Positions 1 through 64,000 of a stretch of DNA of 64,000 bases are shown piece by piece. The translations under genes and the position numbers were made by a program. Every line of letters begins with the position of its first letter. The stretch's first letter is position 1. Where the stretch lies: NCBI GenBank assembly GCA_024760545.1, contig CP060501.1, positions 4,356,036 to 4,420,035 on the forward strand, in the 5' to 3' direction. This DNA is from Nitrospira sp. (GTDB taxonomy: Bacteria > Nitrospirota > Nitrospiria > Nitrospirales > Nitrospiraceae). The notes beneath the pieces were generated by a model, which did no database searches, was not told where the DNA came from, and was given only the letters and a program-made list of their open reading frames with translations.

Positions 1-233
1 GAGATCGTCGTCCAGGGTTGCTGAGTGCCGGGAATATACGCAACAAGGCATCCTTGTGGAAATGGAACGCGGCATGGGCGTCCAATTTGGCCTTTCTCCA
101 TTGCAAAGCTGCATGAAAGTTCCGTAGTCGCTCCAGCATCGTCGACCCTCTGTGCCTCAGCATCGAAGGAGAACGCCAAAGGCAGTAGAGAAATCGACAC
201 AAGAAAACTGAGCGTGACCTGTCGCTTGAACAT
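1..233 (-). CDS. Partial exported protein of unknown function (N-terminal part)
   Basis: An open minus-strand frame starts at ATG 233 and runs off the left window edge without a stop (77 codons seen). The first 28 residues form a good Sec signal peptide: Lys/Arg at positions 3-4, a hydrophobic core rich in Leu, Ser and Phe, then an Ala-Glu-Ala-Gln stretch suited to signal peptidase I. The mature part has Cys residues (ELSCSFAM, GRPCRVPF, QGCLVAY), so disulfides in the periplasm are possible. I do not recognise the family. It is divergent from the DGQHR gene with 95 bases between the two starts. Confidence 0.6.
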   Translation of the reverse strand, partial: MFKRQVTLSFLVSISLLPLAFSFDAEAQRVDDAGATTELSCSFAMEKGQIGRPCRVPFPQGCLVAYIPGTQQPWTTI

Positions 234-328
234 CGGTCCGGATGGTAGCACAGCCGATTGTCTTGCGGCCATGTGAGTGTGCGCGTAGAATCTTTCCGTC
301 AGGTTCTCTTTCAACCACTGGAGGCCCT

Positions 329-1441
329 ATGCTCGCCACGCGGATCAAGCAGAAAGAGGGCACGTTCTATTTTATCGCCTATAAAGCCGATGCGCTGTTG
401 GAAAAAGTTCGGTTCACGAGCCGTTACTATTTCGAGGGTGAAGAGATCGCACAAAGTAAGATCTCCGAACACGACGAGGTGGCGCAGTTCATCGCAGGAA
501 TCGAACGAAGCGAAAAAGGCTTTCAACGCGTTTTGAATCGGCAGAAGATCAAGCAGATCGTCAATTTTTTTGAGACCGTTGTGGCCCAGCCGATGATTCC
601 CGGCACGGTGTTGCTGTTTACCGATGAAACACTTCGATTCCAAAAAATGGACGACTCGGAGTCAATCGGTCACTTGAGCGAACCCAAGGGAAAGTATCTG
701 GTGATCGACGGACAACACCGCCTCGCCGGGCTTCACTTTTTCCATGAAAAACATCCCGATCAAAGCGCACAGGTCGAGGTGCCCTGCCTGTTGTTCGACG
801 GCCGGAGCGCGGATTTCGCCACGGAAATGTTCGTCATCATCAACTCCACTCACACGCGAATCAACCGATCGCATTTGGTCGATCTCTATGAAAAGGTGTC
901 ATGGGAAAGTCCGGAGAAGAAATTCGCCGCCAAAGTCGCCGATCTCATGTACGGCGAGCCGGACTCGCCGTTGCAGTATAAGATCAATCGGCTCGGAGGA
1001 CGGAGCAAACAGGAAAAGTGGATTCTGCAGTCCGAAGTCTTCAATGAGCTGTTGAAGGTCGTGACGGCCCATAAGCGCTGGATGGAGTCGCACCTTGGAA
1101 TGAAGCCCGATCGGTGTTATGCCCTGGTGCGCGATTACCTCAAAGGGGTGAAGGACGTCATGGGCGAGGTCTGGGGGCAGAACGAGCGGTATATGTTCAC
1201 TCGCGATGTGACACTCAAGGCGTTGATTCGTGTGCTGGATGATCTGATCGTGGATCGCAAGCTCATCAATGATTGGGACGAGCAACGCTCCCACAAGCCG
1301 TTTGCCGAGATCGTCAAGCCTTGGGCGCCTCTGACCAAGGACTTTCGTGCCGACGGCTTCTATGAGCGTTTCCCAGCCAAGGGGCAACTTGAACGAGTTC
1401 GGAAGATTCACCAGCGGTTGCTGGATGCGATTGTTGGATAA
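329..1441 (+). CDS. DGQHR-domain protein, DndB-like, orphan
   Basis: 370 residues from ATG 329, chosen because GGAGG lies just upstream; the frame opens earlier at 242 but that extension is low-complexity. The signature DGQHR sits at residues 127-131 (VIDGQHRLAGLHFF). This motif defines a family that includes DndB, the regulator linked to DNA phosphorothioation. No dndA/C/D/E genes are in the window, so this is an orphan member and its target is unknown. It is probably cytoplasmic, with no signal peptide or membrane segment. The next gene starts inside its last codons, so the two are likely co-translated. The family call is firm; a role in DNA modification or defence is only a possibility. 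Confidence 0.8.
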   Translation: MLATRIKQKEGTFYFIAYKADALLEKVRFTSRYYFEGEEIAQSKISEHDEVAQFIAGIERSEKGFQRVLNRQKIKQIVNFFETVVAQPMIPGTVLLFTDETLRFQKMDDSESIGHLSEPKGKYLVIDGQHRLAGLHFFHEKHPDQSAQVEVPCLLFDGRSADFATEMFVIINSTHTRINRSHLVDLYEKVSWESPEKKFAAKVADLMYGEPDSPLQYKINRLGGRSKQEKWILQSEVFNELLKVVTAHKRWMESHLGMKPDRCYALVRDYLKGVKDVMGEVWGQNERYMFTRDVTLKALIRVLDDLIVDRKLINDWDEQRSHKPFAEIVKPWAPLTKDFRADGFYERFPAKGQLERVRKIHQRLLDAIVG

Positions 1442-2026
1442 ACGAAGAGGACTATCACCGGTTCTTCTCTTGCTGCTGGTCTTTGCAGATCTTCAGTCCG
1501 CTGCGGTGTGGGGGGCTGTCACTTCGGTGGCAGCTGAAACCGACAGGTTAGAGGTCGCGGCAGAGTCCGGCGGAGGAGTGCGTGCGACGGCGCATGTGCT
1601 CTTCCCGGCGAGTCCGGCCGTGGTTCAGGCGCTGTTGACTGATTATCGACATTGGCCCGATCTCTTCGAAGTTCGAATGCGGGTGGCCGAGTTGAATGTC
1701 CGAGATGGAGTGGCCACGGTCGACCTTCGTATCGATCATGCGTTGATGCCCGGCGAGCACCGGCTGGTCACGGAGTCAAAGGCTTTGCCGGATGGCGGCC
1801 TCGTGACCGAGCTGAAGGGCGGAGACTTCAAGCGCTATCATCGAGTATGGAGACTCCAGCCTGCCGGAGAGGGAAGCCAGACACGCGCCGATTTTGAACT
1901 GGTCGTTGAGATCGAGTCCATGGTGCCGGATTGGCTCGTGGCGGTCGCCATGCGTCAGGAGTTGGAAGCGCATTTCCGCATCGTCAAACAGAAGGCGTTG
2001 GATCATTCCAAGCGGCCGGGAACTTG

Positions 2027-2027
<1 letters not shown>
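1425..2027 (+). CDS. Exported START/SRPBCC-like protein
   Basis: 200 residues. The start ATG 1425 overlaps the end of the DGQHR gene by 17 bases. The N-terminus has basic residues then a hydrophobic stretch (LSPVLLLLLVFADLQ), which reads as a signal peptide or anchor. The mature region carries features of the polyketide cyclase/START fold: an early motif around SPAVVQALLTDYRHWPDL and a C-terminal helix (VAVAMRQELEAHF). Such proteins bind hydrophobic ligands in a helix-grip cavity; the ligand cannot be read from sequence. The stop overlaps the thiE start as TGATG, so it is probably in one transcript with both neighbours. Confidence 0.65.
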
Positions 2028-3425
<1,398 letters not shown>

Positions 3426-3429
3426 TCAA

Positions 3430-4206
3430 TCAAAGATGTCTGCTGTCGCAGTTCCACACTTGTCCCGATACATCCTTGAGTTGGGCCAAGTGAACGATGG
3501 TACCGACGACTTCTTCGATGGCCGGCGGACGGCGTAACGCATGGTCGGGCCAGCCGTGTTCTTCCGGAAACAGGCCTTCGGTCAAGTCGGTCTTCTGCCA
3601 TCCCGGTAGTACGAGATTCACTCGAATATTCTGTGTGCCCCATTCCAGCGCGGCCGTTCTGACGAGTCCGATCAATCCGGCCTTCGAGGTTGCATATGCG
3701 CTCTGGCCGGTCGCGCCATGGAACCCTGTGTGGGAACCGATGACAATGATGGAGCCTCCACCGCGAACGAACAACTGCGGCGCAATCGCCCGCAGACAGT
3801 GGAACGTTCCCGTGAGATTGGTGGCGATGACGTTATCCCAGATTTCTTCTGAATGGCGCACAAGCAAGTCGCTTTGTCCGATTCCTGCGTTGCAGATGAA
3901 GGCCAGGGGACCAGACGAGCGATTGGCGAAAGTGTCGATCATGCGGCGTATGGATTCGGCTTCTCGAATATCCGCACAGTAGATGTCACCGGTTCCACCG
4001 GCTTTGACGACGCCGTCCAAGGTCGCTTCCGCCGCTGGTTTATTCCGATAGTAATGAACACCGACGTACCATCCGATCCTTCCAAACGCCTGACTGATGG
4101 CCCGACCGATGCCTCCGGAGGCTCCAGTGATCAGTGCAGCCGAATGGACAACGGCGTTGGTCGGCCGGTCCGCGACAGGAAATATTGACGATGTCGGAGA
4201 TTCCAT
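3430..4206 (-). CDS. Short-chain dehydrogenase/reductase, FabG-like
   Basis: 258 residues. Classical SDR: cofactor motif TGASGGIGRA near residue 28, NAG motif (FICNAGIG), catalytic Ser in VIGSHTGF and the YxxxK pair in SAYATSKAG. About 25 residues precede the Rossmann fold, slightly longer than FabG. It lies upstream of bioD on the same strand, so a role in making the pimeloyl precursor of biotin (a 3-oxoacyl reductase) is an attractive inference, but a housekeeping or unrelated reductase is equally consistent with the sequence. Confidence 0.8.
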   Translation of the reverse strand: MESPTSSIFPVADRPTNAVVHSAALITGASGGIGRAISQAFGRIGWYVGVHYYRNKPAAEATLDGVVKAGGTGDIYCADIREAESIRRMIDTFANRSSGPLAFICNAGIGQSDLLVRHSEEIWDNVIATNLTGTFHCLRAIAPQLFVRGGGSIIVIGSHTGFHGATGQSAYATSKAGLIGLVRTAALEWGTQNIRVNLVLPGWQKTDLTEGLFPEEHGWPDHALRRPPAIEEVVGTIVHLAQLKDVSGQVWNCDSRHL

Positions 4207-4342
4207 GCGGAGCGAATTATGCGGGGAGTAACCGCCGAAGGCAAGCGGAGGTCGAGCCCTGGAACAGTCTCTAGAAATGCCGGCGGCTTGCCGCTATCGG
4301 GATTCCTGTGGTACCGTCAAACTCAGTATTTGGAGCATCATT

Positions 4343-5239
4343 ATGGTGAGACGTAGACTGGCTGTGCGAGTGGCTCTGACAGTGGGAATCTGCTTGCTCC
4401 TGGGGCTTTACCCCTGGCCCAACTCGGTTGGTGCAGAGGAGGCGCTGACGATCCAAAAGTCTGAGGAGTATTTCCCTGACACGCTCGGAAGTCGCTGGAC
4501 CTATCGTGGTCAGATCAGCGAGGGCCCGCTTCAGACCATCGAACTGAAATTTTTCACAAATGTGTCGACGGTTTCAGGAACCAAGACGATCAATGGTGTT
4601 GCCGTGACGGTGTTCCATGACACCAATCCGGGAGATCATGGACCATCGGATAGTTTCTATCGGAGAGACGCAGTCGGCATTGTGTACTATGGGTCGGACC
4701 CCGGAACACCACTGGAGAAACAGATTACGCCGTATCAGATTTTCCGATTTCCCCTTAAAGTACCGTCTTCGTTTCAACAGTTTGACCGTATGGGGGTGGA
4801 TTTCGGCAGCGACATGGATCGGGACGGAACTGATGAAAAAGTCGATGTCCAGGGATGGAGTAAGGTGGTCGCTCGCGAAACCATCACGGTCCCGGCCGGT
4901 ACGTTTCAGGACGCGATTAAAGTGGAAGCACGGATGAACATGAAGATTCGTTTGTCGGGCAGCCGCCGGACCGTTTCAGGAATAGATGTGATGACGGCCT
5001 GGTTCGCGAAGGGCGTCGGGTTGGTGAAATATTCGGAGCGACAGGAACTATCCGCCGTCAAAGAGGACCGCGGCGTCGTGACGGAAATCACGGAAGAGCT
5101 TGAGGAACACGATATCAAACCTCTGAAGGCTTCATTGAGCGGATTCGAATCCTCGGCGGAGGGTATTCTCGCTGATCACTCTGGTAATCATGAACTGAGT
5201 CAGGTAATCCTCCCCGCCGGCTTTCGCCCCCATCCCTGA
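4343..5239 (+). CDS. Exported protein of unknown function
   Basis: 298 residues from ATG 4343, preceded by TTTGGAG at an 8-base spacing; an earlier in-frame ATG at 4277 lacks this. The first 31 residues form a signal peptide ending near SVGAEE. The body is beta-rich and contains YFPDTLGSRWTYRG and a VPAGTFQDAIKVEARM segment, a layout seen in uncharacterised exported proteins that start with a similar 'simple text of length and weight' core. The last 36 residues are read antisense to the natural C-terminus of PutA (108-base overlap), so the tail may be a recent extension. Function unknown. Confidence 0.7.
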   Translation: MVRRRLAVRVALTVGICLLLGLYPWPNSVGAEEALTIQKSEEYFPDTLGSRWTYRGQISEGPLQTIELKFFTNVSTVSGTKTINGVAVTVFHDTNPGDHGPSDSFYRRDAVGIVYYGSDPGTPLEKQITPYQIFRFPLKVPSSFQQFDRMGVDFGSDMDRDGTDEKVDVQGWSKVVARETITVPAGTFQDAIKVEARMNMKIRLSGSRRTVSGIDVMTAWFAKGVGLVKYSERQELSAVKEDRGVVTEITEELEEHDIKPLKASLSGFESSAEGILADHSGNHELSQVILPAGFRPHP

Positions 5240-8080
5240 GAAGCGATGCCCTCCGAAGGGCTGACGAGAGACCAAGGCGCCTGTGATCGGCCGATTCAAG
5301 TAGAGGTTTCCGACGTCGAATTCCTCCCGCGCTTTGGCAAGACTAGCCGGACTCCTGGCATACACCCCTCCGGTTAACGCATAATCGGTTCCGTTGGCCA
5401 ACCGAATCGCATTGGCGAAGCTCTCCGCCTTCATGACTGCCAACACCGGTCCAAAGATCTCCTCTTGCGCCAAACGGTGGTGCGGTTGGATATCGACAAA
5501 CACCGTGGGTCCGATGAAATACCCATTCTGGTCCACGGTTCGTTGCACAAGCAGCCGGCCTTCCTCCTGACCACGCGAAATATATTGTTGGATGCTTGCT
5601 TGGGCTCGTGCATCGATCACCGGTCCCACCTTAGTGCCCGGCTTCCAAGGATCGCCGACTTCCACGCTCAGGACCGCTTCGCGCAGACGGGCCACGAAGG
5701 AGTCATAGATTGCACGATGCACGATCACCCGCGAGCAGGCCGAGCACTTTTGTCCCGCGTAGCCTGAGAATGATGTCATAACACCGGCGATCGCTTCGTC
5801 GAGATCCGCCGTCTCATCGACAATGATGGCATTTTTCCCGCCCATCTCTGCGATGACCCGCTTGACCATGCGCTCCCCTGAGCGGACATGCGACGCTTCG
5901 CTGAGAATGCGAAGCCCCGCGGCTTTTGATCCGGTAAACGCGATCGTGACGACATCGGGATGCGCCACGAGGGCTTGTCCTATTTCCGGTCCGCCCGGAA
6001 GGCACGTCAAACAACCGGCCGGTACGCCTGCCTCGATCAACATGTCGGTGAGCAGAATCCCCAGACCGGACGACCGTTCCGATGGTTTGAAGAGGACAGG
6101 ATTACCGGTCACGAGCGCTGCCGAGACCATTCCCGTCGGGATGGCGAGTGGAAAGTTCCATGGCGCGATGACTGTGGTTAGGCCGCGTGGACTATAGGTG
6201 CGCTGGTTGAGTTCTCCCGGATGGGTGCCTAACCGCGACGGTGGTGCGAGACGGTCCATTTCGTCGGCGTAGTAGCGGAGAAAGTCGATGGCTTCAGCAA
6301 CATCGGCATCAGCGTCACGCCAAGGCTTGCCGACTTCAAAGATTTCCCAGGCCGCAAGTTCATAGCGGCGGCGACTCATTGTGGAGGCAGCTTTGCGCAG
6401 AATTTCCGACCGATCTTTCGGATCTGTCTGCCGCCAGGCGTCCCCTTGTTTTAGCGCGCATTCGATAATATTGCCCAGATCGGACACCGACGCACTCGGC
6501 ACTTGGGCCACGATTTCATCCGGTTGCGAAGGATTGCGGGATTCCAATAACGGACCGGTCAGTCCTCCCTCCGTGACCCTGACTTCCCGTCGGCGACCGA
6601 GCTGAGACCGAACCGATACAATCGCCGCTTGCATGGCTGTCCGAGTCGTGGCCTGAGAAAAGTCACTATGCGGCTCATTGTTGAACACCGGTGGAATGCT
6701 CACTGATGAACGGCGAGCGTCGGTCGGGACGGTCGGTGGGGCGAGCAACCGGGTGAGCGGTTGGGATTCCACATACTCCTTTTGCAGGAACGATTCATTG
6801 GACGTATTTTCCAACAGTCGCCGAACCAAATACGCCATGCCGGGGAGTAACCGTCCGGCGGGGGTATACAAGCGGACACGACGACCCAATTTCACCATGG
6901 CTTGTTGGAACGGCTCGGCCATACCGAAGATCATCTGGTATTCTCGGGCTTCAGGCGCCAGGCCGAGCGATTCAGCGTGGGCTTCTACAGCTGCCAAGGT
7001 GCGAAGGTTGTGCGTGCCGAAGGCGGGGCGGATCAGATCGGCATGTCGAAGCAGCACCGGAATCAATCGTTCGTAATTGAGGTCGGTTTCCGCTTTGTGT
7101 TCAAAAAGGGGAACCGGCCAACCGGCTTGTCGATATCGGACGGTGTCTGAATCCCAATAGGCTCCCTTGACCAGTCGGATCGTGATCGGCATGCCGCGCG
7201 TGCGGACCCAGGCCAGCAAGTCCTCGACGTCTTGTTCGGTTTCTTGATGATAGGCCTGCAGCGCAAGCCCGGCGTAGGGATAGGTCCGATAGGCGGGCTC
7301 GGCAAAGAGCCGTTTGAAAATGTCCAAGATCAGAGTCTTCGTTTCTGCTTGCTCCATATCGAAAATGAGGCCGGCGGAGAGCGATCGCGCCCGGTCCACC
7401 AGCGGACGGAGGCGCACGGCGATCGAGTCGTAACTTCCATCGGGATCGATCGGATCCAGTCGTGACGAGAGGGCGGAAATCTTGAGTGAAAGCTGTACAC
7501 GCGGAATCGGCCCCAGATGGTCTCGCTCAAGCAGGGGAGCGGAGGGCCACGCTTCGGCTGCTTTCCCAAGCTCGTTCAAAGCGTTCAGGCATTGATCACG
7601 GTAGTGATCGGCCTCCAGCTCGCTGATCGTGGCTTCTCCCAACAGATCGACGGAGGAGGCCCGACCTTCCTTCCATAACTGGGACAAGACTGGAACCGCT
7701 TCTTCGATCGAAGCGCCGGCGATAAAGGTCCTCGCCATTTGTTCGACCTGTTTTCTGATCGATTTGCCTGCGAGACGTGCGCCGATGCCGGTAGAGGACG
7801 CTGCCTTCAATCCCCATTGAAGTCCAAACAGCTCGCTGCCTGATCGGCCGAAATACTCTTCGGCGAGCGAGACGACTCGTTCGTCATCTTGAATGACAGG
7901 AAGAACATCGATGAAGTGAAACAAGCGTGTCTTGAACGAGGCGTCCTTCATAGCTAAATTGATTGCCGAATGGGACCACCAGCGACCGTCGAAGAGGGAG
8001 GGCGAAAGGCCGGTGGAGAGCTGTGCGAGCCGCTCGCCGATACGAACGATGGCCGGCTCAAATGAAGGCGACGTGGTCAT
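5132..8080 (-). CDS. putA: Bifunctional proline dehydrogenase / P5C dehydrogenase
   Basis: 982 residues, the size of short (type B) PutA without the DNA-binding domain. The N-terminal half is the FAD proline dehydrogenase barrel (SLKISALSSRLDP, RLVKGAYWDSD, FGTHNLRT, ending YTPAGRLLPGMAYLVRRLLEN). The C-terminal half is an aldehyde dehydrogenase: APWNFPLAIP, FTGSKAAGL, general base in AEMGGKNA, catalytic Cys in GQKCSACSR, and EEIFGPVL. It converts proline to glutamate, passing electrons to the quinone pool and NAD. The end (KAGGEDYLTQFMITR...) is typical of PutA, so the stop is natural. An SD (AGGTG) and a good promoter precede ATG 8080. Confidence 0.96.
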   Translation of the reverse strand: MTTSPSFEPAIVRIGERLAQLSTGLSPSLFDGRWWSHSAINLAMKDASFKTRLFHFIDVLPVIQDDERVVSLAEEYFGRSGSELFGLQWGLKAASSTGIGARLAGKSIRKQVEQMARTFIAGASIEEAVPVLSQLWKEGRASSVDLLGEATISELEADHYRDQCLNALNELGKAAEAWPSAPLLERDHLGPIPRVQLSLKISALSSRLDPIDPDGSYDSIAVRLRPLVDRARSLSAGLIFDMEQAETKTLILDIFKRLFAEPAYRTYPYAGLALQAYHQETEQDVEDLLAWVRTRGMPITIRLVKGAYWDSDTVRYRQAGWPVPLFEHKAETDLNYERLIPVLLRHADLIRPAFGTHNLRTLAAVEAHAESLGLAPEAREYQMIFGMAEPFQQAMVKLGRRVRLYTPAGRLLPGMAYLVRRLLENTSNESFLQKEYVESQPLTRLLAPPTVPTDARRSSVSIPPVFNNEPHSDFSQATTRTAMQAAIVSVRSQLGRRREVRVTEGGLTGPLLESRNPSQPDEIVAQVPSASVSDLGNIIECALKQGDAWRQTDPKDRSEILRKAASTMSRRRYELAAWEIFEVGKPWRDADADVAEAIDFLRYYADEMDRLAPPSRLGTHPGELNQRTYSPRGLTTVIAPWNFPLAIPTGMVSAALVTGNPVLFKPSERSSGLGILLTDMLIEAGVPAGCLTCLPGGPEIGQALVAHPDVVTIAFTGSKAAGLRILSEASHVRSGERMVKRVIAEMGGKNAIIVDETADLDEAIAGVMTSFSGYAGQKCSACSRVIVHRAIYDSFVARLREAVLSVEVGDPWKPGTKVGPVIDARAQASIQQYISRGQEEGRLLVQRTVDQNGYFIGPTVFVDIQPHHRLAQEEIFGPVLAVMKAESFANAIRLANGTDYALTGGVYARSPASLAKAREEFDVGNLYLNRPITGALVSRQPFGGHRFSGMGAKAGGEDYLTQFMITRVISENTLRRGFESAQ

Positions 8081-8114
8081 CGAGGCACCTGAAATATTGA
8101 CTCCGTTTGACTTC

Positions 8115-8142
8115 AGTATACATGCCTAACGACCGATGTCCA
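8115..8142 (-). promoter_or_regulatory. Sigma70-type promoter for putA
   Basis: On the minus strand, -35 TGGACA (8137-8142), a 16-base spacer and -10 TATACT (8115-8120) preceded by TG. Expected transcription start near 8108, about 28 bases before the putA ATG. Confidence 0.6.
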
Positions 8143-8302
8143 TGGCTTCGGCTTCCCCAGTCGGTTATAAAGCGATGGTCCAACCGACCCATTTCATTTC
8201 ACGCATCGCATCGCTTAAGATGATGCAGTACACTTTATGTCGGCTTGACCAGGCGTCTCAGAATATGGCGACGGTCGAGCACAATCGCATGGGAGAATAC
8301 GT

Positions 8303-9178
8303 ATGGCTGACGAACATGCTCATGGGGCCGAGCAGCCCCAGGCAAAAGATACATTGATCCCCGGGGTCAAACACGTCATTGCGATCAGCAGCGGTAAAGG
8401 AGGCGTCGGCAAGTCGACCGTTGCATCGAATCTGGCCTGTGCAATGGCATTGGCCGGGGCGAAAGTTGGATTGTTAGATGCTGATCTCTACGGCCCCAAT
8501 ATTCCCATGATGATGGGCAGCACGACCGGACCGGAACAGAAGGACGGTAAAATTGTGCCTGTCGAGAGTTACGGGGTGAAGCTGATCTCCATGGCATTTC
8601 TGGTGCCTGAAGAAGCCCCACTCGTGTGGCGCGGGCCGATGGTGCACCAGTATCTGCAAGCGTTTTTCCGGGATGTGCTGTGGGGAGAGTTAGACTATCT
8701 GCTCATCGACCTGCCGCCGGGTACCGGTGATGTGCAACTCTCGTTGTCGCAAATGGTGCCGTTGGCCGGGGCGATTACGGTCACAACGCCGCAAGAGGTG
8801 GCTCTCTATGACGTCCGCAAGGGGATGGGCATGTTCCAGAAGGTGAACGTTCCGCTTCTAGGAATCGTGGAAAACATGAGCTACTTCGTGTGCGGTCATT
8901 GCGGTGAGCGGACGGAGATTTTCTCGTATGGTGGAGGTGAGCGGGCGGCGGCGAAGGTCGGTGTGCCGTTTCTTGGACGGATCCCGATTGATCCGGCCAT
9001 TCGGGATGGCGGAGATACCGGCCATCCGATCGTGATGGCCAATCCGGCATCTCCCCAAGCCGCGGCCTTCCGCGATATTGCGAAGAAGATCATGGAAGAG
9101 CTGAGATCGGATGGGAAAAGTGGCTCTTCTATTGATAGTTTGCTCAAGAAGATCAAGCAACCGTTTAAGACTAATTGA
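8303..9178 (+). CDS. mrp: Mrp/NBP35-type Fe-S cluster carrier ATPase
   Basis: 291 residues, ATG 8303 with GGAG upstream. P-loop NTPase of the Mrp/NBP35 (ApbC) class: deviant Walker A SSGKGGVGKST, DADLYGPNIP, DLPPGTGDVQL, and the CxxC pair in YFVCGHCGERTEIF that bridges a 4Fe-4S cluster between monomers. The N-terminal MIP18/DUF59 domain found in many Mrp proteins is absent. Its job is to assemble and transfer Fe-S clusters in the cytoplasm. The gene leads a same-strand run with a Rieske protein, two unknown proteins and LipA, itself a two-cluster enzyme. Confidence 0.93.
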   Translation: MADEHAHGAEQPQAKDTLIPGVKHVIAISSGKGGVGKSTVASNLACAMALAGAKVGLLDADLYGPNIPMMMGSTTGPEQKDGKIVPVESYGVKLISMAFLVPEEAPLVWRGPMVHQYLQAFFRDVLWGELDYLLIDLPPGTGDVQLSLSQMVPLAGAITVTTPQEVALYDVRKGMGMFQKVNVPLLGIVENMSYFVCGHCGERTEIFSYGGGERAAAKVGVPFLGRIPIDPAIRDGGDTGHPIVMANPASPQAAAFRDIAKKIMEELRSDGKSGSSIDSLLKKIKQPFKTN

Positions 9179-9202
9179 TCGGTAACATTTCGGAGGGAAG
9201 GA

Positions 9203-9508
9203 ATGGCCGAGTTCATACGCATAGCAGCGGTAGCCGATGTGAAGCCGGGACACGGTGTTGTGGCGGAAGTAAACGGGAAGAGTCTGGCAGTATTTAATGT
9301 AGAAGGAGATATCCGTGCCATCGACAATACCTGCTGTCATCGCGAGGGTCCATTGGGAGAAGGAGAGTTGGAAGGGAATGTCGTGACCTGTCCTTGGCAT
9401 GGATGGCAATTCAACGTGACAACCGGCGCCTGCCTGAATAATCCATCCGCAAAGGTGCTGGCCTATGAGGTACAAATCGAAGGCGATGATGTGAAAGTAT
9501 TACTTTAG
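9203..9508 (+). CDS. Rieske 2Fe-2S ferredoxin-like protein
   Basis: 101 residues with AGGGAAGG as SD. The cluster ligands are present as CxH (CCHREGPLG) and CxxH (CPWHGWQF), spaced as in soluble Rieske ferredoxins of the NirD/BphF kind. There is no signal peptide or membrane anchor, so it is a cytoplasmic electron carrier. It lies 24 bases after mrp. Its redox partner is not shown by the sequence; the setting suggests Fe-S or lipoate metabolism rather than a ring-hydroxylating oxygenase, as no oxygenase genes are nearby. Confidence 0.9.
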   Translation: MAEFIRIAAVADVKPGHGVVAEVNGKSLAVFNVEGDIRAIDNTCCHREGPLGEGELEGNVVTCPWHGWQFNVTTGACLNNPSAKVLAYEVQIEGDDVKVLL

Positions 9509-9553
9509 GTATGAACGAGTCTGAAAGGACGAGCAGGGCAAGGAACTGAGGCC

Positions 9554-9919
9554 ATGGCCATTTCTCCTGAAGATCAGACCGAGATCGCGGCGGCGCTCGT
9601 GCGTCTCTACGTCTTTCTCACGCAGTACCTGGATCGTTGCTTCGATGACGCCGCTCGGAACAACTATCCGGATTCCGAACTGCAGACGCACCTCAATGAG
9701 ACACGCCGACAGCTCATGGAAATCCTGTCGGTCAATCCTGTCGTGAAGAGGAAGCTCGCCGAAGAGTGTGACCGAATTCTGACGCTGGGTGCCGCGTGTT
9801 TAAAAGCCGGTTCGGCCGATACGAAGACTCGCGAGGCGATCCAAGCTGAACGGGCCGTGCTCAAGAACAAGACCATCGCGCTCAGCGACGTCGTGGCCGT
9901 CTTCAGAGCGCTAGCATAA
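9554..9919 (+). CDS. Unknown mostly helical protein
   Basis: 121 residues, no signal peptide. Predicted to be nearly all helical: ETRRQLMEILSVNPVVKRKL and EAIQAERAVLKNKTIAL. Three scattered Cys (in DRCFDD, EECDRIL, AACLKAG) do not form a clear metal motif. It is not a family I recognise. It sits between the Rieske gene and another unknown gene (3-base gap), all in the mrp-lipA run, so a helper function in Fe-S or lipoate metabolism is a guess from position only. Confidence 0.65.
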   Translation: MAISPEDQTEIAAALVRLYVFLTQYLDRCFDDAARNNYPDSELQTHLNETRRQLMEILSVNPVVKRKLAEECDRILTLGAACLKAGSADTKTREAIQAERAVLKNKTIALSDVVAVFRALA

Positions 9920-9922
9920 ATA

Positions 9923-10288
9923 ATGGGGCAGGTGGGGTTCGACAGACATCAGCTTGCCGGGTTGGATGACCGCGAACGGGGATTCAGCCGGCCGGTCGAG
10001 TTCGAGCGAGCGGGGGAAGGTTATCGGGCCGTCTTGCGGTATGAAACCGTCCGTGTCACGACGGAGATACAGCAGACCTCAGACGAAGCACTCACCGTTT
10101 TGATCCAGATCTTACATGCTCAGGGATACAGACAACTCAAGACTCAAATGAGTTTTCGCAACGGTGTCTATCTCGGTTCCCAGGAACTCTGGGTGGAGTA
10201 TCCGGATCCGCCGCAAGCCGAGCCGGCGCAACGTGGTTTTTTTGATAAAATCAAGGACTGGCTTAGGCCTCGCTCGGTGAATGGATAA
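9923..10288 (+). CDS. Unknown small cytoplasmic protein
   Basis: 121 residues. Mixed alpha/beta with a core RYETVRVTTEIQQTSDEALTVLI that suggests a strand-turn-helix, then a basic, proline-containing tail (FFDKIKDWLRPRS). No known motif is visible. The gene starts 3 bases after the previous stop and its last 8 bases overlap the lipA start (ATGGATAA), so it is almost certainly translated with its neighbours. Function unknown. Confidence 0.65.
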   Translation: MGQVGFDRHQLAGLDDRERGFSRPVEFERAGEGYRAVLRYETVRVTTEIQQTSDEALTVLIQILHAQGYRQLKTQMSFRNGVYLGSQELWVEYPDPPQAEPAQRGFFDKIKDWLRPRSVNG

Positions 10289-11210
10289 CCTCATGAGCTT
10301 TGTTCCGTTGGGCCATCTCCGGTCTTCACAGGCGCGGCGAGACGAGCCATCCTCCGATGGCCGGCCTCGTCTTCCGTCATGGTTCAAGGTGCAGGCCAAA
10401 ACCGGCCCGGATTATCTCGATATTAAGCAGACTATGGAGCGGCTGAAGCTCCACACGATTTGCGAAGAGGCGGGCTGTCCTAACAGGTGGGAATGTTGGA
10501 ATGCCCGCACCGCGACGTTCCTGATCCTCGGCGACATCTGTACTAGGCGCTGCCACTATTGCTCAGTGCAGACCGGGAAGCCGTTTCCGGTTGATAACGG
10601 AGAGCCACATCGTGTCGCTGAGGCGATTCACGCCCTCGGCCTTCGCCATGCCGTCATCACGTCCGTCAATCGTGATGAACTACAGGACGGCGGCGCATGG
10701 GTCTTTGCCGAAACAATTCGGCAGACTAGACGTCTCAATCCGACCTGTACGATTGAAGTATTGATTCCGGACTTTGAGGGAAACGAGGAAGCGCTCAAGA
10801 TGATATGCGTGGAGAAACCGGAGATTCTGAATCACAACATTGAGACTGTGAGACGGCTCTTCCCATCGATACGCCCGCAAGGAAAATATCAGCGATCGAT
10901 CGATCTTCTTGCGCGCGCGAAGCGACAAGGAATGAGGACAAAGTCCGGCTTGATCTTGGGTATGGGGGAAACGATCGACGAAGCGCGCGAAGTCATGCGC
11001 GATCTCCGGAAGGTTGATTGCGACATCATCACCATCGGTCAGTATCTCCAGCCGACAAGAGACCATCTTCCAGTTGCCCGATTCTACGATCCGTCTGAAT
11101 TCATCGCACTCAAAGAGGAAGGGTTTGCAATTGGTTTCAGTCATGTTGAATCGGGTCCGCTGGTCAGAAGTTCCTATCATGCGGAGCAACAGAGCGATCG
11201 CGCATCGTAA
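10281..11210 (+). CDS. lipA: Lipoyl synthase
   Basis: 309 residues. Radical-SAM enzyme that inserts two sulfurs into protein-bound octanoyl groups. Both clusters are visible: the auxiliary-cluster motif CEEAGCPNRWEC and the radical-SAM motif CTRRCHYC, plus the essential C-terminal RSSYHA motif with the serine that ligates the auxiliary cluster (GPLVRSSYHA). The start at 10281 overlaps the upstream gene; a second ATG at 10293 is possible. The auxiliary cluster is consumed in each turnover and must be rebuilt, which fits the Mrp carrier encoded upstream. The first 30 residues are not conserved. Confidence 0.96.
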   Translation: MDNLMSFVPLGHLRSSQARRDEPSSDGRPRLPSWFKVQAKTGPDYLDIKQTMERLKLHTICEEAGCPNRWECWNARTATFLILGDICTRRCHYCSVQTGKPFPVDNGEPHRVAEAIHALGLRHAVITSVNRDELQDGGAWVFAETIRQTRRLNPTCTIEVLIPDFEGNEEALKMICVEKPEILNHNIETVRRLFPSIRPQGKYQRSIDLLARAKRQGMRTKSGLILGMGETIDEAREVMRDLRKVDCDIITIGQYLQPTRDHLPVARFYDPSEFIALKEEGFAIGFSHVESGPLVRSSYHAEQQSDRAS

Positions 11211-11333
11211 AGAAAGATCGACCTGAGGCATGTCACAGTGATCATGGGGCGTTGTATTCCGATCCTTCCTCGTTTGTTCGCATAGGCTTCCTTACTGTAA
11301 CCGGCTCTCGATTAAAGAAAGCTAATGAAGAAG

Positions 11334-11378
11334 TCTTCATGATTTATTCATGTGGCGTTCATGTGACGGAATTATAAA
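11334..11378 (+). promoter_or_regulatory. Pho-box-like array of three 11-bp repeats with -10 element
   Basis: TTCATG occurs at 11336, 11347 and 11358, exactly 11 bases apart, giving three units of 7+4 bases (nnTTCAT + spacer, 11334-11366). This is the architecture of PhoB/OmpR-family binding sites. A -10 TATAAA follows at 11373-11378, the distance at which such arrays replace the -35 element. No good -35 is present. The regulator identity is inferred only from the spacing. Confidence 0.6.
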
Positions 11379-11422
11379 AAAGCATGAGCATACAGAGTTC
11401 ACTTCACAAGAGGAGGGATGTC

Positions 11423-11665
11423 ATGAGTGTGAAGAGTATGATGTTGACCGTTGGATTCTTGTCGATGGCTGCAACTGCTATGGCGGACACCTCAAACAGC
11501 CTTACTACCGACACACGTCGGGTCGATGTTATTGATACCCACAAGGAGCTGGTCACGCAGTTGGACAGCAACAAAGGCGGAGGTCATGAGGCGCGCGTGG
11601 ATGTCATCGGAAGTATCGAGTCTAAAGGGCCGGTATACCCTTACATTGCACCGATGAACCGCTAA
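11423..11665 (+). CDS. Tiny exported protein with duplicated RVDVI motif
   Basis: 80 residues from ATG 11423, with a strong SD (GAGGAGG). An earlier ATG at 11384 is in frame but lacks an SD and would spoil the signal peptide. Residues 1-21 are a Sec signal peptide cut after AMA; the mature peptide is about 59 residues. RVDVI occurs twice (residues 33-37 and 58-62), separated by 25 residues. The mature part ends PYIAPMNR. Not a family I recognise. It has its own promoter and terminator, so it is a single-gene unit, and a Pho-box-like array suggests control by a response regulator. Confidence 0.75.
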   Translation: MSVKSMMLTVGFLSMAATAMADTSNSLTTDTRRVDVIDTHKELVTQLDSNKGGGHEARVDVIGSIESKGPVYPYIAPMNR

Positions 11666-11680
11666 GACCTGCTGAAACTA

Positions 11681-11710
11681 CTGAGGAGGATATGGCCATG
11701 TCCTCCTCAG
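11681..11710. terminator. Bidirectional hairpin terminator
   Basis: Perfect 10-bp stem CTGAGGAGGA / TCCTCCTCAG around a 10-base loop, followed on the plus strand by ATTTCTT. It lies between the small exported protein and the convergent methyltransferase, so it probably serves both. Confidence 0.7.
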
Positions 11711-11748
11711 ATTTCTTCCAAATCGTATATCCTAGTCTCTCCGGTTTC

Positions 11749-12543
11749 TTACGAAGTGCGTTTCCACCCCGAAAGCACACAGCGTTGCGCAATCAGCGGT
11801 GTGAATCGAGCAATGTCTTGTGAGATGTTGATCATAAACCGGTCGGCGAGGGACTGATCCTCAAAACACTCGTAGACGTCGTCAAGAAAACCACCGCGGA
11901 GCAGCGGGTGATAGAGAAATTCATGATTGGGACCCGTTGTGATTTCCAGCGGATACTCCATTGCCCCGTCGCGCTCCAGATCGAGTCCCTTGAGCCATCC
12001 TTGCCCATCTTTTGCGGAAGGCCGTTCGTTTAGGTAAGCCTGAAAACGCTCTCGCTCGTCTGTCAGGCCGTGCTGGATCATCACCTGGTCCACCCGCTGC
12101 CACAGTGAATCGAACGTCCCATGCGATGGAAAGGTCAGCACCAGCTGACCTCCCGGTTTGAGATGTTGCACCAGTCCCTGAACCGCTCTGAATCGGTTCG
12201 GGCGAAAGAACATGACCGAAAGATTCCCCGTGATGCGATCAAATGTCGGCAGATCGGCAGGCAGGAATCGCATGTCCATACACTCGAATCGAAGCCATGG
12301 CAATTGTGAACCTTGAATGGCTCGCGCGCGTGCGACTTGATCGGCACTCGCATCGATGGCCATCACTTCTCCTGTTGGGCCAACCTGCTCAGCCAGATAA
12401 AAGGCCGGAATGCCGTGACCGCAAGCAATATCGAGGATGTGTACTCCCCGACGAAGATCCAAATGGCGGAGGAGCGATTCCGCGAAAGGCGTGGACCAAT
12501 AATCATGCTTCGGAAGAGCCCATCGAAGAGTCGGGGTGTTCAT
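11749..12543 (-). CDS. SAM-dependent methyltransferase
   Basis: 264 residues, class I Rossmann-fold methyltransferase. Motif I is ILDIACGHGIPAFYLAEQ, the acidic residue after strand 2 is in VMAIDASADQV, and the motif IV region is FDRITGNLSVMFF. The fold resembles the UbiE/Coq5 group. The C-terminal third is a lid that should hold the acceptor, which cannot be named. It stands alone between two convergent or same-strand genes (pgm starts its own unit upstream), so context gives no substrate clue. Confidence 0.8.
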   Translation of the reverse strand: MNTPTLRWALPKHDYWSTPFAESLLRHLDLRRGVHILDIACGHGIPAFYLAEQVGPTGEVMAIDASADQVARARAIQGSQLPWLRFECMDMRFLPADLPTFDRITGNLSVMFFRPNRFRAVQGLVQHLKPGGQLVLTFPSHGTFDSLWQRVDQVMIQHGLTDERERFQAYLNERPSAKDGQGWLKGLDLERDGAMEYPLEITTGPNHEFLYHPLLRGGFLDDVYECFEDQSLADRFMINISQDIARFTPLIAQRCVLSGWKRTS

Positions 12544-12649
12544 TTTAGAAAGAAGACGGAGATGGGCTCATCTTGGCGGACGTCGTCCTAGGTCTATTGG
12601 GAGAGAACATCTCCTACATCGAAGAACCGTGTATTCGGAACGCTACGCA

Positions 12650-14293
12650 TTAACGGATTTTCAGCGCTTTCCCAATTAATACCCGTGCCTCTTCCTGAAT
12701 CCGTTTCAAATGTTCTGTTCCCTTGAAGCTCTCTGCGTAAAGCTTGTACACATCCTCCGTGCCTGAGGGCCGGGCGGCGAACCAGCCGTTCGCCGTGACG
12801 ACTTTCAGACCACCGATCGCGGCGTTATTGCCTGGAGCTTTGGTAAGCATGGTCACAATGCGGTCCCCTGCGAGTTCGGTTGCGTTCACTTGATCGGGTG
12901 AGAGTTTGGAGAGAATGGTCTTCTGCTCCGGTGTGGCCGGGGCGTCGATTCGTTCATAGACTGGCTCGCCCAGTTCTCCGGTAAGGTCTCGGTATAACTC
13001 GGACGGATCGCGACCCGACTTGGCCATCATCTCAGCAGCCAATAGATCCATGATAATGCCGTCCTTATCGGTGGACCAGGCTGTGCCGTCGCGCCGGAGG
13101 AACGACGCGCCGGCACTTTCCTCACCGCCGAAACCGAGTGAGCCATCGAGCAAACCATTCACAAACCACTTGAAGCCCACCGGTACCTCAACCAGTTTCC
13201 GCTGAAGTTTGGTCGCGACCCGATCGATCAAGCTGCTGCTGACCAATGTCTTGCCGATACCGGCATCAGGGTTCCAGTTGGGACGATTGGCAAAGAGATA
13301 GGCAATCGAAACGGCAAGGTAATGGTTGGGATTCATCAAGCCGGAACGAGTGACGATGCCGTGGCGATCGTTGTCCGCGTCATTTCCGAATGCCACATCG
13401 AAGCGATCTTTCAGGGCGATGAGATTGGCCATCGCATATGGAGATGAACAGTCCATGCGGATCTTGCCATCCCAGTCCAACGGCATGAACCGAAACGTCG
13501 GATCAACCACTGGATTGACGATCTCGATATTCAGTCCGTAGCGCTCTGCCAGCGGCTGCCAATAGGCCACACCGGAGCCACCTAGGGGATCGATGGCAAG
13601 CTTCAACCTGGCGGACTTGATGATATCAACATCAATCACGTTGATGAGATCCCCAAGATACGCGCCGAGGTAATCGTGTCGATGGGTTGTGGGTGCTTGC
13701 CGGGCCAGTCCGATCGACATGCGCTTCGTGCCCTGGAGTTTTTCGCTCAGCAAGGCATTCGCTCGGTCCTCGATCCACGTGGTGACTTGTGTGTCGGCGG
13801 GTCCTCCATGTGGGGGGTTGTACTTAATTCCGCCGTCTTCCGGTGGATTATGCGACGGAGTGATGACGATGCCGTCGGCTAACCCGGAAGTTCGGCCTCG
13901 GTTATAAGTGAGGATCGCATGTGAGATAACGGGCGTCGGTGTGAATCCGTCATTCTGATCGATCATGACCTCGACGCCATTTGCCGCGAGAACTTCGATC
14001 GCCGTGACCCAGGCAGGTTCCGACAGTGCGTGCGTATCTTTTCCCAAATAGAGCGGGCCGGTCGTGTGTTGTGCCATCCGATACTCGCAGACTGCTTGAG
14101 TGATCGTCGCGACATGGTCCTCATTAAAGCTGTGCTTGAAGGAGGAGCCCCGATGGCCTGACGTGCCGAATGAAACACGTTGCTCACGGGCAGATGTATC
14201 CGGCTTACCTGTCGAATACGCCGACAAGAGCCTACTCACGTCCACGAGCATTGACGCCGGTGCCCGCTGTCCTGCGAGAGGATGAGTTTCCAT
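12650..14293 (-). CDS. pgm: Phosphoglucomutase (alpha-D-glucose specific)
   Basis: 547 residues from ATG 14293. The frame opens at a TTG at 14329, but [11 protein letters not shown] aligns with the usual Pgm start. It interconverts glucose 1- and 6-phosphate, feeding glycogen and nucleotide-sugar synthesis. Motifs: [10 protein letters not shown], the phosphoserine loop [17 protein letters not shown], metal loop [10 protein letters not shown], sugar-binding [10 protein letters not shown] and the phosphate-binding [13 protein letters not shown]. All catalytic features are intact. Single gene, with 106 bases to the methyltransferase downstream. Confidence 0.95.
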
Positions 14294-14524
14294 AGACAAC
14301 GTGTAGTTCCAATACCCGTTCTCTGTCAACTCCGGAAAGTCAGATGAAGATGAGAAGGTGTGACTGCTTGTGCAATATCTTTGCGCCTTATCTATGCCGA
14401 AGGGATGTCGAGAACTCGAGAAAGAGCGGTGAGAAATCCCTTGTAGAACGCTGAGTTGATAGATTTAAACTGATCGATCCGGTAAGATGCCAAGAACGAC
14501 GCTTACGTGCTCTGAGGGGGTGGT

Positions 14525-17500
14525 GTGTCCCGTCTTCGGCTTGCGCTTGTGATCATCCTTTCCCTCGTGGTGGTGGTCGGAGTCTTTCTTGCGTTCTCCA
14601 GAGAATTGACCGGCGAAGACTATCTCAAGGACTTTGTCCTCAAGCAACTCGAGGAGAGCCTGGGAAGGAAAATCGACGTTCATCGCGTTAAATTTGTCGT
14701 CTTTCCCCGCATTCGTGTGGAACTCTCCGATGTCACCGTTCATGACCCCCAATCGGATCAGGCGGTATTGACGGCTAAGCGGGTCAATCTTGTTCTCCGT
14801 CTCTGGCCGCTTCTCAAGAAGCAAGTTGTTGGGAAACGATTATTGATCGAAGAACCGACGCTTACGCTTCGGCGGAACGAACGTGGCCGCTGGAATGTTC
14901 TGGATGGATTGAACGGCCAGGCTGATACCGATGAACGAACGATGGAGCAGATGGCCAGGACATTCATGATTAGGGAAGCCAAGCTCGTGAATGGCACGAT
15001 TACCGTCATCGATTCGGCCAGACCCGATGGAATTCGGTCCATCAAATTGGAACACGTCGAGTTCGGCCTGCTTGTCCGGGCCGACCGTGGGCTTGCGGAA
15101 TTGCATGCCTCGGCGGCTCACCAAGGGGCGCAGGGATTATCGGCTGTTTCGCTCGATGGAGTCATCAAACAAGCAGAGCAACCAGTGTCCTTATCCGGGG
15201 AAGAAACGGGAGAATCGGGTTCAGGATTTCAGTTCGAAGGACATATCGATGCCGCTGATCTCAAGGTGCGTGACGCCGCCGACTTTCTTGGCCCTCGGCC
15301 GGTTCCTGAGCATCTTCAAGGTGCCTTGAATCTCCGGAGCACCGTTCGCGTGATGCCGGGAGTGGCCGGATATGACATGGTGTTATCGGAGATGACCGCT
15401 CATTTGAACGATATCACGATGACAGGAAATGCCAATCTCGCCGGCCTTCTGACTCCTCAACCCACGTTTTCGGTGACGTTCACCAGCACGCTCGTCGCTC
15501 TCCCTCAGCTGCTGAAAACGATTCCCCCGGCTTGGATCCACCCGCAACTTCCGGCCTTACTGGCCGATCGCCAGATTGACGGCAAGGTGCAGGTCATCAA
15601 TGCGACATTGACCGGATCTGCGACGACGGGCCCTCAACTTTCGACGACCGGGGAGTTCCATGTTCGAGAAGGTCAAGGACTGATCGGCCGCGATCGTGTG
15701 GCGGTGAAAGATTTGGCGGCGGTCGTCATGGTAGAGGCTGGACGTGTTCGCATCGCGAAGGTGACCGGAATGTATGGAGCGATGCAAATCACTGATGGAA
15801 AAGCGGAGGTGTCGTTTCTTGACGCAGGTCCGTGGCTCGAACTGGAGATCACAGGAGAGACGGGGGCGTCGCATTTGCTGGAGTTTTTGGCCAAGACCGT
15901 ATCGGCCGGGCGAGTCACGCAAATGCTTGCCGGCATTCGGGATGCGGAGGGTATGGCACAGTCGACCTTTCGTCTTGTGGGTCCTTTGAATCAGCCCGGT
16001 GGGATTACATTTGCCGGCGGGGAGATTATCGCTCGTCAGGTCAGTCTCTCTCATGTCGCGTTGCCTGAGCGTTTGACCGGGCTGCAGGGGCGATTCGTTC
16101 TAGCTGATGGGGCTACTCAGTTTGAGCAAGTCACCGGACATCTTGGAGGGACCGCCGTGCAGGTCCAAGGAATGATTGGCGGCGGAACGGCGAGTGTCTT
16201 TCAAGACTTTGCCATTCGCGCGCGCGGCGATGCCGCGCAGATGGTGCGCTTGTTCCGACCCGCTGTAACCGAACCGGGCGCTTTCGAAGGTATGCTCAGC
16301 TCAGCGGTTGTTCTATTAGGTTCGACGACGAGACCCCAGATTCGAGGAACAGTCGTGCTCGATGAGGCTAAAGTGACACTCGGCTCGATGGAGAAACCAA
16401 TGGGAGCGCATGCCACGGTCGAGTTTGAAGGCATGATATCCCAAGGCACCGGTGTGACGTTGCATCGGGTAGAGCTGGTCTTGCCCACGGTGAGTATTCC
16501 GGCGAAGGGAACCCTGCATTTCGGCGATCGCTTCATGATTGATATGGCCGTGGCGACGAGCACGTTGTCGGTATCCAGTCTGCCGGAATGGGCATCCAAG
16601 AATTGGCTTGAGGCAGGCAATCTCGAGCTCTCGCTCGATATCAAAGGGAAAGACACAGATTGGAAGGCGTGGCGGATCACCGGATGGATGGGTTTGACGA
16701 ATGGGTTGATGACGGCCAAGGGGATCGAAGGACATATTCAGGACCTCTATGCGCGCGTAAAGTTTGTGCGCAACGAGGTCGAACTCAAGCGGCTGTCGTT
16801 CAAAATTCAGGGTAGCGACATTGCCATAGAGGCCGCGATTCGAAACTGGCCGGCAAAGCCGTTCATCACCGGGAGGATCGAATCAAACCAGCTTGACTTG
16901 GGGTTGCTGATTCCGAAGGGTGAGCGGACTCCGATGCGTGAGTTCCTCGAAACTTTAGCGGCCACCAGTCATGTCACCATGTCGGCGGCTGTCGCGCGGG
17001 GGCACTACAGGCATATGAAGTTCGGCGCGATTTCGGCTCGCATCAATATTCAGGACGGCGTATTGGATATCGACCGGATTTCCGGCGAGTCGACCCACGG
17101 GCACGTGGCTGGACGGCTGGTGGTACAACTTCCACCCAAGGCGCCGGCGGATCTTGACCTCTCGTTCCGGGCCACCGGCGTGGAATTCGATGACCTCCTG
17201 AGACTGACGAAGACGCAGGCCCACAGTGTGTCAGGAGAAATCCGCTTCAGTGGTGTGCTTCGAGGCCACGGACGCAATCCACATGGGATCTACCCTTCGT
17301 TGAACGGAAAAGTCGAGCTATTGTTGGAAAACGGGCGCATCCTAAAATCAAATGAGCGGGCGGTATGGAAAATCATCAGTTTGCTGAACCTCCCCGCTGT
17401 GTTACAGGGGAAGGTCGATCTTGAAAAAGAGGGACTCCCGTATAACAGGATATCCGCGATCGTGACGATTCAAGACGGTATGTTTCAGACAGAAAATCTC

Positions 17501-17884
17501 ATTATCGATAGCCCGATTCTGAAGATTACCGCCGCCGGAAATTACGACTTGCCGACGGATCAACTGGATCTCGCTGTGGCCGTGAGTCCGTTTGGGTCCT
17601 ATTCACAATTTCTCAAGACGATTCCACTCTTTGGCCGAATCATTGCCGGGGACCGCAAGGGGTTAGCCACAGCAATGTTCACCGTGAAGGGCGCGTTAGA
17701 AGATCCTGAAGTGACCTATCTGCCGGTAAAGTCCTTTGCGACCGGCCTGTCGGGCTTAGCCCAACTGGCGGTCGATGTCTTAACAAATACGCTGACGCTT
17801 CCCATGGATCTAGTCACGCCCGATGAAGAAACTGGAGTGAGACCTAAGGATATGACCCTCTCACCAGCTCCTGTCGTGCCTTGA
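14525..17884 (+). CDS. AsmA-family envelope protein
   Basis: 1119 residues from a GTG start. An N-terminal membrane anchor (residues 5-24, LALVIILSLVVVVGVFLAF) is followed by an AsmA N-terminal module (VHRVKFVVFPRIRVELSDVTVHDP) and a long periplasmic region of repeated beta strands, ending in an AsmA C-terminal-like segment (GNYDLPTDQLDLAVAVSPFGS). Such proteins are thought to form bridges that move phospholipids between inner and outer membrane (the AsmA/TamB/YhdP group). No paired Tam or Bam gene is nearby. The gene has a 230-base upstream gap in which I see no clear promoter. Confidence 0.85.
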   Translation: MSRLRLALVIILSLVVVVGVFLAFSRELTGEDYLKDFVLKQLEESLGRKIDVHRVKFVVFPRIRVELSDVTVHDPQSDQAVLTAKRVNLVLRLWPLLKKQVVGKRLLIEEPTLTLRRNERGRWNVLDGLNGQADTDERTMEQMARTFMIREAKLVNGTITVIDSARPDGIRSIKLEHVEFGLLVRADRGLAELHASAAHQGAQGLSAVSLDGVIKQAEQPVSLSGEETGESGSGFQFEGHIDAADLKVRDAADFLGPRPVPEHLQGALNLRSTVRVMPGVAGYDMVLSEMTAHLNDITMTGNANLAGLLTPQPTFSVTFTSTLVALPQLLKTIPPAWIHPQLPALLADRQIDGKVQVINATLTGSATTGPQLSTTGEFHVREGQGLIGRDRVAVKDLAAVVMVEAGRVRIAKVTGMYGAMQITDGKAEVSFLDAGPWLELEITGETGASHLLEFLAKTVSAGRVTQMLAGIRDAEGMAQSTFRLVGPLNQPGGITFAGGEIIARQVSLSHVALPERLTGLQGRFVLADGATQFEQVTGHLGGTAVQVQGMIGGGTASVFQDFAIRARGDAAQMVRLFRPAVTEPGAFEGMLSSAVVLLGSTTRPQIRGTVVLDEAKVTLGSMEKPMGAHATVEFEGMISQGTGVTLHRVELVLPTVSIPAKGTLHFGDRFMIDMAVATSTLSVSSLPEWASKNWLEAGNLELSLDIKGKDTDWKAWRITGWMGLTNGLMTAKGIEGHIQDLYARVKFVRNEVELKRLSFKIQGSDIAIEAAIRNWPAKPFITGRIESNQLDLGLLIPKGERTPMREFLETLAATSHVTMSAAVARGHYRHMKFGAISARINIQDGVLDIDRISGESTHGHVAGRLVVQLPPKAPADLDLSFRATGVEFDDLLRLTKTQAHSVSGEIRFSGVLRGHGRNPHGIYPSLNGKVELLLENGRILKSNERAVWKIISLLNLPAVLQGKVDLEKEGLPYNRISAIVTIQDGMFQTENLIIDSPILKITAAGNYDLPTDQLDLAVAVSPFGSYSQFLKTIPLFGRIIAGDRKGLATAMFTVKGALEDPEVTYLPVKSFATGLSGLAQLAVDVLTNTLTLPMDLVTPDEETGVRPKDMTLSPAPVVP

Positions 17885-17991
17885 CCGGCTCCAATTCTTG
17901 ACCGACCCCTAAACGCATGCTAGCATCGATTGATTATGGATTCTGACATCTCAATGGTTTCACTCAACTCTACTATCCTCCTCGCTTATTC

Positions 17992-19140
17992 ATGAAACGC
18001 ACCACGATGTCTCAACTTGAAGCCGCCACACTATTCATTGCCGCCAGCGAACAGGACTCGAATTTGTTCTATGCGACGCGATTCATTGCTCCGGACCCGT
18101 TTATCTATTTGGAAGTCAAGGGTGAGCGATTGATGGTCATGAGTGACCTGGAAATGGATCGCGCCAGGGCGCAAGCGTCGGTCGATCGAGTGCTGTCCTA
18201 CTCCGAGATCGAACAGAAGGCGAAGACCAAGGGTATCAAGGACCCGACGACGGTCGATATCGTGCACATCGTGTTAAAAGAGTTCAAAGTGCGCCGTCTG
18301 CTGGTGCCGGCCAATTTCCCATTCATCCATGCCACACGGTTGCAAGAGCTGGGATACAGCCTGAAACCGAAGCGCGATCCCTTCTACGAGCAACGAGTCG
18401 TGAAAAGTGCGGAAGAGGTTCGCCATATCGAACAGTCTCAACGAGCGACTGAAGATGCCGTGGCTTCAGCGCACGATATGTTGCGGCGGGCGACGATACG
18501 TGATGGAGCGCTTTGGGTTGATGAAGCCGTCTTGACTGCCGAACGGGTAAAGCAGTTGATCAACGTGAGACTCATGGAACAGAACTGCGTGGCCCAACAT
18601 ACGATCGTGGCGGGAGGGGAGCAAGCCTGTGATCCGCACAATGAAGGGAGCGGCCCCTTGCCGGCTCATCGCAGCATTATTTTTGACGTGTTCCCTCGAT
18701 CTGCGACGAGCCGCTATTTTGCGGACATGTCGCGTACGGTCATACGCGGGATGGTGAGTCAGGATTTGAAGCGGTTGTATGGAATCGTGAAGGATGCCCA
18801 GGAAGAGGCCATCGACAAGATCAAGGACGGCGCCGACGGAATGAAAATCCATCACGGCATCTGCGCGCGTTTCGAGAAGGCCGGATACAAGACCGGCGTG
18901 GTGAACGGCCGCATGCAGGGGTACTTTCACGGGACCGGGCATGGGGTAGGGCTGGATATTCACGAAGCGCCTCGTATCAGCCGAACCGGGTCCCTCTTGC
19001 AAGAGGGCCATGTTGTCACCGTCGAACCAGGACTGTACTATCCGGGATTGGGAGCGGTCCGAATCGAGGACATGGTGCTAGTGACGAAGGACGGTTGTCG
19101 CAATCTCACCAACTTCCCCAAGATCTTTGAGCTTGAATAG
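17992..19140 (+). CDS. M24-family Xaa-Pro aminopeptidase-like metalloprotease
   Basis: 382 residues. Pita-bread fold peptidase: the five metal ligands are visible as Asp in IIFDVFPR, Asp in RYFADMSRT, His in GTGHGVGLDIHE, Glu in VTVEPGLYY and Glu in AVRIEDMVLV. The N-terminal 130 residues form the creatinase-like domain. It releases N-terminal residues ahead of proline, though specificity cannot be fixed from sequence. ATG 17992 has no clear SD; ATG 18007 is an alternative. It is followed by archease and rtcB on the same strand with gaps of under 80 bases. Confidence 0.88.
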   Translation: MKRTTMSQLEAATLFIAASEQDSNLFYATRFIAPDPFIYLEVKGERLMVMSDLEMDRARAQASVDRVLSYSEIEQKAKTKGIKDPTTVDIVHIVLKEFKVRRLLVPANFPFIHATRLQELGYSLKPKRDPFYEQRVVKSAEEVRHIEQSQRATEDAVASAHDMLRRATIRDGALWVDEAVLTAERVKQLINVRLMEQNCVAQHTIVAGGEQACDPHNEGSGPLPAHRSIIFDVFPRSATSRYFADMSRTVIRGMVSQDLKRLYGIVKDAQEEAIDKIKDGADGMKIHHGICARFEKAGYKTGVVNGRMQGYFHGTGHGVGLDIHEAPRISRTGSLLQEGHVVTVEPGLYYPGLGAVRIEDMVLVTKDGCRNLTNFPKIFELE

Positions 19141-19208
19141 CCTGCAATCAGGCATTCCGCTCTTCCCGCGGCGTATTCTGATCGGCTCAGCGCTTCGAGT
19201 ACACTCGG

Positions 19209-19646
19209 ATGTCCCACTCTTTTCATTTTCTAGACGATGTCGCCACAGCTGATCTGGCATTCGACGCCTCCGGCGATTCACTTCAGGAACTCTTCCAAGG
19301 AGCGACCTGCGCAATCATGGAGGCGCTAGCCGATCCTGACACGATTGGCTCCTCTTGGCGGCAAGCGATTGAGCGAACGGACGAAGATCCCGCCGCGCTG
19401 TTGTTTGATTGGCTCTCGGACCTGGTGTATTGGAAGGATGCGGCCGGGGTCGTATTCAGCAAGGCGGACCTCATCCTCACTCGCCAAGATGACGGCTGCT
19501 GGAAACTAAGGGGGCTGCTTTATGGAGAGTCGGTCAACGGCTCAACGCAAACGTTGAGGGCCGATGTGAAGGGAGTCACCAAGCATCTCTATCGACTTGC
19601 TCAGGAAAAAGGACAATGGACCGTCAGGATCGTGTTGGATGTATAA
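19209..19646 (+). CDS. Archease, RtcB activator
   Basis: 145 residues. The archease pattern is clear: an early FHFLDDVATADLAFDASG, the helix LLFDWLSDLVYWKD, and a C-terminal KGVTKHLYRL region followed by a terminal VLDV. Archease speeds guanylylation of the RNA ligase RtcB and allows several turnovers. The gene lies 76 bases upstream of rtcB, the usual partnership. No rtcA (cyclase) or rtcR regulator is present here, so the RNA substrates are unknown. Confidence 0.88.
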   Translation: MSHSFHFLDDVATADLAFDASGDSLQELFQGATCAIMEALADPDTIGSSWRQAIERTDEDPAALLFDWLSDLVYWKDAAGVVFSKADLILTRQDDGCWKLRGLLYGESVNGSTQTLRADVKGVTKHLYRLAQEKGQWTVRIVLDV

Positions 19647-19675
19647 GATGCGTGAAGTGTATCTCGTTCTTCGTC

Positions 19676-19685
19676 GTTCGCGAAC
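19676..19685. repeat. Perfect palindrome upstream of rtcB
   Basis: GTTCGCGAAC, a 10-base perfect palindrome in the archease-rtcB gap, 37 bases before the rtcB ATG. It could be an operator or the base of an RNA hairpin; no other support is visible. Confidence 0.3.
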
Positions 19686-19722
19686 AACAGTGGGGCGAAA
19701 ATGATGAACCGGGTCATCGATC

Positions 19723-21174
19723 ATGAAACTGAATACTGACATGAGGGTTGTGCGGATCTCGGACGAAGTCTGGGAGATCCCTCCGACAGAAAAGGATGGG
19801 ATGCTGGTTCCCGCGCGGATCTATGCCACGCCGGCCATCCTTCAGTCCATGGATTCCGGGGTGTTCGAGCAAGTGACGAATGTTGCCTGCCTTCCCGGCA
19901 TCAGACGTTACGCGCTGTGCATGCCGGATGGCCATTGGGGCTATGGCTTTCCCATCGGTGGAGTCGCGGCATTTGATGTCGAGTCCGGAATCATCTCACC
20001 CGGCGGCGTCGGGTATGACGTCAATTGCGGAATGCGGCTCATTAGAACCGATCTCACCCGTGAGGAAGTACAGCCGCACCTCGAACGATTGATGACGGAA
20101 TTGTTTCGGAGGGTACCGGCGGGCGTGGGCGCGAGTGGGTTCGTACGGTTAAACCGTTCCTCGTTCGAGGATGTCATAGCCAGGGGGGCCCGATGGTGTG
20201 TCGAGCAGGGGTTTGGCTGGCATCGGGATCTCGATGCGATTGAAGAGAGGGGATGTATAGCCGGCGCGAACCCATCGAAAATCAGCGATCGGGCGGTCAG
20301 TCGAGGAATCAATCAGCTGGGGACCTTGGGGTCGGGCAACCACTACCTTGAGGTACAGGTGGTTTCTAAGGATCGTGTGTTTGACGACGAGACCGCTGCG
20401 GCCTGGGGGATTACGGGACAGGATCAGATCGTCGTGATGGTTCATTGCGGCTCACGCGGGTTCGGTCACCAGGTGGCGAGTGACTATCTTAAAGGGTTCG
20501 AAAAAGCGATGCGGCGATACGGAATTTCCGTCAAGGACCAGCAACTAGCCTGCGCCCCCTTTTCATCAATCGAAGGGCAGGATTATTTCTCGGCCATGAA
20601 TTGCGCGGCCAACATGGCGTTTGCCAACCGTCAGGTCATCACCCATCAGATCCGCGAAGCCTTCTCTGCGGTCTTCGGTCGAGCGGCTGAGGAGATGGGA
20701 ATGGAGCTGGTCTATGACGTGGCACACAATATCGCCAAAGTCGAGCGGCACCAAGAAGGCGATGTGGTCGTGCATCGGAAAGGATCGACAAGGGCCTTGG
20801 GACCCGGCAGTCCCGATCTTCCTCCACGGTATCGCGCGACAGGACAACCGGTTATCTGCGGCGGTTCAATGGAGACCGGCTCATACCTGTTGGCGGGGAC
20901 AGAAGGAGCGATGCGTGACACCTTTGCTTCGACCATGCACGGGTCGGGGCGTACGATGTCGCGCGCCCAAGCGAAGAAAGCTATTCGGGGGGAGGAAGTC
21001 CGAAGCCGAATGAAGCAGCGAGGCATCCTCGTGAAGGCCGTCTCCATGTCCGGCCTGGCCGAGGAGGCGGGCTTCGCCTATAAAAACATCTCCGAGGTGG
21101 TCCAAGCAGTCGATCGTGCGGGAATCACAAAACCAGTAGCGGAATTGCGTCCAATCGGCAATATAAAGGGCTAG
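19723..21174 (+). CDS. rtcB: RNA-splicing/repair ligase RtcB
   Basis: 483 residues. GTP-dependent, Mn-dependent ligase joining 2',3'-cyclic phosphate or 3'-phosphate to 5'-OH RNA ends. Signature features: SPGGVGYDVNCGMRL with metal-binding Cys102, GTLGSGNHYLEVQ, HCGSRGFGHQV, HNIAKVE, and the GMP-accepting His region in STMHGSGRTMSR. All key residues are intact and the length is typical. Together with the upstream archease it makes a complete sealing module. A PilZ gene follows 14 bases later and may be co-transcribed. Confidence 0.95.
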   Translation: MKLNTDMRVVRISDEVWEIPPTEKDGMLVPARIYATPAILQSMDSGVFEQVTNVACLPGIRRYALCMPDGHWGYGFPIGGVAAFDVESGIISPGGVGYDVNCGMRLIRTDLTREEVQPHLERLMTELFRRVPAGVGASGFVRLNRSSFEDVIARGARWCVEQGFGWHRDLDAIEERGCIAGANPSKISDRAVSRGINQLGTLGSGNHYLEVQVVSKDRVFDDETAAAWGITGQDQIVVMVHCGSRGFGHQVASDYLKGFEKAMRRYGISVKDQQLACAPFSSIEGQDYFSAMNCAANMAFANRQVITHQIREAFSAVFGRAAEEMGMELVYDVAHNIAKVERHQEGDVVVHRKGSTRALGPGSPDLPPRYRATGQPVICGGSMETGSYLLAGTEGAMRDTFASTMHGSGRTMSRAQAKKAIRGEEVRSRMKQRGILVKAVSMSGLAEEAGFAYKNISEVVQAVDRAGITKPVAELRPIGNIKG

Positions 21175-21188
21175 CAACTCACGCGCCT

Positions 21189-21551
21189 ATGGGTGCGCCC
21201 GTGGAACAACGAAAGGATGCCCGGTTTCCGGTTACGTTTCGGAGCTCATTCAGCTCAACGAACGTGGTGTCGGGTGAAGGCACTCTGAGCGATCTCTCTA
21301 TTCGAGGTTGCCGTGTGTACACTCTTATCGAGGTGGAGCCTGGGACGGTTCTGCAGCTGCGGGTTCAAAGTTGTGAGGACGAACCTCCCATCCAGATTTC
21401 CAAAGCGGTGGTGCGATGGTTTCGAGCCGGCAGTTTCGGATGCGAGTTTGTGAAGTTGGACCCTGATGAATGGGCCAGGCTCCACCATGTAGTCCAAGAC
21501 TTGGAAATGGAATCATTCAAGCGTAAGCCTCACGAAAGCGACCTCGAGTAA
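21189..21551 (+). CDS. PilZ-domain protein
   Basis: 120 residues, essentially a single PilZ domain. The c-di-GMP-binding signatures are present: the Arg-rich motif QRKDARFP near residue 7 and DLSIRG near residue 34. This suggests a small cytoplasmic c-di-GMP receptor. Its target is unknown; it is 14 bases after rtcB on the same strand, though no established link ties c-di-GMP to RtcB. Confidence 0.82.
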   Translation: MGAPVEQRKDARFPVTFRSSFSSTNVVSGEGTLSDLSIRGCRVYTLIEVEPGTVLQLRVQSCEDEPPIQISKAVVRWFRAGSFGCEFVKLDPDEWARLHHVVQDLEMESFKRKPHESDLE

Positions 21552-21643
21552 TTTCTTCGAGCAACGCAGTGGCACCTCTGATTCCGGCCGATAGGGAGCT
21601 AGGCATTCGAGCATGAGAGTGATGGATTGGGACGCTAGAAGGC

Positions 21644-23059
21644 CTACGCGGCTTTAGCCGATCGACGTTTCGCCACCTGGCCTAGGATATCAAGCGCGGC
21701 GATCCGGTAGGCTTCGGCATAGGTCGGAAAGTTGAAGACGTTATCGATAAAGGATTCGATGGTTGCGGTGCTTTGAAGAGCCAATTGGCCCACGTGCACC
21801 AGTTCCGTGGCGGAATCCCCGACGATTTGAATGCCCAGGAGCCGCTCGCCGTCGGGATCAGCCACCATCTTGAGGAGACCATGGCCGGCACCGGATATCT
21901 GAGCGCGCGCGATTTCTTCGAACTTGGCCCGTCCGACCAGCGGATCCCTGTACCGTTCCCGTGCACTCTTCTCGTCAAGGCCGATACTGGCCATTTCCGG
22001 GATCGTATAGATGCCCAGTGGAATAGTGGAGGCGGCATCGCCGACCGGAAGGTTGAGGGCGTGGCGGACAGCCCGGCGGCCTTCCTCCATGGCTTTTGAC
22101 GCCAGGGTGGGCGCGCCGACCATATCTCCGGCTGCGTAGATGTGAGGGACTTCCGTTTGGCAGAATTGGTTGACCGAAAGAGTACCCTTAGCTGTTGCCT
22201 GGAGGCCCGCCGCGCTCAGATTGAGATCCTCAACATTCGCCTGCCTCCCGAGTGCGACGAGCATCTTTTCGCTTTTCACCGTCATACCGCTGGCAAGCTT
22301 CGTGACGACGTGCGCTGCGCCATCCCAACGGACCTCGTGTACTTTCTGTCCTCCCAGGTAGTGCCCGCCCTGTCGCTCAAAAATTGTGATGAATTGCCGG
22401 ACCAGTTCTTGGTCCATAAACTGGAGTGGCGCGGGCGCTTGATCAACCAACGTCACCTGCGTGCCCAGCAGAGAGAAAATCGAGGCGTACTCGCATCCGA
22501 TGACGCCTCCACCGATGATTGTCAGCGAGCGCGGCAAGTAAATCATTGAAAGGAGTGAGTCGCTGTCGAGGATATGTTCGTGATCGACGGGAATCTCGGG
22601 TGGGTTTCTCGGGCGCGATCCGGTGGCAATCACGATGGTGTCGGCGGTAAACCGTTGACTGGCTCCATCAACAGTCTGCATTTCGATCACGCGGTCGTTG
22701 ACGAAGCGCGCACGGCCGTGAAAAAGGAAGATGCCGTTGCGCCGCAGCTGTTGGCTCATGAACGTATCGTGCGCCTTCACAACGTCTTCCAGCCGGCTAA
22801 GAAGCGTGGCGATTTGCGTGTCGGGTCTGAGGTTGAATTCGAAGGCCGCGCTGGCTCGCTTGAGCACATCAAGATGAAGGGCGCTTTCTCTTAACGTCTT
22901 GCTGGGAATCGTCCCCCGGTAGACACAGCTGCCCCCAATGCCGCGTTCCCGTTCAATGAGCGCCACCCGCTTGTTGGCTTTGGCGCCCTGGATGGCTGCT
23001 TTCTGGCCGGCGGGGCCGGCTCCAATGACGATGATGTCGAAGACAGTCGGTGTATTCAT
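21644..23059 (-). CDS. sthA: SthA-type pyridine nucleotide-disulfide oxidoreductase
   Basis: 471 residues. FAD motif IIVIGAGPAGQKAA, NAD(P) motif LTIIGGGVIGCEYASIF, and a C-terminal dimerisation domain. The redox motif has one Cys and a Thr where disulfide reductases have a second Cys (GSCVYRGTIPSK), which is the pattern of the soluble transhydrogenase SthA. It therefore probably moves hydride between NADPH and NAD rather than reducing a disulfide. The lipoamide dehydrogenase His-Glu pair near the C-terminus is also missing (FNFPTYAEAYR). Its ATG overlaps the stop of the upstream HDOD gene by 4 bases. Confidence 0.85.
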   Translation of the reverse strand: MNTPTVFDIIVIGAGPAGQKAAIQGAKANKRVALIERERGIGGSCVYRGTIPSKTLRESALHLDVLKRASAAFEFNLRPDTQIATLLSRLEDVVKAHDTFMSQQLRRNGIFLFHGRARFVNDRVIEMQTVDGASQRFTADTIVIATGSRPRNPPEIPVDHEHILDSDSLLSMIYLPRSLTIIGGGVIGCEYASIFSLLGTQVTLVDQAPAPLQFMDQELVRQFITIFERQGGHYLGGQKVHEVRWDGAAHVVTKLASGMTVKSEKMLVALGRQANVEDLNLSAAGLQATAKGTLSVNQFCQTEVPHIYAAGDMVGAPTLASKAMEEGRRAVRHALNLPVGDAASTIPLGIYTIPEMASIGLDEKSARERYRDPLVGRAKFEEIARAQISGAGHGLLKMVADPDGERLLGIQIVGDSATELVHVGQLALQSTATIESFIDNVFNFPTYAEAYRIAALDILGQVAKRRSAKAA

Positions 23060-23919
23060 AGGTTCATCGCATTCACGATGGCCAGCACCTTGTCCTTGCC
23101 CGCAATGAGCTGGTCAATGTCGTTAGGATATAGGTTCAACTCCGTGAACACCGGATGCTCGCGCAGGGTTTCATCGGGCATGTCATCGGGTGCGAGCAGA
23201 TTGCTGGCCAGTCGATCGGCAACGCAGGTGAGCATGCAGTCCTGCTTAAAAGCCGTGGCGTGGTCGTAATCACTATAGTGTTGAATGGCCTCCATGACCG
23301 GTTTGGGGAGGTTCCATTTTTCGGCGATGAGGTGGCCGACACGCGTATGGTAACCATCGATCAGCATGTGAAGCCCTGAGCCGTCCAAGAGGATCTTCTG
23401 CTCACGGGCGAGCACCGTGACGGTGCGCAAGACGACGGGTTTTCCGATTCCATGCAAGAGACCGCACAGGTATGCGCTTTCTACATTCACCCGTCGTATT
23501 CGCGCGACTTCCTTCGCGAAGGCTCCGCTGGCCAACGAATGCCGCCACAAGCGCTTCACATCGTCTTCATGTCCCGGCACTTGGAATGCCCCCGTTTTTA
23601 GTGAAGCGGTAAAGGCGATTTCGGACAGCAAGTTGATGCCGAGCATGGCGACGGCATGCTGGAGGGAGACGACGGGGCTTCGCGGCATGTACGCGGGCGA
23701 ATTGGCAATGCGGAGCACGTGCGCCGCGAGGGCCTGATCCTGATGGATGAGAGAAGACAATTTGGCCGCGTCTGCGGAAGGGTCCGACGTCAAGGCCATG
23801 ACTTGGCTGGCGACTTGAGGCAGCAGCGGAAGCTCGACCTCTCCCTTTTCGACCTTTTGATTCAGAAGCTGTTCGAGCTTCTCAAAAGGAGCAGGTGCCG
23901 ACTGGAGGTCAGGAGGCAT
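23056..23919 (-). CDS. HDOD-domain signalling protein
   Basis: 287 residues with AAGGAG before ATG 23919. HDOD domain: LPLLPQVASQVMAL at the start, SLIHQDQALAAHVLRIANSPAY, and GLLHGIGKPVVL in the HD-like core where the metal Asp is lost (HG instead of HD). HDOD proteins are usually non-catalytic signalling modules. The gene is translationally coupled to the transhydrogenase gene downstream, an unusual pairing that may link redox state to a regulatory output. Confidence 0.82.
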   Translation of the reverse strand: MPPDLQSAPAPFEKLEQLLNQKVEKGEVELPLLPQVASQVMALTSDPSADAAKLSSLIHQDQALAAHVLRIANSPAYMPRSPVVSLQHAVAMLGINLLSEIAFTASLKTGAFQVPGHEDDVKRLWRHSLASGAFAKEVARIRRVNVESAYLCGLLHGIGKPVVLRTVTVLAREQKILLDGSGLHMLIDGYHTRVGHLIAEKWNLPKPVMEAIQHYSDYDHATAFKQDCMLTCVADRLASNLLAPDDMPDETLREHPVFTELNLYPNDIDQLIAGKDKVLAIVNAMNL

Positions 23920-23995
23920 GAAGGGACTCCTTAGTTGCAGACATGGCGCTCACGACTTTCTTTTTCGGTTGGTTACCGGTGAAAGTTTAGCGATC

Positions 23996-24024
23996 GTGAC
24001 TTTGCGACGGTCGCAGCTTATACT
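23996..24024 (+). promoter_or_regulatory. Promoter for the exported coiled-coil gene
   Basis: -35 GTGACT (23996-24001), 17-base spacer, -10 TATACT (24019-24024). The start codon of the next gene is at 24048. Confidence 0.5.
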
Positions 24025-24047
24025 TTTAGATGTCTTGAGGAGGGCTC

Positions 24048-24482
24048 ATGAATTGTGGTCGAATCGCGGCGGGTGTCGTATTTGCAATGGTAGGGGTGGT
24101 TCCTGTGTCGAGTATGGCGGCTGAATCCCCGGCGAGTACCGAAAAGATCGCAAAAGAGGCCCAAGAAACGATCGAGGCCACCAAGCAATATACGGCTCAG
24201 CAAAAGGAGGCCTTCCAGCGGAAAGCACATGAGGAATTGGTGGTCATCCAGCGGGAAATCGTTGGGTTACGTGGCAAGATCACGCAGGCTTCGGAATCCA
24301 CACGAGCTGAGCTTCAGAAAACGGTCAATGAGTTGGAGAAAAAGAAAGATGGAGTCAAGGAGAAGTTAGACGAATTAAGGAGCGCCACTGATACAAAATG
24401 GCATGAGGTACGGGAAGGAATGAACACCGCCCTGAACGAACTCAAACATGCATACCAAACACTGCAATCGCATATGCCATGA
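24048..24482 (+). CDS. Exported coiled-coil protein
   Basis: 144 residues, SD GAGGAGG. A 25-residue signal peptide (core AAGVVFAMVGVVPVSS, cut near MAA-E) precedes an almost wholly helical, charged region with heptad-like spacing (ETIEATKQYTAQQKEAFQRK, TVNELEKKKDGVKEKLDEL). It should be a periplasmic coiled-coil rod, similar in style to small apolipoprotein-like proteins. No enzymatic motif is present. Confidence 0.75.
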   Translation: MNCGRIAAGVVFAMVGVVPVSSMAAESPASTEKIAKEAQETIEATKQYTAQQKEAFQRKAHEELVVIQREIVGLRGKITQASESTRAELQKTVNELEKKKDGVKEKLDELRSATDTKWHEVREGMNTALNELKHAYQTLQSHMP

Positions 24483-24521
24483 CCACTGGTTCTAACTGGC
24501 CAGGACAAGGGAGCATCCATA

Positions 24522-24842
24522 ATGGAGGTTGTCACACTTGCGGATTTCCAGCAATTCAACAGCCAAAAGATGAAGAAGAATAATGTCTTTCAAACGGACC
24601 GATTCTTCTGCGATATCTATTGCTTTGAGCCGGGCCAAGAGCAAAAGGGGCATGTGCATGGTCATCAAGACAAGGTGTACATTGTCCTAGAAGGGCAAGG
24701 AATATTTCAGGTCGGGGCCGATCAGCAAGTACTCGATGCGGGGCAGGGCACTATGGCACCGGCCGGACAAGAGCATGGTGTGAAAAATCATACAACCGGG
24801 CGGCTCAAGGTCTTGGTGTTCATGGCGCCTAATCCGGCCTGA
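24522..24842 (+). CDS. Small cupin-fold protein
   Basis: 106 residues. Single-domain cupin with the first metal motif GHVHGHQDKVYIVLEGQG and the second motif APAGQEHGVKNH. The His residues for a metal centre are in place. The small size and lack of extra domains leave the substrate open. Preceded by GGGAGC as SD and followed by a strong terminator. Confidence 0.8.
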   Translation: MEVVTLADFQQFNSQKMKKNNVFQTDRFFCDIYCFEPGQEQKGHVHGHQDKVYIVLEGQGIFQVGADQQVLDAGQGTMAPAGQEHGVKNHTTGRLKVLVFMAPNPA

Positions 24843-24881
24843 AGATTCCGCCGAGCGTAGTGGACGCGAACAAGCAAAGAG

Positions 24882-24910
24882 GGGAAGAGAACCTGATGTT
24901 CTCTTCCCCC
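24882..24910. terminator. Rho-independent terminator after the cupin gene
   Basis: Perfect 12-bp stem GGGGAAGAGAAC / GTTCTCTTCCCC with a 5-base loop, then CTTTGTT. It lies between convergent genes and may also stop the minus-strand cytochrome transcript. Confidence 0.8.
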
Positions 24911-25008
24911 TTTGTTATAGTGCTCTCACCTAGTTGTAGAGACTCCTTCAAACGCTTCGAGATCTCCGGAGTCCCTGGACGATTCTTTAGACCTAAACAG
25001 CGCTCCAG

Positions 25009-25470
25009 TTAGGGTTTGTAACAGGAACGGTCGGCCGGCTTGCCCCCATGCGAGAACTGGTTTTCATATGCCATTACCTGCCAGATCTGCTCTTCCGATA
25101 GGAGGCCCTTATTGGCTTTCATCTTTGTCTTTGGGACTCCTTCGGCGACGCGCCAGAACCAGTACGCGTCTGAGAAGCGGCAGACGATTTTGGGATCACG
25201 AAGGTCCCGTGCACCCTTTTTCACCGGTGCGCCGTCCTTTCCGTGGCAACTGCTGCAGTTGACCTCGGTCTTGAACTCGCCCCTATAAATCTTTCCTCCC
25301 TCCTCGATGGCTTTTGCATCGGTCCATCCGCCAGCCGGCATTTTCTTGTCGGCATAATCGGGTGGAACCGGAGCCAATGGGGGGAGATCTTCGGCGGAGG
25401 CTATGCCTCCAGAAAGAATTAGGGCGAACCCCATAACCAGAACTGAGACGCTCACATTCCTTCTCGTCAT
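25009..25470 (-). CDS. Periplasmic c-type cytochrome
   Basis: 153 residues from ATG 25470, which has AGGAGG at a 5-base spacing; a GTG 6 bases upstream lies within the SD. The signal peptide ends near IASA-ED. One haem-binding site CSSCH is at about residue 74, and a likely axial Met is in KTKMKANKG, before the C-terminal helix EEQIWQVMAYENQF. This is a class I mono-haem cytochrome c, suited to periplasmic electron transfer. Its partner is not shown. It has its own promoter. Confidence 0.88.
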   Translation of the reverse strand: MTRRNVSVSVLVMGFALILSGGIASAEDLPPLAPVPPDYADKKMPAGGWTDAKAIEEGGKIYRGEFKTEVNCSSCHGKDGAPVKKGARDLRDPKIVCRFSDAYWFWRVAEGVPKTKMKANKGLLSEEQIWQVMAYENQFSHGGKPADRSCYKP

Positions 25471-25558
25471 TCGCACCTCCTACTCAATATTTGATGGATG
25501 ATCTACCCGCTGGGTGTGCTTGAGTTCGTCGACGTTTCCAACGCATCATTGGAGGCGT

Positions 25559-25567
25559 ACTATACCA
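25559..25567 (-). promoter_or_regulatory. Extended -10 promoter for the cytochrome c gene
   Basis: On the minus strand TGGTATAGT gives an extended -10 (TGn-TATAGT, hexamer at 25559-25564). The -35 is weak. It lies about 90 bases upstream of the start codon. Confidence 0.45.
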
Positions 25568-25649
25568 TATTTTTTCTGGGAAAAAATGAAAACATGACAA
25601 TCAGGAAGGGGATTGACCGAATTGGTTGTCGCCCTCCACGCAAGACCAG

Positions 25650-27515
25650 TTATTTGATGATCTGCTTGACTGCCTCGACAATGGACCGCACTCCGATCCC
25701 ATAATGATCCACGAGCTCTTCAGGCTTCCCACTATGCGGGATTTCACGGACGGCGAGTTTGTGGACCTTGATCCCCTCGGTTGCGACGGCACTGAGGACG
25801 GCATCGCCAAGGCCTCCGTGGGCGTAGTGATCTTCAACCGTGAGAATTCGGGACTGTGTAGCGCGGCCGCTATCCAATAAGGTGTGCCTATCGATGGGCG
25901 CGATACTGTAGAGATCGATGATACGAACCGCAATGCCGTTCGACTTCAGCTGGTCGTAGGCTTTCAACGCCTCAAACAACGTCACTCCTGCGGCCACAAT
26001 GGTGAGGACATCCGATGCGCTCTGCCGGACGACTTTGCTGCCGCCGATATGGAAACGCTCTTCCGGGCCATAAATCACCGGGTTTTTCGGCCTTCCGGCA
26101 CGCACGTAGACCATTCCTTTATGGTTGGCGGCGGCTTCGACCAAGTGATAGGTTGAGTTTCCGTCTGAGGGGTACAGCACCGTGACGTTTGGTTGCGCCG
26201 CCATCATCGCGATGTCTTCCAGTCCCATTTGTGACGGACCATCCTCTCCGATGCTCACACCGACATGCGTCCCGACGAGTTTGATGTTCGATCCGCTGAT
26301 GGCGGCCATGCGGATAAAATCGTAGGCGCGGCTCAAGAAGCAGGCAAAGGTCGCAGCAAAAGGGATTTTACCGCAAGCTGCAAGACCGGCCGCAGCCCCG
26401 ACCATGTTTTGTTCTGCGATAAAACTTTCGAAGAACCGATTGGAGAATTTCTTCCCGAATTTGTCGGTATACGTCGAATTCTTGACGTCGGCATCCAGGG
26501 CAACCACAGCTGGGTTGACAGACCCCAAGGCCTCGAGTGCTGCGCCGAAGGCTTCGCGCGTCGCGACGGAGTCGCCGAGTTTGTACGGCGGTGCCGGCAT
26601 CGCACCGACCGGGGCCGGTGTGGCGGCGGGGGCGGATGGTTTTTGGATCTGAATAGAGGCGCCATTCGGGTGTAATTGCTTCGTCAGTTCGTCGAGAGCC
26701 CGCTGGGTCTCTTCCCCTTTTTTAAGCGGTTTGCCGTGCCAATCTGCTTTGTTCTCGATGAACGAAATGCCCTTGCCTTTGTACGTTCGTGCCAGTACCA
26801 CAGTCGGCCGACCTTTCGTGCGGGCAGCCTCGTCGAAAGCCTGGAGGATTGCTGCGATATTATGGCCGTCGACGACGATCGCATGCCAGCCAAATCCCGC
26901 CCATCGGGAACGGTAGGCCTCCATGTCGTGTTGCAGCATGGTAGGATCGCTTTGCCCGAGCCGGTTCACGTCCACAATCGCGCACAAGTTATCCAAACTG
27001 TATTGGCGTGCGATCTCGGCTGCTTCCCATACCGATCCTTCGACCGATTCTCCATCACCCATCACCACGTAGGTTCGGTAATCGAGTTTGTCTACGAACT
27101 TCGCATTGAGGGCGATGCCGACGCCCACGGGAAGTCCCTGCCCCAGTGACCCGGTCGCCATATCCACAAACGGCAAACGCGGAGTGGGATGTCCTTCAAG
27201 ATCGGACTTCAGGGTGCGCAGTTTAAGGAGATCGCTTGTCGGGAAAAGCCCGGCTTCCGCCCATGCCGCATAGAGCAGCGGAGCGGCATGTCCTTTCGAC
27301 AAGACGAAGCGGTCGCTATTAGGCGCCTTAGGATTGCGTGGATCGTAACGCATGACGGAGAAAAACAATGTGGCAACGATGTCGGCGGCAGAGGCGCAAC
27401 TTGACGGATGGCCGCTCCCTGCTTCGCTGGTAGCCCGCACACTGTCGATGCGAAGTTGGGTCGCTTTGTTGTGTAAGGCGGTCAGCAGTTCGGACGAGGC
27501 AAGTGAACCGGCCAT
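25650..27515 (-). CDS. tkt: Transketolase
   Basis: 621 residues from ATG 27515 (AAGGA upstream; the frame also opens at a TTG 27542). Thiamine-diphosphate enzyme of the Calvin cycle and pentose phosphate path. The N-terminal domain has GSGHPSSCASAADI, MGDGESVEGSVWEA (TPP/metal) and DGHN; the pyrimidine domain has ESFIAEQNMVGAAAGLA with the catalytic Glu. An Ala/Pro-rich linker of about 20 residues (PSAPAATPAPVGAMPAPP) joins the halves. Both catalytic parts are on one chain, so this is not the split form. Single gene in context. Confidence 0.95.
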   Translation of the reverse strand: MAGSLASSELLTALHNKATQLRIDSVRATSEAGSGHPSSCASAADIVATLFFSVMRYDPRNPKAPNSDRFVLSKGHAAPLLYAAWAEAGLFPTSDLLKLRTLKSDLEGHPTPRLPFVDMATGSLGQGLPVGVGIALNAKFVDKLDYRTYVVMGDGESVEGSVWEAAEIARQYSLDNLCAIVDVNRLGQSDPTMLQHDMEAYRSRWAGFGWHAIVVDGHNIAAILQAFDEAARTKGRPTVVLARTYKGKGISFIENKADWHGKPLKKGEETQRALDELTKQLHPNGASIQIQKPSAPAATPAPVGAMPAPPYKLGDSVATREAFGAALEALGSVNPAVVALDADVKNSTYTDKFGKKFSNRFFESFIAEQNMVGAAAGLAACGKIPFAATFACFLSRAYDFIRMAAISGSNIKLVGTHVGVSIGEDGPSQMGLEDIAMMAAQPNVTVLYPSDGNSTYHLVEAAANHKGMVYVRAGRPKNPVIYGPEERFHIGGSKVVRQSASDVLTIVAAGVTLFEALKAYDQLKSNGIAVRIIDLYSIAPIDRHTLLDSGRATQSRILTVEDHYAHGGLGDAVLSAVATEGIKVHKLAVREIPHSGKPEELVDHYGIGVRSIVEAVKQIIK

Positions 27516-27630
27516 GGGAGATCCTTTCGGAATAGTAGTCAAATAATGGCTTCTTGACTGTTTATTTTCGGAAGCCGCATGAAAGAACTTGAGGCTAACA
27601 AATCGTCGGGGGGGAGGTCAATGAAAGGAT

Positions 27631-27660
27631 CAGCTCCCCTGAAGTGAACCAGGGGAGCTG
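27631..27660. terminator. Hairpin after the fibronectin-type lipoprotein gene
   Basis: Perfect 11-bp stem CAGCTCCCCTG / CAGGGGAGCTG with an 8-base loop. On the minus strand it is followed by ATCCTTTCATT, a weak U tract, and lies 33 bases past the lipoprotein stop. Confidence 0.6.
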
Positions 27661-27692
27661 CAAGAGAGTCATGACGCGGCGAACGTTCTCGC

Positions 27693-28298
27693 TCAGCTTT
27701 GAGCGGGGGGTGTGACTACGAGGACTTCAATTGAACAGGGGCTTTCCAAGTCGCCGGCTTCGCCGCTGTGCGCACTGATTGCAAAGAAATAGGGAGTATT
27801 TGGCTCCAATCCGCTAATGGTAGCTGGTGGAGCCGTGACCCCTTGGCTTCCCTCATAGGAACATGAGCCAGGCTCTCCAGATGATTCTCTTCCGTAATAG
27901 ACATGATAACCGGCCACATTGGGATCAGTGGATGCGTCCCATGACAACCGTGCAGTGACCCCGGTTGGGGTCGGAGTCATTGAGATCGTCGGGTCTTCCT
28001 CTTCATCAGAAAGTTCAGGGTTTAATTCTGCGAGCTCATTTGGACGACTATCATGGTCTGACTCCGCCACCTTGTTCAGAGGATTCTTAGAGTCTGACCC
28101 TTCGACTCCACCAGGAGGTGTGTCTGTTCCAGAAGGAGCCTCTGTTGGTGTGGAGAGTGAAGAGATGGGTGGTGCTCCTCCGCCATCGTCACCACATCCG
28201 GCCAGTGGAAGGGCGATGACACTTAGCATCATGAGATGGGCCAACGGGATGGCAAACTTCCTATAGACCAGATTGATCGAAGTCACATGTGTCGTCAT
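27693..28298 (-). CDS. Lipoprotein with fibronectin type III domain
   Basis: 201 residues from ATG 28298, with AAGGAG at 8 bases; the frame also has a GTG at 28307. The lipobox LAGC lies at the end of a hydrophobic stretch (LMMLSVIALPLAGC). A Gly/Ser/Pro/acidic linker of about 65 residues follows, then one fibronectin III domain (ARLSWDASTDPNVAGYHVYYG, ISGLEPNTPYFFAISA). The two Cys in the domain (GSCSYEG, ESPCSIE) may form a disulfide. Likely anchored in the outer membrane; the linker holds the domain away from the surface. Ligand unknown. Confidence 0.8.
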   Translation of the reverse strand: MTTHVTSINLVYRKFAIPLAHLMMLSVIALPLAGCGDDGGGAPPISSLSTPTEAPSGTDTPPGGVEGSDSKNPLNKVAESDHDSRPNELAELNPELSDEEEDPTISMTPTPTGVTARLSWDASTDPNVAGYHVYYGRESSGEPGSCSYEGSQGVTAPPATISGLEPNTPYFFAISAHSGEAGDLESPCSIEVLVVTPPAQS

Positions 28299-28576
28299 AA
28301 GAAACACTCCTTACAGGTGAATTGCGATGACTAGACCTTGTTTGTTCAAGTACGCAATGTAGAACGATCAGGGGGTTCAGCAAAACTTATACCCAAGTAA
28401 TAAGAGAAGAGAATTACAATTATTCAACAAGTTAAGTATCTTGTCGAACCAGGGGTAGCTGCAGGTGTGAAGGATTCAACCTTCAAGTACCGCCAAGGGC
28501 AATAGCGGAAAAGCTGAAAGAGAATGGGTTTTGCGTTGGTTCCCACGGCCGTGCAAAGACCGAAGATGGGTAGCCA

Positions 28577-29425
28577 TCAAGACGGAATTCGATGGGGGTC
28601 AGCGCGGTCTCTAAAAAACCTGAACAGCAAATAGCCGTTTATCAGAATCACGATCGACAGAATGCTGTAGGTAGTGACGGGTGAGGCAAGGTTTAATTCA
28701 GTCAAGACTCGAGAGAGGCCAAACCCAACGATCAATCCATCGAACGCCATGCAAATGCGACGGAATGTCTCGGGATCCATCAAGCGAATGAGATATGTTC
28801 CTAAAGGAATTCCGATCATGACACTGGGGATAATGTAAGGAATAATTTCCATACTGCCGGCGCTGTAGAAGCCGATAAATCCATAGGCGATGGCCGTGAG
28901 AGAGGATTCCGCGACGCGTATAACTCCCAATGCGGCCCGGAAGTCCTGCTTGGCGTAACCCTGATTATTGAAGAGAAGAGCAAGCGGGGGGCCGGAAATG
29001 GTCGTGACGGAATAGAGTGTGCCAATTCCCACCCCAAAGGGGACGGCAATGGCACGTTCAGCCTGAATGGGTTTCCGGATGCCGGCGGCCTGAAGCAGAA
29101 TCAAGGGTAACAGAAAGAAATAGGTGACGAACTTGATCCATGCCGGCTGAACCAGAAAGAGAATGTAGCTGCCGATGCCGATTCCGATGACTAAGCCGAT
29201 GAGAATGGGAGTCACCCGTCGCCAGATGTTCGGAACGCTTTTTCGATTCATGAACAGCACATAGCTATTGAGGACAAGTTCAATGAGCACAAGGGCCGGA
29301 TTCAAAATGCGATTGGTGTAAAACAATAAGGCGACAGGAACGGTGATGGAAGAAAAGCCGTACCCCAGCGCGCCATTTACGGTGGCGGCCACAAACGTAA
29401 TCAGGACAAGAACAACTGTATCCAT
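28577..29425 (-). CDS. TauE/SafE-family permease
   Basis: 282 residues, about eight membrane segments, ATG 29425. The early FVAATVNGALGYGFSSITVP is the conserved first TauE motif, echoed by GVGIGTLYSVTTISGPPLALLF in the second half. The family exports sulfite, sulfoacetate or other organic anions. It starts 7 bases after the stop of an Rrf2 regulator, forming a two-gene unit, which points to a sulfur compound as cargo, an inference from the regulator type. Confidence 0.85.
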   Translation of the reverse strand: MDTVVLVLITFVAATVNGALGYGFSSITVPVALLFYTNRILNPALVLIELVLNSYVLFMNRKSVPNIWRRVTPILIGLVIGIGIGSYILFLVQPAWIKFVTYFFLLPLILLQAAGIRKPIQAERAIAVPFGVGIGTLYSVTTISGPPLALLFNNQGYAKQDFRAALGVIRVAESSLTAIAYGFIGFYSAGSMEIIPYIIPSVMIGIPLGTYLIRLMDPETFRRICMAFDGLIVGFGLSRVLTELNLASPVTTYSILSIVILINGYLLFRFFRDRADPHRIPS

Positions 29426-29431
29426 CAAGGG

Positions 29432-29866
29432 TCAGTCCTTGTAGCGGCCGGATGCAAAGTCGGCAAGTGTATAGTGATCCAAAATTCCGGCGATCGCGTC
29501 ACGGACTGTACCCATCACCTGCTGTACCGGGCAGCGCGCCATATTGGCATAAGGACAATCACCGCATTTTTGATACGCCGTCTTACTGACACAGCCGATT
29601 GGAGCGAGGGGACCATCGAGTATGCGGATCACTTGGCCCAGCGTGACATCCTTCGGCGGCTTGATAAGGGTGTATCCTCCCTTTACCCCACGTCGACTGG
29701 AGACAAGCCCGGCTCGTTTGAGCATCAGGAGAATCTGCTCCAAAAATTCGATGGGGATATGCTGTCGAGCCGCAATGTCATGCCGCTGCAGCGTGGCGTG
29801 ACCATGTGCCAGCGTCAGTTCAAGTAAGGCTCGAAGACCGTACTCGCTTTTTTTCGAGAGTTTCAT
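29432..29866 (-). CDS. Rrf2-family transcription regulator
   Basis: 144 residues. Winged-helix regulator: MKLSKKSEYGLRALLEL, IPIEFLEQILLMLKRAGLV, SRRGVKGGYTLIKPP. Four Cys (92, 101, 104, 112) lie in the region that ligates an Fe-S cluster in IscR or NsrR, but their number and spacing (C-x8-C-x2-C-x7-C) differ from IscR. It may sense redox, sulfide or cysteine status, and probably controls itself and the TauE permease. A candidate operator lies just upstream. Confidence 0.85.
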   Translation of the reverse strand: MKLSKKSEYGLRALLELTLAHGHATLQRHDIAARQHIPIEFLEQILLMLKRAGLVSSRRGVKGGYTLIKPPKDVTLGQVIRILDGPLAPIGCVSKTAYQKCGDCPYANMARCPVQQVMGTVRDAIAGILDHYTLADFASGRYKD

Positions 29867-29877
29867 AAAATATGACT

Positions 29878-29891
29878 TTGTTAATCAACAA
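29878..29891. promoter_or_regulatory. Candidate Rrf2 autoregulatory operator
   Basis: TTGTTAATCAACAA: 5-bp inverted repeats TTGTT/AACAA with a 4-base centre. It lies between the likely -10 and the rrf2 start codon (29866), the position expected for autorepression. Confidence 0.45.
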
Positions 29892-29896
29892 GTGGG

Positions 29897-29926
29897 AAAA
29901 TAGGGTACATCTTGGTAGTCCGTCAA
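29897..29926 (-). promoter_or_regulatory. Promoter of the Rrf2-TauE unit
   Basis: Reading the minus strand, TTGACG, a 17-18 base spacer and CTATTT/TATTTT, just upstream of the candidate operator. Only the -35 is a good match. Confidence 0.4.
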
Positions 29927-30186
29927 GATGAAAATTCTGAGGGGCGATGTCGCTGAAGCGCTACTGTGGTGATAGTGTGGCGTTCGTCGAAGGGTGCGTA
30001 TGCTTCTGCGCACGGAAGATGGCCGAGATGAGATCTGGATTGTGAAAAGCTATATAATTCTTCTTCAAAACTTCACAGCGCTCCAGTCGGTTCTCCTGCT
30101 TCGGGGCTCGGACATTCCCGGCTTTTCTTCCCTCCTTGCATCCATTAAGATAGCCATATGAGACTGTTTCTCCGTGAGGGTAATTT
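29927..30186. other. Rest of the 320-base divergent rrf2-radA gap
   Basis: No gene is visible here. A perfect -10-like TATAAT is at 30053-30058 on the plus strand, but no -35 at 17 bases can be seen. It may mark the radA promoter, which would give a leader of about 120 bases. Short plus-strand reading frames (up to about 32 codons) lack an SD and are not called. Confidence 0.35.
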
Positions 30187-31548
30187 TTGAAACCCAAGAT
30201 CGTTTTTTCGTGCCAGTCCTGTGGACACCAAGCGCCACGGTGGCTTGGCCGTTGTCCAGACTGCGGCGGCTGGAACACGATGAAGGAGGAGCGGCAGGCG
30301 GCGACCGGCAAGGGCCGTCCCGCTGCGATGAAAACAGTTCAGGCTGAAGCGACGCCCATTTCCGACATCGAGGTAGTAGGAGAGGATCGTCGGCTCACGC
30401 ACATCGGGGAATTTGACAGGGTTCTGGGGGGTGGCGTGATTCCCGGCTCGGTGATCTTGATCGGAGGAGATCCCGGGATCGGCAAGACGACGCTTTTGTT
30501 GCAAGTCCTGCCGAAGTTGGCGGCGAAGGACACACCTGTTCTGTATGTCTCCGGCGAAGAATCTCCTCGACAAATCAAGATGCGCGGGCAGCGTCTGGGT
30601 ATCGAACACCCGCATTTGCTCATTTTGGCCGAAACTTCCCTTGAACAGATCCTGAGAGCGGTGCAGGACGTTGAGCCGGCTGCCGTGGTGGTCGATTCGA
30701 TTCAAACTGTCTACACGGAACAGCTGACCTCCGCTCCCGGCAGCATTAGCCAGGTGCAGGAGGTGGCCGGTCAGCTCATGTGGTTTGCCAAGCGGGCCGG
30801 AGTTCCTGTCTTCATCATTGGGCATGTCACCAAGGAAGGGGCAATCGCCGGGCCTCGGTTGCTGGAACATATCGTCGATACGGTCTTGTATTTTGAAGGC
30901 GACAAGGGACATAGCTACCGAATCCTCCGAGCCGTAAAAAATCGTTTTGGATCGACGAACGAGATCGGTGTCTTTGAAATGAAGGATGCGGGGCTCGAAG
31001 AAGTGAACAACCCTTCAGAACTGTTCTTGGCGGAGCGCCCTCACAGGAGTACTGGGTCGGTAGTCGTGTCCAGTCTCGAAGGTACCAGACCAATCCTGGT
31101 GGAACTCCAAGCGTTGGTCTCTTCGACCAGCTATGCGATGCCCAAACGGATGGCGAACGGGGTGGAATTGAATCGAGTTTCGCTCTTGCTCGCCGTGATG
31201 GAGAAGCGGTTGGGCGTACACCTCTCCGGACAAGATGTCTATGTGAACGTCGTCGGAGGGATGCATATTGACGAGCCGGCGATCGACCTAGGAATTGTGG
31301 CGGCCGTCACATCAAGCTTGCGGGAGGTGTCTGTCGAGCCTGGGATGTTGGTGTTAGGGGAAGTTGGGTTAGGCGGAGAGGTGCGTGCCGTCAGCCAAGC
31401 CGAAGCGCGCATCCGCGAAGCGGCCAAGATGGGATTTAAACGCTGTATTTTGCCTCAGCGGAATCTGACCAAGCTGGAGCCTATCGAGGGGATGGATTTG
31501 ATCGGCATTCAAGAAGTGCGAGAGGCGCTCGATGCGGTATTGGCGTAA
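30187..31548 (+). CDS. radA: DNA repair protein RadA
   Basis: 453 residues from a TTG start; the frame has a stop immediately upstream and no ATG before the zinc finger, and GAGG lies 7 bases ahead. Domains: four-Cys zinc finger (CQSCGHQAP...CPDCGGW), RecA-like ATPase with Walker A GGDPGIGKTT, the RadA motif KNRFGST, and a C-terminal Lon-like domain. RadA promotes branch migration during recombination. It leads a plus-strand run through to tatC. Confidence 0.95.
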   Translation: MKPKIVFSCQSCGHQAPRWLGRCPDCGGWNTMKEERQAATGKGRPAAMKTVQAEATPISDIEVVGEDRRLTHIGEFDRVLGGGVIPGSVILIGGDPGIGKTTLLLQVLPKLAAKDTPVLYVSGEESPRQIKMRGQRLGIEHPHLLILAETSLEQILRAVQDVEPAAVVVDSIQTVYTEQLTSAPGSISQVQEVAGQLMWFAKRAGVPVFIIGHVTKEGAIAGPRLLEHIVDTVLYFEGDKGHSYRILRAVKNRFGSTNEIGVFEMKDAGLEEVNNPSELFLAERPHRSTGSVVVSSLEGTRPILVELQALVSSTSYAMPKRMANGVELNRVSLLLAVMEKRLGVHLSGQDVYVNVVGGMHIDEPAIDLGIVAAVTSSLREVSVEPGMLVLGEVGLGGEVRAVSQAEARIREAAKMGFKRCILPQRNLTKLEPIEGMDLIGIQEVREALDAVLA

Positions 31549-31588
31549 GAACCAGGGCTGTGCTGATCATTCAACAAGCACCATCGCT

Positions 31589-32419
31589 ATGCGCCAAGCC
31601 TTTCTGTCGGTTGTTGTGCCGTTCGCGGTTATATTGTTGACTGGCTGTGCTCTCATGGCTCCAAAGGAGGAGCTGCCGCTTAAACAGGTGACGGCGGAAG
31701 AATTAACGGCTTTGTTGCGTCAGCGAAATGCGGCGGTTCATTCTCTGAAAGGACTGTTCAGTGCCAAAGTGCGAGGGGGACTCATTCCCATCGTGTCGCG
31801 GGTCGAGGGTGCGGTCTATTATCGTCGGCCGAACGCCCTCCGGCTCAGAGGCTTTACGCCAATCGGGAACGAACTGTTTGAGTTTGTTCAAGCCGATGAA
31901 TGGTATAAGCTCCGTCTGCCCATTGAAGGGAAAGTCTATACCGGTCGCCAATCCGACATGAGAGATCTCGGGAAGCTGGCTCGCTTTTCTCAGTTGAGTG
32001 CCTGGGCCGTCGGCGGCGTGTTGGGAACGAGTTCGATCGCCAAGGATGAGACGGTTAAGTTAGCGGAAGATAAAAACCGATATCGTCTTGACGTCTATGC
32101 GCCGGTAAGCGGGGGAGCTGGCGCATCGCGTCCACCGATCCGCCGCCTGTGGTTCGACCGTCGATTGTTGGTGGTACAGGAAGATCGGCTGGGTTCCAAT
32201 GGAGAGGTGGAAGCGACGATTCAGTACGACGATTTTAGGTCGCTGAACGAGGTGGGGCCTGTTTCAGCAGAAGCAGCCGGCGATCAGGATGCCCGGACGC
32301 TCCGTCCGTTCAAAATTTCTCTTGAGGACGGCCGGGGGCAAGGCACCGTACAGGTCATTTTCCATGAGATGCATCAGAATCAAGCGATCAAAGCGGAAGA
32401 CCTGGGACAGATTTCATAA
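31589..32419 (+). CDS. LolB-like outer-membrane lipoprotein (DUF4292 type)
   Basis: 276 residues from ATG 31589; an earlier in-frame ATG at 31532 overlaps radA and would bury the signal. The lipobox LTGC ends a signal peptide of about 18 residues. The body is a half-barrel of the LolA/LolB superfamily: SLKGLFSAKVRGG, GAVYYRRPNALRLRGF, and FELVQADEWYKLRLP-like central strands. It may carry lipoproteins or other lipids at the outer membrane. It could be the true LolB, but the sequence alone does not decide. Confidence 0.75.
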   Translation: MRQAFLSVVVPFAVILLTGCALMAPKEELPLKQVTAEELTALLRQRNAAVHSLKGLFSAKVRGGLIPIVSRVEGAVYYRRPNALRLRGFTPIGNELFEFVQADEWYKLRLPIEGKVYTGRQSDMRDLGKLARFSQLSAWAVGGVLGTSSIAKDETVKLAEDKNRYRLDVYAPVSGGAGASRPPIRRLWFDRRLLVVQEDRLGSNGEVEATIQYDDFRSLNEVGPVSAEAAGDQDARTLRPFKISLEDGRGQGTVQVIFHEMHQNQAIKAEDLGQIS

Positions 32420-32425
32420 TCAGCG

Positions 32426-33199
32426 ATGAACATTCTCGCGGTTGAAACGGCCACGGCCTGGCAGAGTGTGGCGATCGTCAAAGACGACTTCGTCCTGGCA
32501 CAGCATGAGCAAGAAGCCGGCGGCGCCCATGGATCTCTGCTTTTGCCCGCGATCCATCGACTCCTCGCTCAATCCGAATTACAACTCCGTGACATCGGCG
32601 GCCTCGCGTGTTCGATCGGGCCTGGCTCGTTTACGGGTATCCGTGTAGGTCTTGCGACGTGCCTAGGACTGCGGGCTGCAAGTGGATGTCCATTGGCATT
32701 GGTCCCAACCTTGGAAGCAATGGCGTGGAATGCAGGAACGGCTATGACTCCGGTGTGTCCGGTGTTGATCAGTCGTCGAGGAGAGGTGTACTGGGCGATT
32801 TTTCGCTGGACGCAGGATGGGCGATTGAATCGCGTGTTGGGTGAACAAGTCGGGAGTCCAAGGGCCTTGGCACAGAGCCTCACCGAGCGCACACTGCTAT
32901 TCGGAGCCGGATGGTCCTCGATGGAGCCCGAGATTCGAGCGGCATTGCCCGCGTCTGTGACCGTGACGGTAGGATCTGTAGACGTCTTTAAACCTTCGGC
33001 CGTGCCAGTGGCGTTGCTCGGAATAGAACGGCTTCGACGAGGCGAGATCGCGGATGACGTGGTTGCACCGCTCTATGTTCAGCGAGTCGAAGCGGAAATA
33101 CAGTATGAGCGGTCGGGGGGAGTGTCACCGGTCGTACGACGGCAGAAGCGCATCGAGAAGAAAGTTGCTGAACGATTGGCCAGAGGCCCTCGGCGGTAG
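32426..33199 (+). CDS. tsaB: tRNA t6A synthesis protein TsaB
   Basis: 257 residues. Inactive ASKHA-fold partner of TsaD in making N6-threonylcarbamoyl adenosine at position 37 of ANN-decoding tRNAs. Typical features: ILAVETATAWQSVAIV at the N-terminus, HGSLLLPAIHRLL, and the hallmark IGPGSFTGIRVGLATCLGLR. The basic C-terminal tail (RRQKRIEKKVAERLARGPRR) is an extra of about 25 residues. TsaD is encoded 10 kb downstream on the same strand. Confidence 0.93.
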   Translation: MNILAVETATAWQSVAIVKDDFVLAQHEQEAGGAHGSLLLPAIHRLLAQSELQLRDIGGLACSIGPGSFTGIRVGLATCLGLRAASGCPLALVPTLEAMAWNAGTAMTPVCPVLISRRGEVYWAIFRWTQDGRLNRVLGEQVGSPRALAQSLTERTLLFGAGWSSMEPEIRAALPASVTVTVGSVDVFKPSAVPVALLGIERLRRGEIADDVVAPLYVQRVEAEIQYERSGGVSPVVRRQKRIEKKVAERLARGPRR

Positions 33200-33213
33200 A
33201 ACACATTTGAAGT

Positions 33214-33759
33214 ATGAATAACGGGGCTCTTACTGAGTTTGAGATCCTCCCGGCGACGCCGGATATGTTGCCGGACATCCTCTCGTTGGAAGAGGCTTGC
33301 TTCTCGTCCCCCTGGACGCGCAAAATGCTGGAAGCAGAATTGATCGGAAACCAGTTCGCACATTTTTTCGTTGCGGTGCATGGCGGAGGAGCGGAGGCGC
33401 TGGCCAGAGTCAGCATCATCGGGTACCATTGTTTCTGGATCGTGTTTGAAGAGCTTCGACTGATGAATTTAGCCGTTAGAGCAACCATGCGGAGGCAAGG
33501 GGTCGGGCGTGCTCTTGCGGCTGAAGCTATCCGTCTGGGTCTGGAGCAAGGGGCCACTCGGGCAGTTCTCGAAGTCAGAGCTTCGAATGAACCGGCGCGC
33601 GCGCTCTATGCTCGTATGGGGTTCGCGCAGATCAGCACACGCCCTCAGTACTATACCAATCCCATTGAAGACGCAGTACTCATGGAAATGAGCCCGCTTG
33701 TGATGCACGGTGGCCAACGCCGAAACCGTGTGTCAGCCGGTGGAGGTGAATCAGTCTAA
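33214..33759 (+). CDS. rimI: RimI-like ribosomal protein N-acetyltransferase
   Basis: 181 residues of the GNAT fold. The acetyl-CoA loop is RRQGVGRALAAEAIRLG, followed by EVRASNEPARALYARMGFAQ, which closely matches RimI. RimI acetylates the N-terminal alanine of ribosomal protein S18; other targets are possible. It follows tsaB by 14 bases, the order common in bacteria. The C-terminal 20 residues are non-conserved. Confidence 0.88.
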   Translation: MNNGALTEFEILPATPDMLPDILSLEEACFSSPWTRKMLEAELIGNQFAHFFVAVHGGGAEALARVSIIGYHCFWIVFEELRLMNLAVRATMRRQGVGRALAAEAIRLGLEQGATRAVLEVRASNEPARALYARMGFAQISTRPQYYTNPIEDAVLMEMSPLVMHGGQRRNRVSAGGGESV

Positions 33760-33788
33760 ACAGACTCAACCTAACCAGGAGGTGTCGC

Positions 33789-34028
33789 ATGTTGACGGAA
33801 GACGCGATTGTCGAACAGCTTCGCCACTCCAACACCGAATTCCGGGAACTGGAAGAGTCCCACCATCGCCTGGATCTTGAACTGAATGAGCTGCAGAGAC
33901 GCCATGTCCTGACGCCGACCGAAGAGGTCGAGAAAAAACGGATGCAAAAAGAAAAACTGGCGAAGAAAGACAAACTCGCCGAGCTTATTCGCCACTATCG
34001 CGAACAAGGGCTGCAGCCCACCCAATGA
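33789..34028 (+). CDS. YdcH-like small coiled-coil protein (DUF465)
   Basis: 79 residues, SD GGAGG. Short helical hairpin with the family pattern LEESHHRLDLELNELQ and KEKLAKKDKLAELIR. Members are small cytoplasmic proteins of unknown function. It follows rimI by 29 bases and precedes tatC, from which a hairpin separates it. Confidence 0.78.
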   Translation: MLTEDAIVEQLRHSNTEFRELEESHHRLDLELNELQRRHVLTPTEEVEKKRMQKEKLAKKDKLAELIRHYREQGLQPTQ

Positions 34029-34030
34029 GA

Positions 34031-34049
34031 GGCCGGCCGCCTGCCGGCC
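34031..34049. repeat. GC-rich hairpin between the YdcH-like gene and tatC
   Basis: GGCCGGC / GCCGGCC, a perfect 7-bp stem with a 5-base loop starting 3 bases after the stop codon. There is no U tract, so it may moderate or process the transcript rather than terminate it. Confidence 0.45.
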
Positions 34050-34073
34050 ATCCGCGTAGCTGAATCTGTCGTT

Positions 34074-34850
34074 ATGGAACAGGTTGTCAATCCGCTTGTC
34101 GTCCATATCGCAACCGTCAAGCGACGATTGGTCATCATCGGCGCAACCCTTTTGGGTTCGTTGATTGTGACGTTCTCTTTTTCAGCCGAGATGATCGCTT
34201 GGCTGAATAAACCGTTCCCGAACCAGCTCGCGTTTTATGGACCCACGGAGGCGCTGTTCGCCTCGATCAAGGTCTCGTTGCTCGCGGCCGTCATTCTCAG
34301 CCTCCCCGTCATCTTCTATCAGTGCTGGAAGTTCGTCGAGCCGGCGTTGTTGCCGAAAGAACAACGTTGGGCGATTCCCCTGTTTTGTGTGGCCGGAGGT
34401 CTTTTCGCACTGGGTCTGGTATTTTGCAATTTAGTCATTCTGCCGCTGGTGATCGATCTGTTCGTGAATTTCGGCCTCGACCGAGATATCACGCCCCAGC
34501 TGAGTGTCGGGACGTATATTGATTTCAATGTGAAATTCCTGCTCATCTTCGGCTGCGCGTTCGAATTGCCATTGGTAATGACTCTGGCGGCAATGATCGG
34601 AATGGCATCGGCGCATACGTTTGTGCGGTATCGGAAACATGCCATCTTGTTGTGTCTCATCGTCTCCGCCATCGTCACCCCTGACGCGACGCTCTTTACC
34701 ATGCTCCTGATGGCGGTTCCGTTGATGGTGCTGTATGAGATTGGAATACTCGGCGCCCGCTTGTTCGGCCGGAGCCAGGACCAAAGTGGAGTCGATTTGC
34801 CGCTTGATCCGGATTTGCCCATCAATACTGCCGGAACGAGGGTTCGATGA
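34074..34850 (+). CDS. tatC: Sec-independent translocase TatC, variant
   Basis: 258 residues, six membrane segments in the TatC pattern, with FYGPTEALFASIKVSLLAA, EPALLPKEQR and FGCAFELPLVM. TatC binds twin-arginine signal peptides. The usual N-terminal HLxELRxRL is here HIATVKRRL (residues 11-19): the Glu equivalent to E. coli Glu15 is Thr14, while the partner Glu equivalent to Glu103 is kept as Glu96. No tatA or tatB is in the window. The stop overlaps the next gene by 4 bases. Confidence 0.9.
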   Translation: MEQVVNPLVVHIATVKRRLVIIGATLLGSLIVTFSFSAEMIAWLNKPFPNQLAFYGPTEALFASIKVSLLAAVILSLPVIFYQCWKFVEPALLPKEQRWAIPLFCVAGGLFALGLVFCNLVILPLVIDLFVNFGLDRDITPQLSVGTYIDFNVKFLLIFGCAFELPLVMTLAAMIGMASAHTFVRYRKHAILLCLIVSAIVTPDATLFTMLLMAVPLMVLYEIGILGARLFGRSQDQSGVDLPLDPDLPINTAGTRVR

Positions 34851-35944
34851 CACCTCAGACCGTGAAGGCCAAGCGGATACGAGTCGTCATGTCTGCGATA
34901 CTGATGTGGGGTAGTGTTCTCGGCTTGGCCTCGGCGGAGAGCGTCGGGTCTTCCGATCTCTCGCCGATATCGTCGTCGCCGATGACCTCGGAACCGTTGG
35001 TGACGTCGGGGCCGTTCGAACAATCCGCGGCCAGCGTGCAGGCCCTCGTGATGGCCGGAAACGGGACGATCTATGCCGGATCATTCGGACATGGGATTTT
35101 TCGTACCATGGACCGAGGTGCCACCTGGATGCCGGTCGGAGGGGGTGTCAGTGATCCGTTTATTTTAAGTGTGGCCACAGCGAAAGACGGTGCAGTCTAT
35201 GCCGGCACATTTCGTGGCGGGGTGTTCCGCTCGCGTGATGAAGGGAACACGTGGCAGCCGATCAACGGAGGCCTCAAGCGGCTTGAAGTCAAAGCCCTGA
35301 TGGCGGTCGATCATGAACTGTATGCAGGCACAGGCGATGGTGTGTATCGGCTGAATGACGCTGAAAATTCCTGGGCGCCCGTTACGGCGGGGCTGGATGA
35401 TATTTTGGTTCATGCACTGGCTCGCTCGACCGACGGAACGTTGTTTGCCGGGACTTCCGGGAAAGGCGTCTTTCGGTTCAGCCCTCGTTCATCTGGGTGG
35501 GTGCGGTTGCGACATGGGTTGAAGGATCATGAAGGGATGATCGAAAACTTCATTCGCGTATTGGTCATCGATCAAGACCAGAGTATTTTTGCAGGCACCT
35601 TCGATGGCGGAGTTTTTCGTAGCGCCGACGGTGGGCTAACCTGGCGACCGATCAGCCGGGCGCTGCCCAACGACTCTATCCGGGGTATCGTCTTCAGCGA
35701 CCAGGGATTGGTCGTGGCGACCGGAAACGGGATTTTTAGAACGGTGGACAAGGGCAAGCAATGGATTCCTGTGAATAAAGGGCTGACTAACCTCGCCGTT
35801 CAGGTGTTGATCGGGACCGGAGATAAAGGCCTCTATGCGGGGACGAGCGCGGGAGTGTTTCGAAGCGATGACGGTCACACCTGGGTGGCTGTCAATCAAG
35901 GATTGGAAGCAGGGATGGCGCCGCCGCCCTTTCTCTTTCGATGA
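34847..35944 (+). CDS. Exported BNR/Asp-box beta-propeller protein
   Basis: 365 residues coupled to tatC by an ATGA overlap. A signal peptide (core VVMSAILMWGSVLGLASA) is followed by repeats of the form YAGTxxGGVFRSxDxGxTW, about seven times, typical of Asp-box/Ycf48-like propellers. The signal lacks a twin-arginine, so export is probably by Sec despite the neighbour. Such propellers bind proteins or glycans, or serve as assembly factors. No catalytic sialidase residues are seen. Confidence 0.78.
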   Translation: MTPQTVKAKRIRVVMSAILMWGSVLGLASAESVGSSDLSPISSSPMTSEPLVTSGPFEQSAASVQALVMAGNGTIYAGSFGHGIFRTMDRGATWMPVGGGVSDPFILSVATAKDGAVYAGTFRGGVFRSRDEGNTWQPINGGLKRLEVKALMAVDHELYAGTGDGVYRLNDAENSWAPVTAGLDDILVHALARSTDGTLFAGTSGKGVFRFSPRSSGWVRLRHGLKDHEGMIENFIRVLVIDQDQSIFAGTFDGGVFRSADGGLTWRPISRALPNDSIRGIVFSDQGLVVATGNGIFRTVDKGKQWIPVNKGLTNLAVQVLIGTGDKGLYAGTSAGVFRSDDGHTWVAVNQGLEAGMAPPPFLFR

Positions 35945-35964
35945 TCACTGAAAGGATGCACGCA

Positions 35965-36477
35965 ATGTCGGATATCAACGAGAAGACACGAGCAACAATA
36001 GCCGTGACGAGTAAGGGGCAACCGATGGGAGAAATCATTCTCAGATTTTTCCCGGACGTGGCGCCCGGTCATGTCAGCAACTTTATCAAGCTCTCCAAAG
36101 AGGGGTTCTACAATGGGACGACGTTTCACCGCGTCATTCCCGGTTTCATGATCCAAGGAGGAGATCCGAATAGCAAAGGGTCCGACCGGTCGTCACATGG
36201 AATGGGTGGACCAGGGTATAAGGTGAAGGCTGAATTCAATAGTAAGCCTCATAAGCGGGGCATTGTCTCAATGGCTCGGGCGAATGATCCGGATAGTGCC
36301 GGTTCTCAGTTCTTTATCTGCGTCGCGGACGCCAATTTCCTTGATTGGCAATATACAGTGTTCGGGGAAGTTGTCAGCGGCATGGATGTGGTCGACAAGA
36401 TCGTCACTATGAAACGCGATGGGCGAGACAATCCGTTGGAGCGCGCAGAGATGACCGTGATCGTGAGCGAAGGGTAG
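35965..36477 (+). CDS. Cyclophilin-type peptidyl-prolyl isomerase
   Basis: 170 residues from ATG 35965 (AAGGA 8 bases upstream); in-frame ATGs at 35941 and 35956 are alternatives. Cyclophilin core: FHRVIPGFMIQGGDP with the catalytic Arg, SAGSQFFI, and LDWQYTVFGEV. No signal peptide, so it acts in the cytoplasm. The start follows the propeller gene within the same transcript. Confidence 0.92.
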   Translation: MSDINEKTRATIAVTSKGQPMGEIILRFFPDVAPGHVSNFIKLSKEGFYNGTTFHRVIPGFMIQGGDPNSKGSDRSSHGMGGPGYKVKAEFNSKPHKRGIVSMARANDPDSAGSQFFICVADANFLDWQYTVFGEVVSGMDVVDKIVTMKRDGRDNPLERAEMTVIVSEG

Positions 36478-36483
36478 TGTGTC

Positions 36484-37209
36484 ATGCAGGTTGAATCGGC
36501 ATGGCGGTCCACCGCAGTAATTATGACCTTAGTTCTCGTCCTCCTCGGTTGCGCCACTCCTCATGTGCCGGCACGGATCGTCTATGAAGATCCGGTCAAT
36601 TACGTCCGATTGGAGGAAGATGCGGATGTGCTCGCTGAATGGCCGCCGGGTCACCATACCCATCCATTCGTGATGGAGCCGGAAAAAATACGCACGATTT
36701 TGTCGGGCATGAAGGTGCGGGAACATCGGGTTGCGCTGCAACGCTGGATACAAGGTGAATCCCCGTTAGTTCCGGCCTTCACCGATGAGGAACTGGCGCT
36801 CCTGTCTATGCGGATATCGGAGGCACTGGCGGAAGCGAAATACAACGAACGCGTCACCTTCTACTTGAGCCAACCACAAACCTTCGCGAGGAGAATTATT
36901 ACGACAGGCGGGCTGTATGTTCACGGAACTGAGATGCATATTCTGCTGGGAAACTGGCGGATCATTTACGGTATTCCGGCCTATGGGATGATCTACGATC
37001 GGCGTTATCCGATGCGACCAACCGCAGCAAAAGGCTTCGACCTGATCTTTCAGCCTGCTGAAGCCGTTATTCCTGTGAGGAGCAGTCTGCTCGACGGGGT
37101 TTTGGCCAACGCCAAAGACGAACTTATCATCGATTTAACTAAACTTGAGCATGCTGAGCCGGCGGTTTCTTTCAAACTGTCTTGCGTGCATGGTGAGGCC
37201 GTCTGCTAA
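36484..37209 (+). CDS. Lipoprotein of unknown function
   Basis: 241 residues. Signal peptide with lipobox LLGC (VLVLLGCATP). The mature part has a FVMEPEKIRTILSGM segment and a strand-rich C-terminal half (GNWRIIYGIPAYGMIYD, DELIIDLTKLE). I do not recognise the family. It starts 6 bases after the cyclophilin stop and appears to close this operon. Confidence 0.7.
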   Translation: MQVESAWRSTAVIMTLVLVLLGCATPHVPARIVYEDPVNYVRLEEDADVLAEWPPGHHTHPFVMEPEKIRTILSGMKVREHRVALQRWIQGESPLVPAFTDEELALLSMRISEALAEAKYNERVTFYLSQPQTFARRIITTGGLYVHGTEMHILLGNWRIIYGIPAYGMIYDRRYPMRPTAAKGFDLIFQPAEAVIPVRSSLLDGVLANAKDELIIDLTKLEHAEPAVSFKLSCVHGEAVC

Positions 37210-37300
37210 CAGCAGCGTGGCTGACTACCGGCTCATCCCATCAGCCGAAGCCGCAGGGTCAGGAAGGATGGAGAGCGTGGACGGACGGCTCTTGCCTGGG

Positions 37301-38275
37301 TCAGTTCCGAAAATACATTTTCGGGACTGCCGTCAGTCCCTCGATGAGCGAGGCCCAGCCGAGTTTGGACTGGCCTTGGATACGATCACTGAAGCGGATG
37401 GGTAATTCATGTACGCTGGCGCCCAGTCGCACGGCTCGCCAGGCCAGCTCGACTTGGAAGATGTACCCTTTGGCCCTCACGGTTTCGAGATCCATCTTCT
37501 CCAAGAGCTCATGACGATAGCAGCGGAATCCTCCTGTCCAGTCATGGATATGTGAGCCGAGGAAGAGACTGACATACGTGTTGCCGCAACGAGAGACCAA
37601 TCGCCGGCGTGCATTCCAGTTTTCCGTCCCACCGCCCGGCACATAGCGGCTTCCGATTACCAGATCGGCGGTGCCGCTGCGGTGTACCAGGCGAGGCAGA
37701 TCCCACGGAGCGTGGCTGAAGTCACAATCCATCTCAATGATACGATCATACTTTCGGTGCAACGCCCATTCGAATCCCGCGAGGTAGGCCGGTCCGAGTC
37801 CTTCCTTCCTGGCCCGATGCAGCACGTGTACATGTCCGTGTCGGCAACTGAGTTCATCAGCTAGTTGTCCGGTGCCGTCCGGTGAATTGTCATCAACGAT
37901 CAAAATATCAGCCACCAGGTATTGGCCGATCGCGGTGACAAGTGCCTCAAGATTGGATCGTTCGTTGTAGGTTGGAAGGACAATGAGAATCGATTGGTCG
38001 AATTCGAACGGTGAGGCAGGTACAAGCTGGTTACCTCCCGCCGCTTGAGAATACCCCGGGTCCTGCGATTCACCGCTGATAGCAACGCGCGAGCTGTCGA
38101 CCCCACGGGCGATGAGTTCCTCAGCCAGATCGAAATCAGGTACGATGAACGCCTCCTCAAGACCCAAGCTTTTCAAAGGAAGCGCGCTGTCGCCCCTGCA
38201 GACGGGGTAGTAGCGTACAAGAGGTGCCTGAGCCGCGGCTAACGACGGAGAGAGTGATTGACTAGTGGGCATCAT
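37301..38275 (-). CDS. Family 2 glycosyltransferase, polyprenol-phosphate mannosyltransferase-like
   Basis: 324 residues. The catalytic domain starts near residue 93 with ILIVLPTYNERSNLEALV, then LIVDDNSPDGTGQLAD, EMDCDFSHAPWDL and VIGSRYVPGG, matching dolichol-phosphate mannose synthase-like GT2 enzymes. It lacks the C-terminal membrane helices. The first 92 residues are not part of the GT-A fold and have no family I know; there is no Met, GTG or TTG in the frame just before the conserved domain, so the extension is likely real. The sugar donor and acceptor are not certain. Confidence 0.85.
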   Translation of the reverse strand: MMPTSQSLSPSLAAAQAPLVRYYPVCRGDSALPLKSLGLEEAFIVPDFDLAEELIARGVDSSRVAISGESQDPGYSQAAGGNQLVPASPFEFDQSILIVLPTYNERSNLEALVTAIGQYLVADILIVDDNSPDGTGQLADELSCRHGHVHVLHRARKEGLGPAYLAGFEWALHRKYDRIIEMDCDFSHAPWDLPRLVHRSGTADLVIGSRYVPGGGTENWNARRRLVSRCGNTYVSLFLGSHIHDWTGGFRCYRHELLEKMDLETVRAKGYIFQVELAWRAVRLGASVHELPIRFSDRIQGQSKLGWASLIEGLTAVPKMYFRN

Positions 38276-38419
38276 GAGATCCGGGTGCAGCCTGTGATTG
38301 AAGAGGTTGACGTGTCAGTGGGTAGCCTCCTTTGTGGAAGCGAGCGGCATTGTAATCGACGGAGGATACCCGCGCAAGTAGCGATCCGATCGGCTATCGT
38401 GGCCATCCGGTCACAGTTT

Positions 38420-38449
38420 TTGACAGTGCGGGAACGGCTATGCTACATT
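38420..38449 (+). promoter_or_regulatory. Promoter for the FprA-like reductase gene
   Basis: Perfect -35 TTGACA (38420-38425), an 18-base spacer and extended -10 TGC-TACATT (38444-38449). The start codon is at 38506. Confidence 0.65.
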
Positions 38450-38505
38450 CCGCGAACCATTGATATTCCACGCTTTTCTATCACTTACTTCTTAAGGAAT
38501 GCTGT

Positions 38506-39867
38506 ATGAGCGGATCTCAGGCGCATGTGGTTATTGTGGCGGGAGCGGGACCTGCCGGTATGGCTGTCGCGAGCTCGCTCTCGAAGACGGGCCATGAAGT
38601 CGTCATCCTCAATCGCGACATCAAATTCGGCGGCTTGGCCGAGTACGGGATATTCCCCTCCAAGTTAAAACTCCGCGGCGGGCTCAAAAAACAGTATTGG
38701 GAGCTTCTTCAACAGAAGAACGTCCATTATTTTGGGAATGTCTCGATCGGAAATGGCAAGGATCTCACGGTTGATGATGTGCGGGGACTGGGTGCGAGCG
38801 CGGTCGTGTTTACGATCGGCGCCCAAGGAACCAAAGCCATTGGGGTTGAGGGAGATTCGGCTCAAGGCGTGTTTCACGCGAAGGACGTGGTCTATCACTT
38901 CAATCGGCTCCCGGGCTTTGGTGACCGCCCGTTTGACGTGGGAAAACATGTGGCGGTCATCGGCGCGGGCGATGTGATGGTGGACATTGCCCACTGGTTG
39001 ATTCGCTACAAGAAGGTGGAGCGGGTCACGGCAATCGTGCGGCGGGGTCCGGTTGAACGTAAATACAATCCAAAAGAGATCCGTACCATCTGCGCCAATA
39101 TGGATCTTGACGGGATTAAAGGCGAGTTTGAACGCATCAAAGACCGCATGGCCAAGGTCGGGCAGAATCCCGACGAAGTCTTGAAAGGGTTCACCGACGA
39201 GTTCACGAAATGCGAGCCGAAAGTATCCGAAACGAAGATGGGCTTCCGGTTCCTCGCGTCGCCGAAGCGTATTCTGGTTGATGCCCACAATCGAGTCCGT
39301 GGGCTTGAGATGGAAGACAATAGGCTTGACCCCAAGGGGGAGGATACCGTCGCCGTAGGCTTGAAGCAGTTGTATGAGTTTCCATGCGATGCGGTTGTGT
39401 TCGCCGTTGGAGATAAGGTCGATGAAACGGTCGGCCTCCCGTACAAGAACGGCATGTTTGTGACAAACCCCAACAAGACAGGGAATGATCCCGATGATGC
39501 GCTCTTTCAGGCATACGACGAAAGTGTCGGCAAGGTTATGGATGGAGTGTTTCTGGCCGGTTGGGCCAGAAAAGCCAGTGAAGGACTTGTTGGTGTCGCG
39601 AAACGTGACGGGGATTGGTGCGCAGAGGTCGTTGAACGCTACCTCGCGACCAAGCACGGTGGTGGAGATATCAAAACAGTGCTCGATCATTTACATGTGT
39701 TGTTGAAGAAGCGGCAGAGTCGGCCAGTCGACGTGAACGGGTTACGGGCACTCGATGTGGCAGAGCGTTCATTCCCTGGGAAAGCCGACTGCATAGGGGA
39801 ATTCAAGTTTGTGGCCAATCAGGATATGCTCAAACACATTGAACAGGGGAGCGTGTCGGGCAATTAA
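38506..39867 (+). CDS. FprA/adrenodoxin-reductase-like ferredoxin-NADP reductase
   Basis: 453 residues. FAD motif GAGPAGMAVASSL, then NADP motif VIGAGDVMVDIAHWL, and VRRGPVERKYNPKEIR, a segment of the FprA/GltD family in which Arg residues bind the NADPH 2'-phosphate. The final FAD motif is in GVFLAGWARKASEGLVGVAKRDG. It probably transfers electrons between NADPH and ferredoxin. The gene ends 12 bases from the convergent NAD kinase gene, both dealing with NADP. Confidence 0.85.
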   Translation: MSGSQAHVVIVAGAGPAGMAVASSLSKTGHEVVILNRDIKFGGLAEYGIFPSKLKLRGGLKKQYWELLQQKNVHYFGNVSIGNGKDLTVDDVRGLGASAVVFTIGAQGTKAIGVEGDSAQGVFHAKDVVYHFNRLPGFGDRPFDVGKHVAVIGAGDVMVDIAHWLIRYKKVERVTAIVRRGPVERKYNPKEIRTICANMDLDGIKGEFERIKDRMAKVGQNPDEVLKGFTDEFTKCEPKVSETKMGFRFLASPKRILVDAHNRVRGLEMEDNRLDPKGEDTVAVGLKQLYEFPCDAVVFAVGDKVDETVGLPYKNGMFVTNPNKTGNDPDDALFQAYDESVGKVMDGVFLAGWARKASEGLVGVAKRDGDWCAEVVERYLATKHGGGDIKTVLDHLHVLLKKRQSRPVDVNGLRALDVAERSFPGKADCIGEFKFVANQDMLKHIEQGSVSGN

Positions 39868-39879
39868 TTATGGGGTTCC

Positions 39880-40755
39880 TCATCCGTGTCCCCATTTCAG
39901 TTTTTCCCTGAGCACTTCGTAGTAGTGGCTTTCAGGAAATCTGATCAATCTGGTCCGATGGTCTGAAACCTCAATCACCGCCGTATCGCCCTGTGTAATG
40001 GCGACGCCGACTTGCCCGTCGAGTGTGGCCATTGATCCGTCATCCCTACTCGTCAAAGTCACTTCGATCATGACATTTCCAGGGACGATTAAAGGGCGAT
40101 GGGTCAGGGTGTGGGGACAGATCGGCGTCAAGATCAGAGCCTGCACAGCAGGGTTCATGATGGGGCCTCCGGCAGAAAGAGAGTAGGCGGTAGAGCCGGT
40201 CGGTGTCCCGATAATCAGACCGTCACCGCGTAGATTGGTGACGAATTGTCCCTGGATAGCGATCTGGAGTTCGATCATGCGGGCCAGCGTCCCTTTGCTG
40301 ATCACGATGTCGTTGAGCACAACTCCGCGAGCAACTGTTTCCCCGTGCCGATGAACGTGCGTTGCCAGCATGAGTCGCTCGTCAAGGGTAAAGTCGTTGG
40401 CGAATACTCGCTCTAGGGAGGGATAGAGATTGTCTAACCGGACCTCGGTTAGGAAGCCCAGACCCCCCATGTTGACGCCGAGGATAGGAATGCTCCGTTC
40501 CGAGGCGAGGCGAGCGGCATTCAGGATGGTTCCGTCTCCCCCAAGCACCAACAGAACGTCGGCTTTGTCCGCCAGCTGGGTCTTGGGAATTCCGCCCCGT
40601 TCGTTCAGTAACGTTGCGGAGGTTGTGTCGAGAAGGACATCGATGTTGCGGGCACGGAGCCACGCCACGACTCCGAGCAGCGTGGATTTGACTTCGGGAA
40701 ACTTCGGTTTGGTCAAAATCCCGATACTTTTACTTTTCACGAATAATAAACCCAT
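39880..40755 (-). CDS. nadK: NAD kinase
   Basis: 291 residues. Makes NADP from NAD. Motifs: LGGDGTILN (GGDGT at residues 72-76), the NDIVI segment, and GLIIGTPTGSTAYSLSAGGP. Start ATG 40755; the predicted leader is only about 16 bases and lacks an SD, which is unusual. A very good promoter lies directly upstream, divergent from clpC. Confidence 0.95.
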   Translation of the reverse strand: MGLLFVKSKSIGILTKPKFPEVKSTLLGVVAWLRARNIDVLLDTTSATLLNERGGIPKTQLADKADVLLVLGGDGTILNAARLASERSIPILGVNMGGLGFLTEVRLDNLYPSLERVFANDFTLDERLMLATHVHRHGETVARGVVLNDIVISKGTLARMIELQIAIQGQFVTNLRGDGLIIGTPTGSTAYSLSAGGPIMNPAVQALILTPICPHTLTHRPLIVPGNVMIEVTLTSRDDGSMATLDGQVGVAITQGDTAVIEVSDHRTRLIRFPESHYYEVLREKLKWGHG

Positions 40756-40777
40756 GGATGGCGTAGAGCGGAGCGAG

Positions 40778-40807
40778 ATTGTATCGAGATGCTCCTTTTT
40801 ATGTCAA
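40778..40807 (-). promoter_or_regulatory. Promoter for nadK
   Basis: Minus strand: perfect -35 TTGACA (40802-40807), an 18-base spacer and -10 TACAAT (40778-40783). Confidence 0.7.
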
Positions 40808-40858
40808 CGGAGAGCCAAGCGCGGAGTGAGTCGCCTCGGTTCAGAGAAAAAGAAAAAA

Positions 40859-40914
40859 TGAGCGGAGAGGTTGTGGTGGATGGCGTCGTGTCACACTGTC
40901 TTGTTCTCCGCTCA
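40859..40914. promoter_or_regulatory. Wide inverted repeat in the nadK-clpC gap
   Basis: TGAGCGGAGA (40859-40868) and TCTCCGCTCA (40905-40914), perfect 10-bp arms with a 36-base spacer, the right arm 3 bases before the clpC -35. A third GAGCGGAG is at 40766-40773 over the nadK start point. Possible operator for both promoters. Confidence 0.4.
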
Positions 40915-40917
40915 ACC

Positions 40918-40946
40918 TTGACTCTCACGCATACTGTGGTTAGAAT
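40918..40946 (+). promoter_or_regulatory. Promoter for clpC
   Basis: -35 TTGACT (40918-40923), a 17-base spacer and -10 TAGAAT (40941-40946). The ClpC ATG is at 41015. Confidence 0.75.
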
Positions 40947-41014
40947 TAGGTCAAGATTTTTCAACGGTTTTGCTCGAACGCGCCCATGATTCGCACTCAC
41001 TAGAAGGAGGCAGG

Positions 41015-43441
41015 ATGTTCGAACGATTCACGGACAAAGGTCGAAAGATCATCATCCTCGCGCGGGAAGAGGCCGAACGGCACCAAAACGACTATCTCGG
41101 GACCGAACATCTCGTTTTGGCCATACTTCGTGAGTCCGATGGCATCGCCCTTATGATCCTGAAAAAGATGGGTCTCTCCACCGAACAGATCCGGCTTGAA
41201 ATCGAGCGAAACCTGCCTGGTGGCGGGACCACCATGACGTTTGGTGAAATCCCCTTCAGCCCACGAGTGAAGAAAGTTATCGAATACGGAGTTGAGGAGG
41301 CCCGACTCCTTGGCCATAATCACATCGGGAGTGAGCATCTTCTCCTTGGTCTTCTCCGGGAAGAAGAGGGGATCGGGGGGAAAATTCTTCGGAGCTTGGG
41401 CGCGAACCTGTTGACGGCCAGGCAGTTGACGGTCACGTTTTTGCGAAAGTCTGCTCCACGTGAGCGTGACCGGAAGAGTAATACTCCCGCTCTCGACGAA
41501 TTCGGCCGGGATCTGACCCAGTTGGCCCAAGAAGGTCAACTGGATCCGGTGATCGGCCGGGCCGATGAGATAGAGCGTGTTCTACAGATTCTGAGTCGAA
41601 GAAGCAAAAACAATCCCGTGCTGATCGGCGAATCCGGTGTCGGAAAGACTGCTATTGTCGAAGGACTGGCCCAGCGGATCGTTCAGTCAGAAGTCCCCGA
41701 CAATTTGCTCTCTCGCCGTGTCATTGCGCTCGATCTGGGCTCTCTCGTGGCCGGTACCAAGTATCGTGGGCAATTCGAGGAACGTCTCAAGGTTGTCATG
41801 AAGGAGATCGTCCAGGCTGGTAATATTATCATCTTCATCGACGAACTCCATACGCTGGTCGGGGCGGGAGCTGCCGAGGGGTCTATCGATGCCTCGAATA
41901 TGCTCAAGCCGGCGCTTTCGCGGGGTGAGATTCAGTGCATTGGAGCCACGACTTTGGATGAGTACCGCAAGCACATTGAAAAAGACGGGGCATTGAAACG
42001 TCGATTCCAGCCGATCCATGTTCAACCGCCGAATCTCGACGAAACTGTGCGTATCATTCAAGGGCTTCGGGACCGATATGAAGAACATCATGGAGTAGAG
42101 ATCACGGAAGATGCGATCGTCGAGGCCGTGAAGTTATCCGACCGGTATATCACCGACCGGTTCCTGCCCGACAAGGCGATCGATTTGATCGACGAAACCG
42201 GGTCGCGGGCCAAGCTCCAAACGTATGCACTGCCCTCCGAGTTGAAAGCGATGGAGCAAGAGCTCAAGAAAGTTGCTCGAGAGAAAGAACTCTCCATCTC
42301 TATGCAGAATTTCGAGGAGGCGGTGCGGCATCGTGAGGAAGAGGAGCGGTTGCGCAAGTTGCTGGACGAATCGAAGCGCGAGTGGAAGAAGAGCCAGGAA
42401 AAGAACAAGCCAGTGATTGGCAAGGAAGACGTCGCCTATGTTGTTTCAAAAATGACCGGTATTCCGCTCTTCAAATTGGAAGAAGAGGAGTCCAACAAAC
42501 TGTTGCGAATGGAGGAGTTCCTCCACAAGCGAGTAGTGGGTCAAAATGAGGCGATTTCGGCGGTTGCCCGCGCCATTCGCCGTTCCCGCGCCGGCTTGAA
42601 GGAAGCCCGGAAACCGATCGGCTCATTCATTTTCCTGGGCCCGACAGGGGTCGGAAAGACAGAGCTGGCCAGGACACTGGCGGAGTTTCTGTTCAACAGC
42701 GAGGATGCGTTGATTCGTGTCGATATGTCCGAGTACCAGGAGAAGTTTACGAGTTCTCGTCTCTTCGGCGCACCCCCGGGTTATGTGGGGTACGAAGAAG
42801 GCGGACAGCTGACTGAAAAGGTGCGACGTCGACCGTACTCCGTCGTATTGTTCGATGAGATCGAGAAGGCCCATCCCGATGTGTTCAACGTCCTGCTTCA
42901 AGTCTTGGACGACGGAGTGTTGACCGACAGTCTTGGGCGAAAGGTCGATTTCAAGAATACAGTGGTCATCATGACGTCCAATATCGGGACCAAGATGATT
43001 CAAAAAGGCGTGTCTCTTGGTTTCCAGAGCACGGAAGGTGAAGCCGCCCGTCGGAAAAAGGAAGAAGTACTCGGAGAGCTCCGGAAATCGTTCAGTCCTG
43101 AGTTCTTGAACCGAATCGATGAGATCGTCATTTTCCATCAACTCGATAAAGAACAGCTCTACAGCATCTTGGATATTCTGCTCCGTGAGCTGAACCTCCG
43201 TTTATTGGATAAGGGGATTGAGATTGAGGTGGATGATGAAGTCAAGCAATGGCTTATTAAGGAAGGGTATGAGCCGCTGTATGGAGCGAGGCCGATGCGG
43301 CGGGCTATCCAACGTGCCATCGGCGACCCGCTCTCTGATGAGCTCATCAGAGGACGTTTCAAGGAGAGCCGCAAGGTGAAAGTGGTTCTGCGGGATGGGG
43401 CTCCGACCTTTATTGAGCAGGAGGCCATGGCTGGAGTGTAG
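41015..43441 (+). CDS. clpC: ATP-dependent Clp protease ATPase subunit ClpC
   Basis: 808 residues from ATG 41015, preceded by AAGGAGG. Domains in order: two Clp-N repeats (residues about 1-140), AAA+ 1 with Walker A GESGVGKT (205-212), a coiled-coil middle domain with UVR-like motif, and AAA+ 2 with GPTGVGKT, followed by the C-terminal Clp domain. ClpC unfolds proteins for ClpP. No ClpP, CtsR or McsA/B gene is in the window and no CtsR or CIRCE site is visible. It opens the long plus-strand housekeeping run. Confidence 0.96.
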
Positions 43442-43547
43442 TACCCTTCGTGATTGTGACGAGCTCGATGCAATCATTGAGTGGCCTCTGTGGCGGATCG
43501 CTGCAGAGGCCGTTTTGTTCCTTGCTCCTCCTCGGTTTCCTCGTACC

Positions 43548-44666
43548 ATGATGCGTCTTCCTCTCAAACAGCCGAAGCTGACGTGCCAAGCCGAATGGAA
43601 TCCCGGGCCGATTCTCGGCATTGAGTCCTCATGCGATGAGACGGCTGCAGCCGTACTCGATCGCGAGGGAACCGTGCTTTCCAACGTCGTTTCTTCACAA
43701 GTGGCCGTCCATGAAAGATTCGGGGGCGTCGTTCCCGAATTGGCGGCACGCGCGCATCTTGGGAGCATCGACGTGGTCGTCAAAGAGGCCTTGGCAACCG
43801 CCCAGGTCTTGAAAACTGATCTGGCTGCTGTGGCTGTCACTCAGGGCCCCGGACTCGCTGGCGCCCTCCTGGTGGGGGTCAACTACGCCAAGGCCTTAAG
43901 CTATGGATTGGGCATTCCTATCATTGGGGTCAATCATCTACAGGGCCATATTGCGTCGGCATGGCTTGCCGATCCGACGTTTCCTCTGCCCTGCATCGTC
44001 CTGGTCGTATCCGGCGGGCATACTCATCTCTATCGCCGTGATCCGGATGGTCGGTGCACTCTGCTCGGACGCACTCGCGACGATGCGGCCGGTGAAGCGT
44101 TCGATAAAGGAGCCCAGATGCTTGGTCTAGGCTACCCAGGTGGACCTGCTGTTGATCGCATCGCACGGTCCGGTGATCCACAGGCCATTCGATTTCCTCG
44201 ATTCCACCAGGCAAAGAACAGTCTTGAGTTTAGTTTCAGCGGCCTCAAGACGTCTTTGCTCTATCGGTTGCGTGACATGGCTGTGCCTCTGCGGCCTGAG
44301 CAGGTTGCCGACTTGGCGGCAGGCTATCAAGAAGCGATCGTCCAGGTGTTAGTCATGAAAGCCTTCGCTGCTCTTAAGCAGTCGAACCTGTGTGCGCTCG
44401 CCGTGGTGGGAGGCGTCTCGGCGAACACACGATTGCGAGCCGTCTTACACGAACGTGCGGCGCGTGAACAGCTCCGTCTGTCGCTGCCGACGGCCGAATA
44501 CTGTACCGACAATGCCGCCATGATCGCTTCAGCCGGGCGTCAGTTGCTCATGGGTGGAGCAGGACTATCCTTGAATTTGGACATCAGCCCGATGGAGGGT
44601 TCCACGGTTCTCGATGGGGAAAGCCGCATGGTCTTTCCCGGCAGAAGGGAGACAGCCTATTACTGA
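43548..44666 (+). CDS. tsaD: tRNA t6A transferase TsaD
   Basis: 372 residues from ATG 43548 (43551 also possible). The frame is open from 43395, inside clpC, but the domain begins only at ILGIESSCDETAAAVL. Metal-binding pair in HLQGHIASA, sugar-nucleotide motifs VVSGGHTHLYR and GVSANTRLR, and the closing CTDNAAMIA motif with the final catalytic region. It transfers the threonylcarbamoyl group to A37 of tRNA. Its partner TsaB is 10 kb upstream; TsaC and TsaE are not here. Confidence 0.95.
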   Translation: MMRLPLKQPKLTCQAEWNPGPILGIESSCDETAAAVLDREGTVLSNVVSSQVAVHERFGGVVPELAARAHLGSIDVVVKEALATAQVLKTDLAAVAVTQGPGLAGALLVGVNYAKALSYGLGIPIIGVNHLQGHIASAWLADPTFPLPCIVLVVSGGHTHLYRRDPDGRCTLLGRTRDDAAGEAFDKGAQMLGLGYPGGPAVDRIARSGDPQAIRFPRFHQAKNSLEFSFSGLKTSLLYRLRDMAVPLRPEQVADLAAGYQEAIVQVLVMKAFAALKQSNLCALAVVGGVSANTRLRAVLHERAAREQLRLSLPTAEYCTDNAAMIASAGRQLLMGGAGLSLNLDISPMEGSTVLDGESRMVFPGRRETAYY

Positions 44667-46353
44667 TATTCGTGGTCATCTCACAGGTCTGCGTGCCGGT
44701 CAAGTGGCGTCGCTCGAACGACTCTACCGCCGACGGGTCTCCAACGACAAACTCATTTCACCGGAACTGGCCAAAGCTATGGCGCAACTCACTTTAGAGC
44801 TTCGCCGGCCGCTCGGTGTGCTTCTGACGCGACGGGGCCAAGTTCAAGAAGTGATCGTGGGTACGGAGCTGACTCTGTCTTCCACGACCTTGACTCTGTT
44901 CCGTGCGGGAACTCGATCTCTTCGTGGTCTGCGGTTCATTCGGACGCAACTCCATGACAACCCGCTAAACCAGGAGCTGCTCACCGATCTCGCATTCTTA
45001 CGGCTTGACCTGGTCGCGGTCCTTTCCATTGAGGAGGACGGTAGGCTAGGCAATCTATACATGGCGCATTTGCTCCCGCCTAATTCGACTGGTCAATTGT
45101 TCAAGGTGCACAAGGCTGTCTCCTTTCACAACCTAACCATGAGGTTCGACGAGTTTATTGACGAACTCGAAGCTGAGCTCCAGCAGGTCCGGGCGCACCA
45201 TGCGGTTGAAAAGGGCAAGGAATCAGCGATCTTGGTCAGCGCCTCAGTGAAGAGTCGAACGGAGCAAGAAGAACATTTGGCTGAACTGGCGGAGCTAGCT
45301 ACGTCCGCCGACGTCACGGTGATCGACCGCATGACACAACGAACGGGGGATGGGCATCAGCGGTATCTTCTCGGCAGTGGCAAGATGAAGGACGTGCTGA
45401 TTCAGACGCTGCATCGGGGTGCCGATATGGTGATTTTCGATCAAACGCTGTCGCCGGCTCAACTACGAGCGATTTTGGAAATGACCGATATTAAAGTGAT
45501 CGACCGCACACAGCTGATTTTGGACATCTTTGCTCGGCGAGCGCACAGTCGTGAGGGCAAGGTACAAGTGGAGTTGGCACAATTGCGGTACCTACTCCCA
45601 CGATTATCCGGAAAGGGTGCGCAACTATCTCGTCTGGGAGGTGGCATCGGCACTCGTGGGCCAGGGGAAACGAAATTGGAGACCGATCGGCGCCGGGTAC
45701 GTGACCGGATTACGCATTTGGAGCGAGAACTGGAGCAGTTTACACGGCATCAAGACCGACGGCGGTCCCGCCGTGGCCGGTATGGCCTTCCCGTTGTTTC
45801 TCTCGTCGGGTATACGAACGCGGGTAAATCGACGCTGCTCAATGTGCTGACGAAAAGTCAGGTTTCGGCCCAAAACAGATTGTTTGAAACGCTCGACACG
45901 ACCAGCCGACGCCTGCGATTCCCGGAGGATCGCGAAATCATTATTACGGACACCGTAGGGTTCATCCGTGATCTCCCACAGGAATTGGTCGGAGCCTTTC
46001 GGACCACCCTTGATGAACTCCGAGAGGCAGATCTCCTGCTTCATGTTGTCGATATCAGCGCCGCGGACATCGACGTTCAGATCACCGCCGTCGTTGCTAT
46101 TCTCGAGGAGCTGCAGTTGATGACAATACCGCGATTACTCGTGTTCAATAAGTGCGATCAGGTAGCTTCGCAGCAGGTCGAATTGCTCTGTCGACGTTAC
46201 GACGCCATTGGGATTTCGGCCCTCCAGCCTGCCACGCTTCACCCTCTTCTGGCGCGACTGGAGGCACACGTCAGAGCTCTACCGGTCGCGGAAGATCGGA
46301 TGTCCGGCGTGGCATTGCAGGACGACCCGCTGGCACTTGCATCTCGTCGGTAA
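44614..46353 (+). CDS. hflX: GTPase HflX
   Basis: 579 residues, longer than the E. coli protein (426) because of an N-terminal region of about 150 residues. The N-terminal HflX domain includes LERLYRRRVS and GSGKMKDVL; the linker has GGGIGTRGPGETKLE; the G domain has GYTNAGKSTLLN, DTVGFIRDLP and NKCD. HflX splits stalled or stressed 70S ribosomes. The start overlaps tsaD by 53 bases; no better start is visible. Confidence 0.93.
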   Translation: MGKAAWSFPAEGRQPITDIRGHLTGLRAGQVASLERLYRRRVSNDKLISPELAKAMAQLTLELRRPLGVLLTRRGQVQEVIVGTELTLSSTTLTLFRAGTRSLRGLRFIRTQLHDNPLNQELLTDLAFLRLDLVAVLSIEEDGRLGNLYMAHLLPPNSTGQLFKVHKAVSFHNLTMRFDEFIDELEAELQQVRAHHAVEKGKESAILVSASVKSRTEQEEHLAELAELATSADVTVIDRMTQRTGDGHQRYLLGSGKMKDVLIQTLHRGADMVIFDQTLSPAQLRAILEMTDIKVIDRTQLILDIFARRAHSREGKVQVELAQLRYLLPRLSGKGAQLSRLGGGIGTRGPGETKLETDRRRVRDRITHLERELEQFTRHQDRRRSRRGRYGLPVVSLVGYTNAGKSTLLNVLTKSQVSAQNRLFETLDTTSRRLRFPEDREIIITDTVGFIRDLPQELVGAFRTTLDELREADLLLHVVDISAADIDVQITAVVAILEELQLMTIPRLLVFNKCDQVASQQVELLCRRYDAIGISALQPATLHPLLARLEAHVRALPVAEDRMSGVALQDDPLALASRR

Positions 46354-46374
46354 CCGCTGCACAATCAGCCCGCC

Positions 46375-47040
46375 GTGAAGAAGGCTCAACACACGAATGC
46401 ACCGTCTGCACCGGACCGTCCGGCTCAGATCGCCGTGAACCTGCGCCGTGCTATGCCGACGACAAAAGTCGAATTGGCATACCGATCTCCATGGCAGTTG
46501 TTGGTTGCGACAATTCTTTCTGCGCAATGCACCGATCTACGGGTCAATCAAGTGACGCCTGCGCTGTTCAAGCGGTATGCCACGCCTCGAGCAATGGCCA
46601 AGGCAATGCCGACGGAGCTTGAGGGACTGATCAGATCGACGGGTTTTTATAAGAACAAAGCGAAGAACCTAGTCGGCTGTGCGCAGGCCATCAGTACGCG
46701 TTTTGGCGGCCAGGTGCCGGACACGATGGAGGAACTCACTTCAATTCCCGGGGTCGGGAGAAAAACCGCCAACGTGCTCCTTGGAGCGGCTTTTGGAAAG
46801 CCAGCCATCGTGGTTGATACGCATGTGAAACGAGTGGCCAACCGCTTGGCCATGACTCATTCGAGCGATCCGGAACAGATTGAGCGGGACCTCCAATCCC
46901 TTTATCCGCAAGCCCAGTGGACGGAAGTGTCGCAACGGATATTGCTTCATGGGAGGTATGTCTGCCTCGCGCGGAAGCCTCGCTGCACGGTCTGCCCGAT
47001 TTTCGATGTCTGTGGGTGGGAAGGAAAACTGTTGAAATGA
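46375..47040 (+). CDS. nth: Endonuclease III
   Basis: 221 residues from a GTG start. DNA glycosylase/AP lyase for oxidised pyrimidines. Helix-hairpin-helix LTSIPGVGRKTANVLLG contains catalytic Lys130; Asp148 lies in VVDTHVKR. The Fe-S ligands follow the C-x6-C-x2-C-x5-C pattern (CLARKPRCTVCPIFDVC). All catalytic parts intact. The stop overlaps yicC by 4 bases. Confidence 0.96.
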   Translation: MKKAQHTNAPSAPDRPAQIAVNLRRAMPTTKVELAYRSPWQLLVATILSAQCTDLRVNQVTPALFKRYATPRAMAKAMPTELEGLIRSTGFYKNKAKNLVGCAQAISTRFGGQVPDTMEELTSIPGVGRKTANVLLGAAFGKPAIVVDTHVKRVANRLAMTHSSDPEQIERDLQSLYPQAQWTEVSQRILLHGRYVCLARKPRCTVCPIFDVCGWEGKLLK

Positions 47041-47915
47041 TTAAAAGCATGACTGGATTTGGCCGGCGACAGGGAGTGTGGTCCGATGGGACGGTCACCG
47101 TAGAAGTGAAATCGGTCAACCATCGTTTCCTCGAAATGTCCATTCGTCTCCCGAAATCGCTGAACCTTTTGGAGGAAGTATTTCGGAAGACCATTCAACA
47201 GCATTGTGCGCGTGGAAGAGTGGATATCACGGTATTGATGCAAGGGGGGCGTGGCAATGCTCGCGCCTTGCAGCTTGACGCTGAATTGGCGAAACAGTAC
47301 CATCACGCTCTTCGCACGCTCCAGCGGACCTTGAAGCTGAAAGGTTCCATCGACATCGGGCTAATAGCGGGGTTTCGAGATATTCTTGCGTTTTCTGATC
47401 AGCCGACCGACGATCCCAAACTCACAAAATTGGTGGAGAAACTCGGACTGAAGGCCGTGCTCGATATGGCAAGCATGCGTAAAAAGGAGGGTGAACTCCT
47501 TGCGCAGGATATTCTGGCCAGGCTCAACCATTTGCGTGAATGCAAGGTATCGGTCTCAACTCGTGCGCCGCATGTGGCGCGGGAAACTTTCGATCGGATG
47601 AAATTGCGAATAGAGAAATTATTAGGAGATATTATCCCGGATCTTCCCCGTCTGAATCAGGAACTGGCCACGTATGCCGACCGGTGCGACATTACAGAAG
47701 AATTGGTCAGACTAGACGCGCATATGGTACAGTTTGACCGTACGACCAGAGGCACGGAGCCCGTCGGCAAGACGCTGGACTTCCTCCTTCAGGAGATGGG
47801 TCGAGAAGTTAATACGATCGGATCGAAAGCCAACGACGCTGCGATTACGGCGGATGTCGTGCGAATGAAGGCCGAGCTTGAGCGTTTGCGTGAGCAAGTA
47901 CAGAACGTCGAATGA
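47037..47915 (+). CDS. YicC-family endoribonuclease
   Basis: 292 residues from ATG 47037. The diagnostic N-terminus MIKSMTGFGR and the C-terminal LDFLLQEMGREVNTIGSKAND are present. YicC-like proteins are RNases linked to control of small-RNA turnover. The order nth-yicC-gmk is tight, with ATGA overlaps at both ends, so the three are translated together. Confidence 0.92.
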   Translation: MIKSMTGFGRRQGVWSDGTVTVEVKSVNHRFLEMSIRLPKSLNLLEEVFRKTIQQHCARGRVDITVLMQGGRGNARALQLDAELAKQYHHALRTLQRTLKLKGSIDIGLIAGFRDILAFSDQPTDDPKLTKLVEKLGLKAVLDMASMRKKEGELLAQDILARLNHLRECKVSVSTRAPHVARETFDRMKLRIEKLLGDIIPDLPRLNQELATYADRCDITEELVRLDAHMVQFDRTTRGTEPVGKTLDFLLQEMGREVNTIGSKANDAAITADVVRMKAELERLREQVQNVE

Positions 47916-48628
47916 GCACGGCGATGACCACCAGTAATCCCCCTCCATCCTTGACCGGGAAGCGGCAAGCTCCCGAGCGCCGGGGAATTCTGTACATCAT
48001 TTCGGCTCCTTCAGGCGCAGGGAAGACGACCTTGTGTAAACAGATCGTGACCTCAGTTTCCGGGGTGTGGCATTCGGTATCGTTTACAACGAGAAAGCCG
48101 CGCCCGGGAGAAGAACACGGGCGCGACTACTTCTTTATCGAAGAAAAAGTGTTTCATGATATGGTTGCGCGAAACGAATTCTTAGAATACGCCCATGTCT
48201 ACAGCCATTGGTATGGAACCCCGCGGAAGCCTCTGATGGAGAGGATGGAGCAGGGTATCGACGTGTTGCTTGAGATCGATGTCCAAGGCGCCCTCCAGAT
48301 CAAGAAGAAGTTCGAGGATGCCGTATATATCTTCATTCTTCCTCCGTCCATGGACACGCTGCGTACTCGACTCCAAAGTCGGGGGTCGGATTCTCCGGAT
48401 GAAATTGCACGCCGATTGCGGAAGGTGAAAGAGGAGGTCTGGTGTTTCCGGGAGTATTATTACATTGTTCGTAACGACGATCTCGCGCAATCTCTTCGCG
48501 AGTTGCAAAGCATTTTTCTGGCGGAACGCTTGAAGACGAAACGCATGGACATGCATTGGCTGGAACAGAGCTTTATTCTGGAGAAAGAGACGAAACTCGA
48601 CGATCGAGAATCATCAACCACTGTCTAG
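47912..48628 (+). CDS. gmk: Guanylate kinase
   Basis: 238 residues. Phosphorylates GMP to GDP. P-loop SAPSGAGKTT, GMP-binding SFTTRKPRPGEEHGRDY and VLLEIDVQGALQI are present. About 24 extra residues precede the P-loop. Second start at 47924 (MTTSNPP) is possible. Followed by rpoZ and coaBC, the common gmk-rpoZ-coaBC order. Confidence 0.95.
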   Translation: MSTAMTTSNPPPSLTGKRQAPERRGILYIISAPSGAGKTTLCKQIVTSVSGVWHSVSFTTRKPRPGEEHGRDYFFIEEKVFHDMVARNEFLEYAHVYSHWYGTPRKPLMERMEQGIDVLLEIDVQGALQIKKKFEDAVYIFILPPSMDTLRTRLQSRGSDSPDEIARRLRKVKEEVWCFREYYYIVRNDDLAQSLRELQSIFLAERLKTKRMDMHWLEQSFILEKETKLDDRESSTTV

Positions 48629-48647
48629 AAGAGGAGCGAGGCGGATT

Positions 48648-49007
48648 ATGATCGACATGCTGAGTTTGTTGCCGCAATACACAACTAATGAATTTGACTC
48701 CCGCCACCGATTGGTGATCGTCGCCTCTCAGCGCGCGAAACACTTGACTCAAGGAGCCAAGCCTGCCGTGTCTTCTCGTTTTACGAAGGAAACAACCATT
48801 GCGCTTGATGAGGTCTTACGGGGGCATGTCAAGTATTTGACCGGCAAGGAGGCCCGCGATGCCATGAAGGAAGCCAAGCGCGGGAAGGAAGGGGAAACCG
48901 AGCGTATCGCGATGATGACCGGTGAGGACGCCCGGGAGATCAAGAAAGAGCTCAGTGTATACGTGGATGATACGGTCCAACCGACGGCGGCTCCGACCGA
49001 GGAGTAG
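48648..49007 (+). CDS. rpoZ: RNA polymerase omega subunit
   Basis: 119 residues, ATG 48648 with GAGCGAGGCG-like SD. Omega features: SRHRLVIVASQRAKHL and TTIALDEVLRGHVKYL. The C-terminal 60 residues are highly charged and longer than in E. coli (91 total). It aids assembly of the beta' subunit. Lies between gmk and coaBC. Confidence 0.9.
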   Translation: MIDMLSLLPQYTTNEFDSRHRLVIVASQRAKHLTQGAKPAVSSRFTKETTIALDEVLRGHVKYLTGKEARDAMKEAKRGKEGETERIAMMTGEDAREIKKELSVYVDDTVQPTAAPTEE

Positions 49008-49010
49008 GCA

Positions 49011-50255
49011 GTGGACGTCGCGCCATCACCGACCAGTCTGAGGGGCAAGCGTCTTGCCTTGGGGATAACGGGAAGCATCGCTGCGTATAAAGCAGTCGGA
49101 TTGCTTCGAGCCTTCACACGCGAAGGTGCGACGGTATCGGTCGTCATGACGCAAGCCGCCACGAAATTTGTAACTCCCCTTACGTTTGAGGTTCTTTCAG
49201 GCAAACGGGTCACGACAGATCTCTTTGAGGCTCATGAAGAGATGGCCCACCTCGCGGTTCCGGAGCATGCCCATGCGATTGTTGTGGCGCCGGCGACGGC
49301 GAACTTTCTGGCAAAGGCCGCTCTTGGACTGGCAGATGATGTACTGACCACCATGCTGTTGAGTGCTCGATGTCCGGTCATCATCGCTCCAGCGATGGAC
49401 GGCGACATGTGGACACATCCCACGGTCGTTCAACATGTGCACACGCTCCGATCTCGCGGTGTCGTCGTACTTGATCCTGAGGTAGGATCGCTTGCCTCCG
49501 GACAGGTTGCCCAAGGGAGGCTTTCCTCAGAGTCCAGCATCTTGGATGCAGTCCACACGGCGCTTATCCCTCAACAGGATTGGCGGGGTCAGCGAGTCTT
49601 GGTATCTGCCGGTCCAACTCAAGAACCGATCGACCCGGTGCGTTTTATTTCCAACCGTTCGTCGGGCAAAATGGGGTACGCAATTGCGGAAGCCGCGCGG
49701 GATCGGGGGGCTGAGGTCGTGTTGGTCACGGGGCCTTCGTTTCTGACTCCTCCGTCGGGAGTCACCACGGTTCGAGTAGGCACCGCCGGCGAAATGACCG
49801 ATGCGTTGTGTCGGCATTTCTCTTCCTCCACGGTCTTGATCATGGCGGCGGCGGTCGCGGACTTTCGGCCCAAAACGCTTGCCGCAGAAAAACTTAAAAA
49901 GCAGGGGAAATCCGAGATCGTGCTGGAGCTTGAATCGACTCCGGACATTCTCACGATGTTATCCGCGCGACGGACATCGCAAATCGTGGTTGGATTCGCG
50001 GCGGAAACGGAGCACGTTGTGGCTCATGCCAAGGACAAGATGAGAGGAAAGGGACTCGACCTCATCGTGGCCAACGATGTGACGCAAGCGGGAGCTGGCT
50101 TCGGGAGTGATGACAACGCGGCGGTGATTCTCTCGGCTACGGGCGAAGAACGGGCGTTGCCCCTCATGTCCAAGCGTCGCCTGGCGGACGAGATACTGAC
50201 TGCCGTGCACGACATGTGCGTCATGTCGCCTCGTCGCGCATCCTTAGTGGAGTAA
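49011..50255 (+). CDS. coaBC: Phosphopantothenoylcysteine decarboxylase/synthetase, variant active site
   Basis: 414 residues from a GTG start 3 bases after the rpoZ stop. The N-terminal CoaC flavodoxin-like domain has GITGSIAAYKAV, catalytic His80 and VAPATANFLAK; the C-terminal CoaB domain begins at VLVSAGPTQEPIDPVRFISNRSSGKMG and contains AAAVADFRP. In the CoaC part the usual PxMN motif reads APAMDGDMW (Asp130 for the usual Asn), and the flexible flap reads LASGQVAQGRL (Ser163 for the usual Cys). Both were catalytic in E. coli, so this is a variant active site. Confidence 0.93.
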   Translation: MDVAPSPTSLRGKRLALGITGSIAAYKAVGLLRAFTREGATVSVVMTQAATKFVTPLTFEVLSGKRVTTDLFEAHEEMAHLAVPEHAHAIVVAPATANFLAKAALGLADDVLTTMLLSARCPVIIAPAMDGDMWTHPTVVQHVHTLRSRGVVVLDPEVGSLASGQVAQGRLSSESSILDAVHTALIPQQDWRGQRVLVSAGPTQEPIDPVRFISNRSSGKMGYAIAEAARDRGAEVVLVTGPSFLTPPSGVTTVRVGTAGEMTDALCRHFSSSTVLIMAAAVADFRPKTLAAEKLKKQGKSEIVLELESTPDILTMLSARRTSQIVVGFAAETEHVVAHAKDKMRGKGLDLIVANDVTQAGAGFGSDDNAAVILSATGEERALPLMSKRRLADEILTAVHDMCVMSPRRASLVE

Positions 50256-50262
50256 ACGATCT

Positions 50263-51015
50263 ATGGCCCCGGGTTCCAAGAAGACAGGTAACGCCGCCGA
50301 GATCGATCGACTGGCCTTAGCCTTTGCCAAAGAGCCAGGGTCTAAAGTCTTCATCCCTCTGGCGGAGGAGTACGGCAAAGCCGGCATGTGGGAAGAGGCA
50401 GTGGCCGTCCTTGAAGACGGGCTGAAAACCTACCCAGGGTTCATTACGGCCATGGTGGCGTTAGGCCGGGCCTACGAGCAGATGAACCAGCCGATCAAGG
50501 CGAAAGCTATCCTTGAAGAAGCCATAAAAGTCAGTCCCGATAATCTTCGTGCGCATCGAACATTGGCCAAGCTGTATGTAGCTCAAGGGGCCAAGGAGGC
50601 AGCCATTCGGTCCTGCAACGTCATTCTCGCCGTTAACCCACAGGACCAAGAGGCGTTATCCCTTCGTGCCGGTCTCGACGCATCAGCAGTTGATGGTGCA
50701 AGTGAAGCGCAAGGACAGTCGCCCGAGAAATCGGCCGACACGGCAAGTCTTGAATCAGACCCTATTCGCGGAGAACCTGTGACATCCACCTTAAGTGATG
50801 CCACGTTGCCCCTCAACAACGAAGCCGACACGTCGTCCGGCCCGGGGACCTGTCCGGAAGCCGGTCCTGTCTCCGCGACCGCCGTTACGACACCAAGTGC
50901 ACAAGTGACCGGAAATCCGACCGTCACACAACTTGAGCAGTGGCTCACCTCAATCCAGGCACGTCGGCGAGACTCTCCAGCGCTTTCTCGCTCAAGCCCA
51001 AAAACTTCCTCGTGA
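50263..51015 (+). CDS. Tetratricopeptide-repeat protein
   Basis: 250 residues. Two to three TPR units lie at about 30-140 (FIPLAEEYGKAGMWEEAVAV, AMVALGRAYEQMNQP, AHRTLAKLYVAQGAKEAAI). The next 80 residues are a low-complexity, Ser/Thr/acidic stretch, and a short conserved-looking helix (VTQLEQWLTSIQARR) ends the chain. No signal peptide is seen, so it is probably cytoplasmic and acts through protein contacts. It lies between coaBC and aroQ. Confidence 0.75.
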   Translation: MAPGSKKTGNAAEIDRLALAFAKEPGSKVFIPLAEEYGKAGMWEEAVAVLEDGLKTYPGFITAMVALGRAYEQMNQPIKAKAILEEAIKVSPDNLRAHRTLAKLYVAQGAKEAAIRSCNVILAVNPQDQEALSLRAGLDASAVDGASEAQGQSPEKSADTASLESDPIRGEPVTSTLSDATLPLNNEADTSSGPGTCPEAGPVSATAVTTPSAQVTGNPTVTQLEQWLTSIQARRRDSPALSRSSPKTSS

Positions 51016-51115
51016 CTTCAACGGTTTGACCCCCTGAAACGGGACTGCTAGAATGCCACCCTTGGTGTGCGGGTGGTGTGAATCGGGTGTAGGTATAGGA
51101 GGTGTCATACGCGAT

Positions 51116-51577
51116 ATGCCGCGCATCTTGGTTCTGCATGGTCCCAATCTGAACCTATTGGGTGATCGGGAAGAATCCATTTATGGGACTGCAACGCTGG
51201 CAGAGATCGATGCGTCTCTCATGAAATTGGGAGGAGAGCTCGGAGCAGAGCTGGTGATTCGGCAGTCGAATCTCGAAGGTGAATTGGTGACGTGGATTCA
51301 AGAAGCGCGACGCGGCTATCATGGTGTCATCATCAATCCGGCGGCCTATACCCATACCAGCATCGCGATACGCGATGCTCTGGCCGCCGTTGATCTGCCC
51401 ACCGTCGAAGTCCATTTGTCGAACATTTATCGGCGTGAAGAGTTCCGGCGACATTCCTATGTATCCGGAGTTGCTTTGGCGCAGGTGTCGGGGTTCGGTC
51501 CTGCCGGCTATCTCCTGGCTCTGCGCGGATTATGTGAACACATATCTGTATCCAGGGCCAAAAGTTCTTCAGGATGA
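51116..51577 (+). CDS. aroQ: 3-dehydroquinate dehydratase, type II
   Basis: 153 residues from ATG 51116; AGGAGGT lies 12 bases upstream, and the frame opens earlier at 51053 with no SD. Third step of the shikimate pathway. Motifs: [16 protein letters not shown] with the catalytic-loop Arg/Tyr region (SIYG), [21 protein letters not shown] with the catalytic His-containing strand, and [17 protein letters not shown]. Complete. Precedes efp by 85 bases. Confidence 0.94.
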
Positions 51578-51662
51578 GGCCCCTCTGCCGGCAGACGTAC
51601 TGCAAGGCGGAGAGTGAGGGTGACTTCGGGCCGTTCAGGCTCATTGTCGAAGGGAGTGACGA

Positions 51663-52223
51663 GTGATTTCCACGGTTGATTTTCGTAGCGGTGTACGGTT
51701 GATGGTTGAAGGCGAACCTTTCTATATCGTTGAATTTCAGCATGTAAAGCCCGGCAAGGGCGGCGCGTTCGTGCGCACCAAATTGAAGAGCTATCTTTCC
51801 GGAAATGTTTTGGACCGTACGTTTCGATCAGGCGAACGGTTTGAAGAGCCTGATTTGGAGGAACGCGACATGCAGTTCCTCTACGCCACCGGAGATTCCT
51901 ATACGCTCATGGATACGGAGACTTATGAGCAACTGACGTTTGAGAGAAGTCAGTTAGGAGAGAATGCCGATCTCTTGAAAGAAAACATGGTCGCCAAGAT
52001 CCTCATCTATCAGCATCGGCCGATTGCGGTTGAGTTGCCGAACTTTATCGAGCTCAAGGTGGTCGATGCGGATCCTGGTGTGCGGGGGGATACTGCATCG
52101 GGGGGGACCAAGCCGGCGGTCGTCGAAACAGGAGCGACGATCAAAGTGCCGCTGTACTTGGAGGTCGGTACCGTCATCCGGATCGATACTCGCACTCGGT
52201 CCTATGTGGAGCGTGTTCGGTGA
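51663..52223 (+). CDS. efp: Elongation factor P
   Basis: 186 residues from a GTG start. Three beta-barrel domains; the tip loop [15 protein letters not shown] carries Lys32, the site modified (usually by lysylation via EpmAB) in E. coli. The modification genes are not in the window. EF-P relieves ribosome stalling at polyproline. The stop overlaps accB (GTGA). Confidence 0.95.
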
Positions 52224-52774
52224 GTCGTCGTCGATCGAAGGCAAAGACTCGTCGGATTGTGTTGCCAGATACCGTGAACGAGCCGATCTCCGAGGCATCG
52301 CTCACAGGCGGTTCTGCGAAGCAAATCCAAGAACTCATCGATCTGCTTCGTCGTAATAATTTGACCGAGCTCGAGTTTGAGCGTCAGGGATTCCGGATTC
52401 GGGTTCGCCACGAATTAGCCACGAAGCCTTTCACGACCGCCGTGCAGGAGTCGGTTCCAGCTCCTTCTCAACAGCCGGCGCATCATGCCATAGCCATGAC
52501 ACCGGTCGTGGAAGGAGCCACGGGATTTGTGACCGTGACGTCACCCATCGTCGGCACGTTTTACCGGTCTCCCTCGCCTGATGCCGATCCTTATGTGGAA
52601 GAGGGAGATTCCGTGAAGAAGGGACAAGTGCTGTGCATCGTTGAAGCGATGAAGCTCATGAATGAGATTGAGTCCGAGGTGGACGGTCGTATCGTCAAGA
52701 TATTGGTGGAAAGCACCAAGTCAGTGGAATATGGTCAGGCTCTATTTCTCATCGATCCCAAAACTGCTTCATAG
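52220..52774 (+). CDS. accB: Biotin carboxyl carrier protein of acetyl-CoA carboxylase
   Basis: 184 residues from a GTG start. The biotinyl domain covers about residues 105-182, with the biotin acceptor Lys145 in [12 protein letters not shown] flexible Pro/Ala linker precedes it. The N-terminal 30 residues are basic. The GTG overlaps the efp stop, so the two are coupled. Biotin supply may link it to bioD in this window. Confidence 0.95.
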
Positions 52775-52817
52775 GTCGTTCTGACGGCAGTCCTCTCCAT
52801 CGTACCGGAGCCGAGAC

Positions 52818-54155
52818 GTGTTTAAGAAAGTTCTGATCGCCAATCGCGGAGAGATCGCGCTGCGAGTGATCCGAGCCTGTAAGGAACTCGGAATCAAGAC
52901 CGTGGCCATTCACTCCGAGGCCGACGCGCTTGCTCTGCACGTTCGAGTGGCCGACGAAAAGGTGTGTGTCGGGCCGGCCGAATCCGCATTGAGTTACCGT
53001 AACATTCCGAATGTTCTGAGTGCCGCAGAGATCACAGGAGTCGATGCAATCCATCCCGGGTACGGATTTCTGTCCGAGAACGCCCATTTCGCTGAAGTCT
53101 GTGAGTCCATCGGCATCAAATTCATCGGACCGAGCTCTGAAAATATCGCCATGATGGGGGATAAAGCGAAGGCGCGCGAGATTGTCGCAAAGCGTGGACT
53201 TCCGGTCACACCCGGGAGCCCAGGAGAATTGCGGAGCGAGGAGGATGCCTTGCTGGCCGCACAGAAGATCGGTTTCCCCGTCATCATCAAAGCATCAGCC
53301 GGAGGGGGAGGGCGAGGCATGCGGGTCGTCAATAAGGCGGAAGACTTGGGCCGGGCCTTTCAAGCCGCTCAAGCTGAAGCCAAATCGACCTTCGGCAACG
53401 ACGGGGTGTACCTTGAACGCTATTTCCTGGAACCTCGCCATATCGAAGTGCAGATCTTGGCCGATAACCAGGGCCGAGTGATTCATCTCGGGGAGCGGGA
53501 TTGCTCGATTCAACGGCGGCATCAAAAACTGGTCGAGGAAACGCCGTCTCCCGTCGTCGATGACAAACTGCGTCGGGAAATTGGTCGGGTCGCTGTGGAA
53601 GCCGTGAAGGCAGCGCATTATCGAAACGTCGGAACCGTCGAATTTCTGCTCGACAAGGATCGGAATTTCTATTTCATGGAAGTCAATACCCGTATCCAGG
53701 TCGAGCATCCCATTACCGAAATGGTGACCGGTATCGATTTGATCAAGGAGCAGATCCGTCTTGCCGCCGGTCATGCGCTTTCGATCCGGCAACAGGACGT
53801 CGTGCTCACCGGCCATAGTATGGAGTGCCGTATTAACGCCGAAGATCCAGAGAAGTTTACTCCTTCTCCGGGGGTCATCACCAAGTACAGCCCACCGGGG
53901 GGGTTCGGAGTGCGGGTCGATTCCGCGATGGAGACCGGTTCGATCGTCGTTCCGTACTACGACTCGCTGATTGCAAAGCTGATCACCCATGGCCGTGATC
54001 GACAGGAGTGCATGGCTCGCATGAGACGAGCACTGAGTGAGTGCGTCATTGAAGGCATCAAAACGACGCTCCCGCTTCACCGTCGGATTCTCGATGATCC
54101 CGACTTTCAGAAGGGCCATGTGTCGACGACATTCTTAGAACGATTCTTGGGATAA
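52818..54155 (+). CDS. accC: Acetyl-CoA carboxylase, biotin carboxylase subunit
   Basis: 445 residues from a GTG start. Carboxylates biotin on AccB with ATP and bicarbonate. N-terminus [22 protein letters not shown]-grasp loop [28 protein letters not shown]; and [18 protein letters not shown], which holds the metal and bicarbonate Arg. Complete. It ends the plus-strand housekeeping run. Confidence 0.96.
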
Positions 54156-54163
54156 GAATCCCA
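54148..54163. repeat. Inverted repeat over the accC stop codon
   Basis: TGGGAT / ATCCCA, a perfect 6-bp repeat with a 4-base loop spanning the accC stop. It could be a weak terminator, but no U run follows. Confidence 0.3.
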
Positions 54164-54224
54164 TAGGCTCTCTCCGCTAAATACCCGTCTTTACAGCGTT
54201 TCCTCGACCAAGGCTTCTCATTTC

Positions 54225-54253
54225 TTGGTATGCGACCGCCCACGTGTTAAGCT
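54225..54253 (+). promoter_or_regulatory. Possible promoter for the macA-like gene
   Basis: -35 TTGGTA (54225-54230), a 17-base spacer and TAAGCT (54248-54253) after TGT, about 110 bases before the ATG at 54363. Confidence 0.4.
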
Positions 54254-54362
54254 AAGCGAGCTGTTCCGCAAGGACGGTACATCGCTTATCCCCAATGGAG
54301 ATGATTATCAGCGGTCTTCTTGATAGGATAAACGCGCGTTTCAAGGTTGGAGTTCCTCATTC

Positions 54363-55628
54363 ATGCGCCGAATTGGATTGATTGTCAGCGTGTTAGCCAT
54401 CGGGTTGGCCATAGGTGGCTACGTGTTTTTCAACGGGGAGCGCAAAGCGCCCGTCCGGTACCGCACGGCTGCGGTCGAGCGTGGACAGGTCGTTTCTGTG
54501 GTCAGCGCAACAGGGACGATCAATCCGGTTGTGTTGGTCCAGGTCGGCACGCAGGTGTCGGGGATGATCAAGAGCCTCCACGCGGATTTCAATTCGAGCG
54601 TCAAGGCTGGAGATACCGTAGCGACTATCGATCCCGAACCGTTCAAGGCTCGTCGAGAACAGGCCTTCAGCAATCTGGAGATGGCGCGTTCGAACGGAGC
54701 ACACTCCAAGGCCGACCTGGCTCAGCGCAAACGCGAATTAGACCGAGCCCAATCATTATTGCCCCAGCAGTTTGTTTCGCAAAACGAAGTCGATGTCGCG
54801 CTCACAAATTTCCAAAGCGCGGAAGCGCAGGTGCGGGTTGCCGAGGCGCAGGTCAAGCAGGCAGAGGCGGCATTGAATGCGACTGAGTTGGAATTGAAAT
54901 ATACCGTCATTCGATCGCCCGTCGACGGCATTGTTGTTGCGCGCAACATCGAAGTCGGACAGACGGTTGCATCCAGCTTCTCCACGCCGAATCTGTTTCT
55001 GATTGCCCTTGATCTCACCAAAATGCAGGTCGATACCAATGTGAGTGAATCGGATATCGGCGGAATGACAGAGGGCAAGGAAGTCATTTTTACAGTGGAT
55101 GCCTATCCTGGCATGTCATTTTTCGGCACCATCAGGCAGGTGCGGCTCGCACCCATCAATGTGCAGAATGTCGTGACCTACAACGTGGTGGTCGGAGTGG
55201 ATAACAGGGAGCTACGGCTAAAACCAGGCATGACCGCCAACGTATCGATCATCGTGGCCCAGAAGGACCAAGTACTCAAGGTTCCCAACGCAGCCCTCCG
55301 GTTCATGCCTCCAAAGGGTGAGGGAAGCCGTCAGGGATCCGACGGGAGAACGGCCAAAGGGGACGGAGGAAGTCCGGTCAAGTTCGACGTTCGAACGATG
55401 GCGGCGAGAACTATCTGGAAGCCGGGAGAGAACGGGGATCTGGCTGCTCTCTCGGTGGAGACCGGTATCTCGGACGGTGTGGCAACAGAGATCCTTTCCG
55501 GTGGCCTGGTGGAAGGAGATATGGTCGTGGTCGGCATCGAACAGCCGTTCGGCGAAAAAAGGGGTAGCGAATTGCCGCCGGGGTTTGGGAACCAGCCGCA
55601 GCGTCCTCGTCCACGCGGGGGCACCTGA
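54363..55628 (+). CDS. macA: MacA-like membrane-fusion protein
   Basis: 421 residues. One N-terminal membrane anchor (LIVSVLAIGLAIGGYVFF) is followed by a HlyD/MacA-type biotinyl-lipoyl hairpin: TGTINPVVLVQVGTQVSG, a long coiled coil with repeated AEAQV segments, VIRSPVDGIVVARNIEVGQTVASS, and a beta barrel. It bridges the inner-membrane transporter and an outer-membrane channel. The C-terminal 90 residues are an unusual Gly/Lys-rich loop and tail. An ABC ATPase and permease follow. Confidence 0.88.
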   Translation: MRRIGLIVSVLAIGLAIGGYVFFNGERKAPVRYRTAAVERGQVVSVVSATGTINPVVLVQVGTQVSGMIKSLHADFNSSVKAGDTVATIDPEPFKARREQAFSNLEMARSNGAHSKADLAQRKRELDRAQSLLPQQFVSQNEVDVALTNFQSAEAQVRVAEAQVKQAEAALNATELELKYTVIRSPVDGIVVARNIEVGQTVASSFSTPNLFLIALDLTKMQVDTNVSESDIGGMTEGKEVIFTVDAYPGMSFFGTIRQVRLAPINVQNVVTYNVVVGVDNRELRLKPGMTANVSIIVAQKDQVLKVPNAALRFMPPKGEGSRQGSDGRTAKGDGGSPVKFDVRTMAARTIWKPGENGDLAALSVETGISDGVATEILSGGLVEGDMVVVGIEQPFGEKRGSELPPGFGNQPQRPRPRGGT

Positions 55629-55745
55629 TTTGTCTAAGGGGTGTTTCTTCAGATGTCGTCGTCCGGTGAAGAGCAATAGCTTTGACACCGAGAGGTCAGT
55701 CCCCATCCCAGCCGTCCCCAAGTTCCTGAGCCATGGTGTTCGTTC

Positions 55746-56456
55746 GTGACTCCCTTGATTGTGTGCGAAGACATTTGGAAGGTCTATCGCCTCGGTGATG
55801 TCGAGGTGCAGGCGTTGCGTGCGTTGAATCTCACGATTCAGCAGGGCGAGTTTGTCGCGATCATGGGTTCAAGTGGATCGGGGAAGTCGACACTGATGAA
55901 CATCCTCGGCTGTCTGGATCAACCTACGAAGGGACAATACCGGTTAAGCGGCCAGGAAGTCGGACATTTGAGACCCGATCAGTTGGCGGAGATTCGGAAT
56001 CGACAGATCGGTTTTGTCTTTCAGAGTTTCAACCTCATTCCCCGTACCAGTGCGTTGGAAAATGCTCAGTTGCCGCTGTTCTACCGAGGACTTTCACTGA
56101 AGGAGCAGCGTGCGTTGGCATCTGCCGCGCTTCAACGCGTCGGATTAAGCGGGCGCGAACATCATGCTCCCACGCAACTTTCAGGAGGCCAGCAACAACG
56201 GGTGGCGATCGCTCGGGCGCTGGTGACCGCCCCCTCGTTGTTGTTGGCCGACGAGCCGACCGGAAACCTGGATACGCAGTCCAGCCGAGAAATCATGGGG
56301 ATTCTCGGAGGGTTGAATCGGGAGGGTATTACGGTAATCTTGGTGACGCACGAGGTCGACGTTGCCGCCTACGCTTCGCGCGAAATTGTGATCAAGGATG
56401 GGCAAATCTTGAGCGATCGAGTGACCGAGGGCCGATCACACGTCGTGGAGGCGTAA
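55746..56456 (+). CDS. MacB-type ABC transporter ATP-binding subunit
   Basis: 236 residues from a GTG start. ABC motifs: Walker [11 protein letters not shown]-loop, signature LSGGQQQR, Walker [12 protein letters not shown]-loop VTHE. The class is MacB/LolD. In E. coli the ATPase and permease are fused in MacB; here they are separate genes. The permease gene starts directly after its stop codon. Confidence 0.92.
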
Positions 56457-57692
56457 ATGTGGGCGTTCGTGTGGCTGACCATTGTTACTGCGCTGCGCAT
56501 CCTCGGGCGAAACCGGCTGCGCGCCGGCTTGACGATGCTCGGGATCATTATTGGTGTCGGGGCGGTCATCGCCATGGTCAGCATTGGGGAGGGAGCCAAG
56601 CGGGCCGTACAGCGTCAAATAGCCACAATGGGCACCAACGTCATCTTTATCTGGCCTGGCTCCACGACTGCGAGTGGGGTACGTGGTGCAATGGGCAGTG
56701 CGGTGACATTGACCGTCGGCGATGCGCTGGACCTGAAGAAGAAACTCCCACTTCTGTCCGATACGGGCTGGTACAAACGTGACCAGGCGCAGATCGTGTA
56801 CGGCAACCGCAATTGGAATTGCGCGATTCAGGGCGCGTCGCCCAGTCTCCTCAGTATTCGAGAGTGGTCCTTCAGCAGTGGGGGCTCCTTTACTCAGGAA
56901 GATTTAGATGGCGCAGCTCGGGTGGCGCTGCTTGGGCAGACGGTGGTCGAGAACCTTTTTGATCCTGGGGAGGAACCAGTCGGGGCGGTGATTCGTATAA
57001 GAAACGTGCCGTTTCATGTCATTGGGATCCTATCGCCGAAAGGGCAGTCCCCTCAGGGATGGGATCAGGACGATGTCGTGATCATTCCGTTCAGTACGGC
57101 CGAGCGGAAAGTATTTGGAACGCTCTTTCTTGGATCGGTGACAGCCATAGTCGCATCCACGGATCGAACCGAGGATTTGCCGGACGCGACAGAACAAATT
57201 CGAGACCTCATGAGGTCTCGTCATCGGTTACAGAGTGGGCAGCCCGCAGATTTTACGATCCGCACGTTGGTCGATATCGGGCAGGTACAGGAGGGGACCA
57301 GTCAGACCTTGACGGTCATGTTGATGGCGATTGCCTCTATCTCACTGTTCGTCGGCGGAATTGGCATCATGAACATTCTGCTTGTTTCTGTGACCGAACG
57401 AACGAGAGAGATCGGCGTGCGTCTGGCAGTAGGGGCCAAGCGACGGCATATCATGATGCAGTTTCTGATCGAAGCGATGACCCTCAGCGTGGTGGGCGGC
57501 TGCATCGGCATTCTCTTTGGAATTCTGAGCGCCCGCTTGACGACGGTGATTGCCGGCTGGCCGACTATTATTTCGGGCGACACAGTTATGGTCGCATTTG
57601 CCTTTTCCGTCGTGGTGGGCCTCTTCTTCGGTCTCTATCCGGCCAATAAAGCCGCTCGGCTCAATCCCATCGAAGCGTTGCGCTACGAATAG
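56457..57692 (+). CDS. MacB-type ABC transporter permease subunit
   Basis: 411 residues. One membrane segment near the N-terminus (ITVTALRILGR-type start, then AGLTMLGIIIGVGAVIAMVSI), a periplasmic MacB core domain of about 230 residues, and three segments at the C-terminus (VMLMAIASISLFVGGIGIMNILL, ending IGILFGILSARLTTVIAGWP). Mechanotransmission-type exporter, exporting macrolides, peptides or lipids. It starts without any gap after its ATPase, and completes a tripartite set with the macA-like gene. Confidence 0.92.
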   Translation: MWAFVWLTIVTALRILGRNRLRAGLTMLGIIIGVGAVIAMVSIGEGAKRAVQRQIATMGTNVIFIWPGSTTASGVRGAMGSAVTLTVGDALDLKKKLPLLSDTGWYKRDQAQIVYGNRNWNCAIQGASPSLLSIREWSFSSGGSFTQEDLDGAARVALLGQTVVENLFDPGEEPVGAVIRIRNVPFHVIGILSPKGQSPQGWDQDDVVIIPFSTAERKVFGTLFLGSVTAIVASTDRTEDLPDATEQIRDLMRSRHRLQSGQPADFTIRTLVDIGQVQEGTSQTLTVMLMAIASISLFVGGIGIMNILLVSVTERTREIGVRLAVGAKRRHIMMQFLIEAMTLSVVGGCIGILFGILSARLTTVIAGWPTIISGDTVMVAFAFSVVVGLFFGLYPANKAARLNPIEALRYE

Positions 57693-57723
57693 GGTGGCGG
57701 CATCCGCAGCGAGCGTTCTTTCC

Positions 57724-58923
57724 TCACGTATCCATGGTGATGATTGTTTCAATGACACGCGGCTGGGACTCGCCCGGTTGGCATGAGAGATCGACGACAA
57801 ACGGCGCTGGGTATTTGATTCCTTCTGACTGATGGGTAATGGTGATGATAGGTTGATGGAGTTTCTGTTGGTTGAGTTCCGTGACCACCGCCAACTCCCG
57901 GGTATTCAGCTGCACATAGCTATGGACCGGATAAATACCGACTCTCGCGATAAATGACGATAAAAATCGTTGATCGAGCCGGCCCTCCTGAGCTGCTTGG
58001 TACAAGCGTTGAAACGCCTGATGGGGGCTGAGGGGCGAAGCCCCGCCGAATCCGGTGATCAGTTCATCGTATTGATCCGCGATCATCAGGATACGCGTGC
58101 GGTCCGGTGAAAGCTGTCGTGGCGCCTTGCTCGGGTCGCGACTGTCGGTGAAATCAGTATGATGGTTGGCGATGAGATCCAAGACGGCGGGTTCAACTCC
58201 GCCTTGTCGCTGTAATGTGAGAACTGCAAGACGGGGATGTGTCTCAAACTCCTCTCGGTCGGCTTGGCACAGATTGGAAGTACTGTGAACACGGCGGACA
58301 ATGGCCGGTCGAACCTGTAGGAGTCCAATGTCATGGAGCAGAGCGGCGATAGCAAGCTCCTGCAATTCCAGTGGGTTGAATTGAAATGCCTGACCGATGA
58401 CCAGCGACAAGGTACAGGTCGCCAGTGCATGTCGACTGAGCGTGGAGTCACCGCTCCGGTTTTGACTCAATGCCATGAAAATGGCGGAGTCGGTGAGCGT
58501 TCTCATGACGATCGTGATTTCTTGGACCGCTTCGGCTGCTTGCTGAGGGTTGACCGTCCCTGTCTTGGCGATGGTCGCAAAAACGGATTGTACGGCTTGA
58601 TCCAACTGTTGTTTGGCCTGCTTCGCCTGGGCATATTCCTCGTTCAACTGGGCGAGGGCCTTGGTTCGTTTGAGAATCGTGGAATCGGTTATCGCGGATA
58701 CAGATGGGGGTGTATTCGATGATGAAAGCGGCGGGGAAGCCACTCCTCGGTCGGGATCGACATCGACCGTCTTCACCCCTGCTCGCATCAGTTTTGTGAT
58801 CTGCGAAGCATCCTCAACCAGAAATGAATGGCGGAGGAAGGGTGAGCGAAACCACGGGAGGTCCAGCCCTGCGACGTACATGCCGATTTGAAGCTCGAAA
58901 ATGGAAACTCGTATCTTTGCCAT
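57724..58923 (-). CDS. HD-domain protein related to HD-GYP phosphodiesterases, GYP lost
   Basis: 399 residues. The N-terminal DUF3391-like segment (KIRVSIFELQIGMYVAGLDLPW) is typical of HD-GYP proteins. Metal-ligand positions are kept: His in SRHALATC, HD in AALLHDIGLL, His in EEFETHP and the pair in IANHHTDF. However the GYP loop is replaced by TDSRDPSKAPRQ, so cleavage of cyclic di-GMP is doubtful. A coiled-coil region lies between the two domains. It may serve as a sensor. Confidence 0.82.
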   Translation of the reverse strand: MAKIRVSIFELQIGMYVAGLDLPWFRSPFLRHSFLVEDASQITKLMRAGVKTVDVDPDRGVASPPLSSSNTPPSVSAITDSTILKRTKALAQLNEEYAQAKQAKQQLDQAVQSVFATIAKTGTVNPQQAAEAVQEITIVMRTLTDSAIFMALSQNRSGDSTLSRHALATCTLSLVIGQAFQFNPLELQELAIAALLHDIGLLQVRPAIVRRVHSTSNLCQADREEFETHPRLAVLTLQRQGGVEPAVLDLIANHHTDFTDSRDPSKAPRQLSPDRTRILMIADQYDELITGFGGASPLSPHQAFQRLYQAAQEGRLDQRFLSSFIARVGIYPVHSYVQLNTRELAVVTELNQQKLHQPIITITHQSEGIKYPAPFVVDLSCQPGESQPRVIETIITMDT

Positions 58924-59010
58924 CGGGATGCGGGCAGTGCGTGAAACGGATTCGAAAGGAACGCCCTTCAGTATCGGTAGGAAGCGGAGATAACTGTAGC
59001 CGAGGGATTT

Positions 59011-59406
59011 TTACGGCAGACGGTCAGGCTGGGTGGCCAGATCAATGAAAGAGAGAGAGACTTCGATCCGAGGATCGGCTTTATCGACATGTTTGTAGAG
59101 ATGGGTTTCGACGATGCGATTGTCGTTTACGCCGAGGCCTTCGCAGACGGCATCTTGGGCGATCTTGAGACCGCTATCGAGGTCTCGTCGTAATGAAGAT
59201 GCAAAAAAGAACCGGATGGAAAGCGCCAGCGGTTCGGATTGAAGCCGAGTCTGGAAGGAAAGTCTGGAAGGAAACTGGGTGAACGCGATCCACACTTGTT
59301 GGCGCACCTGCGTTTTGTATGCGCGTCCGGCAGAGGATAACAAACGGCGTCCGTTCACCGTCGCATATTGATGGTTAATGCTGGGCGGGACAGGCAGCGT
59401 GATCAT
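59011..59406 (-). CDS. RusA-like Holliday-junction resolvase
   Basis: 131 residues from ATG 59406; the frame is open to ATG 59613, but the first 69 residues are Arg/Ser-rich and not conserved-looking. RusA-type catalytic residues are visible: Asp75, Asp77 and Lys81 in RDLDSGLK, and Asp95 in GVNDNRI. The N-terminus ITLPVPPSINHQYATVNGRR matches the RusA start pattern. RusA resolves four-way DNA junctions and is often phage-borne. Here it follows mraZ on the same strand, with the ORF start only 9 bases away. Confidence 0.75.
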   Translation of the reverse strand: MITLPVPPSINHQYATVNGRRLLSSAGRAYKTQVRQQVWIAFTQFPSRLSFQTRLQSEPLALSIRFFFASSLRRDLDSGLKIAQDAVCEGLGVNDNRIVETHLYKHVDKADPRIEVSLSFIDLATQPDRLP

Positions 59407-59622
59407 AAGTCTGTCCGATGTGGCGATACGCGGATGCGATGACTCCCGGACAGTGTGCATGGTCGACGGGTTAGATTTCGTCGACGCGGCCGTCTCTTTG
59501 AGAAGCGGTAGAGTTTGCGATGAGGACGGAAACCTTCGCTCCGTACGATGGGAAACTGTGCGAAGGGGTAACCTGGGTGAATAGAAATTGCGACGATGTC
59601 GGTTGGGAGGCATGGAGCTGAA

Positions 59623-60063
59623 CTAGAGCAGGTTCAGGATCTTTGCCACGTTCTGATCATAACGGTCTTCAGTGCGAGCAATATACCGGCGCCACTCGCT
59701 TGGATTCCAAATTTCCATTTTGTGATACAAGCCGACGAGTATAATCTCTTGGTCTTCATCGACCGGTACAAGCTTTCGTAAGCGACCCGGAATCAAGATC
59801 CGCCCTGTCTTGTCGATGTCCGATGAGCCGGCTTCGGAAACGACAAAGTGCATAAATAAACGACTTTGGTCTTCATCCAGAGAAGTTCTTGTGCGTTCGA
59901 GGACTTTCTCCCATTCTTTCGTTGAGTAGATCAACAATGACTGCTCCGGCCCTCTGAGAAACATCACGGCCTGGCCTTCGGCTTCAATTTGTTCACGGAT
60001 CGGTGAGGGGACGATGAAACGTCCTTTCTCATCAACCTTACACAGGTACTCGCCAGCGAACAT
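59623..60063 (-). CDS. mraZ: MraZ DNA-binding regulator outside a dcw cluster
   Basis: 146 residues, normal size. Two MraZ repeats, each with the DxxxR motif (Asp11-Arg15 in DEKGR, Asp84-Arg88 in DKTGR). MraZ usually heads the division and cell-wall cluster and represses it. Here rsmH, ftsL and the rest are absent: a RusA-like gene lies downstream and a small HTH gene 14 bases upstream. Whether it controls a distant dcw operon or only this unit is open. Confidence 0.93.
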   Translation of the reverse strand: MFAGEYLCKVDEKGRFIVPSPIREQIEAEGQAVMFLRGPEQSLLIYSTKEWEKVLERTRTSLDEDQSRLFMHFVVSEAGSSDIDKTGRILIPGRLRKLVPVDEDQEIILVGLYHKMEIWNPSEWRRYIARTEDRYDQNVAKILNLL

Positions 60064-60077
60064 GTCGATATCCTAAT

Positions 60078-60275
60078 TTAGGAGTTCACGGCGGTTCGGG
60101 TTCGGTCGCGGATCCATTGCTCCAAATCCGAACGCACAAATCGCCATTCTTTTCCGAGCTTGAAGGCGGGAATCTGCCGACTCCGTAGATAGCGATAGAG
60201 CGTGCGTTGGGTGATCTTGAGGTAACGGCATGTTTCTGTCGCCGTCATCAGTTCGCTCTTTGGAGTCGTGCTCAT
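60078..60275 (-). CDS. Excisionase-type helix-turn-helix protein
   Basis: 65 residues from ATG 60275; the frame opens at 60290. MerR-like winged helix of the excisionase type: MTATETCRYLKITQRTLYRYLR followed by GKEWRFVRSDLEQWIRDR. Such proteins act as DNA-architectural or recognition factors. It leads the mraZ-RusA unit. Confidence 0.85.
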   Translation of the reverse strand: MSTTPKSELMTATETCRYLKITQRTLYRYLRSRQIPAFKLGKEWRFVRSDLEQWIRDRTRTAVNS

Positions 60276-60329
60276 CACTCCACCTGCCACCAGGGCTGAG
60301 AATGTGCATACTGCCTCCAGTATGTGGGT

Positions 60330-60357
60330 ATTCTAGATATCGGGGTGGGAATGTCAA
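60330..60357 (-). promoter_or_regulatory. Promoter of the HTH-mraZ-RusA unit
   Basis: Minus strand: perfect -35 TTGACA (60352-60357), a 16-base spacer and -10 TAGAAT (60330-60335), about 55 bases before the HTH start codon. Confidence 0.65.
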
Positions 60358-60368
60358 GTGAAAATGTA

Positions 60369-60383
60369 TGACATTACATGTCA
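60369..60383. promoter_or_regulatory. Palindromic operator upstream of the HTH-mraZ promoter
   Basis: TGACATTACATGTCA, 6-bp arms with a 3-base centre. A third half-site ATGTCA (60351-60356) overlaps the -35. The arrangement fits a DNA-binding regulator of this unit. Confidence 0.5.
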
Positions 60384-60466
60384 AAGGCCGTCGGTATGGT
60401 CAATTGCTCCTAGCCAGGTCCGGCATGAGTACTCGTAAATGGGCATGAGTTGGATCCCCGAATCGC

Positions 60467-61294
60467 TCAGAAGGGATAGGGGTGGCGAGAGAGGATGCGA
60501 TCAGGGACGAGATTCGAATCCACGGTTCGCCCCAAGGTGAGAACGAATACGTCGGCAGATCCTGCTCTGCGTAACGTCTTCGCACATTCGTTCACCGTCG
60601 TACCAGTCGTGAAAACGTCGTCGATGAGCAGAACGCATCGATTGACGATTGCATCGGGGTGTTGTACCGAAAAAGCCCGGCGAAGGTTTTTCAGTCGGCT
60701 CTTCCGAGACAATGTGGTCTGGGCCGGAGCCTGAACGCTTCGGATCAGATTAGTGTACGAGACAGGAATGTTCAGATAGCGCCCTATCTGATCGGCGAGC
60801 AGCAGGGACTGATTGAATTCCCGCTGCCGGAGTCGGTCACGATGTAAGGGTACGGGCATGATCACATCCACGAAATCAAGCTGGGGAAGCCGGTCGGTCA
60901 TGAGTGCGGAAAGTGGAGACGCCAGTGAGACCTTGCCCTGGTACTTAAAGAGGCAGAGGGCATCCTGGAGCGGAGATCTGTAGGGATACAGAGTCCAGGC
61001 CCTCGTATAGGAAGGCGGACGCTCGGCACAGGATTGACACACATGGTTCGGACTGTAGGTCGTGGCAATCGCAGAAGGAAAGGGACGGTCGCAACGAGAG
61101 CATCGGGCGGCAGGCATGAGCGAGATCGTGTTCCAGCAGTTCCCACAAAAGTGAGGGACCGGATCATCTCCCAACAGGCGACCACAGCTCGAGCAATGAA
61201 TCGGTAGGAAAAGCCGTATTGCACGGCGCATGAGACATATGACCAACTCTGACATTCGTCTGGCCATCGACTGACCGCGATCATTACCAAACAT
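60467..61294 (-). CDS. comF: ComF-family phosphoribosyltransferase-like protein
   Basis: 275 residues. N-terminal zinc-ribbon region with three CxxC pairs (CSSC, CGNC, CSRC) plus CQSC, then a phosphoribosyltransferase fold with the PRPP motif VLLIDDVFTTGTTV. Typical of ComF, linked to DNA uptake (competence) and homologous to GntX. The start ATG 61294 has no clear SD; ATG 61267 is an alternative. It lies upstream of the HTH unit on the same strand with 190 bases between. Confidence 0.9.
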   Translation of the reverse strand: MFGNDRGQSMARRMSELVICLMRRAIRLFLPIHCSSCGRLLGDDPVPHFCGNCWNTISLMPAARCSRCDRPFPSAIATTYSPNHVCQSCAERPPSYTRAWTLYPYRSPLQDALCLFKYQGKVSLASPLSALMTDRLPQLDFVDVIMPVPLHRDRLRQREFNQSLLLADQIGRYLNIPVSYTNLIRSVQAPAQTTLSRKSRLKNLRRAFSVQHPDAIVNRCVLLIDDVFTTGTTVNECAKTLRRAGSADVFVLTLGRTVDSNLVPDRILSRHPYPF

Positions 61295-61408
61295 CTATTT
61301 AGGGTGAAATACCTCCCTGTGTCAAGGTTGTGGCCCTCTGATTCGTTGTGTTATAGGAATAAGAATTGCTGGGGAGAACGGTCTGTCTTTGGAGAAGACG
61401 GCATCGAT

Positions 61409-62107
61409 ATGGTGACACTGAGGCAACTTTCGAAAACTTATTTGCGCGGCGAGGCTGTAGTGACGGCCTTGCAGAACGTGAATTTGAAGATTCAGTACGG
61501 TGAGTTCTGCGCATTCGTAGGGCCCAGCGGATGCGGGAAAAGCACCCTCCTAAACCTTGTTGCGGGCCTGGACATGCCGACTTCTGGGGAGATCGTGCTC
61601 GATGGACGATCCACCACAAACCTGACCAGCTACGAATGGACCAAGATCAGGCGTGAAACCATCGGGATCGTCTTTCAAGCCTTCCATTTGGTTCACGGCT
61701 TGACGGCTGAAGAGAATGTCGCGCTGCCCTTGATGCTGCGAGGTGAACAGGGAGGGGACATCGAAAAACGGGTGGACGAAATGTTGAACAAGGTTGGAAT
61801 GAGTCACCGTCGCCGGCATCGACCAGCCGAGCTATCCGGTGGAGAACAACAACGAATTGCGATCGCGCGCGCGCTGGCGCATCGACCGCGTCTCTTGCTG
61901 GCTGACGAGCCGACGGGAAATATCGATTCTCATCAGGGAGCGGACATTATGACACTTATTCGGGAATTGGCGGAATCCGGCGGACAGACCGTTCTGCTGG
62001 TGACCCACAGCTCGCAGGCGGCGCAATCCGCCGACTATACGTGGACCATGCGGGATGGACGGCTGGTCTCGCGTACCGAACGCACCACTGAACTGGTCGC
62101 TCCGTGA
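61409..62107 (+). CDS. ABC transporter ATP-binding protein, LolD/YbbA-like
   Basis: 232 residues from ATG 61409; the frame opens earlier at 61304. Walker [10 protein letters not shown], signature LSGGEQQR, Walker [11 protein letters not shown]. Belongs to the LolD/MacB/YbbA class. Its stop overlaps the pyrD start (TGATG). A matching FtsX-type permease begins 1.4 kb downstream at 63469, beyond pyrD and a minus-strand luxR gene, and is probably its partner. Confidence 0.9.
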
Positions 62108-63033
62108 TGAATCTGTCTACGACCATAGCCGGTGTCACCTTTCCCAGCTGTTTCATGAACGCAGCCGGCGCGTTGTGTGTGACGCGCGACGAACTTGTGG
62201 CGTTAGCCAAGTCCGGTTCAGGAGCTATCGTCACCAAGTCCATGACGATTGACGCGCGCCAAGGGAACCCTGAGCCCCGGTATTATGGGTTTCCAGGAGG
62301 ATCGATCAATTCGATGGGGCTCCCCAATCTTGGCTACAAAGCCTATGCCGAACTAATTCCCCACCTCAAAAGTTTCGGAAAACCCGTCATAGCCAGCGTG
62401 GCCGGACTTGGCGAAGACGATTTCCCCACGATCGCAGAGGTCATCGATGCAGCCAAGCCGGATCTCATCGAGGTCAATCTCTCTTGTCCGAATATTCCCG
62501 GCAAACCGCAAATCGGCTACGACCCGGAAGCGTCTGAGCGGCTCCTGAAGAAAGTCCGCCGAAAGATTACGGTGCCGATGGGAGTCAAGCTGCCCCCCTA
62601 CTTTGATCCGGCGCATCATGAGGTCATGGGTGCGGTGCTTGGGCGGTGTGGAGTGGATTTTCTCAACATGATCAATTCGGTCGGCAACGGTGTGGTGATC
62701 GATCCGGAACGTGAAACCGTCGTGATTAAGCCGAAAGGTGGATTCGGAGGGTTAGGAGGGCGACTGATCAAACCGGTCGCGCTGGCCAACGTCCGGGCCT
62801 TCTATAAATTGTTTGAGGGGAAGATGCCGATCATCGGCACCGGCGGGATCGTCGAGGGTGTTGATGCCTTCGAACACTTCCTGTGCGGCGCGTCAGCCGT
62901 TCAAATCGGCACGGTGCTGGTGGAAGAAGGGCTGGATGTCTTTGCCCGACTCGAAGCGGAACTGGCCGCTGTGTTGACGAAAAAGGGATATCAATCGATC
63001 CAGGAGTGCCGAGGGCGGCTCAAAGAATTGTAG
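62107..63033 (+). CDS. pyrD: Dihydroorotate dehydrogenase, class 1
   Basis: 308 residues from ATG 62107 (a GTG 3 bases earlier is possible). Pyrimidine pathway; FMN enzyme of the soluble class. The catalytic Cys127 lies in NLSCPNIPG; Lys44 in VTKSMT; GGSINSMGLPN; the C-terminal TGGI and QIGT motifs bind FMN phosphate. Class 1 proteins use fumarate or NAD, depending on subtype. No pyrK is in the window. Overlaps the ABC gene upstream by one base. Confidence 0.93.
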   Translation: MNLSTTIAGVTFPSCFMNAAGALCVTRDELVALAKSGSGAIVTKSMTIDARQGNPEPRYYGFPGGSINSMGLPNLGYKAYAELIPHLKSFGKPVIASVAGLGEDDFPTIAEVIDAAKPDLIEVNLSCPNIPGKPQIGYDPEASERLLKKVRRKITVPMGVKLPPYFDPAHHEVMGAVLGRCGVDFLNMINSVGNGVVIDPERETVVIKPKGGFGGLGGRLIKPVALANVRAFYKLFEGKMPIIGTGGIVEGVDAFEHFLCGASAVQIGTVLVEEGLDVFARLEAELAAVLTKKGYQSIQECRGRLKEL

Positions 63034-63035
63034 GC

Positions 63036-63314
63036 TTACTTGGCGCCGAAATTGCGCGGTAATAGGTTCTGCTGCAGTGCCTGACGCAGGAGCTGGGCGA
63101 CGTTCCGAACATTGAGTCGGCGCATCAGGTTGAAGCGATGAACTTCGACCGTCCGGACACTGATGTCCAGCGAAGTGGCAATCTCCCGGTTGGTATGGCC
63201 GAGCGCGACCAATCGTAGGATCTCACGCTGGCGGGGAGTGATGTGGAGCGCGGATTTGAAGCGGCGATCGGCCTGGTGGAATTGCAGTGTCGCGGTATCC
63301 TGCTTTTTTGCCAT
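63036..63314 (-). CDS. Single-domain LuxR-type DNA-binding protein
   Basis: 92 residues. LuxR/GerE HTH: LTPRQREILRLV-like (ITPRQREILRLVALGHTNREIA) then SVRTVEVHRFNLMRRLNV. There is no receiver or ligand domain. AAGGAG lies 6 bases before ATG 63314. It ends 2 bases from the pyrD stop (convergent), and lies divergent from the permease gene, which it may control. Confidence 0.85.
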   Translation of the reverse strand: MAKKQDTATLQFHQADRRFKSALHITPRQREILRLVALGHTNREIATSLDISVRTVEVHRFNLMRRLNVRNVAQLLRQALQQNLLPRNFGAK

Positions 63315-63341
63315 CGGTACTCCTTATCGACGTTAGTCGGC

Positions 63342-63370
63342 AGTCTAGCAAACGAGAGAAATCGTGTAAA
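63342..63370 (-). promoter_or_regulatory. Promoter for the LuxR-type gene
   Basis: Minus strand: -35 TTTACA (63365-63370), a 17-base spacer and extended -10 TGC-TAGACT (hexamer 63342-63347). Confidence 0.55.
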
Positions 63371-63468
63371 TGAAACTGCCGATATATGCAAATGCCATCG
63401 TGACCTACAATCCTTCGCAAGGCACCAAATGAAGCCATTTCTGCGTACCGCGTTTCTCCTCGAAATCA

Positions 63469-64000
63469 ATGCCCACGTTCGCTAAGGTTGTTGCGCTTCT
63501 ACTGCTTTCCCATCTGAGGCAGTGGCCGTTACGTACGCTGCTGACGATCGTCGGAGTGGCGCTTGGGGTGTCGGCTTCCGTGGCGGTGCGGACCGCCAAT
63601 GTCGATGTGCTGCGTTCATTCGAACAGGCGGTGCTGACAGTGGCGGGTCCGACCACTTTGGAAGTGTCGGGAGACGAGACCGGACTGGATGAACAGTTCA
63701 TAACTCGTATACGAACAGTCACAGGTGTGACCTCGGCATCTCCGGTCATTCTGCAAACGGCGGTTCGAGTGAATGAAGACCAACCAGACCACGCGACACA
63801 AGTGTTAGGGCTCGATCTTCTGGCCGAATTCAATTCACGTGGATTTCGAGTAAACCAGCCGACGACGGAAAGCCGGCTGATGGACATGATCCATCCGCAG
63901 TCCGTGTTTTTGGGAGCGAAGCTGGCGACTGAGTGGAATCTGTCGGTCGATGACCACGTTGATTTTCTCATCGGGCCAGGTCGTCTCACTTGTCGGATTG
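63469..64000 (+). CDS. FtsX/MacB-type ABC permease (partial, 5' end)
   Basis: 177 codons from ATG 63469 to the window edge, with no stop. The N-terminus has a membrane segment (TLLTIVGVALGVSASVAVRT), then a periplasmic MacB-like domain (TVAGPTTLEVSGDE...). Start of a large FtsX-class permease, probably the YbbP-like partner of the ABC ATPase at 61409. The luxR gene and pyrD lie between. The C-terminal part is outside the window. Confidence 0.75.
   Translation, partial: MPTFAKVVALLLLSHLRQWPLRTLLTIVGVALGVSASVAVRTANVDVLRSFEQAVLTVAGPTTLEVSGDETGLDEQFITRIRTVTGVTSASPVILQTAVRVNEDQPDHATQVLGLDLLAEFNSRGFRVNQPTTESRLMDMIHPQSVFLGAKLATEWNLSVDDHVDFLIGPGRLTCRI

Follow-up and report, generated by a model that had tools for sequence, protein, structure and literature searches.

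A repeat array precedes the gene for a small exported peptide

The window examined here, a 64,000-nucleotide stretch of Nitrospira DNA, carries a gene for an exported peptide of 80 amino acids that is preceded by an array of short repeats and a −10 element (Table 1). Read from position 11325 to 11378, the array consists of ATGAAGAAGTC, TTCATG, ATTTA, TTCATG, TGGCG, TTCATG, nine further bases, and TATAAA. An earlier note on this DNA described three TTCATG copies at 11-base steps, which is indeed the arrangement present, and all three copies are exact. However, the note placed 10 bases between the last copy and TATAAA, whereas the actual gap is 9, and it was silent on the leading ATGAAGAAGTC, a fourth 11-bp unit located 5′ of the others. 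The ATGAAG of this unit and the first TTCAT together form a perfect 16-bp inverted repeat, ATGAAG-N4-CTTCAT.

For the trimer of direct repeats, allowing up to three mismatches, 100 dinucleotide shuffles of the window yield 0.07 expected matches versus 2 observed, the latter being overlapping registers of one array. Taken alone, the 16-mer inverted repeat is not significant, given that 21 of 100 shuffles contain at least one match within one mismatch. Nevertheless, its upstream half-site is conserved across the family.

We take translation of the peptide to begin behind the Shine–Dalgarno sequence AGGAGGG, and a start at position 11384 was ruled out as being too near the −10 element. Because a terminator-like hairpin comes after the gene, it is probably transcribed alone. 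The flanking genes, named by eye, are lipoyl-synthase-like upstream and methyltransferase-like, in convergent orientation, downstream. In another genome of the same species (L011 and L036 compared with window positions 11280–11300), approximately 66 more bases lie between lipA and the array, and the array itself is identical.

The peptide represents a small Nitrospiraceae family that has no match above cut-off in Pfam or NCBIfam; ArnB_C and CTC1_2 were dismissed as candidate Pfam families, as both matches fall below cut-off. A contig of Nitrospira sp. BO4 encodes an identical protein of 80 amino acids (100% identity).

Table 1. Positions of the array, the candidate regulator gene, and the first genes located behind sites in the window genome. 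Plain numbers are window positions; those beginning with C1 are genome positions.
Feature	Position	Strand	Basis or remark
Inverted repeat, 6-4-6, ATGAAG-N4-CTTCAT	11325–11340	+	Promoter-distal half of the putative regulator box; overlaps first TTCATG
TTCATG repeat 1	11336–11341	+	Sequence, genome scan, shuffles
TTCATG repeat 2	11347–11352	+	Sequence, genome scan, shuffles
TTCATG repeat 3, promoter-proximal	11358–11363	+	Sequence, genome scan, shuffles
−10 element TATAAA, 9 bp past repeat 3	11373–11378	+	Sequence; family gap 9
Shine–Dalgarno AGGAGGG	11411–11417	+	Sequence
80-aa exported peptide gene	11423–11665	+	First gene; signal peptide predicted by eye, ends near AMA
Terminator-like hairpin, then T-rich stretch	11681–11710	+	z −5.2
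P0002 gene	C1:2519713–2520405		OmpR-class response regulator
Site directly past P0002 and P0003	C1:2518041–2518094		
Two peptides, 26 and 27 aa	Beside the P0003 kinase gene		First genes
Three 26-aa relatives	C1:874206, C1:4161415, C1:4183136		First genes
303-aa lipoprotein-like protein			First gene; no family match
Slp-family lipoprotein			First gene; PF03843
219-aa exported protein	Site C1:1997970–1998023		First gene; amoC 48 bp further on
Site with no clear gene after it	C1:4061056		

The promoter pattern recurs in the genus and family

A genome scan for the same repeat, a check proposed in the earlier note, reveals the exact trimer at two places in the 4.81-Mb window genome (three overlapping rows, the second place carrying four repeat copies), compared to 0 in the reversed control. 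Across the family, exact trimers are present in 8 of 175 genomes, all belonging to the same genus, again with a reversed control of 0. When up to two mismatches are permitted, 105 places emerge in 48 of the 79 genus genomes, and the reversed control rises to 1. The full promoter pattern, with up to three mismatches, occurs at 241 places distributed over 105 of the 175 family genomes and 5 of 22 genera (control 0). These patterns were used to scan whole genomes, and a weight matrix (114 sites) was run on extracted stretches. The matrix attains a maximum of 1.4 bits over 2.03 million reversed positions, and the sites counted score between 27 and 70 bits.

Two elements that formed no part of the trimer search pattern also appear at fixed distances. 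Among 101 distinct trimer-type matches, TA is found exactly 9 bp past the last repeat in 70 cases (40 of 65 when clustered at 80%), and ATGA is found exactly 11 bp before the first repeat in 68 (35 of 65). The most common alternative spacing accounts for 18 of the 101 matches for TA (gap 11) and for 4 for ATGA. Several chance-looking matches without a −10 element were retained among the 101 (L052, L053, L056, L083, L084, L093, L094, and L109).

The array carries, at the level of sequence, the features of an operator for OmpR/PhoB-class regulators: direct repeats lie one helical turn apart in 11-bp steps that are conserved in the family, and they occupy the place of a −35 element at a fixed distance from the −10. 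In this respect, the geometry proposed in the earlier note is upheld. In addition, a 6-4-6 inverted repeat of 16 bp is accompanied by in-phase direct repeats, as in CopR/AgrR-type boxes.

Homologues of the peptide produce 25 matches in 16 of the 175 genomes. A site is located within 700 bp upstream of a homologue in the window genome, its same-species partner G117, G086, and G129. In G086 and G129, a small frame intervenes between the site and the homologue, making for a longer operon. The other 12 homologue-bearing genomes carry no site within 700 bp upstream, nor do the two peptide paralogues of the window genome. With 12 of 16 genomes lacking a site at this location, conservation of the site upstream of all peptide homologues is rejected. 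The earlier note would have its reading stand or fall by such conservation; the repeats are mostly absent there, which leaves the site itself standing. It is conserved instead as a regulon element that travels between genes and is no fixture of the peptide gene. In loci from other species (L015–L018 and L024), peptide homologues share another, different promoter region and adjoin a gene that by eye resembles a divergent LysR/OxyR-type gene, which might control the peptide in those species.

A two-component system adjoins many of the sites

One site in the window genome is located directly past an adjoining gene pair. The first gene encodes P0002, an OmpR-class response regulator of 231 amino acids that carries the domains PF00072 and PF00486, and its neighbor encodes P0003, a histidine kinase of 478 amino acids. 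We collected 72 P0002 orthologues (at least 62% identity) from genomes with a complete listing, and a site lies within 5 kb of 55 of them. In 45 of these 55 instances, the site is downstream on the same strand, mostly at a distance of about 1.5–1.6 kb and directly past the kinase gene. Six orthologues have a site 0.9–1.0 kb upstream on the same strand, and four have one immediately upstream in divergent orientation. From the perspective of the sites, 72 of 147 are near the regulator, compared to an expectation of about 0.3%. In the upstream-site cases that were looked at, the first gene after the site codes for an exported protein of about 104 amino acids (the L166 example matches PepSY), and the regulator presumably shares its transcript.

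Sites and regulator also occur in the same genomes. A site is found in 97 of 105 family genomes that carry a P0002 orthologue versus 8 of 70 that do not (Fisher test, 3e-29), and in 63 of 64 versus 4 of 15 genomes of the genus, although these counts ignore phylogeny, and both adjacency and shared ancestry inflate them. Eight genomes carry the orthologue and have no site at the stringency used. Neither a regulator nor a kinase orthologue was found in seven site-bearing genomes (G031, G058, G081, G088, G110, G142, and G143); an eighth without a regulator orthologue, G141, does carry the kinase (78% identity).

Thus, gene adjacency and co-occurrence tie an OmpR-class regulator to the array. Control by a response regulator, as suggested in the earlier note, is supported to this extent, but its attribution to PhoB itself is not: P0002 scores 183.1 bits against the NCBIfam PhoB model, whose cut-off is 296.2. 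Among the models listed for P0002, the best is cztR_silR_copR (TIGR01387), for which the score of 250.5 bits also falls below the cut-off of 279.2. A paralogue that is 49% identical to P0002 occurs in many genomes and may also bind the sites.

Sites precede tiny membrane peptides, lipoproteins, and amoC

In the window genome, eight places match the full pattern (nine rows), and the weight matrix adds the site of an amoC operon together with some weaker sites. By these matches, at least nine promoters of this kind are present in the genome, including ones ahead of other genes (Table 1). Because there are at least nine apparent targets, among them the 80-amino-acid peptide, the view that this peptide serves as a regulator's dedicated output is wrong.

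Open frames of 22–40 amino acids that combine a transmembrane stretch with a ribosome site are found within 330 nucleotides in 63 of the 135 distinct promoters at the loci examined, versus 63 of 2,700 random stretches. In five tiny-peptide families, third codon positions are the most variable, as judged by pairwise, nonindependent counts from few related sequences. At L073 (C1:2511000–2525000) and many related loci, single-transmembrane frames of 26–37 amino acids are located downstream of sites, and such frames are likely short enough for gene callers to miss. L186 and L191 each contain a second, weaker site (34.8 and 34.9 bits, respectively) located some 275 bp 5′ of the main one, and these weaker sites precede more tiny frames (MDTNWLIFGG... 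and MDANWLIFGA...). Positions 978–2572 of L246 in minus orientation (approximately C1:1996400–1998023) comprise a site, the 219-amino-acid exported protein, and the amoC 48 bp further on. The N terminus of this protein resembles the tiny transmembrane peptides, and it has relatives that likewise follow sites in L129, L147 (no Pfam match), L213, and L224.

The presence of six AmoC genes above the Pfam cut-off identifies the window genome as that of a comammox Nitrospira. P0004, encoded behind one site, is an AmoC protein that scores above the curated cut-off. Sites ahead of a divergent single amoC are found in seven comammox genomes, and in an AmoC tree of 45 rows, a clade with 100/100 support unites seven rows, one from each of seven genomes, all of which have a site upstream. 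No amoA or amoB was seen by eye among the frames downstream of these seven amoC genes. The site label, carried at more than 12 bits by 12 of the 45 rows, needs six changes on the tree, so site-bearing AmoC proteins also exist outside this clade. The rows come from the examined loci and represent a subset of the AmoC genes found, with rows shorter than 240 amino acids left out; the array-linked amoC of the window genome (L246) is not among the labelled rows, owing to the merging of identical or near-identical ones.

In G129 (Nitrospira RBC093; L194, 3933–8712, minus orientation), the regulator, the kinase, a site, a small frame, a homologue of the window peptide, a further site, and amoC lie in one row. 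The amoC gene of that row is divergent, and beyond it is a frame that by eye is universal-stress-protein-like.

Proposed function and alternative explanations

It is very probable that the array serves as the operator for an activator-dependent promoter, and that P0002, together with its kinase P0003, activates an envelope regulon that includes the exported peptide. From the promoter architecture, its recurrence, its association with the regulator pair, and the genes downstream, we infer that P0002, a member of the OmpR/PhoB class near the CopR/CzcR/SilR branch, acts with its kinase P0003 and, presumably when phosphorylated, binds to the 16-bp inverted repeat as well as to the in-phase direct repeats of 11 bp. 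The bound protein would contact RNA polymerase where the −35 element is missing, and transcription would begin from the −10 positioned exactly 9 bp downstream of the repeats. The exported peptide would then belong to a cell-envelope regulon together with several single-transmembrane peptides of 26–27 amino acids, outer-membrane lipoproteins, and those amoC genes that lie apart from amoCAB operons.

The same array could instead be a true response-regulator site for some other OmpR-class protein, for example the 49% paralogue, such that the adjoining pair is merely one target. This would accommodate the seven genomes in which a site is present and no P0002 orthologue was found, and site-bearing genomes without the orthologue do encode further regulators of the OmpR class, with many first-look candidates in each genome. 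However, sites track the P0002 orthologue in the genus and adjoin most orthologues, and no site occurs in eleven genus genomes that lack the orthologue, though most of them keep the paralogue (E ~1e-68). We consider this explanation unlikely.

A PhoB-regulated promoter with the peptide as its dedicated output is far less plausible still. PhoB-like geometry consists of 11-bp direct repeats and a nearby −10 element, as is seen here, but the linked P0002 falls below the PhoB cut-off, the box includes an inverted repeat as CopR-type boxes do, and the other promoters in the window genome precede different genes. Almost no weight can be given to coincidence, such as a Shine–Dalgarno sequence and start codon read on the opposite strand. 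Some relaxed matches (L052, L053, L056, and L093) do look like chance, whereas the exact array is intergenic, the shuffles and reversed controls yield next to nothing, and spacing conserved to the base already refutes chance for the window site.

With P0002 and P0003 as the favored pair, the repeats mark one promoter of a hitherto unlisted regulon in ammonia-oxidizing Nitrospira, most likely switched on by a copper-type two-component regulator. Tiny membrane proteins and a spare subunit of ammonia monooxygenase also seem to be under the control of this regulator. The signal might be a metal or envelope stress. Copper would be a guess, suggested solely by the branch to which the regulator belongs and by the fact that ammonia monooxygenase is a copper enzyme. 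We speculate, as a possibility that we consider rather doubtful at present, that a comammox CopR-like system remodels the ammonia-oxidizing membrane under envelope or copper stress. A divergent stress AmoC might be swapped in, and single-transmembrane proteins of 26–37 amino acids and small exported proteins might join or protect the monooxygenase or the membrane.

A search of the open-licence literature, which leaves aside subscription papers and preprints, yielded no described motif or regulator of this kind in Nitrospira. How comammox bacteria regulate ammonia oxidation is, to our knowledge, nearly unmapped. The accessible portion of one report (PMC13374858) makes no mention of such a two-component regulator. 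The current findings resolve a promoter code to the base, point to a candidate regulator, and yield a list of putative targets that includes amoC copies outside amoCAB operons. They also expose families of tiny transmembrane proteins that gene callers likely overlook, and they make the long-standing puzzle of singleton amoC genes directly testable.

Comparison with known regulatory systems

In the PHO box recognized by PhoB, tandem 11-bp direct repeats stand in for the −35 element. The Nitrospira box likewise has tandem 11-bp direct repeats at the −35 position, but it differs in possessing an inverted half-site and in being linked to a regulator below the PhoB cut-off. None of the targets examined was seen to be a phosphate gene.

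A closer likeness is found in the AgrRS system of the CopR/CzcR branch. According to the accessible portion of the report on this system (PMC7380067), AgrR of Cupriavidus metallidurans, a CopR relative, is a type II activator that binds a 6-4-6 inverted repeat plus an in-phase direct repeat, and the target that it upregulates most strongly codes for a small periplasmic protein. In both systems, the 16-bp box is made up of two inverted hexamers with 4 bp between them and is accompanied by in-phase direct repeats. AgrRS further resembles what is proposed here in its positive autoregulation, in its type II activation of promoters that have a −10 but a poor −35, and in its targets, among which are a porin, an outer-membrane lipoprotein, and small proteins of the periplasm such as PrsQ2 (PMC7380067). 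In contrast, the half-site is ATTACA for AgrRS and ATGAAG/TTCATG in Nitrospira, and direct repeats are optional and imperfect in AgrRS, whereas two further repeats are nearly invariant in Nitrospira. Moreover, that portion of the report names no tiny transmembrane peptides or amoC among AgrRS targets (PMC7380067).

The amoC genes have a parallel in ammonia-oxidizing bacteria, whose singleton amoC genes are reported to be part of stress responses in the accessible portion of a further report (PMC6311188). There, singleton amoC3 of Nitrosomonas europaea is stated to be under a stress regulator, sigma32 (PMC6311188, citing Berube and Stahl 2012). In both lineages, an amoC copy outside amoCAB would be under stress-type control, but this control is exerted by a sigma factor in N. 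europaea and probably by a two-component regulator in Nitrospira.
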